Source: a virus. From it: a stretch of DNA of 40,733 nt. Below, piece after piece: positions 1-40,733 of this stretch (positions are counted from its first letter, which is position 1; every line of letters starts with the position of its first letter). The notes beneath the pieces were generated by a model that saw only the letters and a program-made list of their open reading frames with translations, was not told the origin of the DNA and did not search any database. Location of the stretch: positions 1 through 40,733 of IMG/VR virus record IMGVR_UViG_3300005821_000004. One strand, written 5' to 3'. A program made the position numbers and the translations under genes.

Positions 1-119
1 CCTCCTTTACTAAGCGTGTACGTCTGCTGGAACCACATAAATTTCGTAATATTTATAAGGAGAATGCTTATTTTCATCTTCATATAAACATTTCCATTTA
101 GTTAACACATTTTTCAAAT
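1..119. repeat. Terminal redundancy, left copy
   Basis: Bases 1-119 are identical to 40615-40733. The repeat lies inside the 3' part of the gene at 10-516. A 119-base exact overlap is what a de Bruijn assembler leaves on a circular or circularly permuted molecule, since 119 is a k-mer size in common use. It is therefore more likely an assembly overlap than a true 119-bp terminal repeat. The unit genome is then 40,614 bp. Confidence 0.95.
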
Positions 120-516
120 GATTTGCGGTAATTATAGGAAAACCATTATCATCATATAAATAAACAGAATAACCCCTATTTTGAGCTAGATATTCTGCTT
201 TACGTTTAAAACCACTATCATTCATTAGCTCTATATCTGAATGCTGGTTTAAGGCATTTCGTATATAAGTAATATTTTCTTTAAAGTCATCTAGTGTATT
301 TTTGAATCCGTTTCCTACAAGCTTTTTACCTTCGTTACTTTTTATATTGGCAATAAGAGGAAGCTTTCCCCATCGGTTAGATGCCCAGTTATCATTAAAT
401 AAACAAAAATAATCAAAAATATCTTCTTTTATCAAACTATTAAAAACATCTTTGGCTCTAAGAATAGCATCTTTTTCGTTTTTACTATAAACAATAGAAT
501 TAATTAACATATGCAT
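10..516 (-). CDS. Hypothetical protein, 168 aa
   Basis: I do not recognise this protein. It is soluble-looking, with no signal peptide or membrane segment, and rich in Asn, Lys and Tyr. The ATG at 516 has an AAAAGGA ribosome site about 8 bases upstream. It ends in tandem stops (TAG TAA). Across the circular junction it is followed within about 30 bases by the membrane-protein gene ending at 40364, so it belongs to the long leftward operon. The last 107 bases of the gene (coordinates 10-119) are repeated at the right end of the window because of the terminal overlap. Confidence 0.8.
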   Translation of the reverse strand: MHMLINSIVYSKNEKDAILRAKDVFNSLIKEDIFDYFCLFNDNWASNRWGKLPLIANIKSNEGKKLVGNGFKNTLDDFKENITYIRNALNQHSDIELMNDSGFKRKAEYLAQNRGYSVYLYDDNGFPIITANHLKNVLTKWKCLYEDENKHSPYKYYEIYVVPADVHA

Positions 517-535
517 CGGTTAGTCCTTTTCAATC

Positions 536-790
536 TCACTCACTGATTGCCTTCTTTTCTAATGAAATCTTAGCATTTTTTAAGTGCTCAGTAATTTTTA
601 TACCGACTAATTCATTAACATTGTGACCATATATTGCTATTTCTTTAATATCTTCAATTTCATTAAGACCTTCACCAGCTCCGATATTTATTTTAGTAAA
701 ACCATTTTCATCAATACCAAAAACCATACCAATTTTCCCATGAAACCAAATGGCATCAGTTATAGTAAATCCATCTATTTTAATATTCAT
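536..790 (-). CDS. Hypothetical protein, 84 aa
   Basis: Small, probably beta-rich protein without recognised motifs. It begins MNIKIDGFTITDAIW, and the middle is Gly- and Asn-rich. The start is preceded by AAGAGGAAT, a reasonable ribosome site. It sits in the leftward operon between the structured spacer at 805-918 and the 168-aa gene. No function can be assigned. Confidence 0.7.
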   Translation of the reverse strand: MNIKIDGFTITDAIWFHGKIGMVFGIDENGFTKINIGAGEGLNEIEDIKEIAIYGHNVNELVGIKITEHLKNAKISLEKKAISE

Positions 791-804
791 AACTATTCCT
801 CTTA

Positions 805-894
805 TTATCCGTCAGGCGGAGAAAATATATTCATAAAGAAGTTATTAATTACAAAGCTGTGACCAGTAATAACAAAATCATTATAAAACATCAT
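805..894 (-). CDS. Possible 29-aa small protein
   Basis: A 29-codon reading frame (MMFYNDFVITGHS... ending SPPDG) starts at tandem ATGs (894 and 891) with GGAG close upstream and ends TAA. It lies entirely inside an inverted repeat, so the start and the stop are both within predicted stem sequence. It could be a leader-type peptide or simply unstructured loop sequence. Support is only the ribosome site and the position. Confidence 0.25.
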   Translation of the reverse strand: MMFYNDFVITGHSFVINNFFMNIFSPPDG

Positions 895-918
895 CTCCGC
901 ACGAACATTGCTGACGGA
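808..918 (-). other. Long inverted repeat in operon spacer
   Basis: TCCGTCAG (808-815) is complementary to CTGACGGA (911-918), and the next seven bases GCGGAGA (816-822) are complementary to TCTCCGC (894-900), with a 10-base bulge at 901-910. In the leftward transcript this makes a 15-bp stem enclosing about 70 nt. There is no T-tract, so it is not a typical terminator. It may be an mRNA processing or stability element, or control the frame it encloses. Confidence 0.6.
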
Positions 919-955
919 AACAAACAAATTATATCATAAATTCACCTTCTTAGTC

Positions 956-1357
956 TCATGGCTGCAATGTCTGTAATGGCTCATCTGGAGCAAGATCTAA
1001 ATATGGTTTTATTACTGTAAATATATGGTCATATAGTGTAGTGCATGTTGTAGGATGCATATTATGTGCCTTATGATTTATATGCATATAAATCATATCA
1101 TAAATATCATTAGCCATTTTCTCACAATTAATTTTTTCATCTCTCTGAGTGCTTTCTAGGTACATATTGATATCGTGCGCTGTAAATAGCATGTCTAGCA
1201 TTATCATCCTATCAGCATCAAGTTTTTTTGGATCTCTATTTATGGAGCGCGTATCCAATATTATGTTATTTGTAATAGTGGTTAAGCGCATATAAAGAGT
1301 CTGTTTTGGTGGAGCTTTCCACAGTGTGGCAGTACTTTTCAATCTAAAACTAAGCAT
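956..1357 (-). CDS. Hypothetical protein, 133 aa
   Basis: Mostly alpha-helical protein rich in Met, His and Thr (cluster MHINHKAHNMHPTTCTTLYD near residues 91-110). It has no recognised domain. It has a clear ribosome site (AGGAGAAAGAT before ATG). The sequence from the stop of the upstream repeat gene to this start closely resembles the junction upstream of the gene at 2217-2477, so the two spacers are duplicates. It lies downstream of the Ser/Trp repeat array in the leftward operon. Function unknown. Confidence 0.75.
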   Translation of the reverse strand: MLSFRLKSTATLWKAPPKQTLYMRLTTITNNIILDTRSINRDPKKLDADRMIMLDMLFTAHDINMYLESTQRDEKINCEKMANDIYDMIYMHINHKAHNMHPTTCTTLYDHIFTVIKPYLDLAPDEPLQTLQP

Positions 1358-1383
1358 ATCTTTCTCCTATTATTTTTAAAAAT

Positions 1384-1638
1384 TTACCTTCTAGGACCAG
1401 ACCAACTAGACGAAGACGAAGTCAAAGACAAAGATCCAGACCAAGACAAAATCCAAGACAAAATCCAAGGCTCAGCTCCAGATACAGATCGAGAACAAGG
1501 CCAAGATTCAGAGCAAGATCCAGACCCAGATCCAGATAAAACCCAAGACCAAGCCATAGAGTTAGATCCAGTCAAAGATCTAGACTGAGATCCAGACTGA
1601 GATCCAGACCAAGACCAATATTTCTGCATATGTGTCAT
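1384..1638 (-). CDS. Ser/Trp dipeptide-repeat protein A, 84 aa
   Basis: Longest and last of four contiguous paralogues. It opens with the shared leader MTHMQKYW and then runs as S-X dipeptides with X = W, G, Q, R or L, because the DNA is a TCT-NNN hexamer repeat. It shares a module SVSGAEPWI with units C, D and F and a terminal GPRR with unit E. The start overlaps the stop of unit B as ATGA, so translation is coupled. It contains no cysteine pairs or known domain; one Cys is at SCSES and another at PCSRS. Alternating Ser/Trp could favour beta-stacking. Function unknown. Confidence 0.65.
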   Translation of the reverse strand: MTHMQKYWSWSGSQSGSQSRSLTGSNSMAWSWVLSGSGSGSCSESWPCSRSVSGAEPWILSWILSWSGSLSLTSSSSSWSGPRR

Positions 1639-1850
1639 TCTTTCATCCTAGACGAAACCCAAGACCAAGATCCAGACCAAGATCCAGATCCAGATCCAGA
1701 TAAAGACCGAGATAGAGATCTAGACCAAGGCCCAGATCCAGACCAAGACCAAGGCCCAGATGAAGCCCAAGACCAAACCAAAGAGTCAGGCCCAGACCAA
1801 GATCCAGGCTGAGATCCAGACCAAGACCAATATTTCTGCATATGAGTCAT
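1635..1850 (-). CDS. Ser/Trp dipeptide-repeat protein B, 71 aa
   Basis: Starts at the conserved MTHMQKYW (ATG 1848-1850), 11 bases after GGGAG. Upstream in-frame codons exist back to 1976 but read through the 3' end of unit C, so the conserved ATG is preferred. The body is S-X repeats (SWSGSQPGSWSGPDS, then SGPWSWSGSGPWSRS). It differs from its siblings at the end, finishing VSSRMKE rather than SSSAGS. The stop overlaps the ATG of unit A. Function unknown; recognised only as a paralogue of its neighbours. Confidence 0.65.
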   Translation of the reverse strand: MTHMQKYWSWSGSQPGSWSGPDSLVWSWASSGPWSWSGSGPWSRSLSRSLSGSGSGSWSGSWSWVSSRMKE

Positions 1851-1852
1851 TC

Positions 1853-2038
1853 TTAACTCCCAGCTGAAGACGAAGCCAAAGACAAAGATCCAGACCAAAA
1901 CATAGAGTGAGGCCCAGACCAAGACCAAATCCAAGGCCCAGCTCCAGATACAGATCGATATAGAGACCAAGGCCAAGATTCAGACCGAGATCCAGACTGA
2001 GATCCAGACCAAGACCAATATTTCTGCATATGTGTCAT
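1853..2038 (-). CDS. Ser/Trp dipeptide-repeat protein C, 61 aa
   Basis: Paralogue with leader MTHMQKYW, S-X repeats, the module SVSGAGPWIWS, the module SGPHSMFWSG (compare unit E SGPHSMAWSW) and the terminal SLASSSAGS. The ATG at 2038 follows GGGAGTTAAGA, which is also the end of unit D, so each gene carries the ribosome site of the next in its last codons. A longer frame back to 2092 exists but would overlap unit D out of frame. Function unknown. Confidence 0.65.
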   Translation of the reverse strand: MTHMQKYWSWSGSQSGSRSESWPWSLYRSVSGAGPWIWSWSGPHSMFWSGSLSLASSSAGS

Positions 2039-2040
2039 TC

Positions 2041-2208
2041 TTAACTCCCAGCCGAAGACGAAACCCAAGACAAAGATCCAGACCAAGACCAATCCAAAGA
2101 GTCAGATAAAGACCAAATCCAAGACCCAGCCCCAGATACAGACCAAGATCCAGACCAAGATCCAGATCTAGATCCATACCAAGACCAATATTTCTGCATG
2201 TGCGTCAT
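2041..2208 (-). CDS. Ser/Trp dipeptide-repeat protein D, 55 aa
   Basis: First unit of the four-gene cluster. It begins MTHMQKYWSWYGSRSGSW and ends SWVSSSAGS. From SWSVSGAGSWIWSLSDSL onwards it is almost identical to unit F, showing recent duplication. The stop of the upstream 86-aa gene is only 8 bases before its ATG; the local ribosome site (AAGAAG) is weak, so it probably relies on coupling. About one third of residues are Ser and many others are Trp and Gly. Function unknown. Confidence 0.65.
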   Translation of the reverse strand: MTHMQKYWSWYGSRSGSWSGSWSVSGAGSWIWSLSDSLDWSWSGSLSWVSSSAGS

Positions 2209-2216
2209 TCTTCTTA

Positions 2217-2477
2217 TTACGCCTTCTTTTCTTTAAATTTCCCAAATCCCTCTATTGATTGAAACATAAGGCAATGATCGCATGCTAGTTTCTCAAAATT
2301 TGCCCATTCTAAGGCAGAATGAGGGCCAGTATCGTATACTATTCCGCAATCAGTTAATTGTAATGAAATATCATCTAGTGCCACAACTGTTCCAGCATAT
2401 ATATACCTACAGCAATAAATTACAATTTCTTTACCTATAAATGACTCTATAAGTTCTCTATTTATTTCTTTACTCAT
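2217..2477 (-). CDS. Hypothetical protein, 86 aa
   Basis: Compact beta-rich protein (FIGKEIVIYCCRYIYAGTVV near residues 13-32), whose pattern recalls small beta-barrel (Sm/SH3-like) folds, though this is only an impression. It has a C-terminal region with CDHC. The ribosome site AGGAGAAAAAT is good. It separates the two clusters of Ser/Trp repeat genes and appears to have been embedded when that module duplicated. Function unknown. Confidence 0.75.
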   Translation of the reverse strand: MSKEINRELIESFIGKEIVIYCCRYIYAGTVVALDDISLQLTDCGIVYDTGPHSALEWANFEKLACDHCLMFQSIEGFGKFKEKKA

Positions 2478-2506
2478 ATTTTTCTCCTATTTATTTTAAT
2501 AAAAAT

Positions 2507-2662
2507 TTACCTTCTAGGCCCAGCCGAAGACGAAGCCCAAGACAAAGATCCAGACCAAGACCAAGGCCCAGATGAAGACCAAGACCAAGCCATAGAGTGA
2601 GGCCCAGACCAAGATCCAGACTGAGATCTAGCCCAATACCAATTTTTCTGCATATGAGTCAT
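2507..2662 (-). CDS. Ser/Trp dipeptide-repeat protein E, 51 aa
   Basis: Shortest paralogue: leader MTHMQKNW (Asn instead of Tyr), then YWARSQSGSWSGPHSMAW, SGPWSWSGSLS and the terminal SSSAGPRR. The terminal GPRR and the following AT-rich spacer match unit A, so A and E are the last genes of two duplicated modules. The ATG at 2662 follows GGGAGTTAAGA of unit F. Function unknown. Confidence 0.6.
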   Translation of the reverse strand: MTHMQKNWYWARSQSGSWSGPHSMAWSWSSSGPWSWSGSLSWASSSAGPRR

Positions 2663-2664
2663 TC

Positions 2665-2856
2665 TTAACTCCCAGCCGAAGACGAAACCCAAGACCAAGA
2701 TCCAGACCAAGACCAACCCAAAGAGTCAGATAAAGACCAAATCCAAGACCCAGCCCCAGATACAGACCAAGACCAAGGCCAAGATCCAGACTTAGATCCA
2801 TCCCAAGATCCAGACTTAGATCCATCCCAAGACCAATATTTCTGCATATGCGTCAT
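2665..2856 (-). CDS. Ser/Trp dipeptide-repeat protein F, 63 aa
   Basis: First mini-gene to be transcribed in the operon. It has leader MTHMQKYWSW, a duplicated DGSKSGSW stretch, then the SVSGAGSWIWSLSDSL module shared with unit D, and ends VSSSAGS. Its ATG overlaps the TGA of the VRR-NUC gene (ATGA, 2853-2856), tying the array to the recombination operon. The internal DGSKSGSW repeat shows expansion and contraction is still going on. Function unknown. Confidence 0.65.
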   Translation of the reverse strand: MTHMQKYWSWDGSKSGSWDGSKSGSWPWSWSVSGAGSWIWSLSDSLGWSWSGSWSWVSSSAGS

Positions 2857-3212
2857 ATCTTATGTCCTAAATATTTATTAATAACGTCTACCGCCTTTCT
2901 CCATTCCCAAACCACAACGCATTTATAACCAATATTTTGCGCTGTTTCAAAAAATTGTTGTTGAGCTACCGTCAATTTATTTTTTCCTGCTTTGAATTCG
3001 ATCCAGAGTCCATGATATCCACCTATAGGAAACATAAAGAAATAATCAGGAGTTCCAGCTCTTAAACCACATTTTTTTATGTTTATTGCCTCAAGATAAT
3101 GTCTACTTCCACCGCCTTCGATTGCGATTAAATATCTACTAATATACGGATGAAGTTCAACCCATTGCATAAATGCTAACCGCTCTGCTCTTTCTGGCTG
3201 CTTTCTTTTCAT
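2853..3212 (-). CDS. VRR-NUC domain nuclease
   Basis: A 119-aa single-domain VRR-NUC protein of the PD-(D/E)XK superfamily, which in phages acts as a structure-specific or Holliday-junction-type endonuclease. Visible motif elements are GTPDYFF (D56), WIEFKAGKN (E72, K74) and TVAQQQFF (Q84-Q86), then the usual strand GYKCVVVW. It lies in the RecT/YqaJ recombination operon. Its start overlaps the stop of the upstream membrane-protein gene, and its stop overlaps the first Ser/Trp mini-gene. Likely role: resolving recombination or replication intermediates before packaging. Confidence 0.85.
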   Translation of the reverse strand: MKRKQPERAERLAFMQWVELHPYISRYLIAIEGGGSRHYLEAINIKKCGLRAGTPDYFFMFPIGGYHGLWIEFKAGKNKLTVAQQQFFETAQNIGYKCVVVWEWRKAVDVINKYLGHKI

Positions 3213-3466
3213 CTGAAGTATCCCTTGACTTTATCGTAATCAATCTGTTTAGCGCGTAACTGTCTTTTGTAAACGGAAAATGAGCCGAATAGTTTTAATC
3301 CAAGCCAGATCCAGAAAAATATATTTAAGATTGATATACAAAAACTTAAAATAGCAAGATTCCATCCAGATAAATTGAGCGTATATCCTATTAACACAGA
3401 CATCAATACTGCTATAGGGCAGGCAATTAATACGCTAATAATTATTAATTTTGTATCTTTTCGCAT
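3209..3466 (-). CDS. Small two-helix membrane protein, 85 aa
   Basis: Two hydrophobic helices (about residues 7-29 and 34-62) with a basic C-terminal tail ([21 protein letters not shown]). The gene start lies 22 bases inside the end of csrA, and its stop overlaps the VRR-NUC start, so expression is coupled both ways. No family recognised. A phage inner-membrane protein in an early operon could act in superinfection exclusion, but nothing in the sequence shows this. Confidence 0.7.
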
Positions 3467-3639
3467 TTCTTCTCCTTCTCTTTCTGGATTTTTTTATATA
3501 TCTCCTCTCTATGGACAGAAAATTCTTTTGGCGCTTCTATTCCTAGCCTAATTTGATTTTTATTTATACTTAATATTTTAATTTTTATATCATCATTAAT
3601 AATTATGCTCTTCTCAATTTTTCTTGTTAAAATAAGCAT
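3445..3639 (-). CDS. csrA: CsrA/RsmA-type RNA-binding translational regulator
   Basis: A 64-aa CsrA homologue beginning [18 protein letters not shown] with the diagnostic [17 protein letters not shown]. The RNA-contacting Leu4/Arg6 and the VHREE arginine are present. CsrA dimers bind GGA-containing hairpins near ribosome sites and control translation and stability. The C-terminus is a short Lys/Glu tail, like many CsrA proteins. Start overlaps the YqaJ stop as TAATG. Here it could redirect host metabolism or time phage genes; many phage ribosome sites here contain AGGAG. Identification is firm, target is inference. Confidence 0.92.
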
Positions 3640-4493
3640 TAGTTTTCCTCTATAGATATGAAACTTCTAAAAGTTCTACGCCCTGATTTAGTATTATTCC
3701 AGGAAACTAATTTATTACCACTGCTATCACAAATATAAGCTGCTGTTTTCATAGTTTTTTGTATTTCTATTTGTAATTCTTTTTTCTTAACATCAGCCTC
3801 TTTAATTTGTTGGGATATTTTATAGTGGTTATAAAGTTTCTCTTCTAGTTCTGGCGTTGCTACCAAAATATCTTCTTCATTAGCCATATCATATAAACGT
3901 CCTAAATCACTATGGGTAATAGGATCAGGAGGAAAATTTTCTTTCACATGTTTATACCAAAAATCATGCGTTAACATAATTATCTTCTCTTCTAGGGCCT
4001 TGTTTCGTTCATAATGATAAATACGAAGTTCTTGACCACCTCCAAACGCAGCAATATCAACCCCCTTTTTATTATCACAAACAATACAATAATGAGCACA
4101 CTGGAATAAATATGGTATGGGGATTTGATCGGTTCCTTCTTCCCCCCATTCTGAGCTAAAGAATCTAATATTTTTAGCTTCTACAATTAGATTGTCAGTT
4201 GTCATAGCATCTAAATTAGCAAATAACCATGGATATCTATCGTTTTTTATCATAGATGCTGGTTCATGGCATTTATTTCCTGTTGCTATTTCGTATTCTT
4301 TAATAATAAATGGTTCAAGTCTATGGCCATAATATTGAGGATCAGTCATTTCTTCTTCTATAATTTCAGGATTAATTTTATCTAAAAATACATCTAAAGG
4401 ACTTCTGTATTTTGATAGGCCCAAGGCGGCAGCACAATCGCTACCACCTATACCGCCCTTACGTTGCTGGAGGATTGAATTACTTAGTTTCAT
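3639..4493 (-). CDS. YqaJ-family (lambda Exo-like) recombination exonuclease
   Basis: A 284-aa YqaJ viral recombinase-type nuclease, which resects double-strand ends 5' to 3' and loads its partner annealase. N-terminal [20 protein letters not shown] is the typical YqaJ start. Candidate catalytic residues are E60 (GHRLEP), D95 (ANLDAM) and E105-x-K107 (VEAK). The C-terminal 60 residues form a helical Lys-rich region. It directly follows recT with a 14-base overlap, the standard exonuclease-annealase pairing. Confidence 0.9.
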
Positions 4494-5286
4494 CGAAAAA
4501 CTCTGCTGCTAAATCAGATTTTGTTTTAGTTTCTTCTTTCTTTGGCCCTTCTTCGTCTACTACCTCGCCATCAATTATAGCGCCTAGATCTTGTAGCCCT
4601 AGGTCGCCACGTTCATCCATACTAACAGCCTTAGCTAAATTCATATCTTCACTGCTTTTAGGTAGATACTTTAATAATTTTCTAATTACTGTTTTTTTAG
4701 CCATTTCATCTGGAGATGTAATCCATGGCGAATAAGAAGAACCACTTGTTTTTGACATGCCTTTATGCCTTTTTATGTCGTCTCTAGACATAACTTCAAA
4801 TTGAATTCCGCCATTCACCAGATAGGCTATAGCATAATATAATACAGCCTCACCTCTATCTGATTTACCATCAAAAGAATGCTTTATGTCTGGCTTTGAC
4901 CCCCATTCAAAATGAAAAAAGTCGTTTTCGCATACTTCTTTAGCAAATATATTTACAATAGCTCCGCTTTGAAGTGCTAGTTTCATTAATCCTTGATAGC
5001 CCGGCATAAATTGTGCTTCTATTACTCCTCCCTTTTTGTTGTTTTTATATGGAATCAAATAAGCTTCGCCTAAAATAGAATCTGGCATTAATCCTAATTG
5101 AGATGATTGAATTATTGCCCCAATTAATGAAGTAGTAGTGCATTTTTTCAGCTCTGGGTTGCGGTTTATTTCAGTTAGAGCAATCCTCATCATCTTTTCG
5201 GGAGTTAAATGTTTAGGAAGAGCCGCAGCTATTTGCTTCTCTTTGGCTTTCATTAGCTCTCCAATAGTTAATTGTTGTTCACTCAT
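4480..5286 (-). CDS. recT: RecT-family single-strand annealing protein
   Basis: A 268-aa RecT homologue. Recognisable blocks are LTPEKMMRIALTEI (about residues 32-45), SSQLGLMPDSILGEAYLIPY, QFMPGYQGLMKLAL and SYSPWITSPDEMAKKTVIRK near residue 200. The start at 5286 (MSEQQ) is chosen because AAAGGAG lies just upstream; the ATG six codons earlier has none. The acidic Lys/Glu tail is variable in the family. It anneals complementary strands made by the adjacent YqaJ nuclease, for genome circularisation, repair or mosaic recombination. Confidence 0.93.
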   Translation of the reverse strand: MSEQQLTIGELMKAKEKQIAAALPKHLTPEKMMRIALTEINRNPELKKCTTTSLIGAIIQSSQLGLMPDSILGEAYLIPYKNNKKGGVIEAQFMPGYQGLMKLALQSGAIVNIFAKEVCENDFFHFEWGSKPDIKHSFDGKSDRGEAVLYYAIAYLVNGGIQFEVMSRDDIKRHKGMSKTSGSSYSPWITSPDEMAKKTVIRKLLKYLPKSSEDMNLAKAVSMDERGDLGLQDLGAIIDGEVVDEEGPKKEETKTKSDLAAEFFDETK

Positions 5287-5632
5287 AGCTAGTTCTCCTT
5301 TCATTTAGTTTACACTCAATATGCATGGATAGCTCATCACGTATTTCTGGCCATACAATATCAGTTAGATTTTCATGGATATGGTCCATAAAATCTTCAT
5401 ACGCTTCTTCTTCTTTTTCTTTATCCTCACCCTTTATTGTTAAAAGATGCAATAACTCATTCAGAATGCCTTCATCAAAAAGATTTAGTTTATCTGTCTT
5501 CTCTGATAACTTTAAAGCACACAGCTTGGTTATATCATCACTTGATAGGGAATTACTATTTTCATCTAGTTCTAGATCAGCATAGTAATCTAGCCATGAA
5601 TCATAATCGTTTATTTCTTTATGTGATATCAT
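5279..5632 (-). CDS. Acidic hypothetical protein, 117 aa
   Basis: First gene of the leftward early operon. The start at 5632 (MISHKEIND) is preceded by AAGGAGG; an earlier ATG at 5704 lacks one and would sit in the promoter. The protein is very acidic and helical (DLELDENSNSLSSDD and GEDKEKEEEAYEDFMD). Its last codons contain the ribosome site and ATG of recT. It might be a DNA-mimic or partner of the recombination proteins, but that is speculation. Confidence 0.75.
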   Translation of the reverse strand: MISHKEINDYDSWLDYYADLELDENSNSLSSDDITKLCALKLSEKTDKLNLFDEGILNELLHLLTIKGEDKEKEEEAYEDFMDHIHENLTDIVWPEIRDELSMHIECKLNERRTSYE

Positions 5633-5665
5633 TTTTAGTTCCTCCTTAATTAAATTAACATGTAT

Positions 5666-5694
5666 ATGTTTGCACATTTTTAAAACGAAGTCAA
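5666..5694 (-). promoter_or_regulatory. Putative early leftward promoter
   Basis: On the minus strand TTGACT (5694-5689) is a good -35. The -10 at 17-bp spacing is AAACAT (5671-5666), a poor match; a CATATA lies 20 bp away. The position is right for transcribing the recombination operon, 30-60 bases upstream of the 5632 start, but the exact -10 is uncertain. Confidence 0.45.
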
Positions 5695-5730
5695 CCCCAA
5701 GCATGAAAATTTTTTATAAATGGTAAAATT

Positions 5731-5745
5731 TACTCATATTGAGAA
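5731..5745. promoter_or_regulatory. Candidate repressor operator (imperfect palindrome)
   Basis: TACTCA-TAT-TGAGAA, matching the perfect palindrome TACTCA-TTT-TGAGTA in the portal promoter at one arm fully and at the other 5 of 6. It lies between the leftward early promoter and the promoter of the small HTH gene, the usual place for a lysogeny operator. The 11-mer TTTACTCATAT recurs exactly, on the minus strand, inside the initiator promoter (7372-7382). Confidence 0.6.
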
Positions 5746-5754
5746 CCATATTAC

Positions 5755-5784
5755 TTGCTTTTTTTTAAAAAGTTGATATATAAT
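5755..5784 (+). promoter_or_regulatory. Promoter of the small HTH regulator
   Basis: TTGCTT (5755-5760), 18 bp, TATAAT (5779-5784). The expected transcription start about 7 bases after the -10 falls on the A of the ATG at 5791, predicting a leaderless mRNA like that of lambda cI from PRM. Confidence 0.65.
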
Positions 5785-5790
5785 GCCCTT

Positions 5791-6075
5791 ATGTCTGCTA
5801 ATTATAAATACAATAAACTTTTTAGTGACCTCTATAAAAGACTTGCTTTTAGCAATGCTGAAATATCTAGAGTTACTAAGGTATCACGACAAAATATATA
5901 TAATCATATAGGAACTAAGCATCTTTTAAATAAATCTACATATAAGAAATATATTGAGCGAATTATAGACTATATTCCTTTAAAGGTTACTGCTCTTACT
6001 GAAAAAGTGAAAGATTTAAGCGCATTAAGTGTAGAGTTAAAAGTTATAAAAGATAACCTAGAGAGGGAGGATTAA
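5791..6075 (+). CDS. Small helix-turn-helix phage repressor (Cro/CI-like)
   Basis: A 94-aa DNA-binding protein with a helix-turn-helix at about residues 22-42 (NAEISRVTKVSRQNIYNHIG) and a C-terminal coiled-coil-like segment (LTEKVKDLSALSVELKVIKD) suited to dimerisation. It lacks a LexA-type cleavage domain. Start at 5791 is chosen because the -10 box ends six bases before it; an upstream in-frame codon at 5755 lies inside the -35. It is flanked by divergent early genes and candidate operators, so it is probably the lysogeny repressor or Cro-like switch. Its stop overlaps the convergent gene. Confidence 0.75.
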   Translation: MSANYKYNKLFSDLYKRLAFSNAEISRVTKVSRQNIYNHIGTKHLLNKSTYKKYIERIIDYIPLKVTALTEKVKDLSALSVELKVIKDNLERED

Positions 6076-6281
6076 ATGTTTTTTCTTTTTGCTTTGTGTA
6101 AAACAGGCAGATAGCCAGCTGCAATATTTTTGTTTTGGCCGGTATATTGAACAGTACGCTTTATAATATCAATTTTAGTATTTTGGCGTAGATCTTCGGC
6201 TAATCCATAGTCCTTTAAACGCAAAATATTTAAAGCTTTTTGGAATTGAAGAGACCACCTAGAAAATTCATTTTGCGTCAT
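6072..6281 (-). CDS. Hypothetical protein, 69 aa
   Basis: Basic helical protein (MTQNEFSRWSLQFQKALN, tail HKAKRKNI). It is last of four genes transcribed towards the repressor gene; the two stop codons overlap. Its start overlaps the end of the 101-aa gene by 14 bases. No recognised domain. A promoter-fired operon here would run antisense into the repressor mRNA, so position alone suggests a part in the switch or in host takeover. Confidence 0.65.
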   Translation of the reverse strand: MTQNEFSRWSLQFQKALNILRLKDYGLAEDLRQNTKIDIIKRTVQYTGQNKNIAAGYLPVLHKAKRKNI

Positions 6282-6573
6282 CTGTAAATAATTCTTTAAA
6301 TTTCACAGTACGCGACTGCTGAATAGGATCTTCTTTTAGGTTATCTAGTATTAATTCATTAATATTTAATCCATCACATTCATCTGTAAGATTAGCATTT
6401 AATATTTTAGTATAAACCCACTCATCATCTAAATCATAATATTTTTTTATCTTAGCAAAAGTTCTTATAATATCAGAGTGAATTATTGTTTGTGTGGGAT
6501 CGTTCTTGTTTGAAAGCCATCCGGTGGCGTCTTTGTTTTTATCTAGATATTCTAGTGCTTCATCTAATAACAT
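6268..6573 (-). CDS. Acidic hypothetical protein, 101 aa
   Basis: Acidic, mostly helical protein (DEALEYLDKNKD at the N-terminus, then DDEWVYTKIL and NANLTDECDGLNINELILDN). The start is one base from the stop of the preceding gene, and its end carries the start of the 69-aa gene. No family recognised. Small acidic early phage proteins are often inhibitors of host enzymes, but there is no direct evidence for that here. Confidence 0.7.
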   Translation of the reverse strand: MLLDEALEYLDKNKDATGWLSNKNDPTQTIIHSDIIRTFAKIKKYYDLDDEWVYTKILNANLTDECDGLNINELILDNLKEDPIQQSRTVKFKELFTDDAK

Positions 6574-6574
6574 T

Positions 6575-6973
6575 TTAGGTTCCTTTTGGTTTATGTTCTT
6601 CTATGGTGCATTTTACTCTTGGCATAGATAGTTCTTTTTTTGTTTTATCTGCTTCTATACGCCAACCGTTTTTTGTGTTAGATTTTGGTACTTCTTGATG
6701 TATTACTTTTAATTCAATTGGAAGGTTTGCATCCCTTATCAAGGCATACCCTGATTGTCCTTTTTTAAATGATACAATATGGTTTTTCTTGGCGTCTAAG
6801 AAGCCATAAATCACATATCCGCTTGGTAAAAACATGATTTTTTCTCCATCCTCATCATATCTTACTTCTGCTTTTTCCATAGGGTATCTTGATAATGGAT
6901 TTATTTTTATGTAATCACCTGTATACATATCCTCATGGGCTTTTTTAATAAAGTACTCTTGGATATTATCCAT
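6575..6973 (-). CDS. Hypothetical protein, 132 aa
   Basis: Mixed alpha/beta protein (RYPMEKAEVRYDEDGEKIMF and GYALIRDANLPIELKVIHQE) with a basic C-terminal end (IEEHKPKGT). No recognised domain or membrane segment. It is separated from its neighbours by one base on each side, so it is co-translated within the four-gene leftward operon from the promoter at 7279-7307. Confidence 0.7.
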   Translation of the reverse strand: MDNIQEYFIKKAHEDMYTGDYIKINPLSRYPMEKAEVRYDEDGEKIMFLPSGYVIYGFLDAKKNHIVSFKKGQSGYALIRDANLPIELKVIHQEVPKSNTKNGWRIEADKTKKELSMPRVKCTIEEHKPKGT

Positions 6974-6974
6974 T

Positions 6975-7241
6975 TTATTTATATTCCTCTATAAACACAA
7001 TTGGCAATGAATCAAGTAAATCATAGCCTTTATTCAAAGCTTTCTCAATAGATAATTGGAATTGATGTAAGTATGAAAGTTTTATATTGCCAGTATTTGT
7101 AGTATAGAAATAATCGCCTATTATATGTAATAGTTTTAGATCAGTTCGCCCCTTAAAAAAATTTTTGAACATATAGTAATAAGCATTTATATATTTATTA
7201 AATTCTTTTTGGGACTCATAAAATGTGAATTGATTGTTCAT
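6975..7241 (-). CDS. Hypothetical protein, 88 aa
   Basis: First gene of the four-gene leftward operon, with a strong ribosome site (AAAGGAGAAGT before ATG). The protein is aromatic-rich (NKYINAYYYMFKNFFKG) and otherwise helical. No recognised family. Being first after an early promoter next to the origin, it is probably expressed immediately after infection. Confidence 0.7.
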   Translation of the reverse strand: MNNQFTFYESQKEFNKYINAYYYMFKNFFKGRTDLKLLHIIGDYFYTTNTGNIKLSYLHQFQLSIEKALNKGYDLLDSLPIVFIEEYK

Positions 7242-7278
7242 AATACTTCTCCTTTAGTTTTGTTATTAACACGAAATT

Positions 7279-7307
7279 ATTTGACAATAAAGCAAACCAA
7301 ATGTCAA
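7279..7307 (-). promoter_or_regulatory. Leftward promoter of the 7241-6072 operon
   Basis: On the minus strand TTGACA (7307-7302), 17 bp, TCAAAT (7284-7279); -35 is perfect and -10 matches 4 of 6. The span is also an inverted repeat (TTGACA at 7281-7286 and TGTCAA at 7302-7307). It gives a leader of about 30 bases to the ATG at 7241. Confidence 0.6.
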
Positions 7308-7366
7308 GAAACTTTTTAAAAAAATGCAAAATAATATGCTGCGCTTTATTTTTTTCTTGCAAAAGG

Positions 7367-7394
7367 TTGACATATGAGTAAATATTGCTATACT
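7367..7394 (+). promoter_or_regulatory. Rightward promoter of the replication initiator, with operator half-site
   Basis: TTGACA (7367-7372), 16 bp, TATACT (7389-7394), a strong sigma70 promoter. The spacer contains ATATGAGTAAA (7372-7382), the exact reverse complement of the 11-mer at 5729-5739, so the HTH repressor probably occludes this promoter in the lysogen. Predicted start is near 7401, leaving a structured leader of over 120 nt before the ATG. Confidence 0.8.
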
Positions 7395-7404
7395 TCGATC
7401 AGGA

Positions 7405-7513
7405 TTAGCAGTCTGAGATACATTTTGGTAAAAACCTTTAACTGGTCGCTCATCCTTCGAAATGTATTTTTTGAAGACTGCTAAAACGAGTGGCCAGTTA
7501 AGGGTTTTTTTTT
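7405..7513 (+). terminator. Attenuator-like leader of the initiator mRNA
   Basis: Two long stems compete. Stem I pairs 7405-7414 with 7475-7484 (TTAGCAGTCT/AGACTGCTAA) and 7418-7428 with 7457-7467. Stem II pairs 7430-7451 with 7488-7509 in 22 consecutive pairs including three G-U, and runs straight into a nine-T tract (7505-7513). Stem II is an intrinsic terminator in form. Each stem's loop holds one arm of the other, so they are mutually exclusive or form a pseudoknot. Transcripts from 7401 would be stopped or let through depending on which forms. Confidence 0.75.
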
Positions 7514-7523
7514 GGGAGTTTCT

Positions 7524-8477
7524 ATGGGAAAGGAGATCGGTACCAAAAAATTTTACAATCCATACCGTCAATTTATAGGGGCGTTCATTCCTGATTGGCT
7601 ACTATCCAGAAAAGAATTATCATTCGGAGCCAAACTAGTATTTGGCATTCTCACAAAATCTGCCGGAGTTAATGGCGAATGCTATATTGGCCGCGAAAAA
7701 ATCGCAAATAATCTATCCGTTACCCCCAGAACCATACAAAAATATTTAAACGAATTATATCACTATGAATTGATATTAGCTGAGTCTAGATCACAATCAG
7801 GTGCTGAAGGAACTGGTGGTACAAATAAATATAAATTTTTAGATCACGCCTGGATTTCATGGAAAAATAAAGAGCTGGTTCACTTTGAGGTAGTGAACGA
7901 CCATTCACTAGGGGTAGTGAACGAGCGTTCAGGGGGGGTAGTGAAGAATTGGGTTTATCCACAGGTAGTGAACGAGCGTTCACTAGGGGTAGTGAAGAAT
8001 TGGGTAAAAGAAATCCCAAATCTTCCTAAGGGTAGTGAACGACCGTTCACAGGGGTAGTGAACGACCGTTCCCTACATATAAAAGAGATTTTAAAAGAAA
8101 CTTTAAAAGAATCCACTAAAAGGGAAAACCAAATTGTGGATAACTTTTATTTTTTTGAGGCTGCCGACCTCGACGCAGCAGAAGAAACCAGAGCTTTCGA
8201 GCTATTTATTACATCCTATCCAAAAAATCCGCACTTGATGAATTTACACCAACTGCGCCACAACTGGGTAAAGAGGCGCAAGGAGGACCATACCAGTAAA
8301 AAAATGATCGAGGGAGCAAAGTGGTTTCGAGAATGCTGTCGTAGCAAAAACCTAATTGGTGAAAGATCCGTAATGGGAATTAATCGATTTATCAGCGAAG
8401 AAAAGCATTTTTTGAACGACTGGAAAGCCGAGTACGAAGAATTACGTAGTTCACAGGGTTATAATCCACGAAACTAG
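7524..8477 (+). CDS. Replication initiator (winged HTH, lambda O-like role)
   Basis: A 317-aa protein with a winged helix-turn-helix at about residues 22-85 (PDWLLSRKELSFGAKLVFGI, then IGREKIANNLSVTPRTIQKY), typical of phage and plasmid replication initiators. Start at 7524 follows GGGAG by 5 bases. The middle (about residues 122-207) is low-complexity VVNDHSLGVV/VVNERSLGVV repeat. It is dictated by DNA iterons, so the gene carries its own origin as lambda O does. The C-terminal part (residues 210-317) is helical and basic, perhaps contacting a helicase or loader. No helicase gene is visible, so host DnaB is presumably recruited. Confidence 0.8.
   Translation: MGKEIGTKKFYNPYRQFIGAFIPDWLLSRKELSFGAKLVFGILTKSAGVNGECYIGREKIANNLSVTPRTIQKYLNELYHYELILAESRSQSGAEGTGGTNKYKFLDHAWISWKNKELVHFEVVNDHSLGVVNERSGGVVKNWVYPQVVNERSLGVVKNWVKEIPNLPKGSERPFTGVVNDRSLHIKEILKETLKESTKRENQIVDNFYFFEAADLDAAEETRAFELFITSYPKNPHLMNLHQLRHNWVKRRKEDHTSKKMIEGAKWFRECCRSKNLIGERSVMGINRFISEEKHFLNDWKAEYEELRSSQGYNPRN
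7889..8143. other. Replication origin: iterons, AT-rich region, DnaA boxes
   Basis: Five iterons GGTAGTGAACGANCGTTC start at 7889, 7913, 7964, 8031 and 8054. Each has the palindrome TGAACG-N2-CGTTCA or a one-base variant. Two degenerate copies (GGTAGTGAAGAATTGGGT) start at 7937 and 7988. A perfect DnaA box TTATCCACA is at 7955-7963, and its reverse complement TGTGGATAA is at 8135-8143. Between the last iteron and the second box lies about 60 bp of very A-rich DNA (8076-8134), a likely unwinding element. Confidence 0.85.
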
Positions 8478-8486
8478 GAGTGAATC

Positions 8487-8906
8487 ATGAAAGAAATAAA
8501 AAATATTGATAGGTTGATATTTGCAGCATTGGAAGAAATTAGCAAAATTGATAGGTTGATATTTGCAGCATTGGAAGAAATTAGCAAAAACACAAAATCT
8601 ATACTTGAGAAAATAGATGTATTGCAAGAGCAGCAAAAATCTGTAAATCAAACAGATCAAGCTAAAGAAAACCAATGGGCTACAGTGAAAGAAATATGTA
8701 ATTATTATCCTTCTTTTTCGGAGCCAGCGATGCGATGCATAATACACAATCGGATAAACAATGGGTTTGAGTGTTGCATTCGTCGGATCGGGAGAAAGCT
8801 ATTAATAAATTTGGCTGCTTTCGAAAATTGGATCAAAGACAAGCCTCGAGGATTTAAAAAAAAACAAACAGCCAAAATAAAGGCTGTAGAGCGATTATTT
8901 TCTTAA
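8487..8906 (+). CDS. Excisionase/MerR-like DNA-binding protein, 139 aa
   Basis: The C-terminal half (about residues 64-125: WATVKEICNYYPSFSEPAMR, then GRKLLINLAAFENWI) looks like a winged-helix excisionase-type DNA-binding domain with a basic tail. The N-terminus is a coiled coil containing a perfect 14-residue tandem duplication (IDRLIFAALEEISK twice). It lies 10 bases after the initiator gene and before the late promoter, the place where lambda has Q. It could be a late activator, Xis or replication accessory protein; I cannot tell which. Confidence 0.7.
   Translation: MKEIKNIDRLIFAALEEISKIDRLIFAALEEISKNTKSILEKIDVLQEQQKSVNQTDQAKENQWATVKEICNYYPSFSEPAMRCIIHNRINNGFECCIRRIGRKLLINLAAFENWIKDKPRGFKKKQTAKIKAVERLFS
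8505..8588 (+). repeat. Perfect 42-bp tandem duplication
   Basis: The 42-base unit beginning ATTGATAGGTTGATATTTGC occurs twice in a row (8505-8546 and 8547-8588), in frame. A fragment of this gene at 25737-25820 carries only one unit, so this duplication is probably recent. Confidence 0.95.
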
Positions 8907-8978
8907 GTGGTATGATTTATCAGATTTAAAAAGATCGTGGCGTCAGCGTTAAATTTAGGCCCTTCTCGTTTGTTTTTG

Positions 8979-8993
8979 AGATAAGTTTTATCT
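8979..8993 (+). terminator. Weak hairpin with T-rich tail
   Basis: AGATAA-GTT-TTATCT followed by TTTGTTTGTTT. It is A/T-only at the base and therefore weak, but it lies after the 8487-8906 gene where early rightward transcription should end before the opposing tRNA. Confidence 0.3.
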
Positions 8994-9001
8994 TTTGTTT
9001 G

Positions 9002-9074
9002 TTTGGGTGCTAGGATTTGAACCTAGAATCTCTGAAATCAAAATCCAGCGTCTTACCAATTCGACCACACCCAA
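9002..9074 (-). tRNA. tRNA-Gln (anticodon UUG)
   Basis: A complete cloverleaf can be folded. Acceptor TTGGGTG/CACCCAA, D-stem GTC/GAC, anticodon stem CTGGA/TTCAG with loop TTTTGAT (anticodon TTG), T-arm CTAGG-TTCAAAT-CCTAG, discriminator A. CCA is not encoded. It reads CAA and CAG codons, and the ejection and portal proteins of this phage are very Gln-rich. It is transcribed leftward behind the two small genes at 9123-9706. No integrase adjoins it, so it looks like a cargo tRNA rather than an attachment-site remnant. Confidence 0.92.
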
Positions 9075-9122
9075 ATAATTAATTTGCTAATTCCTGCGAA
9101 ATAAAAACATTCCGTAAAAAGA

Positions 9123-9482
9123 TCATTTATTTATTAATCTCGCCTCCTTCCCATTCTCTGTATTTTTTCTAATATTTCTATATTCTTTCTGGTATGTATC
9201 TAATCTTTCTTTGTTTTTATTTCTATATTCTTTCTGGTATGCATCTAATCTTTCTTTATTTTTTTTATAATATTCGGTTCCATATTTTTTACGATATGCT
9301 TTATATTTTTCGGTTTTCATATACCGTTTGTTGGTAAGTTTATTACGAATAGGATTCTCTTTCCTGTCTCTTTGTATGTTACATTTACTGCATAAACCAC
9401 GTGAAGCATGACGTTTGGAAGTTGTGCCACACTTAATGCATTTGTCATATTTATGTGACCATTTCCCATCAGGTACTTTCAT
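9123..9482 (-). CDS. Zinc-ribbon protein with coiled repeat tail, 119 aa
   Basis: N-terminal zinc ribbon with C15-x2-C18 and C31-x2-C34 (CIKCGTT and GLCSKC), a type often seen at the front of phage HNH endonucleases. Here no HNH catalytic motif follows. The C-terminal half is a basic repeat (NKERLDAYQKEYRN, then NKERLDTYQKEYRN), probably helical and nucleic-acid binding. Its start overlaps the stop of the upstream gene as ATGA. It may be a truncated homing-type endonuclease or a nucleic-acid-binding protein. Confidence 0.7.
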   Translation of the reverse strand: MKVPDGKWSHKYDKCIKCGTTSKRHASRGLCSKCNIQRDRKENPIRNKLTNKRYMKTEKYKAYRKKYGTEYYKKNKERLDAYQKEYRNKNKERLDTYQKEYRNIRKNTENGKEARLINK

Positions 9483-9706
9483 TGCACTATCCTCAAATAC
9501 TCCCCATTGTGTGGATTAACTTGAAATATTTGGTCAACTCCATCAGCTTGCTGAACTACTTTATGAATCTCTAACTTTGTTTCAAAGCCATATGAGTGGT
9601 TATATTTATGCTGAGCTTTTTCAAACGAATCAAACTCCATCTTAAAAACAGGTGGAAATGTTATATAATAATAACTTTTTGTTGTTGTTGTGTGTTGCGG
9701 TTTCAT
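9479..9706 (-). CDS. Hypothetical protein, 75 aa
   Basis: Small soluble protein with a predicted beta-rich middle (YYYITFPPVFKMEFDSFEKA) and QQADGVDQIFQVNPHNGEYL at the C-terminus. Good ribosome site (AAGGAGAATACC before ATG) and its own strong leftward promoter. First gene of the leftward unit 9706-9002 that ends in the tRNA. No family recognised. Confidence 0.7.
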   Translation of the reverse strand: MKPQHTTTTKSYYYITFPPVFKMEFDSFEKAQHKYNHSYGFETKLEIHKVVQQADGVDQIFQVNPHNGEYLRIVQ

Positions 9707-9748
9707 TGGTATTCTCCTTATTTGTTGTTATTAACCTAGTACACACAC

Positions 9749-9777
9749 ATTATAGTGCTTTTAAACAAATTAAACAA
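9749..9777 (-). promoter_or_regulatory. Leftward promoter for 9706-9002
   Basis: Minus strand TTGTTT (9777-9772), 17 bp, TATAAT (9754-9749). The -10 is perfect, the -35 matches 3 of 6. It is divergent from the late promoter at 9812. Confidence 0.6.
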
Positions 9778-9811
9778 GTTGTTTTTTACAAAAATGCAAA
9801 CCAATCTCAAA

Positions 9812-9840
9812 TTGACAAGTTTTTGTAATGTGGGTATAAT
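9812..9840 (+). promoter_or_regulatory. Perfect consensus late promoter (pR'-like)
   Basis: TTGACA (9812-9817), exactly 17 bp, TATAAT (9835-9840): both boxes match consensus fully. Transcription should start near 9847-9850. It is followed within about 80 bases by an intrinsic terminator and then the terminase operon, the same order as lambda pR', 6S RNA, tR', late genes. Confidence 0.85.
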
Positions 9841-9847
9841 CTATGCC

Positions 9848-9925
9848 GCAAAAGATGAAATATATCATAGGCAGGATGCTAATATTAACCGAAGTATAGC
9901 CCGCATTGTCCTGTGCGGGCTTTTT
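9848..9925 (+). ncRNA. Predicted ~78-nt terminated RNA (6S-like late leader RNA)
   Basis: Bounded by the perfect promoter at 9812-9840 and the terminator at 9898-9925. It carries no convincing gene; an 18-codon frame from the ATG at 9843 starts too close to the -10 box to be inside the transcript, and a shorter frame begins at 9855. The 5' half can form a weak hairpin around GATGA/TCAT. It may be only the by-product of a promoter awaiting antitermination, or a regulatory RNA in its own right. Confidence 0.6.
9898..9925 (+). terminator. Intrinsic terminator upstream of the terminase operon
   Basis: AGCCCGCA (9898-9905) pairs perfectly with TGCGGGCT (9914-9921) around an 8-base loop, and a run of five Ts (9921-9925) follows. 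It is GC-rich in an AT-rich region, so it is a strong candidate. It blocks the late promoter unless an antiterminator acts. The 9707-10012 gene-free stretch holds this, the RNA and two promoters. Confidence 0.85.
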
Positions 9926-10012
9926 ATTAGCTTCTCTTTTTAAGACACGATAACGTGCATAATGATGTATATTAATTGAAAAATTATCAGTTTTATTATA
10001 TTATTACTCATT

Positions 10013-10603
10013 ATGAAAGGAAGAAACGGGGTAAAGGCCGTCATCACACCTAAAGTCACGGAACAAATTTGTGATGCAATAAAAAAAGCGGGAACGTTGC
10101 GGATGGCTGACCATCTAAAACTATTGCCTTATACGCTTGAAACCATCAATAAACTACGAGAAAACGATGAATTCAATGATGCGATCAATAAGGCTAGGGC
10201 AATCGGATATGAAAATCTAATTGACGAAAGCCTAGTAATCGCTTTTAGCAATAAAGATGACATGATCACGCTGGAAAGCGGCAAAACTATTTTGAATCAC
10301 AACGCGGTTCAAAGAGATAAATTAAAAATAGATACGATATTTCGCCGTGTATCAAAAGCAAACCCAGCGTTATATTCAGACACGTATTATAAGTCGACTG
10401 GGCGCAAAATTAGGTGTGAAGGATTTGCAAAGGCTAAAACCGCGGCAGATAAATATAATATAATCTGTGAGGCTTTGTCGAAAGGAGAAATCAGTCTTGA
10501 AGCCGCTACCACATTAAGTTCATTGTGCGATTTTCAGGCTAAACAAGAAGAGCTTAAAATTCTGGAAGATAGAATCAAGGCCCTGGAAAAGGAAACGGCA
10601 TAA
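10013..10603 (+). CDS. Terminase small subunit
   Basis: A 196-aa protein with an N-terminal helix-turn-helix-like region (ITPKVTEQICDAIKKAGTLR to about residue 55) and a C-terminal coiled coil (KILEDRIKALEKET), as in small terminases. It would bind the pac site and recruit the large subunit. It heads the packaging gene cluster. The ATG has no strong ribosome site and is preceded by TACTCA (10005-10010), which resembles half an operator. Assignment rests on size, domain pattern and position, about 0.65 kb upstream of the large subunit. Confidence 0.75.
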   Translation: MKGRNGVKAVITPKVTEQICDAIKKAGTLRMADHLKLLPYTLETINKLRENDEFNDAINKARAIGYENLIDESLVIAFSNKDDMITLESGKTILNHNAVQRDKLKIDTIFRRVSKANPALYSDTYYKSTGRKIRCEGFAKAKTAADKYNIICEALSKGEISLEAATTLSSLCDFQAKQEELKILEDRIKALEKETA

Positions 10604-10800
10604 TGAAAACTCTAATAAGTATCTTCTTAACTGTTTTTTTATGCGTCGAGTTAGGATATTGTTCAACATTTATTAATGGCGATATCTCATTACAGCAAAT
10701 AATTTTATTTGTATTTGGATTGATTCTTTTTGGTATTATTGTGTATAAAATAACAGGGAAAATATACGATTATTTTACGAATGGTCATAAATGGAATTAA
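10603..10800 (+). CDS. Small membrane protein, 65 aa
   Basis: N-terminal hydrophobic segment (residues 2-20, possibly a cleavable signal) and a second helix (about 32-52), then a charged tail (GKIYDYFTNGHKWN). The start overlaps the terS stop. Together with the next gene it makes a pair of tiny membrane proteins between the two terminase genes. The size fits a holin-like protein, but a better holin candidate exists at 37661. Confidence 0.65.
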   Translation: MKTLISIFLTVFLCVELGYCSTFINGDISLQQIILFVFGLILFGIIVYKITGKIYDYFTNGHKWN

Positions 10801-10829
10801 TGTTTACGGCATGGTGAAAGGGGTGAGAA

Positions 10830-10976
10830 ATGAGAGAAAATGCAAAAAAAATAGAAGATGTAGAAGTAGCATTTAAAAGATTCAAAAAAGATATTTTGAT
10901 TTCATTATGGGCATCTAGAGCTGTTGCATTAATAACAATAATTATATTGTTATTTGTAATGTTCAAAACTTGGTAA
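10830..10976 (+). CDS. Single-helix membrane protein, 48 aa
   Basis: Starts at 10830 after AAGGGG. A charged amphipathic N-terminus (RENAKKIEDVEVAFKRFKKD) is followed by one hydrophobic helix (about residues 30-46, AVALITIIILLFVMF). The layout resembles small phage membrane regulators, but no family is recognised. It is packed tightly between neighbours, which supports it being translated. Confidence 0.55.
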   Translation: MRENAKKIEDVEVAFKRFKKDILISLWASRAVALITIIILLFVMFKTW

Positions 10977-10982
10977 TTATTT

Positions 10983-11177
10983 ATGTTTATAAATAAACGA
11001 AAAATTTGTGATAAATGTCACGGAAAAGGTTATATAGAAATACTTCCTAAGCGGCCTCCATTTGATTTTTCCACCCCTGAAGGGCAGGTTTTTAGAGAGA
11101 CAGCAGCATGCTTTACTAAAGAAAAATGCAGCAAATGTGATGGCGTAGGAACAGTTGAAGATATGGAGGTATTGTAA
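10983..11177 (+). CDS. DnaJ-type zinc-finger small protein, 64 aa
   Basis: Contains two CxxCxGxG-type halves: CDKCHGKGYIEI (C9, C12) and CSKCDGVGTV (C49, C52), the DnaJ central zinc-finger signature reduced to one zinc site. Such small proteins are common among phage hypothetical genes. Its stop overlaps the ATG of the 27-aa gene that follows (TAATG). Role unknown; perhaps protein-protein or nucleic-acid binding during packaging. Confidence 0.7.
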   Translation: MFINKRKICDKCHGKGYIEILPKRPPFDFSTPEGQVFRETAACFTKEKCSKCDGVGTVEDMEVL

Positions 11178-11260
11178 TGGGATTTGAAAATTTTATGATA
11201 TTGCGCGCCTTATTAAAGCCTCGCGATTTGGACGAGTTTTTAAAAAAACCCAGAAAATGA
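11177..11260 (+). CDS. 27-aa mini-gene coupled to terminase large subunit
   Basis: MGFENFMILRALLKPRDLDE and a basic end KKPRK. It starts in a TAATG overlap with the zinc-finger gene, and its TGA overlaps the terL ATG (ATGA). The perfect two-sided coupling suggests it is translated, at least to deliver ribosomes to terL. Confidence 0.5.
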   Translation: MGFENFMILRALLKPRDLDEFLKKPRK

Positions 11261-12825
11261 GCCTAGCATCTATACAGCGTAGACTAGAACGCCTAGAATT
11301 ACAGCAGGCTTCCACTAATATTTCACAGCTGCTAGAAATCAAAGACAACGAAATACATTTCCTAGATGGAACCACTAGAGTCTATACGCCGTCAGTTACC
11401 TTAAAAAAGCTGCACAATAATGACGATTTAGTGCGTATGGTTATGGGACCGTATAGATCAGGCAAATCTGTTGGGCTTTGCGCGGAGATAATATTTCGTG
11501 CGTGTGATATGCCTGCGTGCAAAGATAACGTTAGAAGATGTCGAGTAGCTATTGTTCGTAATACGTATGCCGATTTACAGGATACTGTATTGAATACATG
11601 GCTCGATTGGTACGGTGAGTTTGGGGTTATAGAGCATCATAAAAGCCCACGTATTTTCTATAAGCACAGGTTTTGGGATGGAAAGATTATTAATAATAAG
11701 AAAAGTCTTATTGAACTAGAAATACTGTTTTTAGCACTCGACCATGAAAAGGATTTGCGTAAATTAAAATCGTTGGAAGCAACATTCATTTACGTTAATG
11801 AGTTCTCAGAAATACCATTTGGGTTTCTATCGCACTTCATTAGTCGTACTGGATGCTATCCCTCACCTATAATGTGCACTGAAAGTTACTGGCGTGGAGT
11901 TTTTCTTGATACAAACCCTCCGAATCTAAAACACCCGATGAAAAAGGCATTTGAGATTGATAGGCCAGAGGGATTTTCTTTTTATAGGCAACCACCTGGA
12001 TTATTAGGAAAACATGGAGACTATCAGCCCAATCCAGAAGCGGAGAATATTAATAATTTACCTAAAAATTATTATATGGATCTAGCTCGAGGAGCCACAC
12101 AAGAATTTATTAAAGTTTACATTCTTGGGCAATATGGATCTGTATTCCTCGGGAAGTCTGTTTATCATGAGTATAACGATGATCTACACTCGGCAGATGA
12201 TATTGATATAATTGAGGGTGAACCGTTTTTAATAGGGATTGATTTCGGTTTATATACTCCAGCAGCACTGGTTATGCAGGCGTATAACGGACAATTGCGT
12301 TGTATTAAAGAGTTCGTAACTCATGATTTAGGTATTAGAGAGTTATTTGAAAGATTCGTTATCCCATATTTACGGAAGCTCAATACTGGACGTATTGACT
12401 CTCAAAAGATCAAATATGAAATAGTTAGAGATCCTGCGGGTAGGAAGTCTGAGGTTGAAGTGCTAGAACAAATAGGATTTCGATCTGAGGCAGCTCCTAC
12501 AAATGATTTATTACCAAGGCTAGATGCTGTAAAATGGCACCTAGGCAAGATTGTGGATGGGCAGGCAGCATTGCTGGTAGATAGGCAAGGATGTCCTACG
12601 TTGAGAGAAGGTTTTCTAGGTGGATATTGTTATAAAAAAATAAATATTCTTAGTGATGAGAAATTTAGAGATGAGCCGGACAAGAATTTCTATAGTCATA
12701 TTCACGATTGTTTGCAATATGGAGCACTTTATAGTCGTGGATTAGAAATTCCAGAAGATCAGGAAGAGGAATATTATGATCTGGCGTATGATGAAAGCAC
12801 TAGGAATCCAGTAACGGGGTATTGA
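11257..12825 (+). CDS. terL: Terminase large subunit (ATPase/nuclease)
   Basis: A 522-aa packaging motor. Walker A is GPYRSGKS (residues 64-71), Walker B with catalytic Glu is TFIYVNEFSE (176-185). The C-terminal RNase H-like nuclease domain begins LIGIDFGLYTPAA with D329. A later acidic motif is IHDCLQYG near residue 488. It pumps DNA into the procapsid through the portal and cuts headfuls. The N-terminal 30 residues are helical and may contact the small subunit. Start overlaps the 27-aa gene. Confidence 0.93.
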   Translation: MSLASIQRRLERLELQQASTNISQLLEIKDNEIHFLDGTTRVYTPSVTLKKLHNNDDLVRMVMGPYRSGKSVGLCAEIIFRACDMPACKDNVRRCRVAIVRNTYADLQDTVLNTWLDWYGEFGVIEHHKSPRIFYKHRFWDGKIINNKKSLIELEILFLALDHEKDLRKLKSLEATFIYVNEFSEIPFGFLSHFISRTGCYPSPIMCTESYWRGVFLDTNPPNLKHPMKKAFEIDRPEGFSFYRQPPGLLGKHGDYQPNPEAENINNLPKNYYMDLARGATQEFIKVYILGQYGSVFLGKSVYHEYNDDLHSADDIDIIEGEPFLIGIDFGLYTPAALVMQAYNGQLRCIKEFVTHDLGIRELFERFVIPYLRKLNTGRIDSQKIKYEIVRDPAGRKSEVEVLEQIGFRSEAAPTNDLLPRLDAVKWHLGKIVDGQAALLVDRQGCPTLREGFLGGYCYKKINILSDEKFRDEPDKNFYSHIHDCLQYGALYSRGLEIPEDQEEEYYDLAYDESTRNPVTGY

Positions 12826-12862
12826 CAAGAGCCTGCCAAGGTGAGATATATAAAAGCATAGA

Positions 12863-12891
12863 TTGACTTTTACTCATTTTGAGTATATATT
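12863..12891 (+). promoter_or_regulatory. Portal/capsid operon promoter with perfect operator
   Basis: TTGACT (12863-12868), 17 bp, TATATT (12886-12891). The spacer holds a perfect 15-bp palindrome TACTCA-TTT-TGAGTA (12871-12885), so a bound dimer would block RNA polymerase. It resembles the sites at 5731 and 7375. It lies in the only sizeable gap of the packaging region, 28 bases before the portal ATG. Confidence 0.8.
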
Positions 12892-12918
12892 AATAAGTTC
12901 AGGACGAGTTTATTTAAT

Positions 12919-15153
12919 ATGGCTCAACAAAAAGGAACTATCCCGCAGGAATTACAGCGCTATATGGCGCTAGACAATATAGTCCCAGAATTAAAAGAAC
13001 AAGAACTTACTGATTTAACGTCTAAAGCTATTCATGGGTTAGAAATAGATAAATCATCTTGTGAGGTATGGAACAGCCAGGTGGAAGAGGCTATGAAAAT
13101 AGCCAAACAGACTGTCGACGGGAAAAGCTGGCCGTGGTCTAATGCATCTAACGTTCTTTATCCGCTAATTGCTTCTGCATGTATTCAATTCAATGCTAGA
13201 ACTAATCCCGAAATAATACAAGGCAATAAAGCTGTAAATGTTGCAGTAATGATTCCAGACCCTCAAGGAGAACAAGAGGATCGAGCTGAACGATTGGGGG
13301 ACCATATGTCATATCAGTTGTTAGGACAATCTCCAAATTGGCGTAGAGACACAGATAAACTCACAATGATTTTATCTATGATAGGAACGGTTTATCGTAA
13401 ATCTTATTTTGATCCAATTGAAAAACGTCCACAGATTGATTTATGTTTACCTTCACAAATTATAATTAATAATTCTATTTCATCTTTAGAAGCCGCGCGT
13501 AGGATTACGCATGTGCTGCATTTATCTACTAATCAACTATTAGAACGAATGAATGCAGGAGTTTATGAAAAATATTCCTTTGATGATTTAGGTATAGAAG
13601 AAGAAAGTGAAAGCTCAATAAAAGCAGATTTAGATGGTAATGACAACGTTGATGATGAGCTAGAAGAAGTCTATGAGCAAGAAATGTATGCTGATTTAGA
13701 TGATGATTATTACGAAGAGCCGTATATTATAACCATACATAAGAAATCCCAAAAAGTATTAAGATTAGTAGCAAGATATGACGAGGACAGTTTTGTTTTC
13801 GGTGATCAAAATCAATTCATAAAAATTAAGCCAATTGAGCATTACACTGATTATCATTTTATTCCAGCACCAGACGGATCATTTTTATCGATGGGATTTG
13901 GTCGGCTCTTATATCCAATAAATAATATTATTAATACAACTCTTAATCAGTTACTAGATGCTGCAACATTAGCCAATCTTCAGTGTGGATTTATAGGCAA
14001 AGGAGCACGAATTAGAAAAGAAGATATGAGATTTGAGCCAGGTGAATGGAAATGGATAAATGTTCCGACTGGAGGAACTTTGCAGCAAAATATCATGCCA
14101 TTACCAATTAAAGAACCGTCGGCGGTTTTATATAATCTCCTACAATTCATGATCCAGACTGGTGAGAAGTTAGGCTCAATTTCTGATGTTTTATTGGGGC
14201 AGGCACCTGGTGCTAATACTCCAGCTACAACAGTTATGGCTATGATTGAACAAGGAATGAAAGTTTATAGCTCAATGTTATATAGATTATATGATTCGTT
14301 TCAAAAAGAATTCCAGAAGTTATTTTTAATAAACAAGAAATATCTAGTTGAAGAAGAAAAATTTATGTTCGCTACTACTAGCGGAATAGTGCGAAGAGAG
14401 GATTACGAGCAGTCAGAATATGGAGTATTCCCGGTCTTAGATCCAACAATGTCATCAGATGCAATGAGATTAGCTCGAGCGCAGGCATTAGAGCATATGA
14501 AAGAAGATCCAAATATTGATCCTAGAGATATTACTAGAAGATATCTTGAAGCATTAAAAGTTCCAAATATAGATAAAGCTATGACGCCTGAACCTGATCC
14601 AAATGCCCCACCACCTATTCAAGAACAGCAAGCAGAGGCTGAATTAGAACTTACTCACGCTAATATTCAAAAGACTAAGATGGAAATATCAGATATTCTT
14701 ATGAATGCTGAAAATCGTGCAGAACAGACTCAAAATGCTATAAATAATAGTTATATTCAAGCTGCAATTGGTGGAGCGCAAGTGGCTAGCCAGAAAATAG
14801 CGTCAATCAATCAAACGGCCATGACAGATGCGCAAATAGGGGAAAAACAATTTTCAATTGCTGAAAGACAAGTTGCGGCTGAGCAACAACCAGTAAATTT
14901 GGCGCCTATTAATTTAACTCCGCAGCAGCAAACATTACAAGAAATGCAACAAATTGCAGGAATTCCACCGCAGCAAGGGCCGTCTACTACAGAAGGCGGT
15001 CTTCAAGCAGCAGGTGGTGCGCCAGGCACTCCAGCAGCAGGAGGCGGCCAAATACCTCCGATATTAGGAGGGGAAAGTGCTCCAGCAGGTCAAATGCCAA
15101 CAAGTGTAGCAGGAGCGCAAGCACAAGCTGAGGAGCCATTAGGTTCTCAATAG
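12919..15153 (+). CDS. Portal protein
   Basis: A 744-aa portal, close in size to P22 gp1 (725 aa). The N-terminal region includes GKSWPWSNASNVLYPLIASA (near residues 72-91), typical of P22-like portals. A very acidic insert lies near residues 225-275. The C-terminal 130 residues are Gln/Ala/Pro/Gly-rich with a coiled coil, resembling the barrel extension. It forms the dodecameric DNA channel and docks the tail factors. It is first in the head operon under the repressible promoter. Confidence 0.88.
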   Translation: MAQQKGTIPQELQRYMALDNIVPELKEQELTDLTSKAIHGLEIDKSSCEVWNSQVEEAMKIAKQTVDGKSWPWSNASNVLYPLIASACIQFNARTNPEIIQGNKAVNVAVMIPDPQGEQEDRAERLGDHMSYQLLGQSPNWRRDTDKLTMILSMIGTVYRKSYFDPIEKRPQIDLCLPSQIIINNSISSLEAARRITHVLHLSTNQLLERMNAGVYEKYSFDDLGIEEESESSIKADLDGNDNVDDELEEVYEQEMYADLDDDYYEEPYIITIHKKSQKVLRLVARYDEDSFVFGDQNQFIKIKPIEHYTDYHFIPAPDGSFLSMGFGRLLYPINNIINTTLNQLLDAATLANLQCGFIGKGARIRKEDMRFEPGEWKWINVPTGGTLQQNIMPLPIKEPSAVLYNLLQFMIQTGEKLGSISDVLLGQAPGANTPATTVMAMIEQGMKVYSSMLYRLYDSFQKEFQKLFLINKKYLVEEEKFMFATTSGIVRREDYEQSEYGVFPVLDPTMSSDAMRLARAQALEHMKEDPNIDPRDITRRYLEALKVPNIDKAMTPEPDPNAPPPIQEQQAEAELELTHANIQKTKMEISDILMNAENRAEQTQNAINNSYIQAAIGGAQVASQKIASINQTAMTDAQIGEKQFSIAERQVAAEQQPVNLAPINLTPQQQTLQEMQQIAGIPPQQGPSTTEGGLQAAGGAPGTPAAGGGQIPPILGGESAPAGQMPTSVAGAQAQAEEPLGSQ

Positions 15154-15173
15154 ATATAATTAAGGGGAGGATA

Positions 15174-15422
15174 ATGATAACTAGAAAAGAATTTAGGGAT
15201 TGGCAAGATCATCATGTTACCAAGCGTATATTCGAACTCTTAAAAAGAGATAGAGAAGAAAATAATGAAATGCTTTTAGGTTGTGTTCCTAATTACCAAA
15301 GCAAAGAAAATTGCTTAATGATAATAGGAAAAATAATAGGAAAGATAAATGCATTAGATTTAATTTTAGAAGTGGACTATGACTTAGTAGAACCAGATGG
15401 AGAAAAAGGAGATATGCAATGA
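15174..15422 (+). CDS. Hypothetical protein, 82 aa
   Basis: Small helical protein with a charged N-terminus (MITRKEFRDWQDHHVTKRIF). It has a good ribosome site (AGGGGAGGATA before ATG) and its stop overlaps the GroES start as ATGA. Proteins of this size and style sit next to portal genes in many podovirus-like genomes, but I do not know a function. Confidence 0.75.
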   Translation: MITRKEFRDWQDHHVTKRIFELLKRDREENNEMLLGCVPNYQSKENCLMIIGKIIGKINALDLILEVDYDLVEPDGEKGDMQ

Positions 15423-15730
15423 GTAGTATTAAAACATTGTTGGCAGCAGGAGCCAGAGTAATAATAGAAATTGAACCTATAAAAGAGAAGAGCAAAGGCG
15501 GCATTATTCTAACTGAAGAGAGCGTGCGCCGTGAACAAGACACTATCTCTGAGGGCATCATTGTTGCACTCGGAGAAATAGCGTTTTTAGATATGTGCCC
15601 TAGTGGATTGCATCCAAAAATAGGAGACAAAGTGTTTTTCATAAAATTTGCAGGGAAAGAAATCAAGCGAGATGATAAATATTATAGAATCATAAACGAT
15701 GAAGACGTTTATGCGTATGAGGAAAATTAA
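15419..15730 (+). CDS. GroES-like co-chaperonin (Cpn10)
   Basis: A 103-aa Cpn10 fold: GARVIIEIEPIKEKSKGGII at the N-terminus, mobile-loop equivalent GGIILTEESVRREQDT, then SEGIIVALGE, PKIGDKVFFIKFAGKEI and the terminal INDEDVYAYEE. It would cap host GroEL and adjust its chamber for phage proteins, as T4 gp31 does. Its place between portal and scaffold suggests folding of the major capsid protein. No GroEL is encoded here. Confidence 0.88.
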   Translation: MSSIKTLLAAGARVIIEIEPIKEKSKGGIILTEESVRREQDTISEGIIVALGEIAFLDMCPSGLHPKIGDKVFFIKFAGKEIKRDDKYYRIINDEDVYAYEEN

Positions 15731-15732
15731 TT

Positions 15733-16716
15733 ATGGTAAAAACAGAATCATTAGCGCCTAATGAATTAAGAGAAAAAGTAAAAGCATCTTTGCCGAGTGT
15801 GAAAGACATTATGAATGGTCCGAATGCTCCTCAACTAGTTGATGCTCAAAATAATATAGTGGAAGCTGAAAACTCAAGTCAAGACACAGCAGAAAAGCCT
15901 CAAATAGAAGAAGAAAATAAAGATATTTCTCAATCTGAAGAAAAAATAGAACCTAAAGAGGCAGATTATGAACAGCAAGCGCGCGATAGTGGATGGGCAC
16001 CAAAAGACGAATATAGAGGAGATCCAAAACTATGGGTAAATGCCCAAGAATGGGTTTCTAGAGCACCATTACTACATAAAATTAGCCAGCAAAGTAAAGA
16101 AATGAAGAATATGGCTAAAACTAATGAAGCAATGGCCGAAATGCTAAAGAATTTAGCCGAAAGAGCTAATAAAGATCGTGCTAATACTATTTTAAACCAA
16201 AAAAGGGAAGCGATTGAACAAGGAGATGTTGCAGCAGTTGAGCAATACGAGAAAGAATATAGCGAGATATTAAAGGATTCAGAAGCTATAGCCAAAAAAA
16301 TTCCTAATCAACCAAATATTGCCTCTGAAACTCAAGAATTTCTACAAAGGAATAGCAACTGGTTTAATGATAAACCTGAAAACTTACCATTAACAGCGTA
16401 TGCAAAAATGATTGAAGGCGAATTAATGAATACAAGGCCAGAATTGTCATTAGAGCAACGTTTATTAGAGACAGAGAGGATTGTAAAGGACGATCCTCGA
16501 TATAAAAGCAGATTTACTAATCAAAATAGAGATCGTGCGCCGATGGTAGAAGGAAAAACAGCACCAGTTATACGCACGAAAGGCAAAGTTACTTTTGCGG
16601 AATGTCCGCAAGATGTAAAACAAGTCTTAAGACAATTAAAACAGGTTGATAGCCGTTTAGATTTAGACAAAATGGCTCAAGATTTATTAGATTCAGGAGC
16701 AATAAGACATGAATGA
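15733..16716 (+). CDS. Capsid scaffolding protein
   Basis: A 327-aa highly charged, helical and disordered protein without membrane or catalytic motifs. A conserved-looking block ARDSGWAPKDEYRGDPKLWV lies at about residues 87-106, often seen in phage scaffold-type proteins. The middle (110-190) is coiled coil. Position between portal and capsid gene fits a scaffold that guides procapsid assembly and is then released. It overlaps the next gene by 8 bases. Confidence 0.75.
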   Translation: MVKTESLAPNELREKVKASLPSVKDIMNGPNAPQLVDAQNNIVEAENSSQDTAEKPQIEEENKDISQSEEKIEPKEADYEQQARDSGWAPKDEYRGDPKLWVNAQEWVSRAPLLHKISQQSKEMKNMAKTNEAMAEMLKNLAERANKDRANTILNQKREAIEQGDVAAVEQYEKEYSEILKDSEAIAKKIPNQPNIASETQEFLQRNSNWFNDKPENLPLTAYAKMIEGELMNTRPELSLEQRLLETERIVKDDPRYKSRFTNQNRDRAPMVEGKTAPVIRTKGKVTFAECPQDVKQVLRQLKQVDSRLDLDKMAQDLLDSGAIRHE

Positions 16717-17239
16717 TAACGTAAAAAATCCTCAAAATGAGAATGAAACTTTGAATTCTAACAAAAAAAAAGATATAATTGAAAATACAGATTCAAAAAA
16801 AGCGCAAGTAGCTGCGCCCCACAAAAAATTTAAATTCACCCGAAAGCGGGATGGCAGAATCCCTTTAGAGAAAAGAAGAAAACTAAGCGTCATGGAGAAA
16901 AAAGATGGTCTTTTTTATTGCTGGAAGAATGAAAGCAGTAATGATTTCACGCAATTACAAGAAGATGGTTATGCTTTTGTAAATAAGTCTGATAATGAGC
17001 CAAGAGATTGTAGTATGCCATCTCAAGACGGAAATATTGTAAGAAGACCAGTAGGAAATGGTGAGTATGCATATTTAATGTGTACCAAGCAAGAATGGAA
17101 AGAAGAACGTGATCAAGAAAAAAGAGATTACAACGATAGCAAGATGAAACAAATAGGAAAGACAGGATTAGACTGTATTCCTATATCACAAATAGTTGGA
17201 AAGGTAGAAGTAATCAGCACTTCTAAAGAAGAAAAATAA
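16709..17239 (+). CDS. Hypothetical capsid-region protein, 176 aa
   Basis: Very basic, disordered N-terminus (residues 1-60, ending HKKFKFTRKRDGRIPLEKRR), then a small domain (GLFYCWKNESSNDFTQLQED and NGEYAYLMCTKQEWKEERDQ). Overlaps the scaffold gene end. Proteins of this layout occur between scaffold and capsid genes in related phages. It may help head assembly, but no fold is recognised. Confidence 0.7.
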   Translation: MNDNVKNPQNENETLNSNKKKDIIENTDSKKAQVAAPHKKFKFTRKRDGRIPLEKRRKLSVMEKKDGLFYCWKNESSNDFTQLQEDGYAFVNKSDNEPRDCSMPSQDGNIVRRPVGNGEYAYLMCTKQEWKEERDQEKRDYNDSKMKQIGKTGLDCIPISQIVGKVEVISTSKEEK

Positions 17240-17356
17240 TCAATTCGGCACAGAGCCGTTCTAAAGTCCCAAGTAGCTGGGCGCAAAACTAATAATATCG
17301 ATATATTTAAGGTTGGCGTTCGCGCGTCTGTTTTTAATTTAATTGGAGATTTTATA

Positions 17357-17926
17357 ATGGCTAATCAAGATACCGTTTTTGGTGCTAGAGGTGTTGGACA
17401 TCTTATGTCTTCCAACTTTAACGCTCAAATTGAAGCCTATACTGTTCTTGCTACTGATGCTGTTGCTCTTTTTGTTGGTGATTTTGTTAAATTCACTGGG
17501 ACAAGTGCAGTAGGTCAAGATGGCAAAAGTCGTCCTGTTGTTGCGCAAGCTGCTGCAACAGAGACATTATGCGGATTTGTAGTAGGTTTTCAGGCTGATT
17601 CAGATGATTTAAATCGTATTTACCGTCCAGCAAGCACTTTACGTACTGTCTATGTAGTAAGTGATCCTTATGCAACATTCGAAATTCAAGCTCAAGGCAC
17701 ATTGCTTGTAGCTGATATTGGCTTAAATGCCGATATTGTTGTTGGAGCTGGTAGCACAGGTACTGGCTTATCTGGTATGGAAGTTGATCTATCAACTAAA
17801 AATACTACGAGTCAGCAACTACGAATATTGGGTTTATCTAATCGGGAAGATAACGATTTTGGGGCAAATGCGAATGTCATTTGCATGATTAATGAACATA
17901 GATTTAAAGGCACCACAGGTGTTTAA
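17357..17926 (+). CDS. Putative head decoration protein, 189 aa
   Basis: Beta-rich protein immediately upstream of the major capsid gene, with a strong ribosome site (TTGGAGATTTTATA). It is clearly homologous to residues 1-180 of the fibre protein at 31205: compare YATFEIQAQGTLLVADIGLN with FIEFEIQVNGTITNADIGKF, and SQQLRILGLSNRED with SGQLKILGILERE. It probably sits on the capsid lattice as a cement protein. The 117-base gap before it holds no clear promoter. Confidence 0.7.
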   Translation: MANQDTVFGARGVGHLMSSNFNAQIEAYTVLATDAVALFVGDFVKFTGTSAVGQDGKSRPVVAQAAATETLCGFVVGFQADSDDLNRIYRPASTLRTVYVVSDPYATFEIQAQGTLLVADIGLNADIVVGAGSTGTGLSGMEVDLSTKNTTSQQLRILGLSNREDNDFGANANVICMINEHRFKGTTGV

Positions 17927-17941
17927 TAGGAGGATATTATA

Positions 17942-18850
17942 ATGGCAATAATAACCACAGGCTCTACTCCCAAGTTACTCTGGCCGGGCCTATCAGCTAT
18001 TTGGGGATTATTTTATAATAATTATCCTCAGGAATGGAAAGATCTTTTTCCTATTTATCAATCACACAAAAACTATGAAGAAGATGTTGGCTTAACTGGA
18101 ATGGGTATGGCCCCGGTTAAGCCCGAAGGTGCTGCATTAAAGTATGACACAATGAAGCAAAGCTTTGTTACTCGTTATACTAATGTCGCATATGCGCAAG
18201 GCTTTATCATCAGCAGAGAAGAAATGGAGGATAATCTATATGCTGAATTTGGTCCAGCTAGAAGTGAAAATGTTGCATTTTCTATGCTTCAAACCAAAGA
18301 AACTGTGGCGGCAAACATCTTTAATAGAGCATTTGATAATACTTATCCAGGTGGTGATGGCGTTAGCATGATTAATGCCTTGCATCCAACAGAGGGAGGC
18401 ACATTAAGCAATACTTTATCTGTAGCAGCTGATTTATCCGAAGCTGCTATTGAGGATGCATTAATTGATATTTCTCAATTTAGAGACAATAGAAATAATC
18501 ATATTAATATTCAAGGGCGTTGTTTAGTTGTTCCCTCACAATTAGCTTTTGAAGCAACACGTATCCTGAAAAATCCACAACGTTCTGGTACAGCTAATAG
18601 AGATATTAGTGCTATATATCAAATGGGCGTATTGCCAGAAGGCATCAAACAAAATCATTATTTTACTGATACAGATGCCTGGTTCATTTTAACGAATTGT
18701 CCTAAGAGCTTGAAATATTACGAGCGTACTGCTCCTAAATTCGAGCAAGATAACGACTTTTCTACTAAAAATGCTCAATTCTCTGGCTACGAACGTTATT
18801 CGTTTGGTTGGACAGATTGGAGAGGTGTTTACGGAAGTCCTGGGGCTTAA
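17942..18850 (+). CDS. Major capsid protein (HK97-like fold)
   Basis: A 302-aa protein with the HK97-type plan: N-arm, then an E-loop region (TRYTNVAYAQGFIISREEME near residues 75-94), an A-domain segment with GRCLVVPSQLAFEATRIL, and a C-terminal strand SFGWTDWRGVYGSPGA. It resembles the Mu gpT-related group of capsid proteins rather than P22 gp5, and lacks the P22 I-domain. Strong ribosome site AGGAGGATATTATA. It is followed by a terminator-like hairpin, as expected for the most abundant product. Confidence 0.85.
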   Translation: MAIITTGSTPKLLWPGLSAIWGLFYNNYPQEWKDLFPIYQSHKNYEEDVGLTGMGMAPVKPEGAALKYDTMKQSFVTRYTNVAYAQGFIISREEMEDNLYAEFGPARSENVAFSMLQTKETVAANIFNRAFDNTYPGGDGVSMINALHPTEGGTLSNTLSVAADLSEAAIEDALIDISQFRDNRNNHINIQGRCLVVPSQLAFEATRILKNPQRSGTANRDISAIYQMGVLPEGIKQNHYFTDTDAWFILTNCPKSLKYYERTAPKFEQDNDFSTKNAQFSGYERYSFGWTDWRGVYGSPGA

Positions 18851-18858
18851 TTTGGATA

Positions 18859-18878
18859 AAGCCCCGTTCGCGGGGCTT
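18859..18878 (+). terminator. GC-rich hairpin after the capsid gene
   Basis: AAGCCCCG-TTCG-CGGGGCTT, an 8-bp perfect stem with a TTCG loop, 9 bases after the capsid stop. The T-tract is poor (GTTCC), so it may slow or partly terminate transcription and protect the capsid mRNA 3' end. Confidence 0.65.
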
Positions 18879-18955
18879 GTTCCATGTGAAACTAAGGTTT
18901 CGAACTAATTAGAATCCCGAAAGGGCCATACACTGGTTAAATAGGAGAAAATAAA

Positions 18956-20494
18956 ATGACTATATCAAATTATCCAAATGGATTTTCAGATGGGGTAACA
19001 ATTCATAATATCCCATATGTAACAACTCAAAATAAAAACGGAAATGTCTATTGGGTTGATTCAGCACAGGGATCAAACGGAAATAAAGGAACGTTTACAT
19101 TACCTTTTTCAACAATTGATTACGCTGTTGGTCGTTGTACTGCCGATCAGGGCGATACAATTATTGTAGCGGCTGGTCATACTGAAAGTGTGATTGCTGC
19201 GTCTGGGTTAGATCTAGATGTCGCTGGAATTACTATTATCTTCATGGGTGAGGGGACTAATAGAGCAACTATTGATTTTGGAACTGCTGTCACTGCAACT
19301 ATGGATATAGCAGCTGCCAATATTACTTTAGTTAATCCACGTTTTACCGCAAGTATTGATGCTTTAACAGGTCCTATCAACATTGCCGCAGCTAATTTTA
19401 AGATAGTTAATGGCGAATATTATGATGGTACCTCTATCGATACTACTGATTGTATTGTTGCTGCTGCTACAGCTACTGGTTTAAAAATACATGGCTGGAA
19501 ATATACCGTTGGTGATGAAGGTGGTACTCAAAAACAATCTAATATTCAATTAAACGGCGTTGATAATGCTGAATTAATAAATATTGATATAACTGGAGAT
19601 TTTGCAACTGGAAATATCGAGAATGTTACTGATGAAGTGCTAAATATTCGTTTAGAAAATATCAAAATTAACAATACAAACTCTGGTCCCGCTCCTGGCA
19701 TAGTTTTAGATGCGAATGCAACTGGATTAGCTAAAAATATTGATATAAGAATAGCTTCTGGAACTACTTATGTAAGCTCAGTTGCTAAGTTAAACTTTGA
19801 TAGTAAATCTTATGGCTATAATGCTGATGGTGAAGGTGGAGATCCTATAGGAACTGCCGCAGCTGTTGGAGTAGAAGCAAAAGTGGATGCAGTTCAGGCA
19901 GATTTAGGTAATCCTTCCGCAAGAACTAACCATCAGGACATTGAAAACATGATTGGTATTCCAGATACCGCCAATTCAAGCCTTGATGACATGATACGAA
20001 CTGGCTATGACTCTACGGCTATTGCGGCTAATCGTGATGGTTCGTTGATGGAGCGTCAAGAGTTTACGCAGATTCAGGTTACTAAAAGCTCATCTAAGAA
20101 TCTAGCTAGTATCACGACAGCAGATGTTTTTGTAGTCGCTGGTGGATTAGTGAAAGTGCTTAATATTACTGGGTTCGTTAATACGGCCTTTCAGGCATCA
20201 GCTAATAACACTAAATTAGTCAATAAAGCTACTGTTGGCGGCAATGTTGATTTATGTGCTGTACTTGATGTTACAGGAGCTGCACAGGCATCTTTCCTTT
20301 CAATAACTGGTACTTTCGCAAATGCGTTAGTTAATTCTGGTACTACTGGTGTTAAAGCCGCAGAACAAGCAGATGCATTTATTGTAAGTCCAGGAACAAT
20401 TGAAATGAATTGTGCGGCGACAACGACAGGAGATGTTACTTGGTATATTGAATATCAAGCAATGGATACTGATGCAACTATAGTCGCAGCGTAA
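18956..20494 (+). CDS. Beta-helix virion protein, 512 aa
   Basis: Residues 20-300 look like a right-handed parallel beta-helix (repeated strands such as GITIIFMGEGTNRATIDFG, NITLVNPRF, NFKIVNGEYY, AELINIDITG), beginning with a pectate-lyase-like motif YWVDSAQGSNGNKGTFTLPF. The C-terminal 180 residues are a second beta-rich domain with many Ala, Thr and Val. No catalytic site is visible. It follows the capsid gene, so it is probably a head-attached spike or decoration rather than a tailspike. Confidence 0.65.
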   Translation: MTISNYPNGFSDGVTIHNIPYVTTQNKNGNVYWVDSAQGSNGNKGTFTLPFSTIDYAVGRCTADQGDTIIVAAGHTESVIAASGLDLDVAGITIIFMGEGTNRATIDFGTAVTATMDIAAANITLVNPRFTASIDALTGPINIAAANFKIVNGEYYDGTSIDTTDCIVAAATATGLKIHGWKYTVGDEGGTQKQSNIQLNGVDNAELINIDITGDFATGNIENVTDEVLNIRLENIKINNTNSGPAPGIVLDANATGLAKNIDIRIASGTTYVSSVAKLNFDSKSYGYNADGEGGDPIGTAAAVGVEAKVDAVQADLGNPSARTNHQDIENMIGIPDTANSSLDDMIRTGYDSTAIAANRDGSLMERQEFTQIQVTKSSSKNLASITTADVFVVAGGLVKVLNITGFVNTAFQASANNTKLVNKATVGGNVDLCAVLDVTGAAQASFLSITGTFANALVNSGTTGVKAAEQADAFIVSPGTIEMNCAATTTGDVTWYIEYQAMDTDATIVAA

Positions 20495-20501
20495 TGAACA
20501 A

Positions 20502-20527
20502 GGGGAGATAACGCTTGTTATCTCCCT
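20502..20527 (+). terminator. Strong hairpin without T-tract
   Basis: GGGAGATAAC (20503-20512), loop GCTT, GTTATCTCCC (20517-20526): a perfect 10-bp stem between the beta-helix gene and the next. No U-run follows, so it is more likely an mRNA stability or processing element than a terminator. Confidence 0.6.
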
Positions 20528-20544
20528 TCAACGGAGAATAGACC

Positions 20545-20958
20545 ATGGCTAATGACATACAAACTCAAGTACTAGAAGATGGTAATCGAAATACCATTAT
20601 TAAAGTCACTATTGTAGGAGATGGTACAGGAGAAGAAACTGCTACAGTTATTTTTGATGCATCTGCGTATAAAACAGCGTCAACCGATAATTCATTACGG
20701 GAAATTAAATATAATCTAAATGGTTTTGATGCCGTTTTATATTGGGATGGAACGGCAAATGTTGTGCTGATGACGTTAGATCAAGACTTACAAGAAGACG
20801 TTGATTTTTCAAAACATGGGAAATATCCAGCATTAGTAAATAACGCTGGAGCCGGAAGAACTGGCGATATTCTAATTACTACTAATGGTCTTGGGGCTGG
20901 TGATGAAGGATATATTGTTTTGTATATCAATCAAAGAAGCGTAGATAACCCAAGATAG
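20545..20958 (+). CDS. Virion structural protein, 137 aa
   Basis: All-beta small protein (NTIIKVTIVGDGTGEETATV, NGFDAVLYWDGTANVVLMTL, EGYIVLYINQRSVDNPR). Homologous-looking proteins stand beside capsid genes in many uncultured podoviruses. It probably joins the capsid or neck. It has a good ribosome site (ACGGAGAATAGACC). No enzymatic motif. Confidence 0.65.
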   Translation: MANDIQTQVLEDGNRNTIIKVTIVGDGTGEETATVIFDASAYKTASTDNSLREIKYNLNGFDAVLYWDGTANVVLMTLDQDLQEDVDFSKHGKYPALVNNAGAGRTGDILITTNGLGAGDEGYIVLYINQRSVDNPR

Positions 20959-20969
20959 GAGTAATAACT

Positions 20970-21176
20970 ATGGCTAGAAAAGCAAAACTTGGTAGCGGTG
21001 CTAGATTCAAGAAACTATCTGGTAGTGTTGCGGCTGGTTATGTAAAGAAAGGTATGTCACCAGCAAAAGCAAAGGAAATTGGCGCTGCTGTTGCAGCTAA
21101 ACAAGGCATTAAGAAATATGGCAAAAAGCGTATGACTAAAATGGCTATTGCAGGAAAAAAGAGGAGAGCTAAATAA
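20970..21176 (+). CDS. Lys/Ala-rich basic protein, 68 aa
   Basis: Extremely basic (about one third Lys or Arg) with a helical AKAKEIGAAVAAKQGIKKYG core and terminal GKKRRAK. Probably binds DNA or neutralises it inside the capsid, similar in style to small basic phage head proteins. The stop overlaps the ATG of an even more basic 35-aa gene (TAATG). Confidence 0.65.
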   Translation: MARKAKLGSGARFKKLSGSVAAGYVKKGMSPAKAKEIGAAVAAKQGIKKYGKKRMTKMAIAGKKRRAK

Positions 21177-21283
21177 TGGCTAAGAAAACAATAAAAAAAG
21201 GAAGAATTGGTGCTCTAAAACGTGCTAATGCGATGGATCAAGCAAGTTACACCAAGAAAAAGATGCGCCGTAAACGCAAATAA
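21176..21283 (+). CDS. Very basic 35-aa protein
   Basis: MAKKTIKKGRIGALKRANAM followed by a tail ending KKKMRRKRK; 15 of 35 residues are Lys or Arg. The start overlaps the stop of the 68-aa basic gene, so the two are co-translated. A DNA-condensing or capsid-internal peptide is likely from composition only. Confidence 0.55.
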   Translation: MAKKTIKKGRIGALKRANAMDQASYTKKKMRRKRK

Positions 21284-21294
21284 TATGGTGAATC

Positions 21295-21543
21295 ATGGGC
21301 AAAAGAGATTATTACAAAAAAGGCGATTATAACGTAATTTGTGATCGGTGCGGGGCTAAATTCAAAGCATCTGAATGTGCTATGGAATGGGATAATCTTT
21401 TTGTCTGTAAACAATATTGCTGGGAAGAAAGGCAACCGCAAGACTTTGTGCGTGGACGTGTAGATGATCAAACCGTTCCTATCGCTCGTGTACGTGGCGA
21501 ACCTCAATTTATTACTGATCCAGTCACTCCGGAGGATTTATAA
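21295..21543 (+). CDS. Zinc-finger virion-region protein, 82 aa
   Basis: Cys pattern C16-x2-C19, C28, C38-x3-C42 (VICDRCGAKFKASEC and FVCKQYCWEERQPQDFVRGR) forms a zinc ribbon. Small proteins with this CxxC plus ERQPQDF signature are frequent next to head-completion genes of podovirus-like and other phages. Its stop overlaps the next ATG. Function unproven; perhaps head-to-tail joining. Confidence 0.7.
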   Translation: MGKRDYYKKGDYNVICDRCGAKFKASECAMEWDNLFVCKQYCWEERQPQDFVRGRVDDQTVPIARVRGEPQFITDPVTPEDL

Positions 21544-22484
21544 TGGCCACATCTGGAAGCACAGACTTCACCTCTACTACTAATGAGATAATTAAAGATG
21601 CATTTACTAAAATAAATGTAGTTGGTGCTGATGAGAATCCGTCTGCTGAAGATAATCAGTTTGCATATCGAGAATTAAATAGAATGATTAAGCGATGGCA
21701 GGCTCAGGGTAATCATCTCTGGAAGAAAAAAACTGGCATTATTTTTCTGCAAAAAGAACAGCGGGAATATGATTTATCAGCTACAGGTGATCATGCAGCA
21801 ATATCTTATGTAGAAACCACTTTAAGTGCTGATGAGGCTATTGGACAAACTAATTTATCTATTACTTCATCAACAGGAATGACTGCCGGTGATTATATTG
21901 GAGTAGAAACTGATGATAATGAGTTGTTTTGGTCGACTATTGATTCTGTACCAGATGCTACAAGCGTTGTAATTGATGATGCTCTTACAACTGCCGCAAG
22001 CTCAGGATTAAGAATATATGCTTATACTACAAGAATTAGTGAGCCATATTTTGTATATTCTGCTGTAAGAGAAAGCAAAAGCGAAATAGATACTCCATTA
22101 GATTCATTAAGTTACGAGCAATACTTCCAGCAACCTAATAAGACACAACTTGGTACGCCAACTATGTATCAATATGATAGACAATTAGGCATTGGGATTA
22201 TTAGGGTTTGGTTAGTTCCTCAAGATGTCGAATGGCTTTTGAAAATCACTTATTCAGAGAAGATCGAAGATTTCGATTCCAATTCTAATACTCCAGACTT
22301 TCCTCAAGAATGGGAAGATGCTCTAGTATTAAATCTAGCAGTTAAATTAGCCCCTGTTTATGGTAAAGCAAATAGTCAAAACTTTATTGCCTTACAACAA
22401 GACGCAACAAACGCTCTAACAGAAGCCATGGGCATAGATAATGAGCAAGAATCAATGTTTATACAACCATGGAGGTTAAGCTAA
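21543..22484 (+). CDS. P22 gp4-like tail accessory / adaptor protein
   Basis: A 313-aa protein whose helical N-terminus (NEIIKDAFTKINVVGADENP, then NQFAYRELNRMIKRWQAQGN) and C-terminus (WEDALVLNLAVKLAPVYGKA) match the adaptor fold that docks under the portal. The centre (about residues 85-170) is a beta-rich insertion, making it longer than P22 gp4 (166 aa). Its position before the gp10-like gene is as in P22. It would extend the portal channel and retain DNA. Confidence 0.75.
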   Translation: MATSGSTDFTSTTNEIIKDAFTKINVVGADENPSAEDNQFAYRELNRMIKRWQAQGNHLWKKKTGIIFLQKEQREYDLSATGDHAAISYVETTLSADEAIGQTNLSITSSTGMTAGDYIGVETDDNELFWSTIDSVPDATSVVIDDALTTAASSGLRIYAYTTRISEPYFVYSAVRESKSEIDTPLDSLSYEQYFQQPNKTQLGTPTMYQYDRQLGIGIIRVWLVPQDVEWLLKITYSEKIEDFDSNSNTPDFPQEWEDALVLNLAVKLAPVYGKANSQNFIALQQDATNALTEAMGIDNEQESMFIQPWRLS

Positions 22485-24253
22485 TGCCACGGACCAGCAT
22501 ACCATTTGTAGGAACAGCATATGAAATGCCAGCAGTGCAGTTAGATAAGCAAAACTGCATTAATTGGTATTTAGTAAATGATCAAGATGGAAAAACTCCA
22601 ACAGCTCTATTCCCTCGTCCTGGTCTAGAGTTATGGTCTTCTGGCGCAGCAGATGAAGAAGTAAGAGGCCAATTCACATTAAATAATGTTTTATATGTTG
22701 TCGTAAATGATTCTTTTCGTATTTATGATGATTTAGGAGGGTTTAGTGAGAAAGGCAAAATAGACAGTAGAACTGGCCCAGTAAGGATGATCGCTAATGA
22801 CTCTCAGATTTTTATTTCTGATGCCAGGAATGGATTTGTATATCAATTAGTAGCTTCTGCATCCAGAGCTGTTGGTGATTTTTTTAGAATTGATGAGGCA
22901 TCATCACTAATTGGAACGCCAACTTTTGTAGGATCAGGGCCACTTGATGATATGACAACTAGTGGAACATATACCGGTGGAGCAGATAGAAAATATAAAA
23001 TAGAAATAGATTCAACTGGAACTGGATCAACCGCAGATACATTTAGATGGTCTGATGTAAATGGTGATACCTGGAATGCTACGGGAGTTTTAATAACAGG
23101 AAGCGATCAGACATTAAACGATGGAGTAGTGATTACTTTTGATCATATTAATAGTCACGCTCAAAATGATTATTGGACCTTTGATGTAACGATAAATTCT
23201 GCGTTTTATGTGCCTGTTATTCCTGCCTATCAGGATAGCTATGGAATTTATGCCAAAGAAGTCTCTAAAAGATGGTATATCTCTGCTCCAGATGATTTTA
23301 GCCAGGTAAATGCTTTAGATTACGCTGAAGCTGGTGCTTTTCCAGATAATATTGTAGCAATTATCTCAATTAGAGAAGAATTGTGGCTGTTATGTCGAAT
23401 TACTTCAGAGATTTGGTATAACACTGGCGAACAAGATTTTCCATTTACAAGAAGATCTAATCTAGTTATGAATTATGGTTGTGCAGCACCTTATTCTCTT
23501 GCTGTTGGCCATAATAATATTCTTTTCTGGGTTGCTATGAATCGAGATGGCGGCTTTCTTATAGTAAATGTTGCTTCTTATCAGATTACAATGATTTCTA
23601 CAGAAGCTCTAAACGCAGAATTACGCTCATATCCTACAGTTGAAGATGCTATAGGCTGGGTTACACAATGGGATGGTCATATTTTTTATATTGTTACCTT
23701 TCCTACGGCAGATCGTACTTGGGCATATGACTTAATAACAGGAACATGGTCAGAATGGAGATCAAGACGACCAGCAACGTTGCCTTCTGATTATGAATAT
23801 ATAAATGGTCGTTGGTTGGCAAATAATTATGTTTTTTTTAATGGTAAACACTTAGTTGGTGACTATAACTCTGGAAATATCTATCAATTATCATCAGATG
23901 TTTATACAGATAATGGCGAAATTATTATTTGCGAACGAACTACAAGGGCATTAGCTAAAACTTTAAATAGAGTTTCTCTATATTCTTTAGAAATAGACTA
24001 TGAAAGAGGAAAGGGATTAACAACAGGTCAGGGATCTGATCCACAAATGATGCTTCAAGTATCAAGAGACGGTGGTATTACCTGGGGCAAGGAGCTTTGG
24101 CGAACGGCAAGTAAGGTTGGAGAATATCAAAGACGAGCCAAATGGAATCAATTAGGCAGTGCTAGAGTTTTTGTATTCAGATTGAGAATTACAGATCCAA
24201 TATATCGAGTAATATTAGAAGCTGTAGCTGATGTTGAGGATGCAGAATCATGA
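22484..24253 (+). CDS. P22 gp10-like packaged-DNA stabilisation protein
   Basis: A 589-aa tail hub protein. The N-terminus (IPFVGTAYEMPAVQLDKQNC, INWYLVND, PRPGLELW) is the signature of the phage-stabilise family. The rest is a beta-propeller-like series (WYISAPDDFSQV, ITSEIWYNTGEQDFPFTRRS, IFYIVTFPTADRTWAYD). A beta-sandwich insert lies at about residues 160-245 (KYKIEIDSTGTGSTADTF). Start at 22484, since GGAGG lies just upstream and it makes a TAATG overlap. It seals the head after packaging and binds tail needle or spikes. Confidence 0.85.
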   Translation: MPRTSIPFVGTAYEMPAVQLDKQNCINWYLVNDQDGKTPTALFPRPGLELWSSGAADEEVRGQFTLNNVLYVVVNDSFRIYDDLGGFSEKGKIDSRTGPVRMIANDSQIFISDARNGFVYQLVASASRAVGDFFRIDEASSLIGTPTFVGSGPLDDMTTSGTYTGGADRKYKIEIDSTGTGSTADTFRWSDVNGDTWNATGVLITGSDQTLNDGVVITFDHINSHAQNDYWTFDVTINSAFYVPVIPAYQDSYGIYAKEVSKRWYISAPDDFSQVNALDYAEAGAFPDNIVAIISIREELWLLCRITSEIWYNTGEQDFPFTRRSNLVMNYGCAAPYSLAVGHNNILFWVAMNRDGGFLIVNVASYQITMISTEALNAELRSYPTVEDAIGWVTQWDGHIFYIVTFPTADRTWAYDLITGTWSEWRSRRPATLPSDYEYINGRWLANNYVFFNGKHLVGDYNSGNIYQLSSDVYTDNGEIIICERTTRALAKTLNRVSLYSLEIDYERGKGLTTGQGSDPQMMLQVSRDGGITWGKELWRTASKVGEYQRRAKWNQLGSARVFVFRLRITDPIYRVILEAVADVEDAES

Positions 24254-25098
24254 CAGCACCAACTACTAGCCAAAATATACTACAACCACCTCAGCCAGGA
24301 ATGCATACTGATATATCCTCAATGTACAAATTCCTCTATGAGGTTTGGGTAAGAGTAGGAGGATTAACAGCCAATCCTAGCACAGAAGGGATGAAAGCCT
24401 CTGTTACTGAACTAAACTCTTTAGTAGGCATAAATTACGAAGACAGTACCCAAGAACAAATAGACAGAAAGGCTAATCATGAAGATTTAGGCACTATATC
24501 AGCTCAAGATGCGGATAATGTGACAATTACAGGGGGAAACGTTTCTAATTGTAATGTTACGGTTGCAAGTATTTCTAATTCTACCCTTACAGATGTCACT
24601 ATATCTGATAGCAATATTACAATTCCAGTAGGAGCAACTACCAATTCAGCACAAATGGGCGGGAAATTAGTAGTTGATACTACAAGCGTTGGAAATGTTG
24701 GTGTAGGTGAAGATACATTAATTACTTACTCTATGGATGCCAACACTCTAGATCTAGATGGGAGTTTTTTAGAAATTTCCGCATGGGGAACTGTTGCTGC
24801 AAATGCTAATAACAAGGAAATCAAACTAAAGTTAGGAAGTACTGTTTTATTGACTACTGGAGCTGTAGCTGCCAATTCAGGAAATTGGGCAATAACAGCA
24901 AATATAATTCGCACAGCAGCAGCCACCCAACAAGTTATAGCATCAATTGTTTCTGATAATTCATTAATTATAGATTCTTCTACTTTTACAGCAAGTACTG
25001 AGGATTTAACTGCCGCCTTAAGTATTTTATGTACCGGTGAAGCAACTGCTGATGATGACATTATCCAGAAAGGATTAATTGTTAAATGGTTTAAATAG
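24250..25098 (+). CDS. Tail or fibre structural protein, 282 aa
   Basis: The N-terminus (residues 1-80) is helical, with KASVTELNSLVGINYEDSTQ. Next is a threonine/asparagine beta-repeat (VTITGGNVSNCNVTVASISN, then STLTDVTISDSNITI), and a C-terminal beta-sandwich of about 140 residues (TTSVGNVGVGEDTLITYSMD onward). Being next after the gp10-like gene it could serve as the tail needle or a short fibre. Sequence identity to P22 gp26 is not apparent. Start overlaps as ATGA. Confidence 0.6.
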   Translation: MTAPTTSQNILQPPQPGMHTDISSMYKFLYEVWVRVGGLTANPSTEGMKASVTELNSLVGINYEDSTQEQIDRKANHEDLGTISAQDADNVTITGGNVSNCNVTVASISNSTLTDVTISDSNITIPVGATTNSAQMGGKLVVDTTSVGNVGVGEDTLITYSMDANTLDLDGSFLEISAWGTVAANANNKEIKLKLGSTVLLTTGAVAANSGNWAITANIIRTAAATQQVIASIVSDNSLIIDSSTFTASTEDLTAALSILCTGEATADDDIIQKGLIVKWFK

Positions 25099-25108
25099 GA
25101 GAAATATT

Positions 25109-25762
25109 ATGGGCTTTTTTGGTGATTTATTCGGAGGCGGTGCCGAAGATGCAAATAAACAATATCAGCAGTATATGCAGCAAGCTATGGATGAAATGCG
25201 CCAACATGAAGCTCAAGGGCGCCAAGACATCACTGGTTATACTCAACAAGCAATAGGATATGGTGATCCTTACCGACAAGCAGGACAACAAGCGCTAGGA
25301 GCTTATGAGGGAACACTAGGACTACAAGGAGGATCCGGCCAGCAACAAGCTCTAGATAGATTTAAAGCAAGCCCGGGATATCAATATGCTGTTCAACAGG
25401 CTATGCAAGGAGCACAAAGAGGAGAGGCAGCACGCGGACTTGGTGGTTCTGGAGCAGAACAAGCAGAACTACAAAGAAGAGCACAAGGGCTTGCTTCACA
25501 GGAATATGGTCAATATCAAGATAGGTTGGGAAGCTTAGCTGGTATGGGTCAGCAATCAGCATCACAGGCTGCTCAACTGGCGTATGGAGCAGGTGGTGAA
25601 CTGTCTAATTTAGGGCTTGGATATGCAGGCCAACAATCTGGACTATATAACCAGATGGGTCAATCTGCTGCTGAAGCTAGAATGGCGAAGAGTTCAGCAT
25701 TAGGAGAGACTATAGGGACTCTACTAGGAGTGAATCATGAAAGAAATAAAAAATATTGGTAG
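25109..25762 (+). CDS. DNA transfer/ejection protein, 217 aa
   Basis: Gln-, Gly- and Ala-rich protein starting MGFFGDLFGGG, with a core FKASPGYQYAVQQAMQGAQR and GLGGSGAEQAELQRRAQGLA, typical of phage DNA transfer proteins. Start at 25109 is supported by AGGAG and the MGFFG start; an earlier ATG lies in the previous gene. Unusually the last ~11 codons (GVNHERNKKYW) are supplied by a DNA segment copied from the start of the 8487 gene, so the natural C-terminus has been replaced. Confidence 0.75.
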   Translation: MGFFGDLFGGGAEDANKQYQQYMQQAMDEMRQHEAQGRQDITGYTQQAIGYGDPYRQAGQQALGAYEGTLGLQGGSGQQQALDRFKASPGYQYAVQQAMQGAQRGEAARGLGGSGAEQAELQRRAQGLASQEYGQYQDRLGSLAGMGQQSASQAAQLAYGAGGELSNLGLGYAGQQSGLYNQMGQSAAEARMAKSSALGETIGTLLGVNHERNKKYW

Positions 25763-25820
25763 GTTAATGTTTGCAGCATTGGAAGAAATTAGCAAAAACA
25801 CAAAATCTATAGCTGGTTGA
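25737..25820 (+). pseudogene. Translocated fragment of the 8487-8906 gene
   Basis: Bases from about 25724 to 25811 match 8474-8603 with only a few differences once the 42-bp duplication is removed. They include the ribosome site AGGAGTGAATC and the first 25 codons (MKEIKNIGRLMFAALEEISK). The frame then closes after 27 codons. It overlaps the end of the ejection gene in another frame. It is a short duplicated leader copied into the late operon. Confidence 0.85.
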
Positions 25821-25862
25821 GCACTTAGCTTTTTATAATATAAAAATTATACGGAGAATATT

Positions 25863-27449
25863 ATGGCGGTACCGAATTATTTAGGCTTTGCACAGCGACC
25901 AGGAGTGCTACAAACGGCGATAGGAACGATGGGCACATTGCAACAACAGGCTGCTCAAAGAGAGCAGATGGGATTGGCTCAACAAGCTGGACAACGAGCG
26001 CAGGCGTTAGCTTCTCCACAATTACAACAAGCACAAGAAGCTGCTAGAGAACAGCCAGTGCTATTTCAAAGTAATCTAGCAAATGCTGTTGCTGCTCGCC
26101 ACTTACAAGCCGCTCAAGCTGCTAAAGCTTTAGCTCCTCCTAGTGCTTTATCATTAAAAGGGCCGGCAGGAGATGCGGCATCGTTACTATCTTTAAAAAA
26201 ACAATATGGAGAAAATAGCGAAGTATATAAAAATGCAATAAAGGAATTTCAAACAAATATTGATGCAAAAAAACAACGTGCAGCATTTTATGGTTCAAAT
26301 GTTTGGCAAAAAAACATGACCACACTACAGAAAACACAACTTAACGAAGGATTTCAAAAGGAAAATGCAGCAAGACAGAAGCAAGGACTTCCTATATTAA
26401 CTATGGATCAATATGCTGTAGCTGCTGGCTATAAGCCACCTGATGACGAAACAAAAGCAGATGCAATAGACGCGCATATAAGAGAAGTTCAATTAAATCA
26501 AGTTAAAAATGGACAACCGATTACCCCAACACCACATATTCTTAATCATATAATTAAAGGTGGAGATGCTACACAATTACCTGGCGCACAAGCACCACAA
26601 GGGAAACCAACTACAGCTAGTTTTGCTGGATCAACTACAGTTCTTGCGCCTCTTCCAGCAGGATTGCAGGCTCCTGGATCAACTACAGTTCTTGCGCCTC
26701 TTCCAGCAGGATTGCAGGCTCAAGGTGCTCCACAAGTTCCTCAACAACAGGCGCCAGGACAAGCTATCCCGCAAAATATTCCACAGCAACCATTAGCGGC
26801 GACGCCTCAACAGATTGGAGCGCAACCTCAACAAGCAGGAGTCCCAAAGCTTATAACGACTCCAAGTTATAGGCAACAAGCATCACAAACTGGTTTATCT
26901 ACAATAAGACAAACTTCCGATCAGCAAAATAGATCGAAAATAGTTTATGGTAATCAGGCGGAGAATACTGTTAATAATATGCTTCCTGATTTAGATGCAA
27001 TAGCAGCTTATAGTGGTCCCGCAGGCTCGGCGAAATTATTGGCGGACCGCAATTTATTTCAACAGACGGGTAAACCATCACAACAGTATTTAGCATATCA
27101 GAGATTTATAGCAAATAGCGCATTATTGAATGATCAAGTAACTCAATATTTTGGAAAAAGCATTGTTCCTTCAGCTAGAGAAGAACTTGACCAAATAACA
27201 ACTCCTAGAAATTGGATTGATTCACCCGCAGCGACTAAAGAAAAGTTTAATGCATTTATTAAGACATTAAGACAAGAAATTAATATAAGAAAAGACGCTC
27301 TTCAAAACCCAGAAGCTTATTATTCTGATAAAACCAAAGGCCCTAAAGCGTATTCTGATAAGGATTATACAGACACTGCTAAGAAATATGGCATGACGGT
27401 TGATGAGCTTAAACAATATCTGGCAAGCAAAAAAGGTGCCTCAAAATGA
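25863..27449 (+). CDS. Ejection protein, 528 aa (Q/A-rich)
   Basis: N-terminal half is Gln/Ala-rich coiled coil (LQQQAAQREQMGLAQQAGQR). The centre is a Pro/Gln linker with a 16-residue tandem repeat (GSTTVLAPLPAGLQAP), and the C-terminal 200 residues are a helical domain (SGPAGSAKLLADRNLFQQTG to REELDQITTPRNW). Layout, size and place between two other ejection genes fit P22 gp20/gp16-type internal head proteins that enter the host with DNA. Stop overlaps the next ATG. Confidence 0.7.
   Translation: MAVPNYLGFAQRPGVLQTAIGTMGTLQQQAAQREQMGLAQQAGQRAQALASPQLQQAQEAAREQPVLFQSNLANAVAARHLQAAQAAKALAPPSALSLKGPAGDAASLLSLKKQYGENSEVYKNAIKEFQTNIDAKKQRAAFYGSNVWQKNMTTLQKTQLNEGFQKENAARQKQGLPILTMDQYAVAAGYKPPDDETKADAIDAHIREVQLNQVKNGQPITPTPHILNHIIKGGDATQLPGAQAPQGKPTTASFAGSTTVLAPLPAGLQAPGSTTVLAPLPAGLQAQGAPQVPQQQAPGQAIPQNIPQQPLAATPQQIGAQPQQAGVPKLITTPSYRQQASQTGLSTIRQTSDQQNRSKIVYGNQAENTVNNMLPDLDAIAAYSGPAGSAKLLADRNLFQQTGKPSQQYLAYQRFIANSALLNDQVTQYFGKSIVPSAREELDQITTPRNWIDSPAATKEKFNAFIKTLRQEINIRKDALQNPEAYYSDKTKGPKAYSDKDYTDTAKKYGMTVDELKQYLASKKGASK
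26628..26723 (+). repeat. 48-bp tandem duplication
   Basis: The unit beginning GGATCAACTACAGTTCTTGC occurs twice (26628-26675 and 26676-26723) with two differences at the last bases. In frame, it adds a second GSTTVLAPLPAGLQA to the linker of the ejection protein. Confidence 0.95.
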
Positions 27450-29335
27450 GTATAGATATTCTTAAATCAGAGGGTCTTAGTCCTCCTGGCCAAGGAGAGG
27501 GAAAACAGGCTTCCTCATCTATAGACATTTTGCAGTCAGAAGGGATAGCTCCTCCACCACAAAAAGTCCCAGAAGGAAATGCCGATCAAGCTCTTGAGAT
27601 ACTTAAAAGGCATCCTATTATAAATGCTGGCGTTCAAGCTGGACAAACTATAGGGCAGGCATTAGATAATGCTATTAATTTTGCTGCTAAAGGAGGAAGG
27701 AAAATAGAAGAATTTGCAGGAATACAACCATCTGGGGCACCATTAAACCTTCAGGCTCCTAAAGTAGCACAACCAGGAACATCGGCAGAAGTGGGAAAAC
27801 TCTTAGGAGGCGGTGCTATTTTAGGTTTAGGTGGGGAAGCCGCAGGCGCAGCTAAAATAGGAGAAGCTATTGCAGGTGCAGGTAAAGTTCTTCCTGGCAT
27901 GATCGAGCGCGCAGTTGGTGGGGCGGCGGTCGCGCCTACCTTAGCACCAAAGCATCCTGTTAAAGCAGCACTTGAAACATTGGCAATGTCTCCTGTTGCT
28001 GATGTTGCAACACTTGGTGTTGGTAAGGCAATTGGAAAAGGTATATCTGCTGTTAAAAATAAGAAGGCCATTGTTCAGAATGTTTTACGTAATTTCTTCT
28101 CTAAAGACGCGGCCCCATTTATTAAAAACAAACTTGATGGTATAATGACTGATCTAAGGGGTTCTTCATCAAAAGCCACTAGTAATTCAGATCTCTTTAA
28201 TAGGCTAAATACTCATTATGAAGAATTAGGCAAAGACAATTCATTAAGAGGGCCAGACGATGTTCCAAATACTTATGTTCAGCCTGGTAATAGTGTTGGT
28301 GATGCTTACGCTCGTGTCCCTGTAAATTTGCCAGCCGATGAATCTATAATAAAAAATAAAATCACAGGCCAAATAAAGTCATTACAAGATGAAATGGCCC
28401 CTTTTTCAGCAACAGTAAGAGCAAAAAAGGGATATCAAGATGCTATTAATATATTAGAAGATTATAAAAAAACAAAAATTAATACGGTAGGCGATGCCGA
28501 AAGATTAAAAGAAGCTATAAATAATGATTTAAGAGATAAAGATCTTCCTATTAAAGTAAGAGGCCCTTTAATGGCTCTTAGAGATACGGCAATCAAAGGC
28601 GAAAAAGGTGCCATATCTGTAGGGGCTGGCAAATCTGATCCTCAAGCTGCTGCTTTATTAAGAGAAGCGGATAGTAGATATAAAAATGAAATGGTTCCAT
28701 TTCAACAAGTAACCAAAAAAACTCCATCTCAATTTTGGAATGTTAAAGGAGGAAAGGCTACTACTGATAAGTTCGGATCAGCATATTTAAAACCTGGATC
28801 AAAACAGGACCAACAGGAATTATTAGATAACTTTCTTAAAATAGCTCCTCCTGACGAAGGAGCAACAAGAAAATTATTAGCTTATGATTATTTTAAAAAT
28901 GTAGAAGATAATCCTGCCGAGATAGTAAAAACCTGGTCTAAATTAGGAGAGGGTCAAAAAGAAAAATTGCTTCCAGAATATAAAGATGATTTAGACCAAT
29001 TAGCTAAACTACAAAAGAAATACCCTAGTTCTTTCAAAGAAACTGCCCGAGAAGGATTAGGCAAACAACTCAAGGGGGCTGCAAAGATAGGCTCAGGATT
29101 AATGCTAGCAACACATGGTCATTTAGCATTAGGTGCTCTTCCTTTTATCATTCCTAGTTTAGCATCAAGCGCAGCCAGATCGGCTTTTGAAAATCCAGAA
29201 GTACAAAAAACTTTTATCGAAGAACTTGCGAATAAAGGTCTCATAGGTAAGGGGGAGATCCCTATTGGAGTTCATTATTTACGTAATATTTTGGCTTCTG
29301 TTCCGGCAACAAAATTAAAAAGCGAGGGCAAATAA
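27446..29335 (+). CDS. Ejection protein, 629 aa (membrane-active)
   Basis: Begins with two copies of a short motif, SIDILKSEG and SIDILQSEG. A long Gly/Ala-rich amphipathic region follows (about residues 115-190: GGGAILGLGGEAAGAAKIGE), which may insert into the membrane. Next are a helical middle (KITGQIKSLQDEMAPFSATV) and a second hydrophobic segment near residue 565 (GLMLATHGHLALGALPFIIP). It fits a P22 gp16-type ejection protein that builds the trans-envelope DNA conduit. Coupled by ATGA to the 528-aa partner. Confidence 0.7.
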   Translation: MSIDILKSEGLSPPGQGEGKQASSSIDILQSEGIAPPPQKVPEGNADQALEILKRHPIINAGVQAGQTIGQALDNAINFAAKGGRKIEEFAGIQPSGAPLNLQAPKVAQPGTSAEVGKLLGGGAILGLGGEAAGAAKIGEAIAGAGKVLPGMIERAVGGAAVAPTLAPKHPVKAALETLAMSPVADVATLGVGKAIGKGISAVKNKKAIVQNVLRNFFSKDAAPFIKNKLDGIMTDLRGSSSKATSNSDLFNRLNTHYEELGKDNSLRGPDDVPNTYVQPGNSVGDAYARVPVNLPADESIIKNKITGQIKSLQDEMAPFSATVRAKKGYQDAINILEDYKKTKINTVGDAERLKEAINNDLRDKDLPIKVRGPLMALRDTAIKGEKGAISVGAGKSDPQAAALLREADSRYKNEMVPFQQVTKKTPSQFWNVKGGKATTDKFGSAYLKPGSKQDQQELLDNFLKIAPPDEGATRKLLAYDYFKNVEDNPAEIVKTWSKLGEGQKEKLLPEYKDDLDQLAKLQKKYPSSFKETAREGLGKQLKGAAKIGSGLMLATHGHLALGALPFIIPSLASSAARSAFENPEVQKTFIEELANKGLIGKGEIPIGVHYLRNILASVPATKLKSEGK

Positions 29336-29337
29336 TC

Positions 29338-31053
29338 ATGGCTACAATGTTTCAAATAATACAATTTTTAGATGGCAATGGCGATCCATATGATAGTGGT
29401 GCTGTTTTTTGGTATGAAGCTGGTACATCTACGCCTAAAGACACATGGGTAGATGAGGCTGAGTCGGCACCTGCTGCTAATCCTGTCCTTTTAGATAGTG
29501 ATGGACGTCCTGATCATGGAAGTGGTCCAGCTGCCATGTGGTTGCGCGGTTCATATAAAATGGTATTAAAAACCGGCCCAAATCCTACTGATCCTACTAT
29601 CATTACTGTTGATTATATCAACTTATATGATCAGATATATTTTACTGGTCTTACAGCAACTATTGCTGATTTAAACTCTACGTCTACTGTTGCTTTATTA
29701 AAAACTACTACTTATACAATAGCAATAGCAGATAGAGGAAAAACAATATTGGCAGATGCATCAGGTGGAGCTTTTACTATAAATCTTCCGCCTGCTGCAA
29801 TTGCTGGAGATAAATTCAAAGTAATTATTAAGAAGATAGATAACTCAATTAATGCTGTAACAATAGATCCAAATGCCTCTGAAACTATCGACACAAGAAC
29901 AACTTATTTGCTATATGATTATTTTGATTTTATTGAGGTCCATTGTGACGGTTCTAATTGGTTCGTGGTTTCCTCCCAGATCCGCGGGACGATTAGGACC
30001 GTCACATCTGTTACTACTCTAACAATAGATGATAACAATAAGGTTATTAATGCTGATGCAACGGGTGGTGCTTTTGCAATAAATCTACCCTCTGCTATAA
30101 CTGTTGGTAAAGGATGGAGTGTAACGGTAAAAAAAATAGATTCTTCATCAAATGGAATAGCTCTCACTCCTATAGGAGGGCAAACGATTGATGATATAGC
30201 AAGTGCTTTATTAGCAACCCAATATTTCGCTTTAACAATTAAAAGTGATGGGGCAGCTTATTTTAGTATATCTGAATTTGCCTCTGTTACTGCCGCAGGA
30301 GGTTTGCCATTAGGTTATATATATGGATTTCCAATTGAAGTTGATGCAGGCGATATACAGCATGATATTAAAATTGGAGAAGGAATTGGTAGAGGAACAA
30401 ATAATTTAACTAATATGTCAATTGGTGCTGTTGGTTTAATAAAGAAAATAGATGCTTCATGGACTGCTGGTAATAATGCAGGAGGTTTTCCAACTGGCAT
30501 TAGCTTAAGCTCTAACGTAATATATCATTGTTTTGTAATAGCCACAGCTGCTGGCGAAACAGATGGGGGTTTTGATACTTCAATATCTGCCTCAAATTTA
30601 TTAGCAGATGCGACTGGATATGTGGATTATCTGCGAATAGGTTCTTTCTATACAAACGGAAGTTCTAATATAGAAGCGTTTCAAACGCTTTATTCATTAG
30701 GAAAAAGTAGGTATTTTCAATATAAATCTCCTCTTCTAATCTTTACTGGGCAGCCTCCTACAACTCCTACACTGATAACAGCGCCTGTCCCTACTGGAAT
30801 TATAACAAAAGCTGTAGGAATGATTATTATAGAAAGCGCTCCTTACATACCGGCTAATGCAACATATAATATTTATTCTACTTTTGAGAATGCACGGCCA
30901 GGTTTTCAAATATATGATTCACAAGGCTCTCTTCATGGTGGAGGTGCCCAATTTCATGTTTTTACCGATGTGAATAGAGAATTTTATTTTTATCAAACTG
31001 GTTCATCTACGGGAGTTACGGCAGAGCTATATCTATATGGCTGGGAAGAATAA
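29338..31053 (+). CDS. Tailspike / receptor-binding protein, 571 aa
   Basis: N-terminal domain (residues 1-100: FQIIQFLDGNGDPYDSGAVF, YEAGTSTPKDTWVDEAES, NPVLLDSDGRPDHG) is the common phage-tailspike attachment domain. Two related beta-modules follow at about 118-212 and 217-315 (ADASGGAFTINLPPA versus NADATGGAFAINLPSA), then a receptor-facing C-terminal region. No glycosidase catalytic residues can be identified. It attaches to the tail hub and probably recognises surface polysaccharide. Confidence 0.75.
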   Translation: MATMFQIIQFLDGNGDPYDSGAVFWYEAGTSTPKDTWVDEAESAPAANPVLLDSDGRPDHGSGPAAMWLRGSYKMVLKTGPNPTDPTIITVDYINLYDQIYFTGLTATIADLNSTSTVALLKTTTYTIAIADRGKTILADASGGAFTINLPPAAIAGDKFKVIIKKIDNSINAVTIDPNASETIDTRTTYLLYDYFDFIEVHCDGSNWFVVSSQIRGTIRTVTSVTTLTIDDNNKVINADATGGAFAINLPSAITVGKGWSVTVKKIDSSSNGIALTPIGGQTIDDIASALLATQYFALTIKSDGAAYFSISEFASVTAAGGLPLGYIYGFPIEVDAGDIQHDIKIGEGIGRGTNNLTNMSIGAVGLIKKIDASWTAGNNAGGFPTGISLSSNVIYHCFVIATAAGETDGGFDTSISASNLLADATGYVDYLRIGSFYTNGSSNIEAFQTLYSLGKSRYFQYKSPLLIFTGQPPTTPTLITAPVPTGIITKAVGMIIIESAPYIPANATYNIYSTFENARPGFQIYDSQGSLHGGGAQFHVFTDVNREFYFYQTGSSTGVTAELYLYGWEE

Positions 31054-31065
31054 GGAGGACAAAAC

Positions 31066-31203
31066 ATGAAATATATATTGTTCCCATTAATTTTAATTAA
31101 CACAACATGTTTAGGTTCTCCTTTATACCAAGGAGTTTTATCTATAAATGGCGGGCTAGGTAACACGAAACTTTCAATAAATTATTCTAACGGAGGAAAT
31201 TAA
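31066..31203 (+). CDS. Small secreted protein, 45 aa
   Basis: Begins with a signal-peptide-like stretch (MKYILFPLILINTTCLGSPL), Cys15 being near the cleavage point, though the lipobox is not canonical. The remaining 25 residues are Gly/Asn/Ser-rich (GVLSINGGLGNTKLSINYSN). A very good ribosome site AAGGAGG precedes it. It is inserted between tailspike and fibre genes. Possible role: superinfection exclusion or receptor masking; no direct evidence. Confidence 0.55.
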   Translation: MKYILFPLILINTTCLGSPLYQGVLSINGGLGNTKLSINYSNGGN

Positions 31204-31204
31204 A

Positions 31205-33529
31205 ATGGCTAACAAAAATAATCCTATTGGTGGAAAACCGATAAATAACCTAGTTGCCTGTGATTATAATGCTAAATCTAATAAATATTATATCCCAGCC
31301 TCTGACACAGATGACATATGGATAAACGACTTTGTAGTATTAACCAATACTTCAAATGACGATGGAATCCCTATTATTAGAAAGGCTGTAGCTGGAGATG
31401 AACTTTTAGGAGTAGTTGATGCAGTAAAAAGCATTCAAGAAAAAAACTCTTATATTTATCGCAAAGGGTCAGAAGAAAGAATTATATATGTTGTAGATGC
31501 TCCTTTTATAGAGTTTGAAATACAGGTAAATGGAACGATTACAAACGCTGATATAGGTAAGTTTGCAGATATTGAGGTTGGCGCTGGTAATGCAGCAACC
31601 GGAATATCAGGAACTCAACTAGACTTAGCTACTTTGTCAACTGATTCTGGACAATTAAAAATATTAGGCATATTAGAGAGGGAAAAAAACGAATGGGGTG
31701 CGCTTGCCCACGTAAGATGTTTTATTTATGATCATCAATCCGGAAGTAGTACTGATATTTTTCAAAGAGTAGGTAGTACTATTTCTCCCGTAAATAGTGG
31801 CGATGATCTTGATATGGGTACTGGAGATGTTACAGCTACCAATGCACATTTTACTGGCAAATTAACCGTAGATGGCGCAATTGATCCTACTGCATTGATT
31901 TTAGATGGTCAAGCTGTTGCGCCCGGCACAGATAACGGAACCATCTACTATGATAGCGTAAGCACTACTTTTAAGTTTAGGGAAAATGGGTCATGGAGCG
32001 AATTAGATAAAGCTAATCTCACAGATGAACAACAAGTGTATTCTATAGGAGTTGAAGGACTAGCTACAAATAGCGGACTTAATGTAGATGAGAAGATGGA
32101 TCAGCCAGCAACTGCTATTGCGGCTATTAGTACGCTTCGTGGTGGAGCATGGACTCCGAGTGCTGATGAAGCAGTTACAATAGACTGTCGAGATAGTGGC
32201 ACCTATGGCCTTATTTCAATAAAAGCTGATGTTACGCAATATATAAATGTCAACATGGAATCAGCTAGATGTGTAGATACTGTCTCGGTAGCTGCTGTAT
32301 CTTTAACAGACAACACTTATGTTTGCTGTAAAGAGATTATTAGCAATATTGCTTCTGGGGGGTCAGCAGCTATTTCTAAATATGCTGGTAGTGGTTCGGC
32401 GACTGTAAGAACGCAACTTGCTCAATCAAGTGCTGGTGCATATTCTAACGTTGGAATTGAAGTGTTAGTCGGTGAGCTAATCACTTATGTTGATCATATT
32501 GTAGTAAATGCTGGCGAAAATGGAATTAATTTAGCTAATGGGACATCCCTTTATCACAAAGGGATCAGCTGTCCTTATGATATAACAATAGGAGATAATT
32601 GCACTGCGATAATAGAATTAGACACATTAGGAACTACGCCTGATACTGGAAATATTAATTTGGGCGAAGGCTCTTATTTATATTTAAAAGTGCATGGCAA
32701 CTGGGCTGGAAGTCTATTAAATACGAGAGGAATAAATACCATATTTAGTGCTATTATTGGCAATAGAACAGCAGTTTCAAATGATTACAATAGTACTGGA
32801 AGCTCTACTTCAATGTTAGTTTTAGGTAATGGAACTAATCCATCTGATCAAAAATTATATTTAGAGACTGGTAGAGCGATTGTTAGGGAAACGTATTTTG
32901 CTAATCTTAAATTTGATTATTTATATACATATACTTACACATCATCAGGTGGTTACAGTAATGGTTACTCTCAGATTATTAGATTGAATTCCAGCAGCTC
33001 TGAAACATTAACATTTAATGAAAATAGTGGAGATATAAGTAACTCATGGGTTCAGGCAGGTTTTGCTTATATTGTGAATGTAAATACAGGAGCGTGGACT
33101 ATAGCCGAAGGGACAGCTACTATTAAAAGTAATCGCCCCCTAACTCCTATTGAACCTAACGAAACTGTTTTTGTAGTTAGAGAATCTAAAACTAACTATC
33201 ATCTAATGAGATCAGAATTAAATAAAAGAACTGATGCTGGGGCGGCTAATTATAATCCATCTGTATTAACCTCAGATCGTATTATTACTGCTAATAATAG
33301 TGCGGCCCCTAGAAATATAATTATTTCAACAGAAGATGTTGAGTCAGGATCAACAACGACACCAAGAGTATTCACAATCAAGGACGAATATTTGAATGCA
33401 TTTACTAATAATCTAACAATAACACTAGAGAACGGTGGCACAATTGATGGAGCTGCGAGCCTTGTTATGTCAGCAGATGGTGATTCAGTTGAGCTTTATT
33501 CAACAGGAACAAATTGTTTTGTAAAATAG
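31205..33529 (+). CDS. Fibre with decoration-like N-terminus, 774 aa
   Basis: Residues 1-180 are homologous to the putative head decoration protein at 17357. A linker FQRVGSTISPVNSGDDLDMG then links to a shaft (NAHFTGKLTVDGAIDPTALI) and a beta-helix-like body (residues 290-640), ending in a domain with TITLENGGTIDGAASLVMSA. The SGDDLDMGTGDV module occurs also in the next fibre. It is a receptor-binding or capsid-anchored fibre; the N-terminal homology points to the capsid surface. Confidence 0.7.
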   Translation: MANKNNPIGGKPINNLVACDYNAKSNKYYIPASDTDDIWINDFVVLTNTSNDDGIPIIRKAVAGDELLGVVDAVKSIQEKNSYIYRKGSEERIIYVVDAPFIEFEIQVNGTITNADIGKFADIEVGAGNAATGISGTQLDLATLSTDSGQLKILGILEREKNEWGALAHVRCFIYDHQSGSSTDIFQRVGSTISPVNSGDDLDMGTGDVTATNAHFTGKLTVDGAIDPTALILDGQAVAPGTDNGTIYYDSVSTTFKFRENGSWSELDKANLTDEQQVYSIGVEGLATNSGLNVDEKMDQPATAIAAISTLRGGAWTPSADEAVTIDCRDSGTYGLISIKADVTQYINVNMESARCVDTVSVAAVSLTDNTYVCCKEIISNIASGGSAAISKYAGSGSATVRTQLAQSSAGAYSNVGIEVLVGELITYVDHIVVNAGENGINLANGTSLYHKGISCPYDITIGDNCTAIIELDTLGTTPDTGNINLGEGSYLYLKVHGNWAGSLLNTRGINTIFSAIIGNRTAVSNDYNSTGSSTSMLVLGNGTNPSDQKLYLETGRAIVRETYFANLKFDYLYTYTYTSSGGYSNGYSQIIRLNSSSSETLTFNENSGDISNSWVQAGFAYIVNVNTGAWTIAEGTATIKSNRPLTPIEPNETVFVVRESKTNYHLMRSELNKRTDAGAANYNPSVLTSDRIITANNSAAPRNIIISTEDVESGSTTTPRVFTIKDEYLNAFTNNLTITLENGGTIDGAASLVMSADGDSVELYSTGTNCFVK

Positions 33530-33539
33530 GAGAATTAAT

Positions 33540-35966
33540 ATGTCACATATAGCGCTTTCTAAACATTGGGATCGAACTGGAACTACTTTAGAGCCAAAAA
33601 TTTCTGGTGATAACCTTGATATGGGTACTGGAGACGTTAATGCAGCAAACGTTGACGTCAGCGGCAATTATCAAATCTCTAATAATAGAATTCTTGCTAT
33701 AGATTCTGGGACTAGATCTCAACTTTTCGTGGGTTATCAAGCAGGACTTAATACAGAAATAGACGGAGATGCTTATAGAAACACCGCGATAGGGCATGAT
33801 GCATTAAAAACAAATATTAAAGGTGACTATAATACAGCCGTTGGATTTTCTAGTTTGAGCTTAAATGCTAACGATGCAGACGGTCTTAACACTGCAATAG
33901 GAGCATACTCTTTATGGCAAGCAACAGGTACTGGTAATACAGGATTAGGAAGTTATGTAGGATACAATCAGTCAGCTGGTGACAATAATGTATTGATTGG
34001 TGGTTATGCGGGAAATGGTGGTCCGTCAGGCACATATGCTAAAAGCAATAATACTATGATCGGTTATGCTTCTGGGCACAACTGTCTTACAGGAGATGGG
34101 AATGTATTTCTTGGTTATATGGCAGGTCTTGATGAGACAGGATCAAACAAACTATATATTGAAAATAGCAATAGTGCTTCACCGCTTATTTACGGTGAAT
34201 TTGATACTGATATAGTAGCAATAAATGGCACATTATCTGTTAATACTTCTTCGCCATTATACTCATTGCACGTTGCTGCTAATAGTTCTAATTTAGCTGT
34301 GGGATTATTGTTAGACAATGAGACCGGTGGTGCAACTTCAGGGACTGGTATTAGATTCCGTTCTTCTTCTGGAGAAGCAACAGACATTAGATGTAAATCA
34401 GCAGTGCTTTTTGAACGTACAGACGCTGGTGGAGTAGGATCATTACATTTAGCTGTGGAGGGAACTAATGATGATTCTAATGCTGCTTTTGCTGATGCAA
34501 AATTAACAATAGATAAAGATGGAGATGTTTTCTTAGCAAATAATCTAACTATTGGGTCTGGAGCAGCAGGTATTGATTATACACTGACGTTTGACGGCGA
34601 AGATAATGACGGAGTTATTACGTGGCTCGAGGACGAAGATGCTTTTGATATGTCTTGTGGGTTTAGCTTAAATGCCGGCCAAATAGTAACGGAATTTAGT
34701 ACTGACGGTACATTGGCAGGTGATTCTGATGCTGCTATTCCTACTGAAAAAGCAGTTAAAAAATATGTCGATGATACTGCTGGTGGACTTAATTATTGGA
34801 CTAGAGCCGTAACTACCATTTCTCCACTGACTGCTGGCGATGACCTTGATATGGGTAGTGGAACTATCACCACCACTGGTAAAATTACCGGTGGTGATTT
34901 AGACGTTACAGGTACTACTACGACACTTTTAGGTACTTCGATAGATACGACAGGTGGAAATTTTACTGTAAATGGAACAGGCGATATTAACATTGCTACA
35001 GACGCAAACACAAATACTGTTAATTTAGCATCAGGGGCTGGAATAAGAGCTGTTAATGTTGGTGGAGCTAATACGGACTTAGAGCTTACTGGATATGATT
35101 TCATGATCCGTAGCGTAGAGCTCCATTTTAGCGCCATAGACGGGAAAGGAGAATTGATTGTATGTGATGGTACGAAATCCAGAGCATTAATTGTCGGTAA
35201 TAACGATGAAGTTCTTACTGCTGATAGTGCAACATCTACCGGTCTGAAATGGGCTGCTATTCCTTCAGTTTATTGGACTAGAGCCGTAACTACCATTTCT
35301 CCACTGACTGCTGGCGATGACCTTGATATGGGTTCGGGTGAGATAATAACCACTGACACGATTACTTGTGGAGATTTATATATTGCAGGGAGTACACCTA
35401 CACTTAGATTTAATGACAGCAATAGTGATAATTACTTTATAAAAACTGATGGTGATGATGAACTTCACTTTTCTAGCGATGAGGGTGGGGATAATGCTTA
35501 TTTCAGATTCTTTTCAAAAGATGGAGATGGAACAGATACAGTTGCAATTAATTTATTTGGAGTTGGATCAAGTTCAGATTATACCAACCAAGAGGCTTTA
35601 AAAATTGAGTATAATACTGGTTATGAGTTGTTTCAGATTTACTCTAGTAATACTGGTACTGGAACTCTCCAAGCTTTACGATTAGGTGCTGGAACTTACG
35701 TCACTCAAAATCAATTAAGTCTATCCACAGACGGACGTGTTGGCATGACTGTTGCTGCTCCTTTAGCACAATTACATATTGACCAAAAAGAAGATGATGA
35801 AGCAATTCCAGTATTAGCATTAGATCAAGCGGATATATCTGAGGGATTTATTAACTTCATAGGCAGCGATAGAGGTGTTATCACTGGAGCAACAGATTCC
35901 GTAGAGTCAGTAAGAGTGGAAGTTAACGGAACAGTGCGCAGAATAGCAGTTTATGCAGACGCATAA
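33540..35966 (+). CDS. Large tail fibre, 808 aa
   Basis: Starts with the module ISGDNLDMGTGDV, then YadA-head-like repeats (RNTAIGHDALKTNIKGDYNT, GLNTAIGAYSLW, GNTGLGSYVGYNQSAGDNNV) at about residues 75-185. These are known from trimeric adhesins and phage fibres. Next come beta-rich shaft and a KKYVDDTAGG element near residue 415. Two copies of YWTRAVTTISPLTAGDDLDM occur at about residues 419 and 578, encoded by a 63-bp exact repeat. Probably a homotrimeric receptor-binding fibre. Confidence 0.8.
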   Translation: MSHIALSKHWDRTGTTLEPKISGDNLDMGTGDVNAANVDVSGNYQISNNRILAIDSGTRSQLFVGYQAGLNTEIDGDAYRNTAIGHDALKTNIKGDYNTAVGFSSLSLNANDADGLNTAIGAYSLWQATGTGNTGLGSYVGYNQSAGDNNVLIGGYAGNGGPSGTYAKSNNTMIGYASGHNCLTGDGNVFLGYMAGLDETGSNKLYIENSNSASPLIYGEFDTDIVAINGTLSVNTSSPLYSLHVAANSSNLAVGLLLDNETGGATSGTGIRFRSSSGEATDIRCKSAVLFERTDAGGVGSLHLAVEGTNDDSNAAFADAKLTIDKDGDVFLANNLTIGSGAAGIDYTLTFDGEDNDGVITWLEDEDAFDMSCGFSLNAGQIVTEFSTDGTLAGDSDAAIPTEKAVKKYVDDTAGGLNYWTRAVTTISPLTAGDDLDMGSGTITTTGKITGGDLDVTGTTTTLLGTSIDTTGGNFTVNGTGDINIATDANTNTVNLASGAGIRAVNVGGANTDLELTGYDFMIRSVELHFSAIDGKGELIVCDGTKSRALIVGNNDEVLTADSATSTGLKWAAIPSVYWTRAVTTISPLTAGDDLDMGSGEIITTDTITCGDLYIAGSTPTLRFNDSNSDNYFIKTDGDDELHFSSDEGGDNAYFRFFSKDGDGTDTVAINLFGVGSSSDYTNQEALKIEYNTGYELFQIYSSNTGTGTLQALRLGAGTYVTQNQLSLSTDGRVGMTVAAPLAQLHIDQKEDDEAIPVLALDQADISEGFINFIGSDRGVITGATDSVESVRVEVNGTVRRIAVYADA
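34794..34856 (+). repeat. 63-bp exact direct repeat, copy 1
   Basis: TATTGGACTAGAGCCGTAAC to ATATGGGT, identical to 35271-35333, 477 bp apart and in the same frame of the fibre gene. Recombination between them would delete or duplicate 159 codons. Confidence 0.95.
35271..35333 (+). repeat. 63-bp exact direct repeat, copy 2
   Basis: Identical to 34794-34856. The protein module it encodes is a diverged relative of the linker at the start of this fibre and in the fibre at 31205. Confidence 0.95.
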
Positions 35967-35993
35967 TAATAACAAAAAAAATAGGAGAATATT

Positions 35994-36554
35994 ATGACAC
36001 TACAAGAATTTTTAACTGCGGTCGGGAAAGTAGAATCTGATATATGGAGTTATACAACTGAGGCACAGGCATTAGCGGCTATAGCCGTCGATCCTACAAA
36101 TTTATCGTATGTAGATTCAGCAGCAAAAACAACAGCCGTATATTTAGCAGCCGTGCAGGCAGATGGTTTATTATTAGAGAGCGTTCCTGCACTAGACCAG
36201 ACCAGTGCAATATGTTCAGCAGCTATACAGCAAAACGTTGATGCACTGGCTTTTGTTGCAACGCAAACAGAGGCATTGTGTTTAGAGGCAGTAGAGATAG
36301 ATGGAAAGGCACTTCGCCATATTAGAGGAACCATAACAGGAGCAGTGGCTTTAAAAGCCGTAGAACAGAACGGAAGGGCGTTGAGATTCGTTCCAGTCGA
36401 AGTGCAAACAGAAGCTATATGTAATGCTGCAGTAACGGAGAACGGAAGAGCTTTAAAATTTGTTAAAATAATACAGACTCAATCCATGTGTCAGACAGCA
36501 GTTAATGAAAGTGGACCTGCAATAAAGTGGGTGGACAAATCAATATTTGATTAA
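35994..36554 (+). CDS. DUF4116-like repeat protein, 186 aa
   Basis: Built from about seven repeats of 22-24 residues with the pattern A-[IVL]-C-x-x-A-V-x-x-x-G-x-A-L-x-x-V, for example ALKAVEQNGRALRFVPVEVQ and AICNAAVTENGRALKFVKII. These resemble DUF4116 repeats known from Legionella and other amoeba-associated bacteria. No signal or membrane segment. After the fibre genes it might be a virion tip protein, chaperone or effector carried as cargo. Good ribosome site AGGAGAATATT. Confidence 0.75.
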   Translation: MTLQEFLTAVGKVESDIWSYTTEAQALAAIAVDPTNLSYVDSAAKTTAVYLAAVQADGLLLESVPALDQTSAICSAAIQQNVDALAFVATQTEALCLEAVEIDGKALRHIRGTITGAVALKAVEQNGRALRFVPVEVQTEAICNAAVTENGRALKFVKIIQTQSMCQTAVNESGPAIKWVDKSIFD

Positions 36555-36588
36555 ATATTAAGTATATAATTACAATAATGCTATAATT

Positions 36589-37059
36589 ATGAGTATGTAT
36601 AATTACAGTACAATTTCGAATGATAGTCTATTATCATGCCACCCAGAACTGCAGCTTGTTTTTAGAATAGTATTAGAGACATATGACCACTCTATTTTGG
36701 TTGGGTATCGCGGAAAAGATGCACAAGAAGCTGCTTTTAAAGCCGGTAAGAGTAAAGTTCATTATCCCTTTGGCAAACATAATAAAAAACCATCATTGGC
36801 AGTTGATGTCGCGCCATATCCAGTAGATTGGGCATTATTAAATAAAAAAAACAAGACAGATGAAGAATGGAAATTGTATCGTAAAGAAATATATAAATTC
36901 TATCATTTTGCTGGCTTTGTAGAGGGGATTGCTAGACGTTTATTGAAAGAAGGACGTATCTTGCATAAAATCAGGTGGGGTGGCGATTGGGATAGCGATC
37001 ATGATTTTTCAGATCAAAATTTCGATGATTTAGTCCATTATGAGTTAATTGGAAGATAG
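36589..37059 (+). CDS. M15-family peptidoglycan endopeptidase (endolysin)
   Basis: A 156-aa zinc peptidase like T5 endolysin and small phage D-alanyl-D-alanine-type peptidases. Likely zinc ligands are H64 (FGKHNKKPSLAVDVAPYP), D73 in the same motif and H150 (LVHYEL), with RWGGDWDSDHDF near residue 130. It cleaves peptide cross-bridges of the wall at lysis. There is no signal peptide, so it needs the holin at 37661. No strong ribosome site; TATAAT at 36565 and 36582 lie just upstream, so a short-leader transcript is possible. Confidence 0.85.
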   Translation: MSMYNYSTISNDSLLSCHPELQLVFRIVLETYDHSILVGYRGKDAQEAAFKAGKSKVHYPFGKHNKKPSLAVDVAPYPVDWALLNKKNKTDEEWKLYRKEIYKFYHFAGFVEGIARRLLKEGRILHKIRWGGDWDSDHDFSDQNFDDLVHYELIGR

Positions 37060-37092
37060 CATTATTTTTGATCAAAAAAAAGGAGTCAAAAT

Positions 37093-37368
37093 ATGAAATT
37101 ATTACTAGACAAAAATTTAATAGGATTAGATGGGAAAGATTTACCAGATGCTAATATGGGAAAAATTTTAGCAAATTCCCTAGTAAATAATACTGGAGCA
37201 GACGCTATTAAATATCTAGACTGGGCTTTAAAATTATACAATAGTGAGGAAATACAACTGGATGATGCTGATTATAAAAAAATATATAAAGAAGTAGAAA
37301 ATAATAAACAGTTTACAAGACTCGTTATCGCTCAGATTCTTAAAGAAATGGAGAGACAAAATGTTTAA
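37093..37368 (+). CDS. Hypothetical protein, 91 aa
   Basis: Acidic, helical protein (LIGLDGKDLPDANMGKILAN and YLDWALKLYNSEEIQLDDAD). The pattern resembles small phage proteins found near tail and lysis genes in many siphoviruses and podoviruses. Ribosome site AAAGGAG. Overlaps the next start by 8 bases. No function assigned. Confidence 0.7.
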   Translation: MKLLLDKNLIGLDGKDLPDANMGKILANSLVNNTGADAIKYLDWALKLYNSEEIQLDDADYKKIYKEVENNKQFTRLVIAQILKEMERQNV

Positions 37369-37660
37369 TATATTTAATTGGCGATGGTTAAAGCAACTTG
37401 GTTTTAATAAACTTTTTAATGCAGGAGATGCTCTTGCCGATAAAACTGATAATGTTTGGGATGATGAAGTAATTGCTGTGGCAAGAGAAGATTTTAAGCC
37501 AATTATTACCGAAAACGGAGCGATTCCTAGATGTAGCCGTACTTTTTTACTGCATTTCTTACAGATATCTGTTGAATATGCAAAAAAACATAAGACATGT
37601 GATTGGTTATGGGATTGGTTAAGAGAGGCGCAAAAAATCTTAAGCGAAATTGAACTCTAA
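37361..37660 (+). CDS. Hypothetical protein, 99 aa
   Basis: Trp-rich N- and C-terminal ends (MFNIFNWRWLKQLGF and TCDWLWDWLREAQKIL) flanking a helical core. No signal or obvious transmembrane helix. It overlaps its upstream neighbour and touches the holin gene (stop then ATG). It sits in the lysis cassette, so a regulatory or accessory lysis role is possible but unproven. Confidence 0.65.
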   Translation: MFNIFNWRWLKQLGFNKLFNAGDALADKTDNVWDDEVIAVAREDFKPIITENGAIPRCSRTFLLHFLQISVEYAKKHKTCDWLWDWLREAQKILSEIEL

Positions 37661-38089
37661 ATGAGTATTTTTAGTGCCATAGCTGCTATTTTTAGCGGCG
37701 GCATTGAGAAACCGATTAATGCTACCTTTAAAGGGCTTGATGAATTGTTCACCAGCGATGAAGAAATGGCCAAAGCTAATGCTAATTTAGAAAAAATCAA
37801 GCAGAATCCCGCGTTATGGGATTTCCTTATTCAATCAATAGAATCTAATAATAGAAGTGTTTTTGTGTCTGGAGCTAGACCTTTCATTTTTTGGGTAATA
37901 GGATTAAGTTTAGCATTATATTTAATCCCTCAATTTGGAATAATTGCATATTTATGGGCGCGAGAATGCTTAATCACTCATACATTAGCCCATTATCCGG
38001 TAGATTCTAAAGAATTAATAGAATTATTGGGGGCAGCTCTATCTCTATATGTATGTCGTGCTTTTGAAAAGGGGAAGGGAGGCAAATAA
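37661..38089 (+). CDS. Holin (3TM family)
   Basis: A 142-aa protein. The N-terminal 60 residues are soluble, with FKGLDELFTSDEEMAKANAN. Next is SGARPFIFWVIGLSLALYLI (about residues 70-89), the hallmark of the GTA-type 3TM holin family. More hydrophobic helices follow (FGIIAYLWAREC and IELLGAALSLYVCRAF). It would permeabilise the inner membrane to release the M15 endolysin. The stop overlaps the radical SAM start as TAATG. Confidence 0.82.
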   Translation: MSIFSAIAAIFSGGIEKPINATFKGLDELFTSDEEMAKANANLEKIKQNPALWDFLIQSIESNNRSVFVSGARPFIFWVIGLSLALYLIPQFGIIAYLWARECLITHTLAHYPVDSKELIELLGAALSLYVCRAFEKGKGGK

Positions 38090-39009
38090 TGCCAATAAAA
38101 TCTATATTAGAAACGACAGATGAGCATATGCGTATTTCTAAAGATAAATTAGCACTTAAGCCACCATTTCCAGATAAAATCAAAATAGAATTAAGCTCTT
38201 ATTGCAATTATAGCTGTCTTGGATGCGCTAACAAGAAAGGATTACGGCCGCAGGGAAACATTGATAAGGATGTTTTATATAAAATAGTTAAGGAAGCAAA
38301 AAAAATAGGTGTTAAAGAAATAGAGCTATTTTTACTTGGAGAATTATTTCCACTTGATGAATTAACTGAATATATTGGATATATAAAAAATAAAATAGGT
38401 ATTGAATGTGTTTCTGTAGCTACAAATGGCTCTAGCGCGTCTCTAGATCGTTTAATGCCAATGATAACAAACTCTCTAGATAGTATTAAATTTTCAATTA
38501 ATGCGCCTAATAAAGAGATATATTTAGAAAAACATGGAACAGATAATTTTGAGTTAGTTATCAATAATGTAAAAAATCTTTACACTTACGTAAAGAATAA
38601 TAAAATAAAGAAATTCAATATAAGTATAAGTTCTATATATGATGAAAAATATAAAGATGAATATGAGAAATTCAAGAATGAAATATCTGAATATGTAGAT
38701 AACTTTTATTATTTGCCTATTTGCAAGCAATCTAAGAATCATAATGGCGGGTGTATTATTAGTAACTTTGGATGTTTGGATATGGTTCCAGACGTTCCTT
38801 GCTCATCATTATTTGGCTCAGCTAAAGTTACATGGAATGGATATTTAACAGCATGTTATTTCGGACATGATCGACGTTTTGAAATAGTTAATTTAAGAGA
38901 GATATCTCTTTTAAAAGCTTGGAATCATAATAAGTTTAAAAGCATACGTAGTGATCATTTGTACGCAACATTAAAAGGATCATTATGCTCCAAGTGCTTG
39001 AATATTTAA
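38089..39009 (+). CDS. Radical SAM enzyme with SPASM/twitch-type C-terminus
   Basis: A 306-aa enzyme. The [4Fe-4S]-SAM motif is C39-x3-C43-x2-C46 (SSYCNYSCLGCANKKGLRP). The TIM-barrel part includes GVKEIELFLLGELFP and VSVATNGS (typical radical SAM strands). The C-terminal cysteines C238-x17-C256 and C300-x2-C303 (VTWNGYLTACYFGH; CSKC) suit an auxiliary cluster. Family members modify peptides, proteins, sugars or cofactors. It is coupled to the holin gene, so it is made late or as a moron. Substrate unknown. Confidence 0.85.
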   Translation: MPIKSILETTDEHMRISKDKLALKPPFPDKIKIELSSYCNYSCLGCANKKGLRPQGNIDKDVLYKIVKEAKKIGVKEIELFLLGELFPLDELTEYIGYIKNKIGIECVSVATNGSSASLDRLMPMITNSLDSIKFSINAPNKEIYLEKHGTDNFELVINNVKNLYTYVKNNKIKKFNISISSIYDEKYKDEYEKFKNEISEYVDNFYYLPICKQSKNHNGGCIISNFGCLDMVPDVPCSSLFGSAKVTWNGYLTACYFGHDRRFEIVNLREISLLKAWNHNKFKSIRSDHLYATLKGSLCSKCLNI

Positions 39010-39026
39010 TAAAAATAATATATAAT
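38998..39026 (+). promoter_or_regulatory. Promoter for 39053-39601 genes
   Basis: TTGAAT (38998-39003), 17 bp, TATAAT (39021-39026), at the end of the radical SAM gene. A separate promoter for the last two genes suggests they are expressed in the lysogen independently of the late operon. Confidence 0.6.
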
Positions 39027-39052
39027 TACTTTTAATATGCGGAGATAAAGGC

Positions 39053-39271
39053 TTGTGGGTTTTTGCAGAAAATGTTAGAAAGTATGCTGCAATATGTGCA
39101 ATTGTGGGTTCTATTGTCATAGTAACTAAATCTTATTATGCGCTTACAATTGCTACCGAACATACATCAATGCAAATAAACAAGCTAAGTCTATCCCTAG
39201 ACAAATTAGATTCAAATGTTGATAAACTAACAATTGAAGTGGCGATTCTAAAGGATTTTATACATAGGTGA
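39053..39271 (+). CDS. Single-TM coiled-coil protein, 72 aa
   Basis: A TTG start at 39053 with GGAG 8 bases upstream. One transmembrane helix (about residues 9-26, AAICAIVGSIVIVTKS), then a heptad-like coiled coil (MQINKLSLSLDKLDSNVDKL). An N-terminal membrane anchor with a coiled coil resembles i-spanins, but also exclusion and antiholin proteins; no lipoprotein partner gene is nearby. It is separated from the next gene by 3 bases. Confidence 0.6.
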   Translation: MWVFAENVRKYAAICAIVGSIVIVTKSYYALTIATEHTSMQINKLSLSLDKLDSNVDKLTIEVAILKDFIHR

Positions 39272-39274
39272 AAA

Positions 39275-39601
39275 ATGTACTCATTATCTAAAATAATATG
39301 TGAGTTAAAAAATAGTAATTCTTTAATAAATGATATAAAAGATCGTCTAGAGATTCTATATAAACGTTCTGATAATAATATAACCAATGAAATAGTTCTC
39401 TTAATAAATGAGATTTTGGACAATAGCCAGATGGCGCTTATTTGGCAAAGAAATATTAGTCTAGCTATAGATATGGGCGCTCTTTTATTAAAGAATGAGC
39501 ATACCTCAAGCACTATTGAGGAAATAATTGAATGCTTAGAGACAACTATAGATCATCTGAAATGCGATGCCCAATCAAAAAAGAATATTTACATTTCTTA
39601 A
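39275..39601 (+). CDS. Helical hypothetical protein, 108 aa
   Basis: All-helical soluble protein (IICELKNSNSLINDIKDRLE, TNEIVLLINEILDNSQMALI). Its stop overlaps that of the integrase, to which it is convergent. Together with the membrane gene before it, it forms a two-gene unit with its own promoter, an arrangement often seen for lysogenic-conversion cargo. No domain recognised. Confidence 0.65.
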   Translation: MYSLSKIICELKNSNSLINDIKDRLEILYKRSDNNITNEIVLLINEILDNSQMALIWQRNISLAIDMGALLLKNEHTSSTIEEIIECLETTIDHLKCDAQSKKNIYIS

Positions 39602-40164
39602 GGCCAGAAAGAATCAAATTTATTAGTGATTAATTCTGTATATCTAACCGTATGCTGAATGTTTCTATGACCTAGATAATGTTGAATTACCCTAATGTCA
39701 TGCCCATCATTGACAAGCTTGCAGGCAATCGCGTGCCTCAGCATATGCGGGTGGATGGGAAAGTCAAACCCTGCTTGCTCACCTGCGCGCTTTATTATTC
39801 TTTGAAAAGTGGAAGGGGAAAGGGGGACTTTATATTCTGAAATAAACACATATGGGGTATGAATTGATTCTTTCTGTAATCTTCTCAAAGCGCGAATTTC
39901 TTTAGAGGGCATTGGATGTATGCTTCTAACCCCCCGCTTTAACCGTGTAATATCTATACTTCCAGTTTCAAAATTTATTTGTGCCCATTTTAGCCCTAGA
40001 AGCTCTGAAATCCTGAACCCATGAATATAACCGACCAAAATCATAGTAGAATCTCGGTGATGATGTCGTCCAGACATGCGCGCAGCTTTAATCAATCTAT
40101 CTACCTCACTTGAAGTAAGATACTCGCGAGGACGCACATCTTTATTTTTAGGACGTTTTACCAT
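39598..40164 (-). CDS. Short tyrosine recombinase (integrase)
   Basis: A 188-aa catalytic-domain-only recombinase, similar in size to FimB/FimE. Active-site residues: R51 (HGFRISE), K76, H140-x2-R143 (HPHMLRH), H166 (HYLGHRN) and nucleophile Y175 (VRYTEL). It lacks the arm-binding and most of the core-binding N-terminal domain of full phage integrases. It would integrate and excise the genome, the attP being most likely in 40165-40290. An Xis candidate is the 8487 gene. The leader is about 120 nt from its promoter. Confidence 0.88.
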   Translation of the reverse strand: MVKRPKNKDVRPREYLTSSEVDRLIKAARMSGRHHHRDSTMILVGYIHGFRISELLGLKWAQINFETGSIDITRLKRGVRSIHPMPSKEIRALRRLQKESIHTPYVFISEYKVPLSPSTFQRIIKRAGEQAGFDFPIHPHMLRHAIACKLVNDGHDIRVIQHYLGHRNIQHTVRYTELITNKFDSFWP

Positions 40165-40208
40165 ATTTAAGATGCTCTATAATCTTTTTACCTACTAAAA
40201 GGCTTCTA

Positions 40209-40238
40209 TTGACAACAAATATTTAACCTCTGTATTGT
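40209..40238 (+). promoter_or_regulatory. Possible rightward promoter in the attP region
   Basis: TTGACA (40209-40214), 18 bp, TATTGT (40233-40238). It points away from int and into the hairpin at 40325-40360. A transcript would be antisense to part of the int leader. Support is only the match to consensus. Confidence 0.35.
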
Positions 40239-40291
40239 TCCCCAAAAAAACATTGCGTAAAAAGATGAATAAACGTTTTCCAAAGATTGCC

Positions 40292-40321
40292 ATTATAGGT
40301 TGAAAACAGGGAGGGGAGCAA
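40292..40321 (-). promoter_or_regulatory. Integrase promoter
   Basis: Minus strand TTGCTC (40321-40316), 18 bp, TATAAT (40297-40292). It follows directly after the terminator of the leftward operon, so int has its own transcription. The predicted 120-nt leader includes the 21-mer AAAAACATTGCGTAAAAAGA(T) at 40246-40266. Confidence 0.65.
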
Positions 40322-40324
40322 TCA

Positions 40325-40360
40325 AAACATGCAGTAAAAGAGTTATTTTACCGCATGTTT
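40325..40360 (-). terminator. Terminator of the leftward early operon
   Basis: On the minus strand a 15-bp stem (40360-40346 with 40339-40325, one G-U pair) closes a 6-base loop and is followed by TTTTG. It begins 3 bases after the stop of the membrane gene at 40364 and shields the int promoter from read-through. Confidence 0.8.
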
Positions 40361-40363
40361 ATG

Positions 40364-40594
40364 TTAGAAATCCATAAATTTTATAATCTTTAATACTATT
40401 AGCATGCCATCGAATACCCCTAACAGATAAACAACAATACAACCAATTATACGGCTCCATGTAATAGGGACATGATTCAAATCACATAGAAGATAAAGCC
40501 CTATAATAACTAAAATACTAGTGATAAAAATGTTAGCTATAATTGACAATGCTAAACGTAATGCAATAATGCGTTTTATCTCAAAATCACTCAT
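40364..40594 (-). CDS. Two-helix membrane protein, 76 aa
   Basis: Helices at about residues 11-36 and 45-70 separated by a short polar turn (CDLNHVPITWSR). The ATG follows GGAGGTGTCCG. On the circle it follows the 168-aa gene of 10-516 by about 30 bases, so it is the last gene of the leftward operon, ending at the hairpin 40325-40360. No family recognised; small membrane proteins in early operons may exclude superinfecting phage. Confidence 0.7.
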   Translation of the reverse strand: MSDFEIKRIIALRLALSIIANIFITSILVIIGLYLLCDLNHVPITWSRIIGCIVVYLLGVFDGMLIVLKIIKFMDF

Positions 40595-40614
40595 CGGACA
40601 CCTCCATACGGTCT

Positions 40615-40733
40615 CCTCCTTTACTAAGCGTGTACGTCTGCTGGAACCACATAAATTTCGTAATATTTATAAGGAGAATGCTTATTTTCATCTTCATATA
40701 AACATTTCCATTTAGTTAACACATTTTTCAAAT
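40615..40733. repeat. Terminal redundancy, right copy
   Basis: Exact copy of 1-119, holding the end of the 168-aa gene. Removing one copy and joining the ends gives a continuous leftward operon (gene 10-516, then 40594-40364). Confidence 0.95.

Follow-up and report, generated by a model that had tools for sequence, protein, structure and literature searches.

The window analysed here, by which we mean the whole stretch of 40,733 bases of a virus record, derives from a tailed phage with genes for RecT, a YqaJ exonuclease, CsrA, an integrase domain, terminase, and portal. A near-consensus promoter and a structured leader sit between a leftward gene (6975-7241) and a rightward gene (7524-8477) for a replication initiator. 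The features of this region are as follows, with S1 to S4 denoting the arms of two interleaved helices.

7367..7394, + strand: sigma-70-type promoter, TTGACA-16-TATACT with TG ahead of the -10; 11 of 12 consensus letters, the best site of the region
7405-7414 (lower part) and 7415-7428 (upper part), + strand: S1, 5' arm of the putative antiterminator helix, pairing with S3 (24 pairs including G-U)
7430..7451, + strand: S2, 5' arm of the predicted terminator, within the S1:S3 loop, 1 nt past S1; 22 continuous pairs with S4
7455..7476, + strand: hairpin H, 7455-7462 with 7469-7476, loop 7463-7468; present in the minimum-energy fold
7457..7484, + strand: S3, 3' arm of the putative antiterminator helix, with a bulge at 7471-7474
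7488..7509, + strand: S4, 3' arm of the predicted terminator
7505..7513, + strand: U9 tract, predicted termination site; the window's strongest hairpin plus T-run (-35.4 kcal/mol)
7514..7518, + strand: ribosome-binding site GGGAG, read from the sequence
7524..8477, + strand: phage replication initiator, 317 aa, with an HTH_36 domain; PHROG 270, replication initiation protein
7889..8076, + strand: several copies of the repeat GGTAGTGAACGA(C/G)CGTTCAC, direct and inverted, within the initiator gene

The promoter ends about 6 nt ahead of the leader, and the predicted transcript start at about 7401 coincides with the leader start reported in the first-pass annotation of this DNA. The initiator ATG at 7524 stands 5 nt past GGGAG. 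The repeats inside the initiator gene are probable origin iterons in a lambda-like arrangement, as lambda O likewise carries repeats inside its own gene. For the initiator itself, searches of viral contigs, genome contigs, and plasmids gave no homolog, two weak matches in phages covered the HTH only, and PHROG 270 homologs in other records matched weakly. The leader DNA had no match in phages, exact arm patterns returned either nothing or one unrelated assembly palindrome, and relatives of the terminase, portal, and capsid proteins were distant or came without an early region. One contig end (L071, 5426-5504) folds back on itself, likely as an assembly hairpin, and is a chance match to the S1/S3 arm pattern.

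Two interleaved helices in the initiator leader

The first-pass annotation had described two long, mutually exclusive stems filling the leader, and both are found in place, at a strength beyond that of shuffled sequences. The first of them, S1:S3, differs in detail from that description: instead of 21 bp with a small internal loop, it has 24 pairs with G-U allowed, made of 7405-7414/7475-7484 (10 pairs) and 7415-7428/7457-7470 (14 pairs) around a 4-nt bulge. The second, S2:S4, is exactly as described, with 22 continuous pairs (7430-7451/7488-7509), three of them G-U, merging into nine Ts (7505-7513) that lead up to the ribosome site. The four arms follow one another in the order S1-S2-S3-S4, separated by linkers of 1, 5, and 3 nt. 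The two helices have no base in common and are nevertheless mutually exclusive, because S2 forms the loop of S1:S3. From this geometry we infer that the full 24-bp and 22-bp helices could not coexist, which argues against a stable H-type pseudoknot containing both stems, the other arrangement that had been suggested; a partial pseudoknot may occur as a folding intermediate. The loop of hairpin H belongs to S3 and is complementary to upper S1.

The S2:S4 hairpin alone reaches -30.6 kcal/mol and is directly followed by U9, as in an intrinsic terminator, with an unusually long loop of 36 nt. Together with U9 it ranks first among the 193 hairpin-plus-T-run sites of the window. The leader as a whole folds to -40.4 kcal/mol, whereas 200 shuffles give -25.5 +/- 3.5 (z -4.3). 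Its interleaved-stem score is 71.5 and its single-stem score 47.5, compared with at most 56.5 and 36.5, respectively, in 30 whole-window shuffles, none of which matches the leader.

Seven of the 46 leader pairs are non-Watson-Crick. All seven are G-U when read on the + strand, with no A-C, and the - strand folds to -26.2 kcal/mol only. The wobbles and the weaker - strand fold therefore favor an RNA read rightward from the + strand over a DNA site, and this is what the leader helices point to. The helices adjoin the ribosome site and lie near the probable origin, and they might accordingly be thought to act on translation, on mRNA stability, or as a DNA signal such as an operator or a replication structure, rather than on termination. 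The U9 tract, the strand asymmetry of the wobbles, and a ribosome site that is largely unpaired in both alternative folds make such a role very improbable.

The same layout in other phages

RecT relatives supplied 29 phage loci. When all loci were scanned for architecture only, leaders on the same plan appeared in L009 and L010, and a dedicated detector added L014, L015, and L018. All five stand directly upstream of the gene for a YqaJ/RecE-like exonuclease in a YqaJ-RecT operon. The strict detector, run on 61 sequences (60 fetched phage loci and the window), gave six matches, namely the window and these five, each with a ribosome site and an ATG behind it, and none in eight shuffled sets; as its thresholds were chosen after the real matches were known, the shuffles show rarity and are not an unbiased p-value. 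The window leader has every element that defines this class, i.e., interleaved helices, S1 abutting S2, a terminator, a U run, a ribosome site, and an ATG.

Blast searches from the YqaJ-RecT leaders led to Pseudomonas phage AH02, Burkholderia phages BcepMigl, DC1, BcepIL02, and CSP3, and phage Lbo-JY16. In the four Burkholderia phages, all Lessieviruses, the leader precedes the replication operon and has an invariant UUGGCGG/CCGCCAA along with a strongly covarying terminator and kissing helix:

L072, 2443-2561: Lessievirus leader before the replication operon
L154, 1530-1649: Lessievirus leader before the replication operon
L155, 1543-1660: Lessievirus leader before the replication operon
L156, 1514-1631: Lessievirus leader before the replication operon

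The initial impression was that the arrangement is unusual in front of an O-like gene of a phage; these four replication operons and several YqaJ-RecT operons also have it ahead of them. Phage AH02 (L158) has two leaders that belong to different sequence groups, one at 22.5-22.7 kb (- strand) before a leftward operon and one at 29,526-29,643 (+ strand) before gene 51. The ORF annotated as AH02 gene 28 overlaps the first of them. BcepMigl has a further candidate at 15.3-15.4 kb, which was judged to be a chance match, and a group B leader had no blastn match in E. coli genomes and plasmids.

The window leader shares with the YqaJ-RecT, Lessievirus, AH02, and JY16 leaders the order S1-S2-S3-S4, the abutting of S1 and S2, a hairpin H whose loop contains part of S3, a terminator of 18-22 pairs, a U-rich tail, a ribosome site, and an ATG. 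It differs from them in lacking a small P4 hairpin and in its lower stem, which reads UUAGCAG/CUGCUAA in place of the invariant UUGGCGG/CCGCCAA, a difference of two pair-preserving changes; the likeness of these stems may reflect homology or chance. The terminators also differ in that most of the other leaders have a single mismatch after nine outer S2:S4 pairs, whereas the window has only a U-G wobble at the eighth pair. The mismatch is present in six of eight tabulated leaders, and five group A leaders likewise show nine outer pairs followed by one mismatch, a pattern that would suit a terminator zipping in two stages.

Nine leaders were aligned (L010, L009, L076, AH02b, JY16, BcepMigl, DC1, BcepIL02, and CSP3), which make up sequence family R1. 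Standard pairs fill 93.1% of the cells (74.2% in shuffles), 21 of the 39 pairs are altered on both sides with pairing kept (12.7 in shuffles), and covariation scores 0.536 (0.168 in shuffles). None of 500 shuffles attained any of these three values, and pairing dropped to 37-50% when the partner was shifted by 1-3 columns. Pairing in S2:S4 reaches 98.8%, 15 of its 18 pairs covary, and when the S4 arms were dealt among the leaders the observed pairing was attained in 0 of 20,000 tries. Upper S1:S3, aligned by hand since MAFFT misaligns it, is 97.5% paired with all five pairs covarying, and the counterpart of hairpin H covaries at three of its five pairs. Lower S1:S3, in contrast, is UUGGCGG/CCGCCAA in all nine leaders. 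As it never varies, the sequence itself seems to be constrained here as well as the pairing.

Covariation in relatives, the check proposed in the first-pass annotation, is thus strong in nine related leaders of other phages; a homolog of the window leader that could extend it to the window was not found. The nine-leader covariance model with default filters gave no match at 7401-7523, and with filters off it scored the window leader at 15.7 bits on S2:S4 and the tail only. Group A leaders were likewise missed by this model. On sequence comparison, then, the window leader appears to resemble the others by architecture and not by sequence, and either common descent or convergence could account for the resemblance.

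Folding order and a proposed attenuator

Nested energies, which leave out pseudoknots and kinetics, make S1:S3 the best fold from the emergence of S3 (-25.7 kcal/mol at 7484) to about 7504, after which S2:S4 takes over (-34.2 kcal/mol at 7505). By these energies there are two mutually exclusive folds of which the non-terminating one comes first, as expected of an attenuator. Folding the window leader and 11 others, drawn from three sequence groups, places the cross-over -7 to +2 nt from the first U in every one of the 12, although this position is partly trivial, S4 having to be nearly complete. It is near the point where the decision to terminate must fall. About ten inner pairs of S2:S4 amount to -15.8 kcal/mol. 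These could form inside the S1:S3 loop, whereas the outer pairs beside the U tract, which release requires, presumably could not.

We therefore offer the following model for 7401-7523. S1:S3 would fold first on the emerging RNA and enclose S2 in its loop. S4, once it emerges, could then pair with the end of S2 that the loop leaves exposed, but would zip to the U tract and release the polymerase only if S1:S3 is broken. With S1:S3 intact, the polymerase would pass the U tract and the initiator would be made; with S1:S3 opened or unformed, transcription would terminate at S2:S4, immediately ahead of the ribosome site, giving a short RNA about 110 nt long. Some signal would presumably tip the balance between the two helices. 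Termination probably occurs, with S1:S3 as the read-through state. A cis-acting transcription attenuator between the strong promoter and the initiator gene is the reading that we hold to be reasonably probable, and it is the most economical one, with S1:S3 as antiterminator and S2:S4 as terminator. The near-consensus promoter, the exclusive folds, the U9 terminator, and a layout that covaries in other phages all speak for the antiterminator/terminator switch that had been proposed at the outset.

As for what might operate such an attenuator, S1 begins about 4 nt past the predicted transcript start, and no ATG with a ribosome site lies ahead of S3. A leader peptide of the trp type is therefore unlikely, there being too little room for it. 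A leader peptide in group A was also considered and rejected, as the sequence comparison showed that the reading frame is not kept.

Known attenuators and antitermination systems

Antisense-controlled transcription attenuators govern plasmid rep genes such as those of pT181 and pIP501. As in the window, their rep leaders can adopt alternative folds, and one of the folds places a terminator ahead of the ribosome site. Control of this kind, with an antisense RNA from the opposite strand promoting termination, was mentioned in the first-pass annotation as frequent for plasmid rep genes; it is unsupported here, and we regard it as quite unlikely. The rep-leader layout and a weak - strand promoter-like site at 7577-7550 (8/12) would fit, but no - strand site of at least 9/12 lies in or just behind the leader, and the wobbles, being G-U only on the + strand, favor a structure of that strand. 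Unlike in the plasmid systems, moreover, the window antiterminator encloses S2 in its loop and shares no arm with the terminator.

In lambda, the pR'-tR' region controlled by Q consists of a strong promoter, a short leader, and a terminator, followed by genes that are made only on read-through. The window has the same succession of elements, except that its leader precedes a replication gene and not late genes. Q is also described in PMC4825925.

Phage P4 halts its own replication genes by RNA-mediated premature termination, and in Gifsy-1 the small RNA IsrK arises by termination, while the corresponding read-through transcript serves as an mRNA (PMC4825925). Both resemble the window in having replication or regulatory phage genes behind a leader with premature termination, which is regulated in those systems and predicted in the window. 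With these precedents, and with a strong terminator within about 110 nt of a strong promoter, the locus could be a promoter-terminator unit making a stable small RNA that acts in trans in immunity or autoregulation, in the style of P4 CI RNA or IsrK, the read-through product being the initiator mRNA. In nine leaders S2:S4 and upper S1:S3 diverge fast, as specificity sequences would, while lower S1:S3 is fixed, but ordinary compensatory drift also explains the divergence. The arms are mostly consumed by intramolecular pairing, the window holds no second complementary site of at least 13 nt, and, unlike for P4 CI RNA and IsrK, no separate processed RNA, target site, or Rfam match was found in it. 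Rfam 15 gave only a tRNA over the whole window at the gathering score, only sub-threshold miRNA models on the leader, and nothing at E 0.1 on six related loci. We consider a trans-acting RNA unlikely, if the foremost of the alternatives.

The putL site of HK022 sits just behind an early promoter, and put RNA is about 70 nt long with two consecutive stem-loops (PMC9378689). The present leaders are also structured RNAs right behind early promoters, and AH02 has two per genome, one each in a leftward and a rightward operon. An antitermination RNA of this type would modify RNA polymerase to pass the built-in terminator and later ones, and the invariance of lower S1:S3 in nine leaders from different phages would agree with it. 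However, put has no built-in terminator and its stem-loops are consecutive, whereas in the window the arms interleave and lead into a terminator. The sequences of the two leaders in AH02 differ, and the detector returned nothing from the D3 and HK022 early regions; its one weak, AT-rich match in P22, at the gtrA promoter, was judged to be chance. We regard a put-like function as improbable.

In the open-access literature we found no description of a leader of this kind, which is weak evidence, as subscription journals were mostly outside the scope of the search. A table of predicted terminators has been published for JC1, a Bcep22-like phage (PMC9144972). The interleaved leader appears to represent a type of built-in on/off switch not previously described. 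More tentatively, and at somewhat less than even confidence, we propose that loop-sequestering attenuators form a recurrent class, not described so far, that controls the replication and recombination operons of many phages. In these, kissing between S1 and the loop of hairpin H would hold the terminator's 5' arm, and the initiator would be timed by a factor recognizing the conserved lower stem or by the RNA itself acting in trans. If this is true, phages act on elongation to control the onset of replication and recombination, and do so with an RNA device missed in annotation, probably since terminator finders and Rfam expect no terminator loop that holds an antiterminator arm. It would add a further phage strategy to protein antitermination (N and Q) and put RNA. 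The layout is present in the cultured phages BcepMigl, BcepIL02, DC1, CSP3, and AH02, which makes the mechanism directly testable.

CsrA was considered as a general trigger and dropped, as AH02, which is complete, lacks CsrA but has two leaders; the Lessieviruses do encode CsrA. The window phage carries its own csrA gene (3445-3639, - strand; Pfam PF02599, E 1.6e-24), and GGA motifs are present at the 5' end of the leader and around the initiator start codon. Control of the initiator mRNA by CsrA is conceivable in this phage.

A few other features of the window deserve mention. In the divergent intergenic region, the inverted repeat TTGACA-N15-TGTCAA (7281-7307) is possibly an operator or a piece of a leftward promoter. 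The gene behind the initiator starts with a direct duplication in which IDRLIFAALEEISK occurs twice (8487-8600). A long low-complexity region of several similar blocks (1384-2856) encodes DQDPDQDP-type repeats on one strand and W/S/G-rich repeats on the other. The integrase (39598-40164, - strand) has 188 aa only, which cover the catalytic domain, and may be a truncated or partial gene. The phage also encodes a Radical SAM / SPASM protein (38089-39009).
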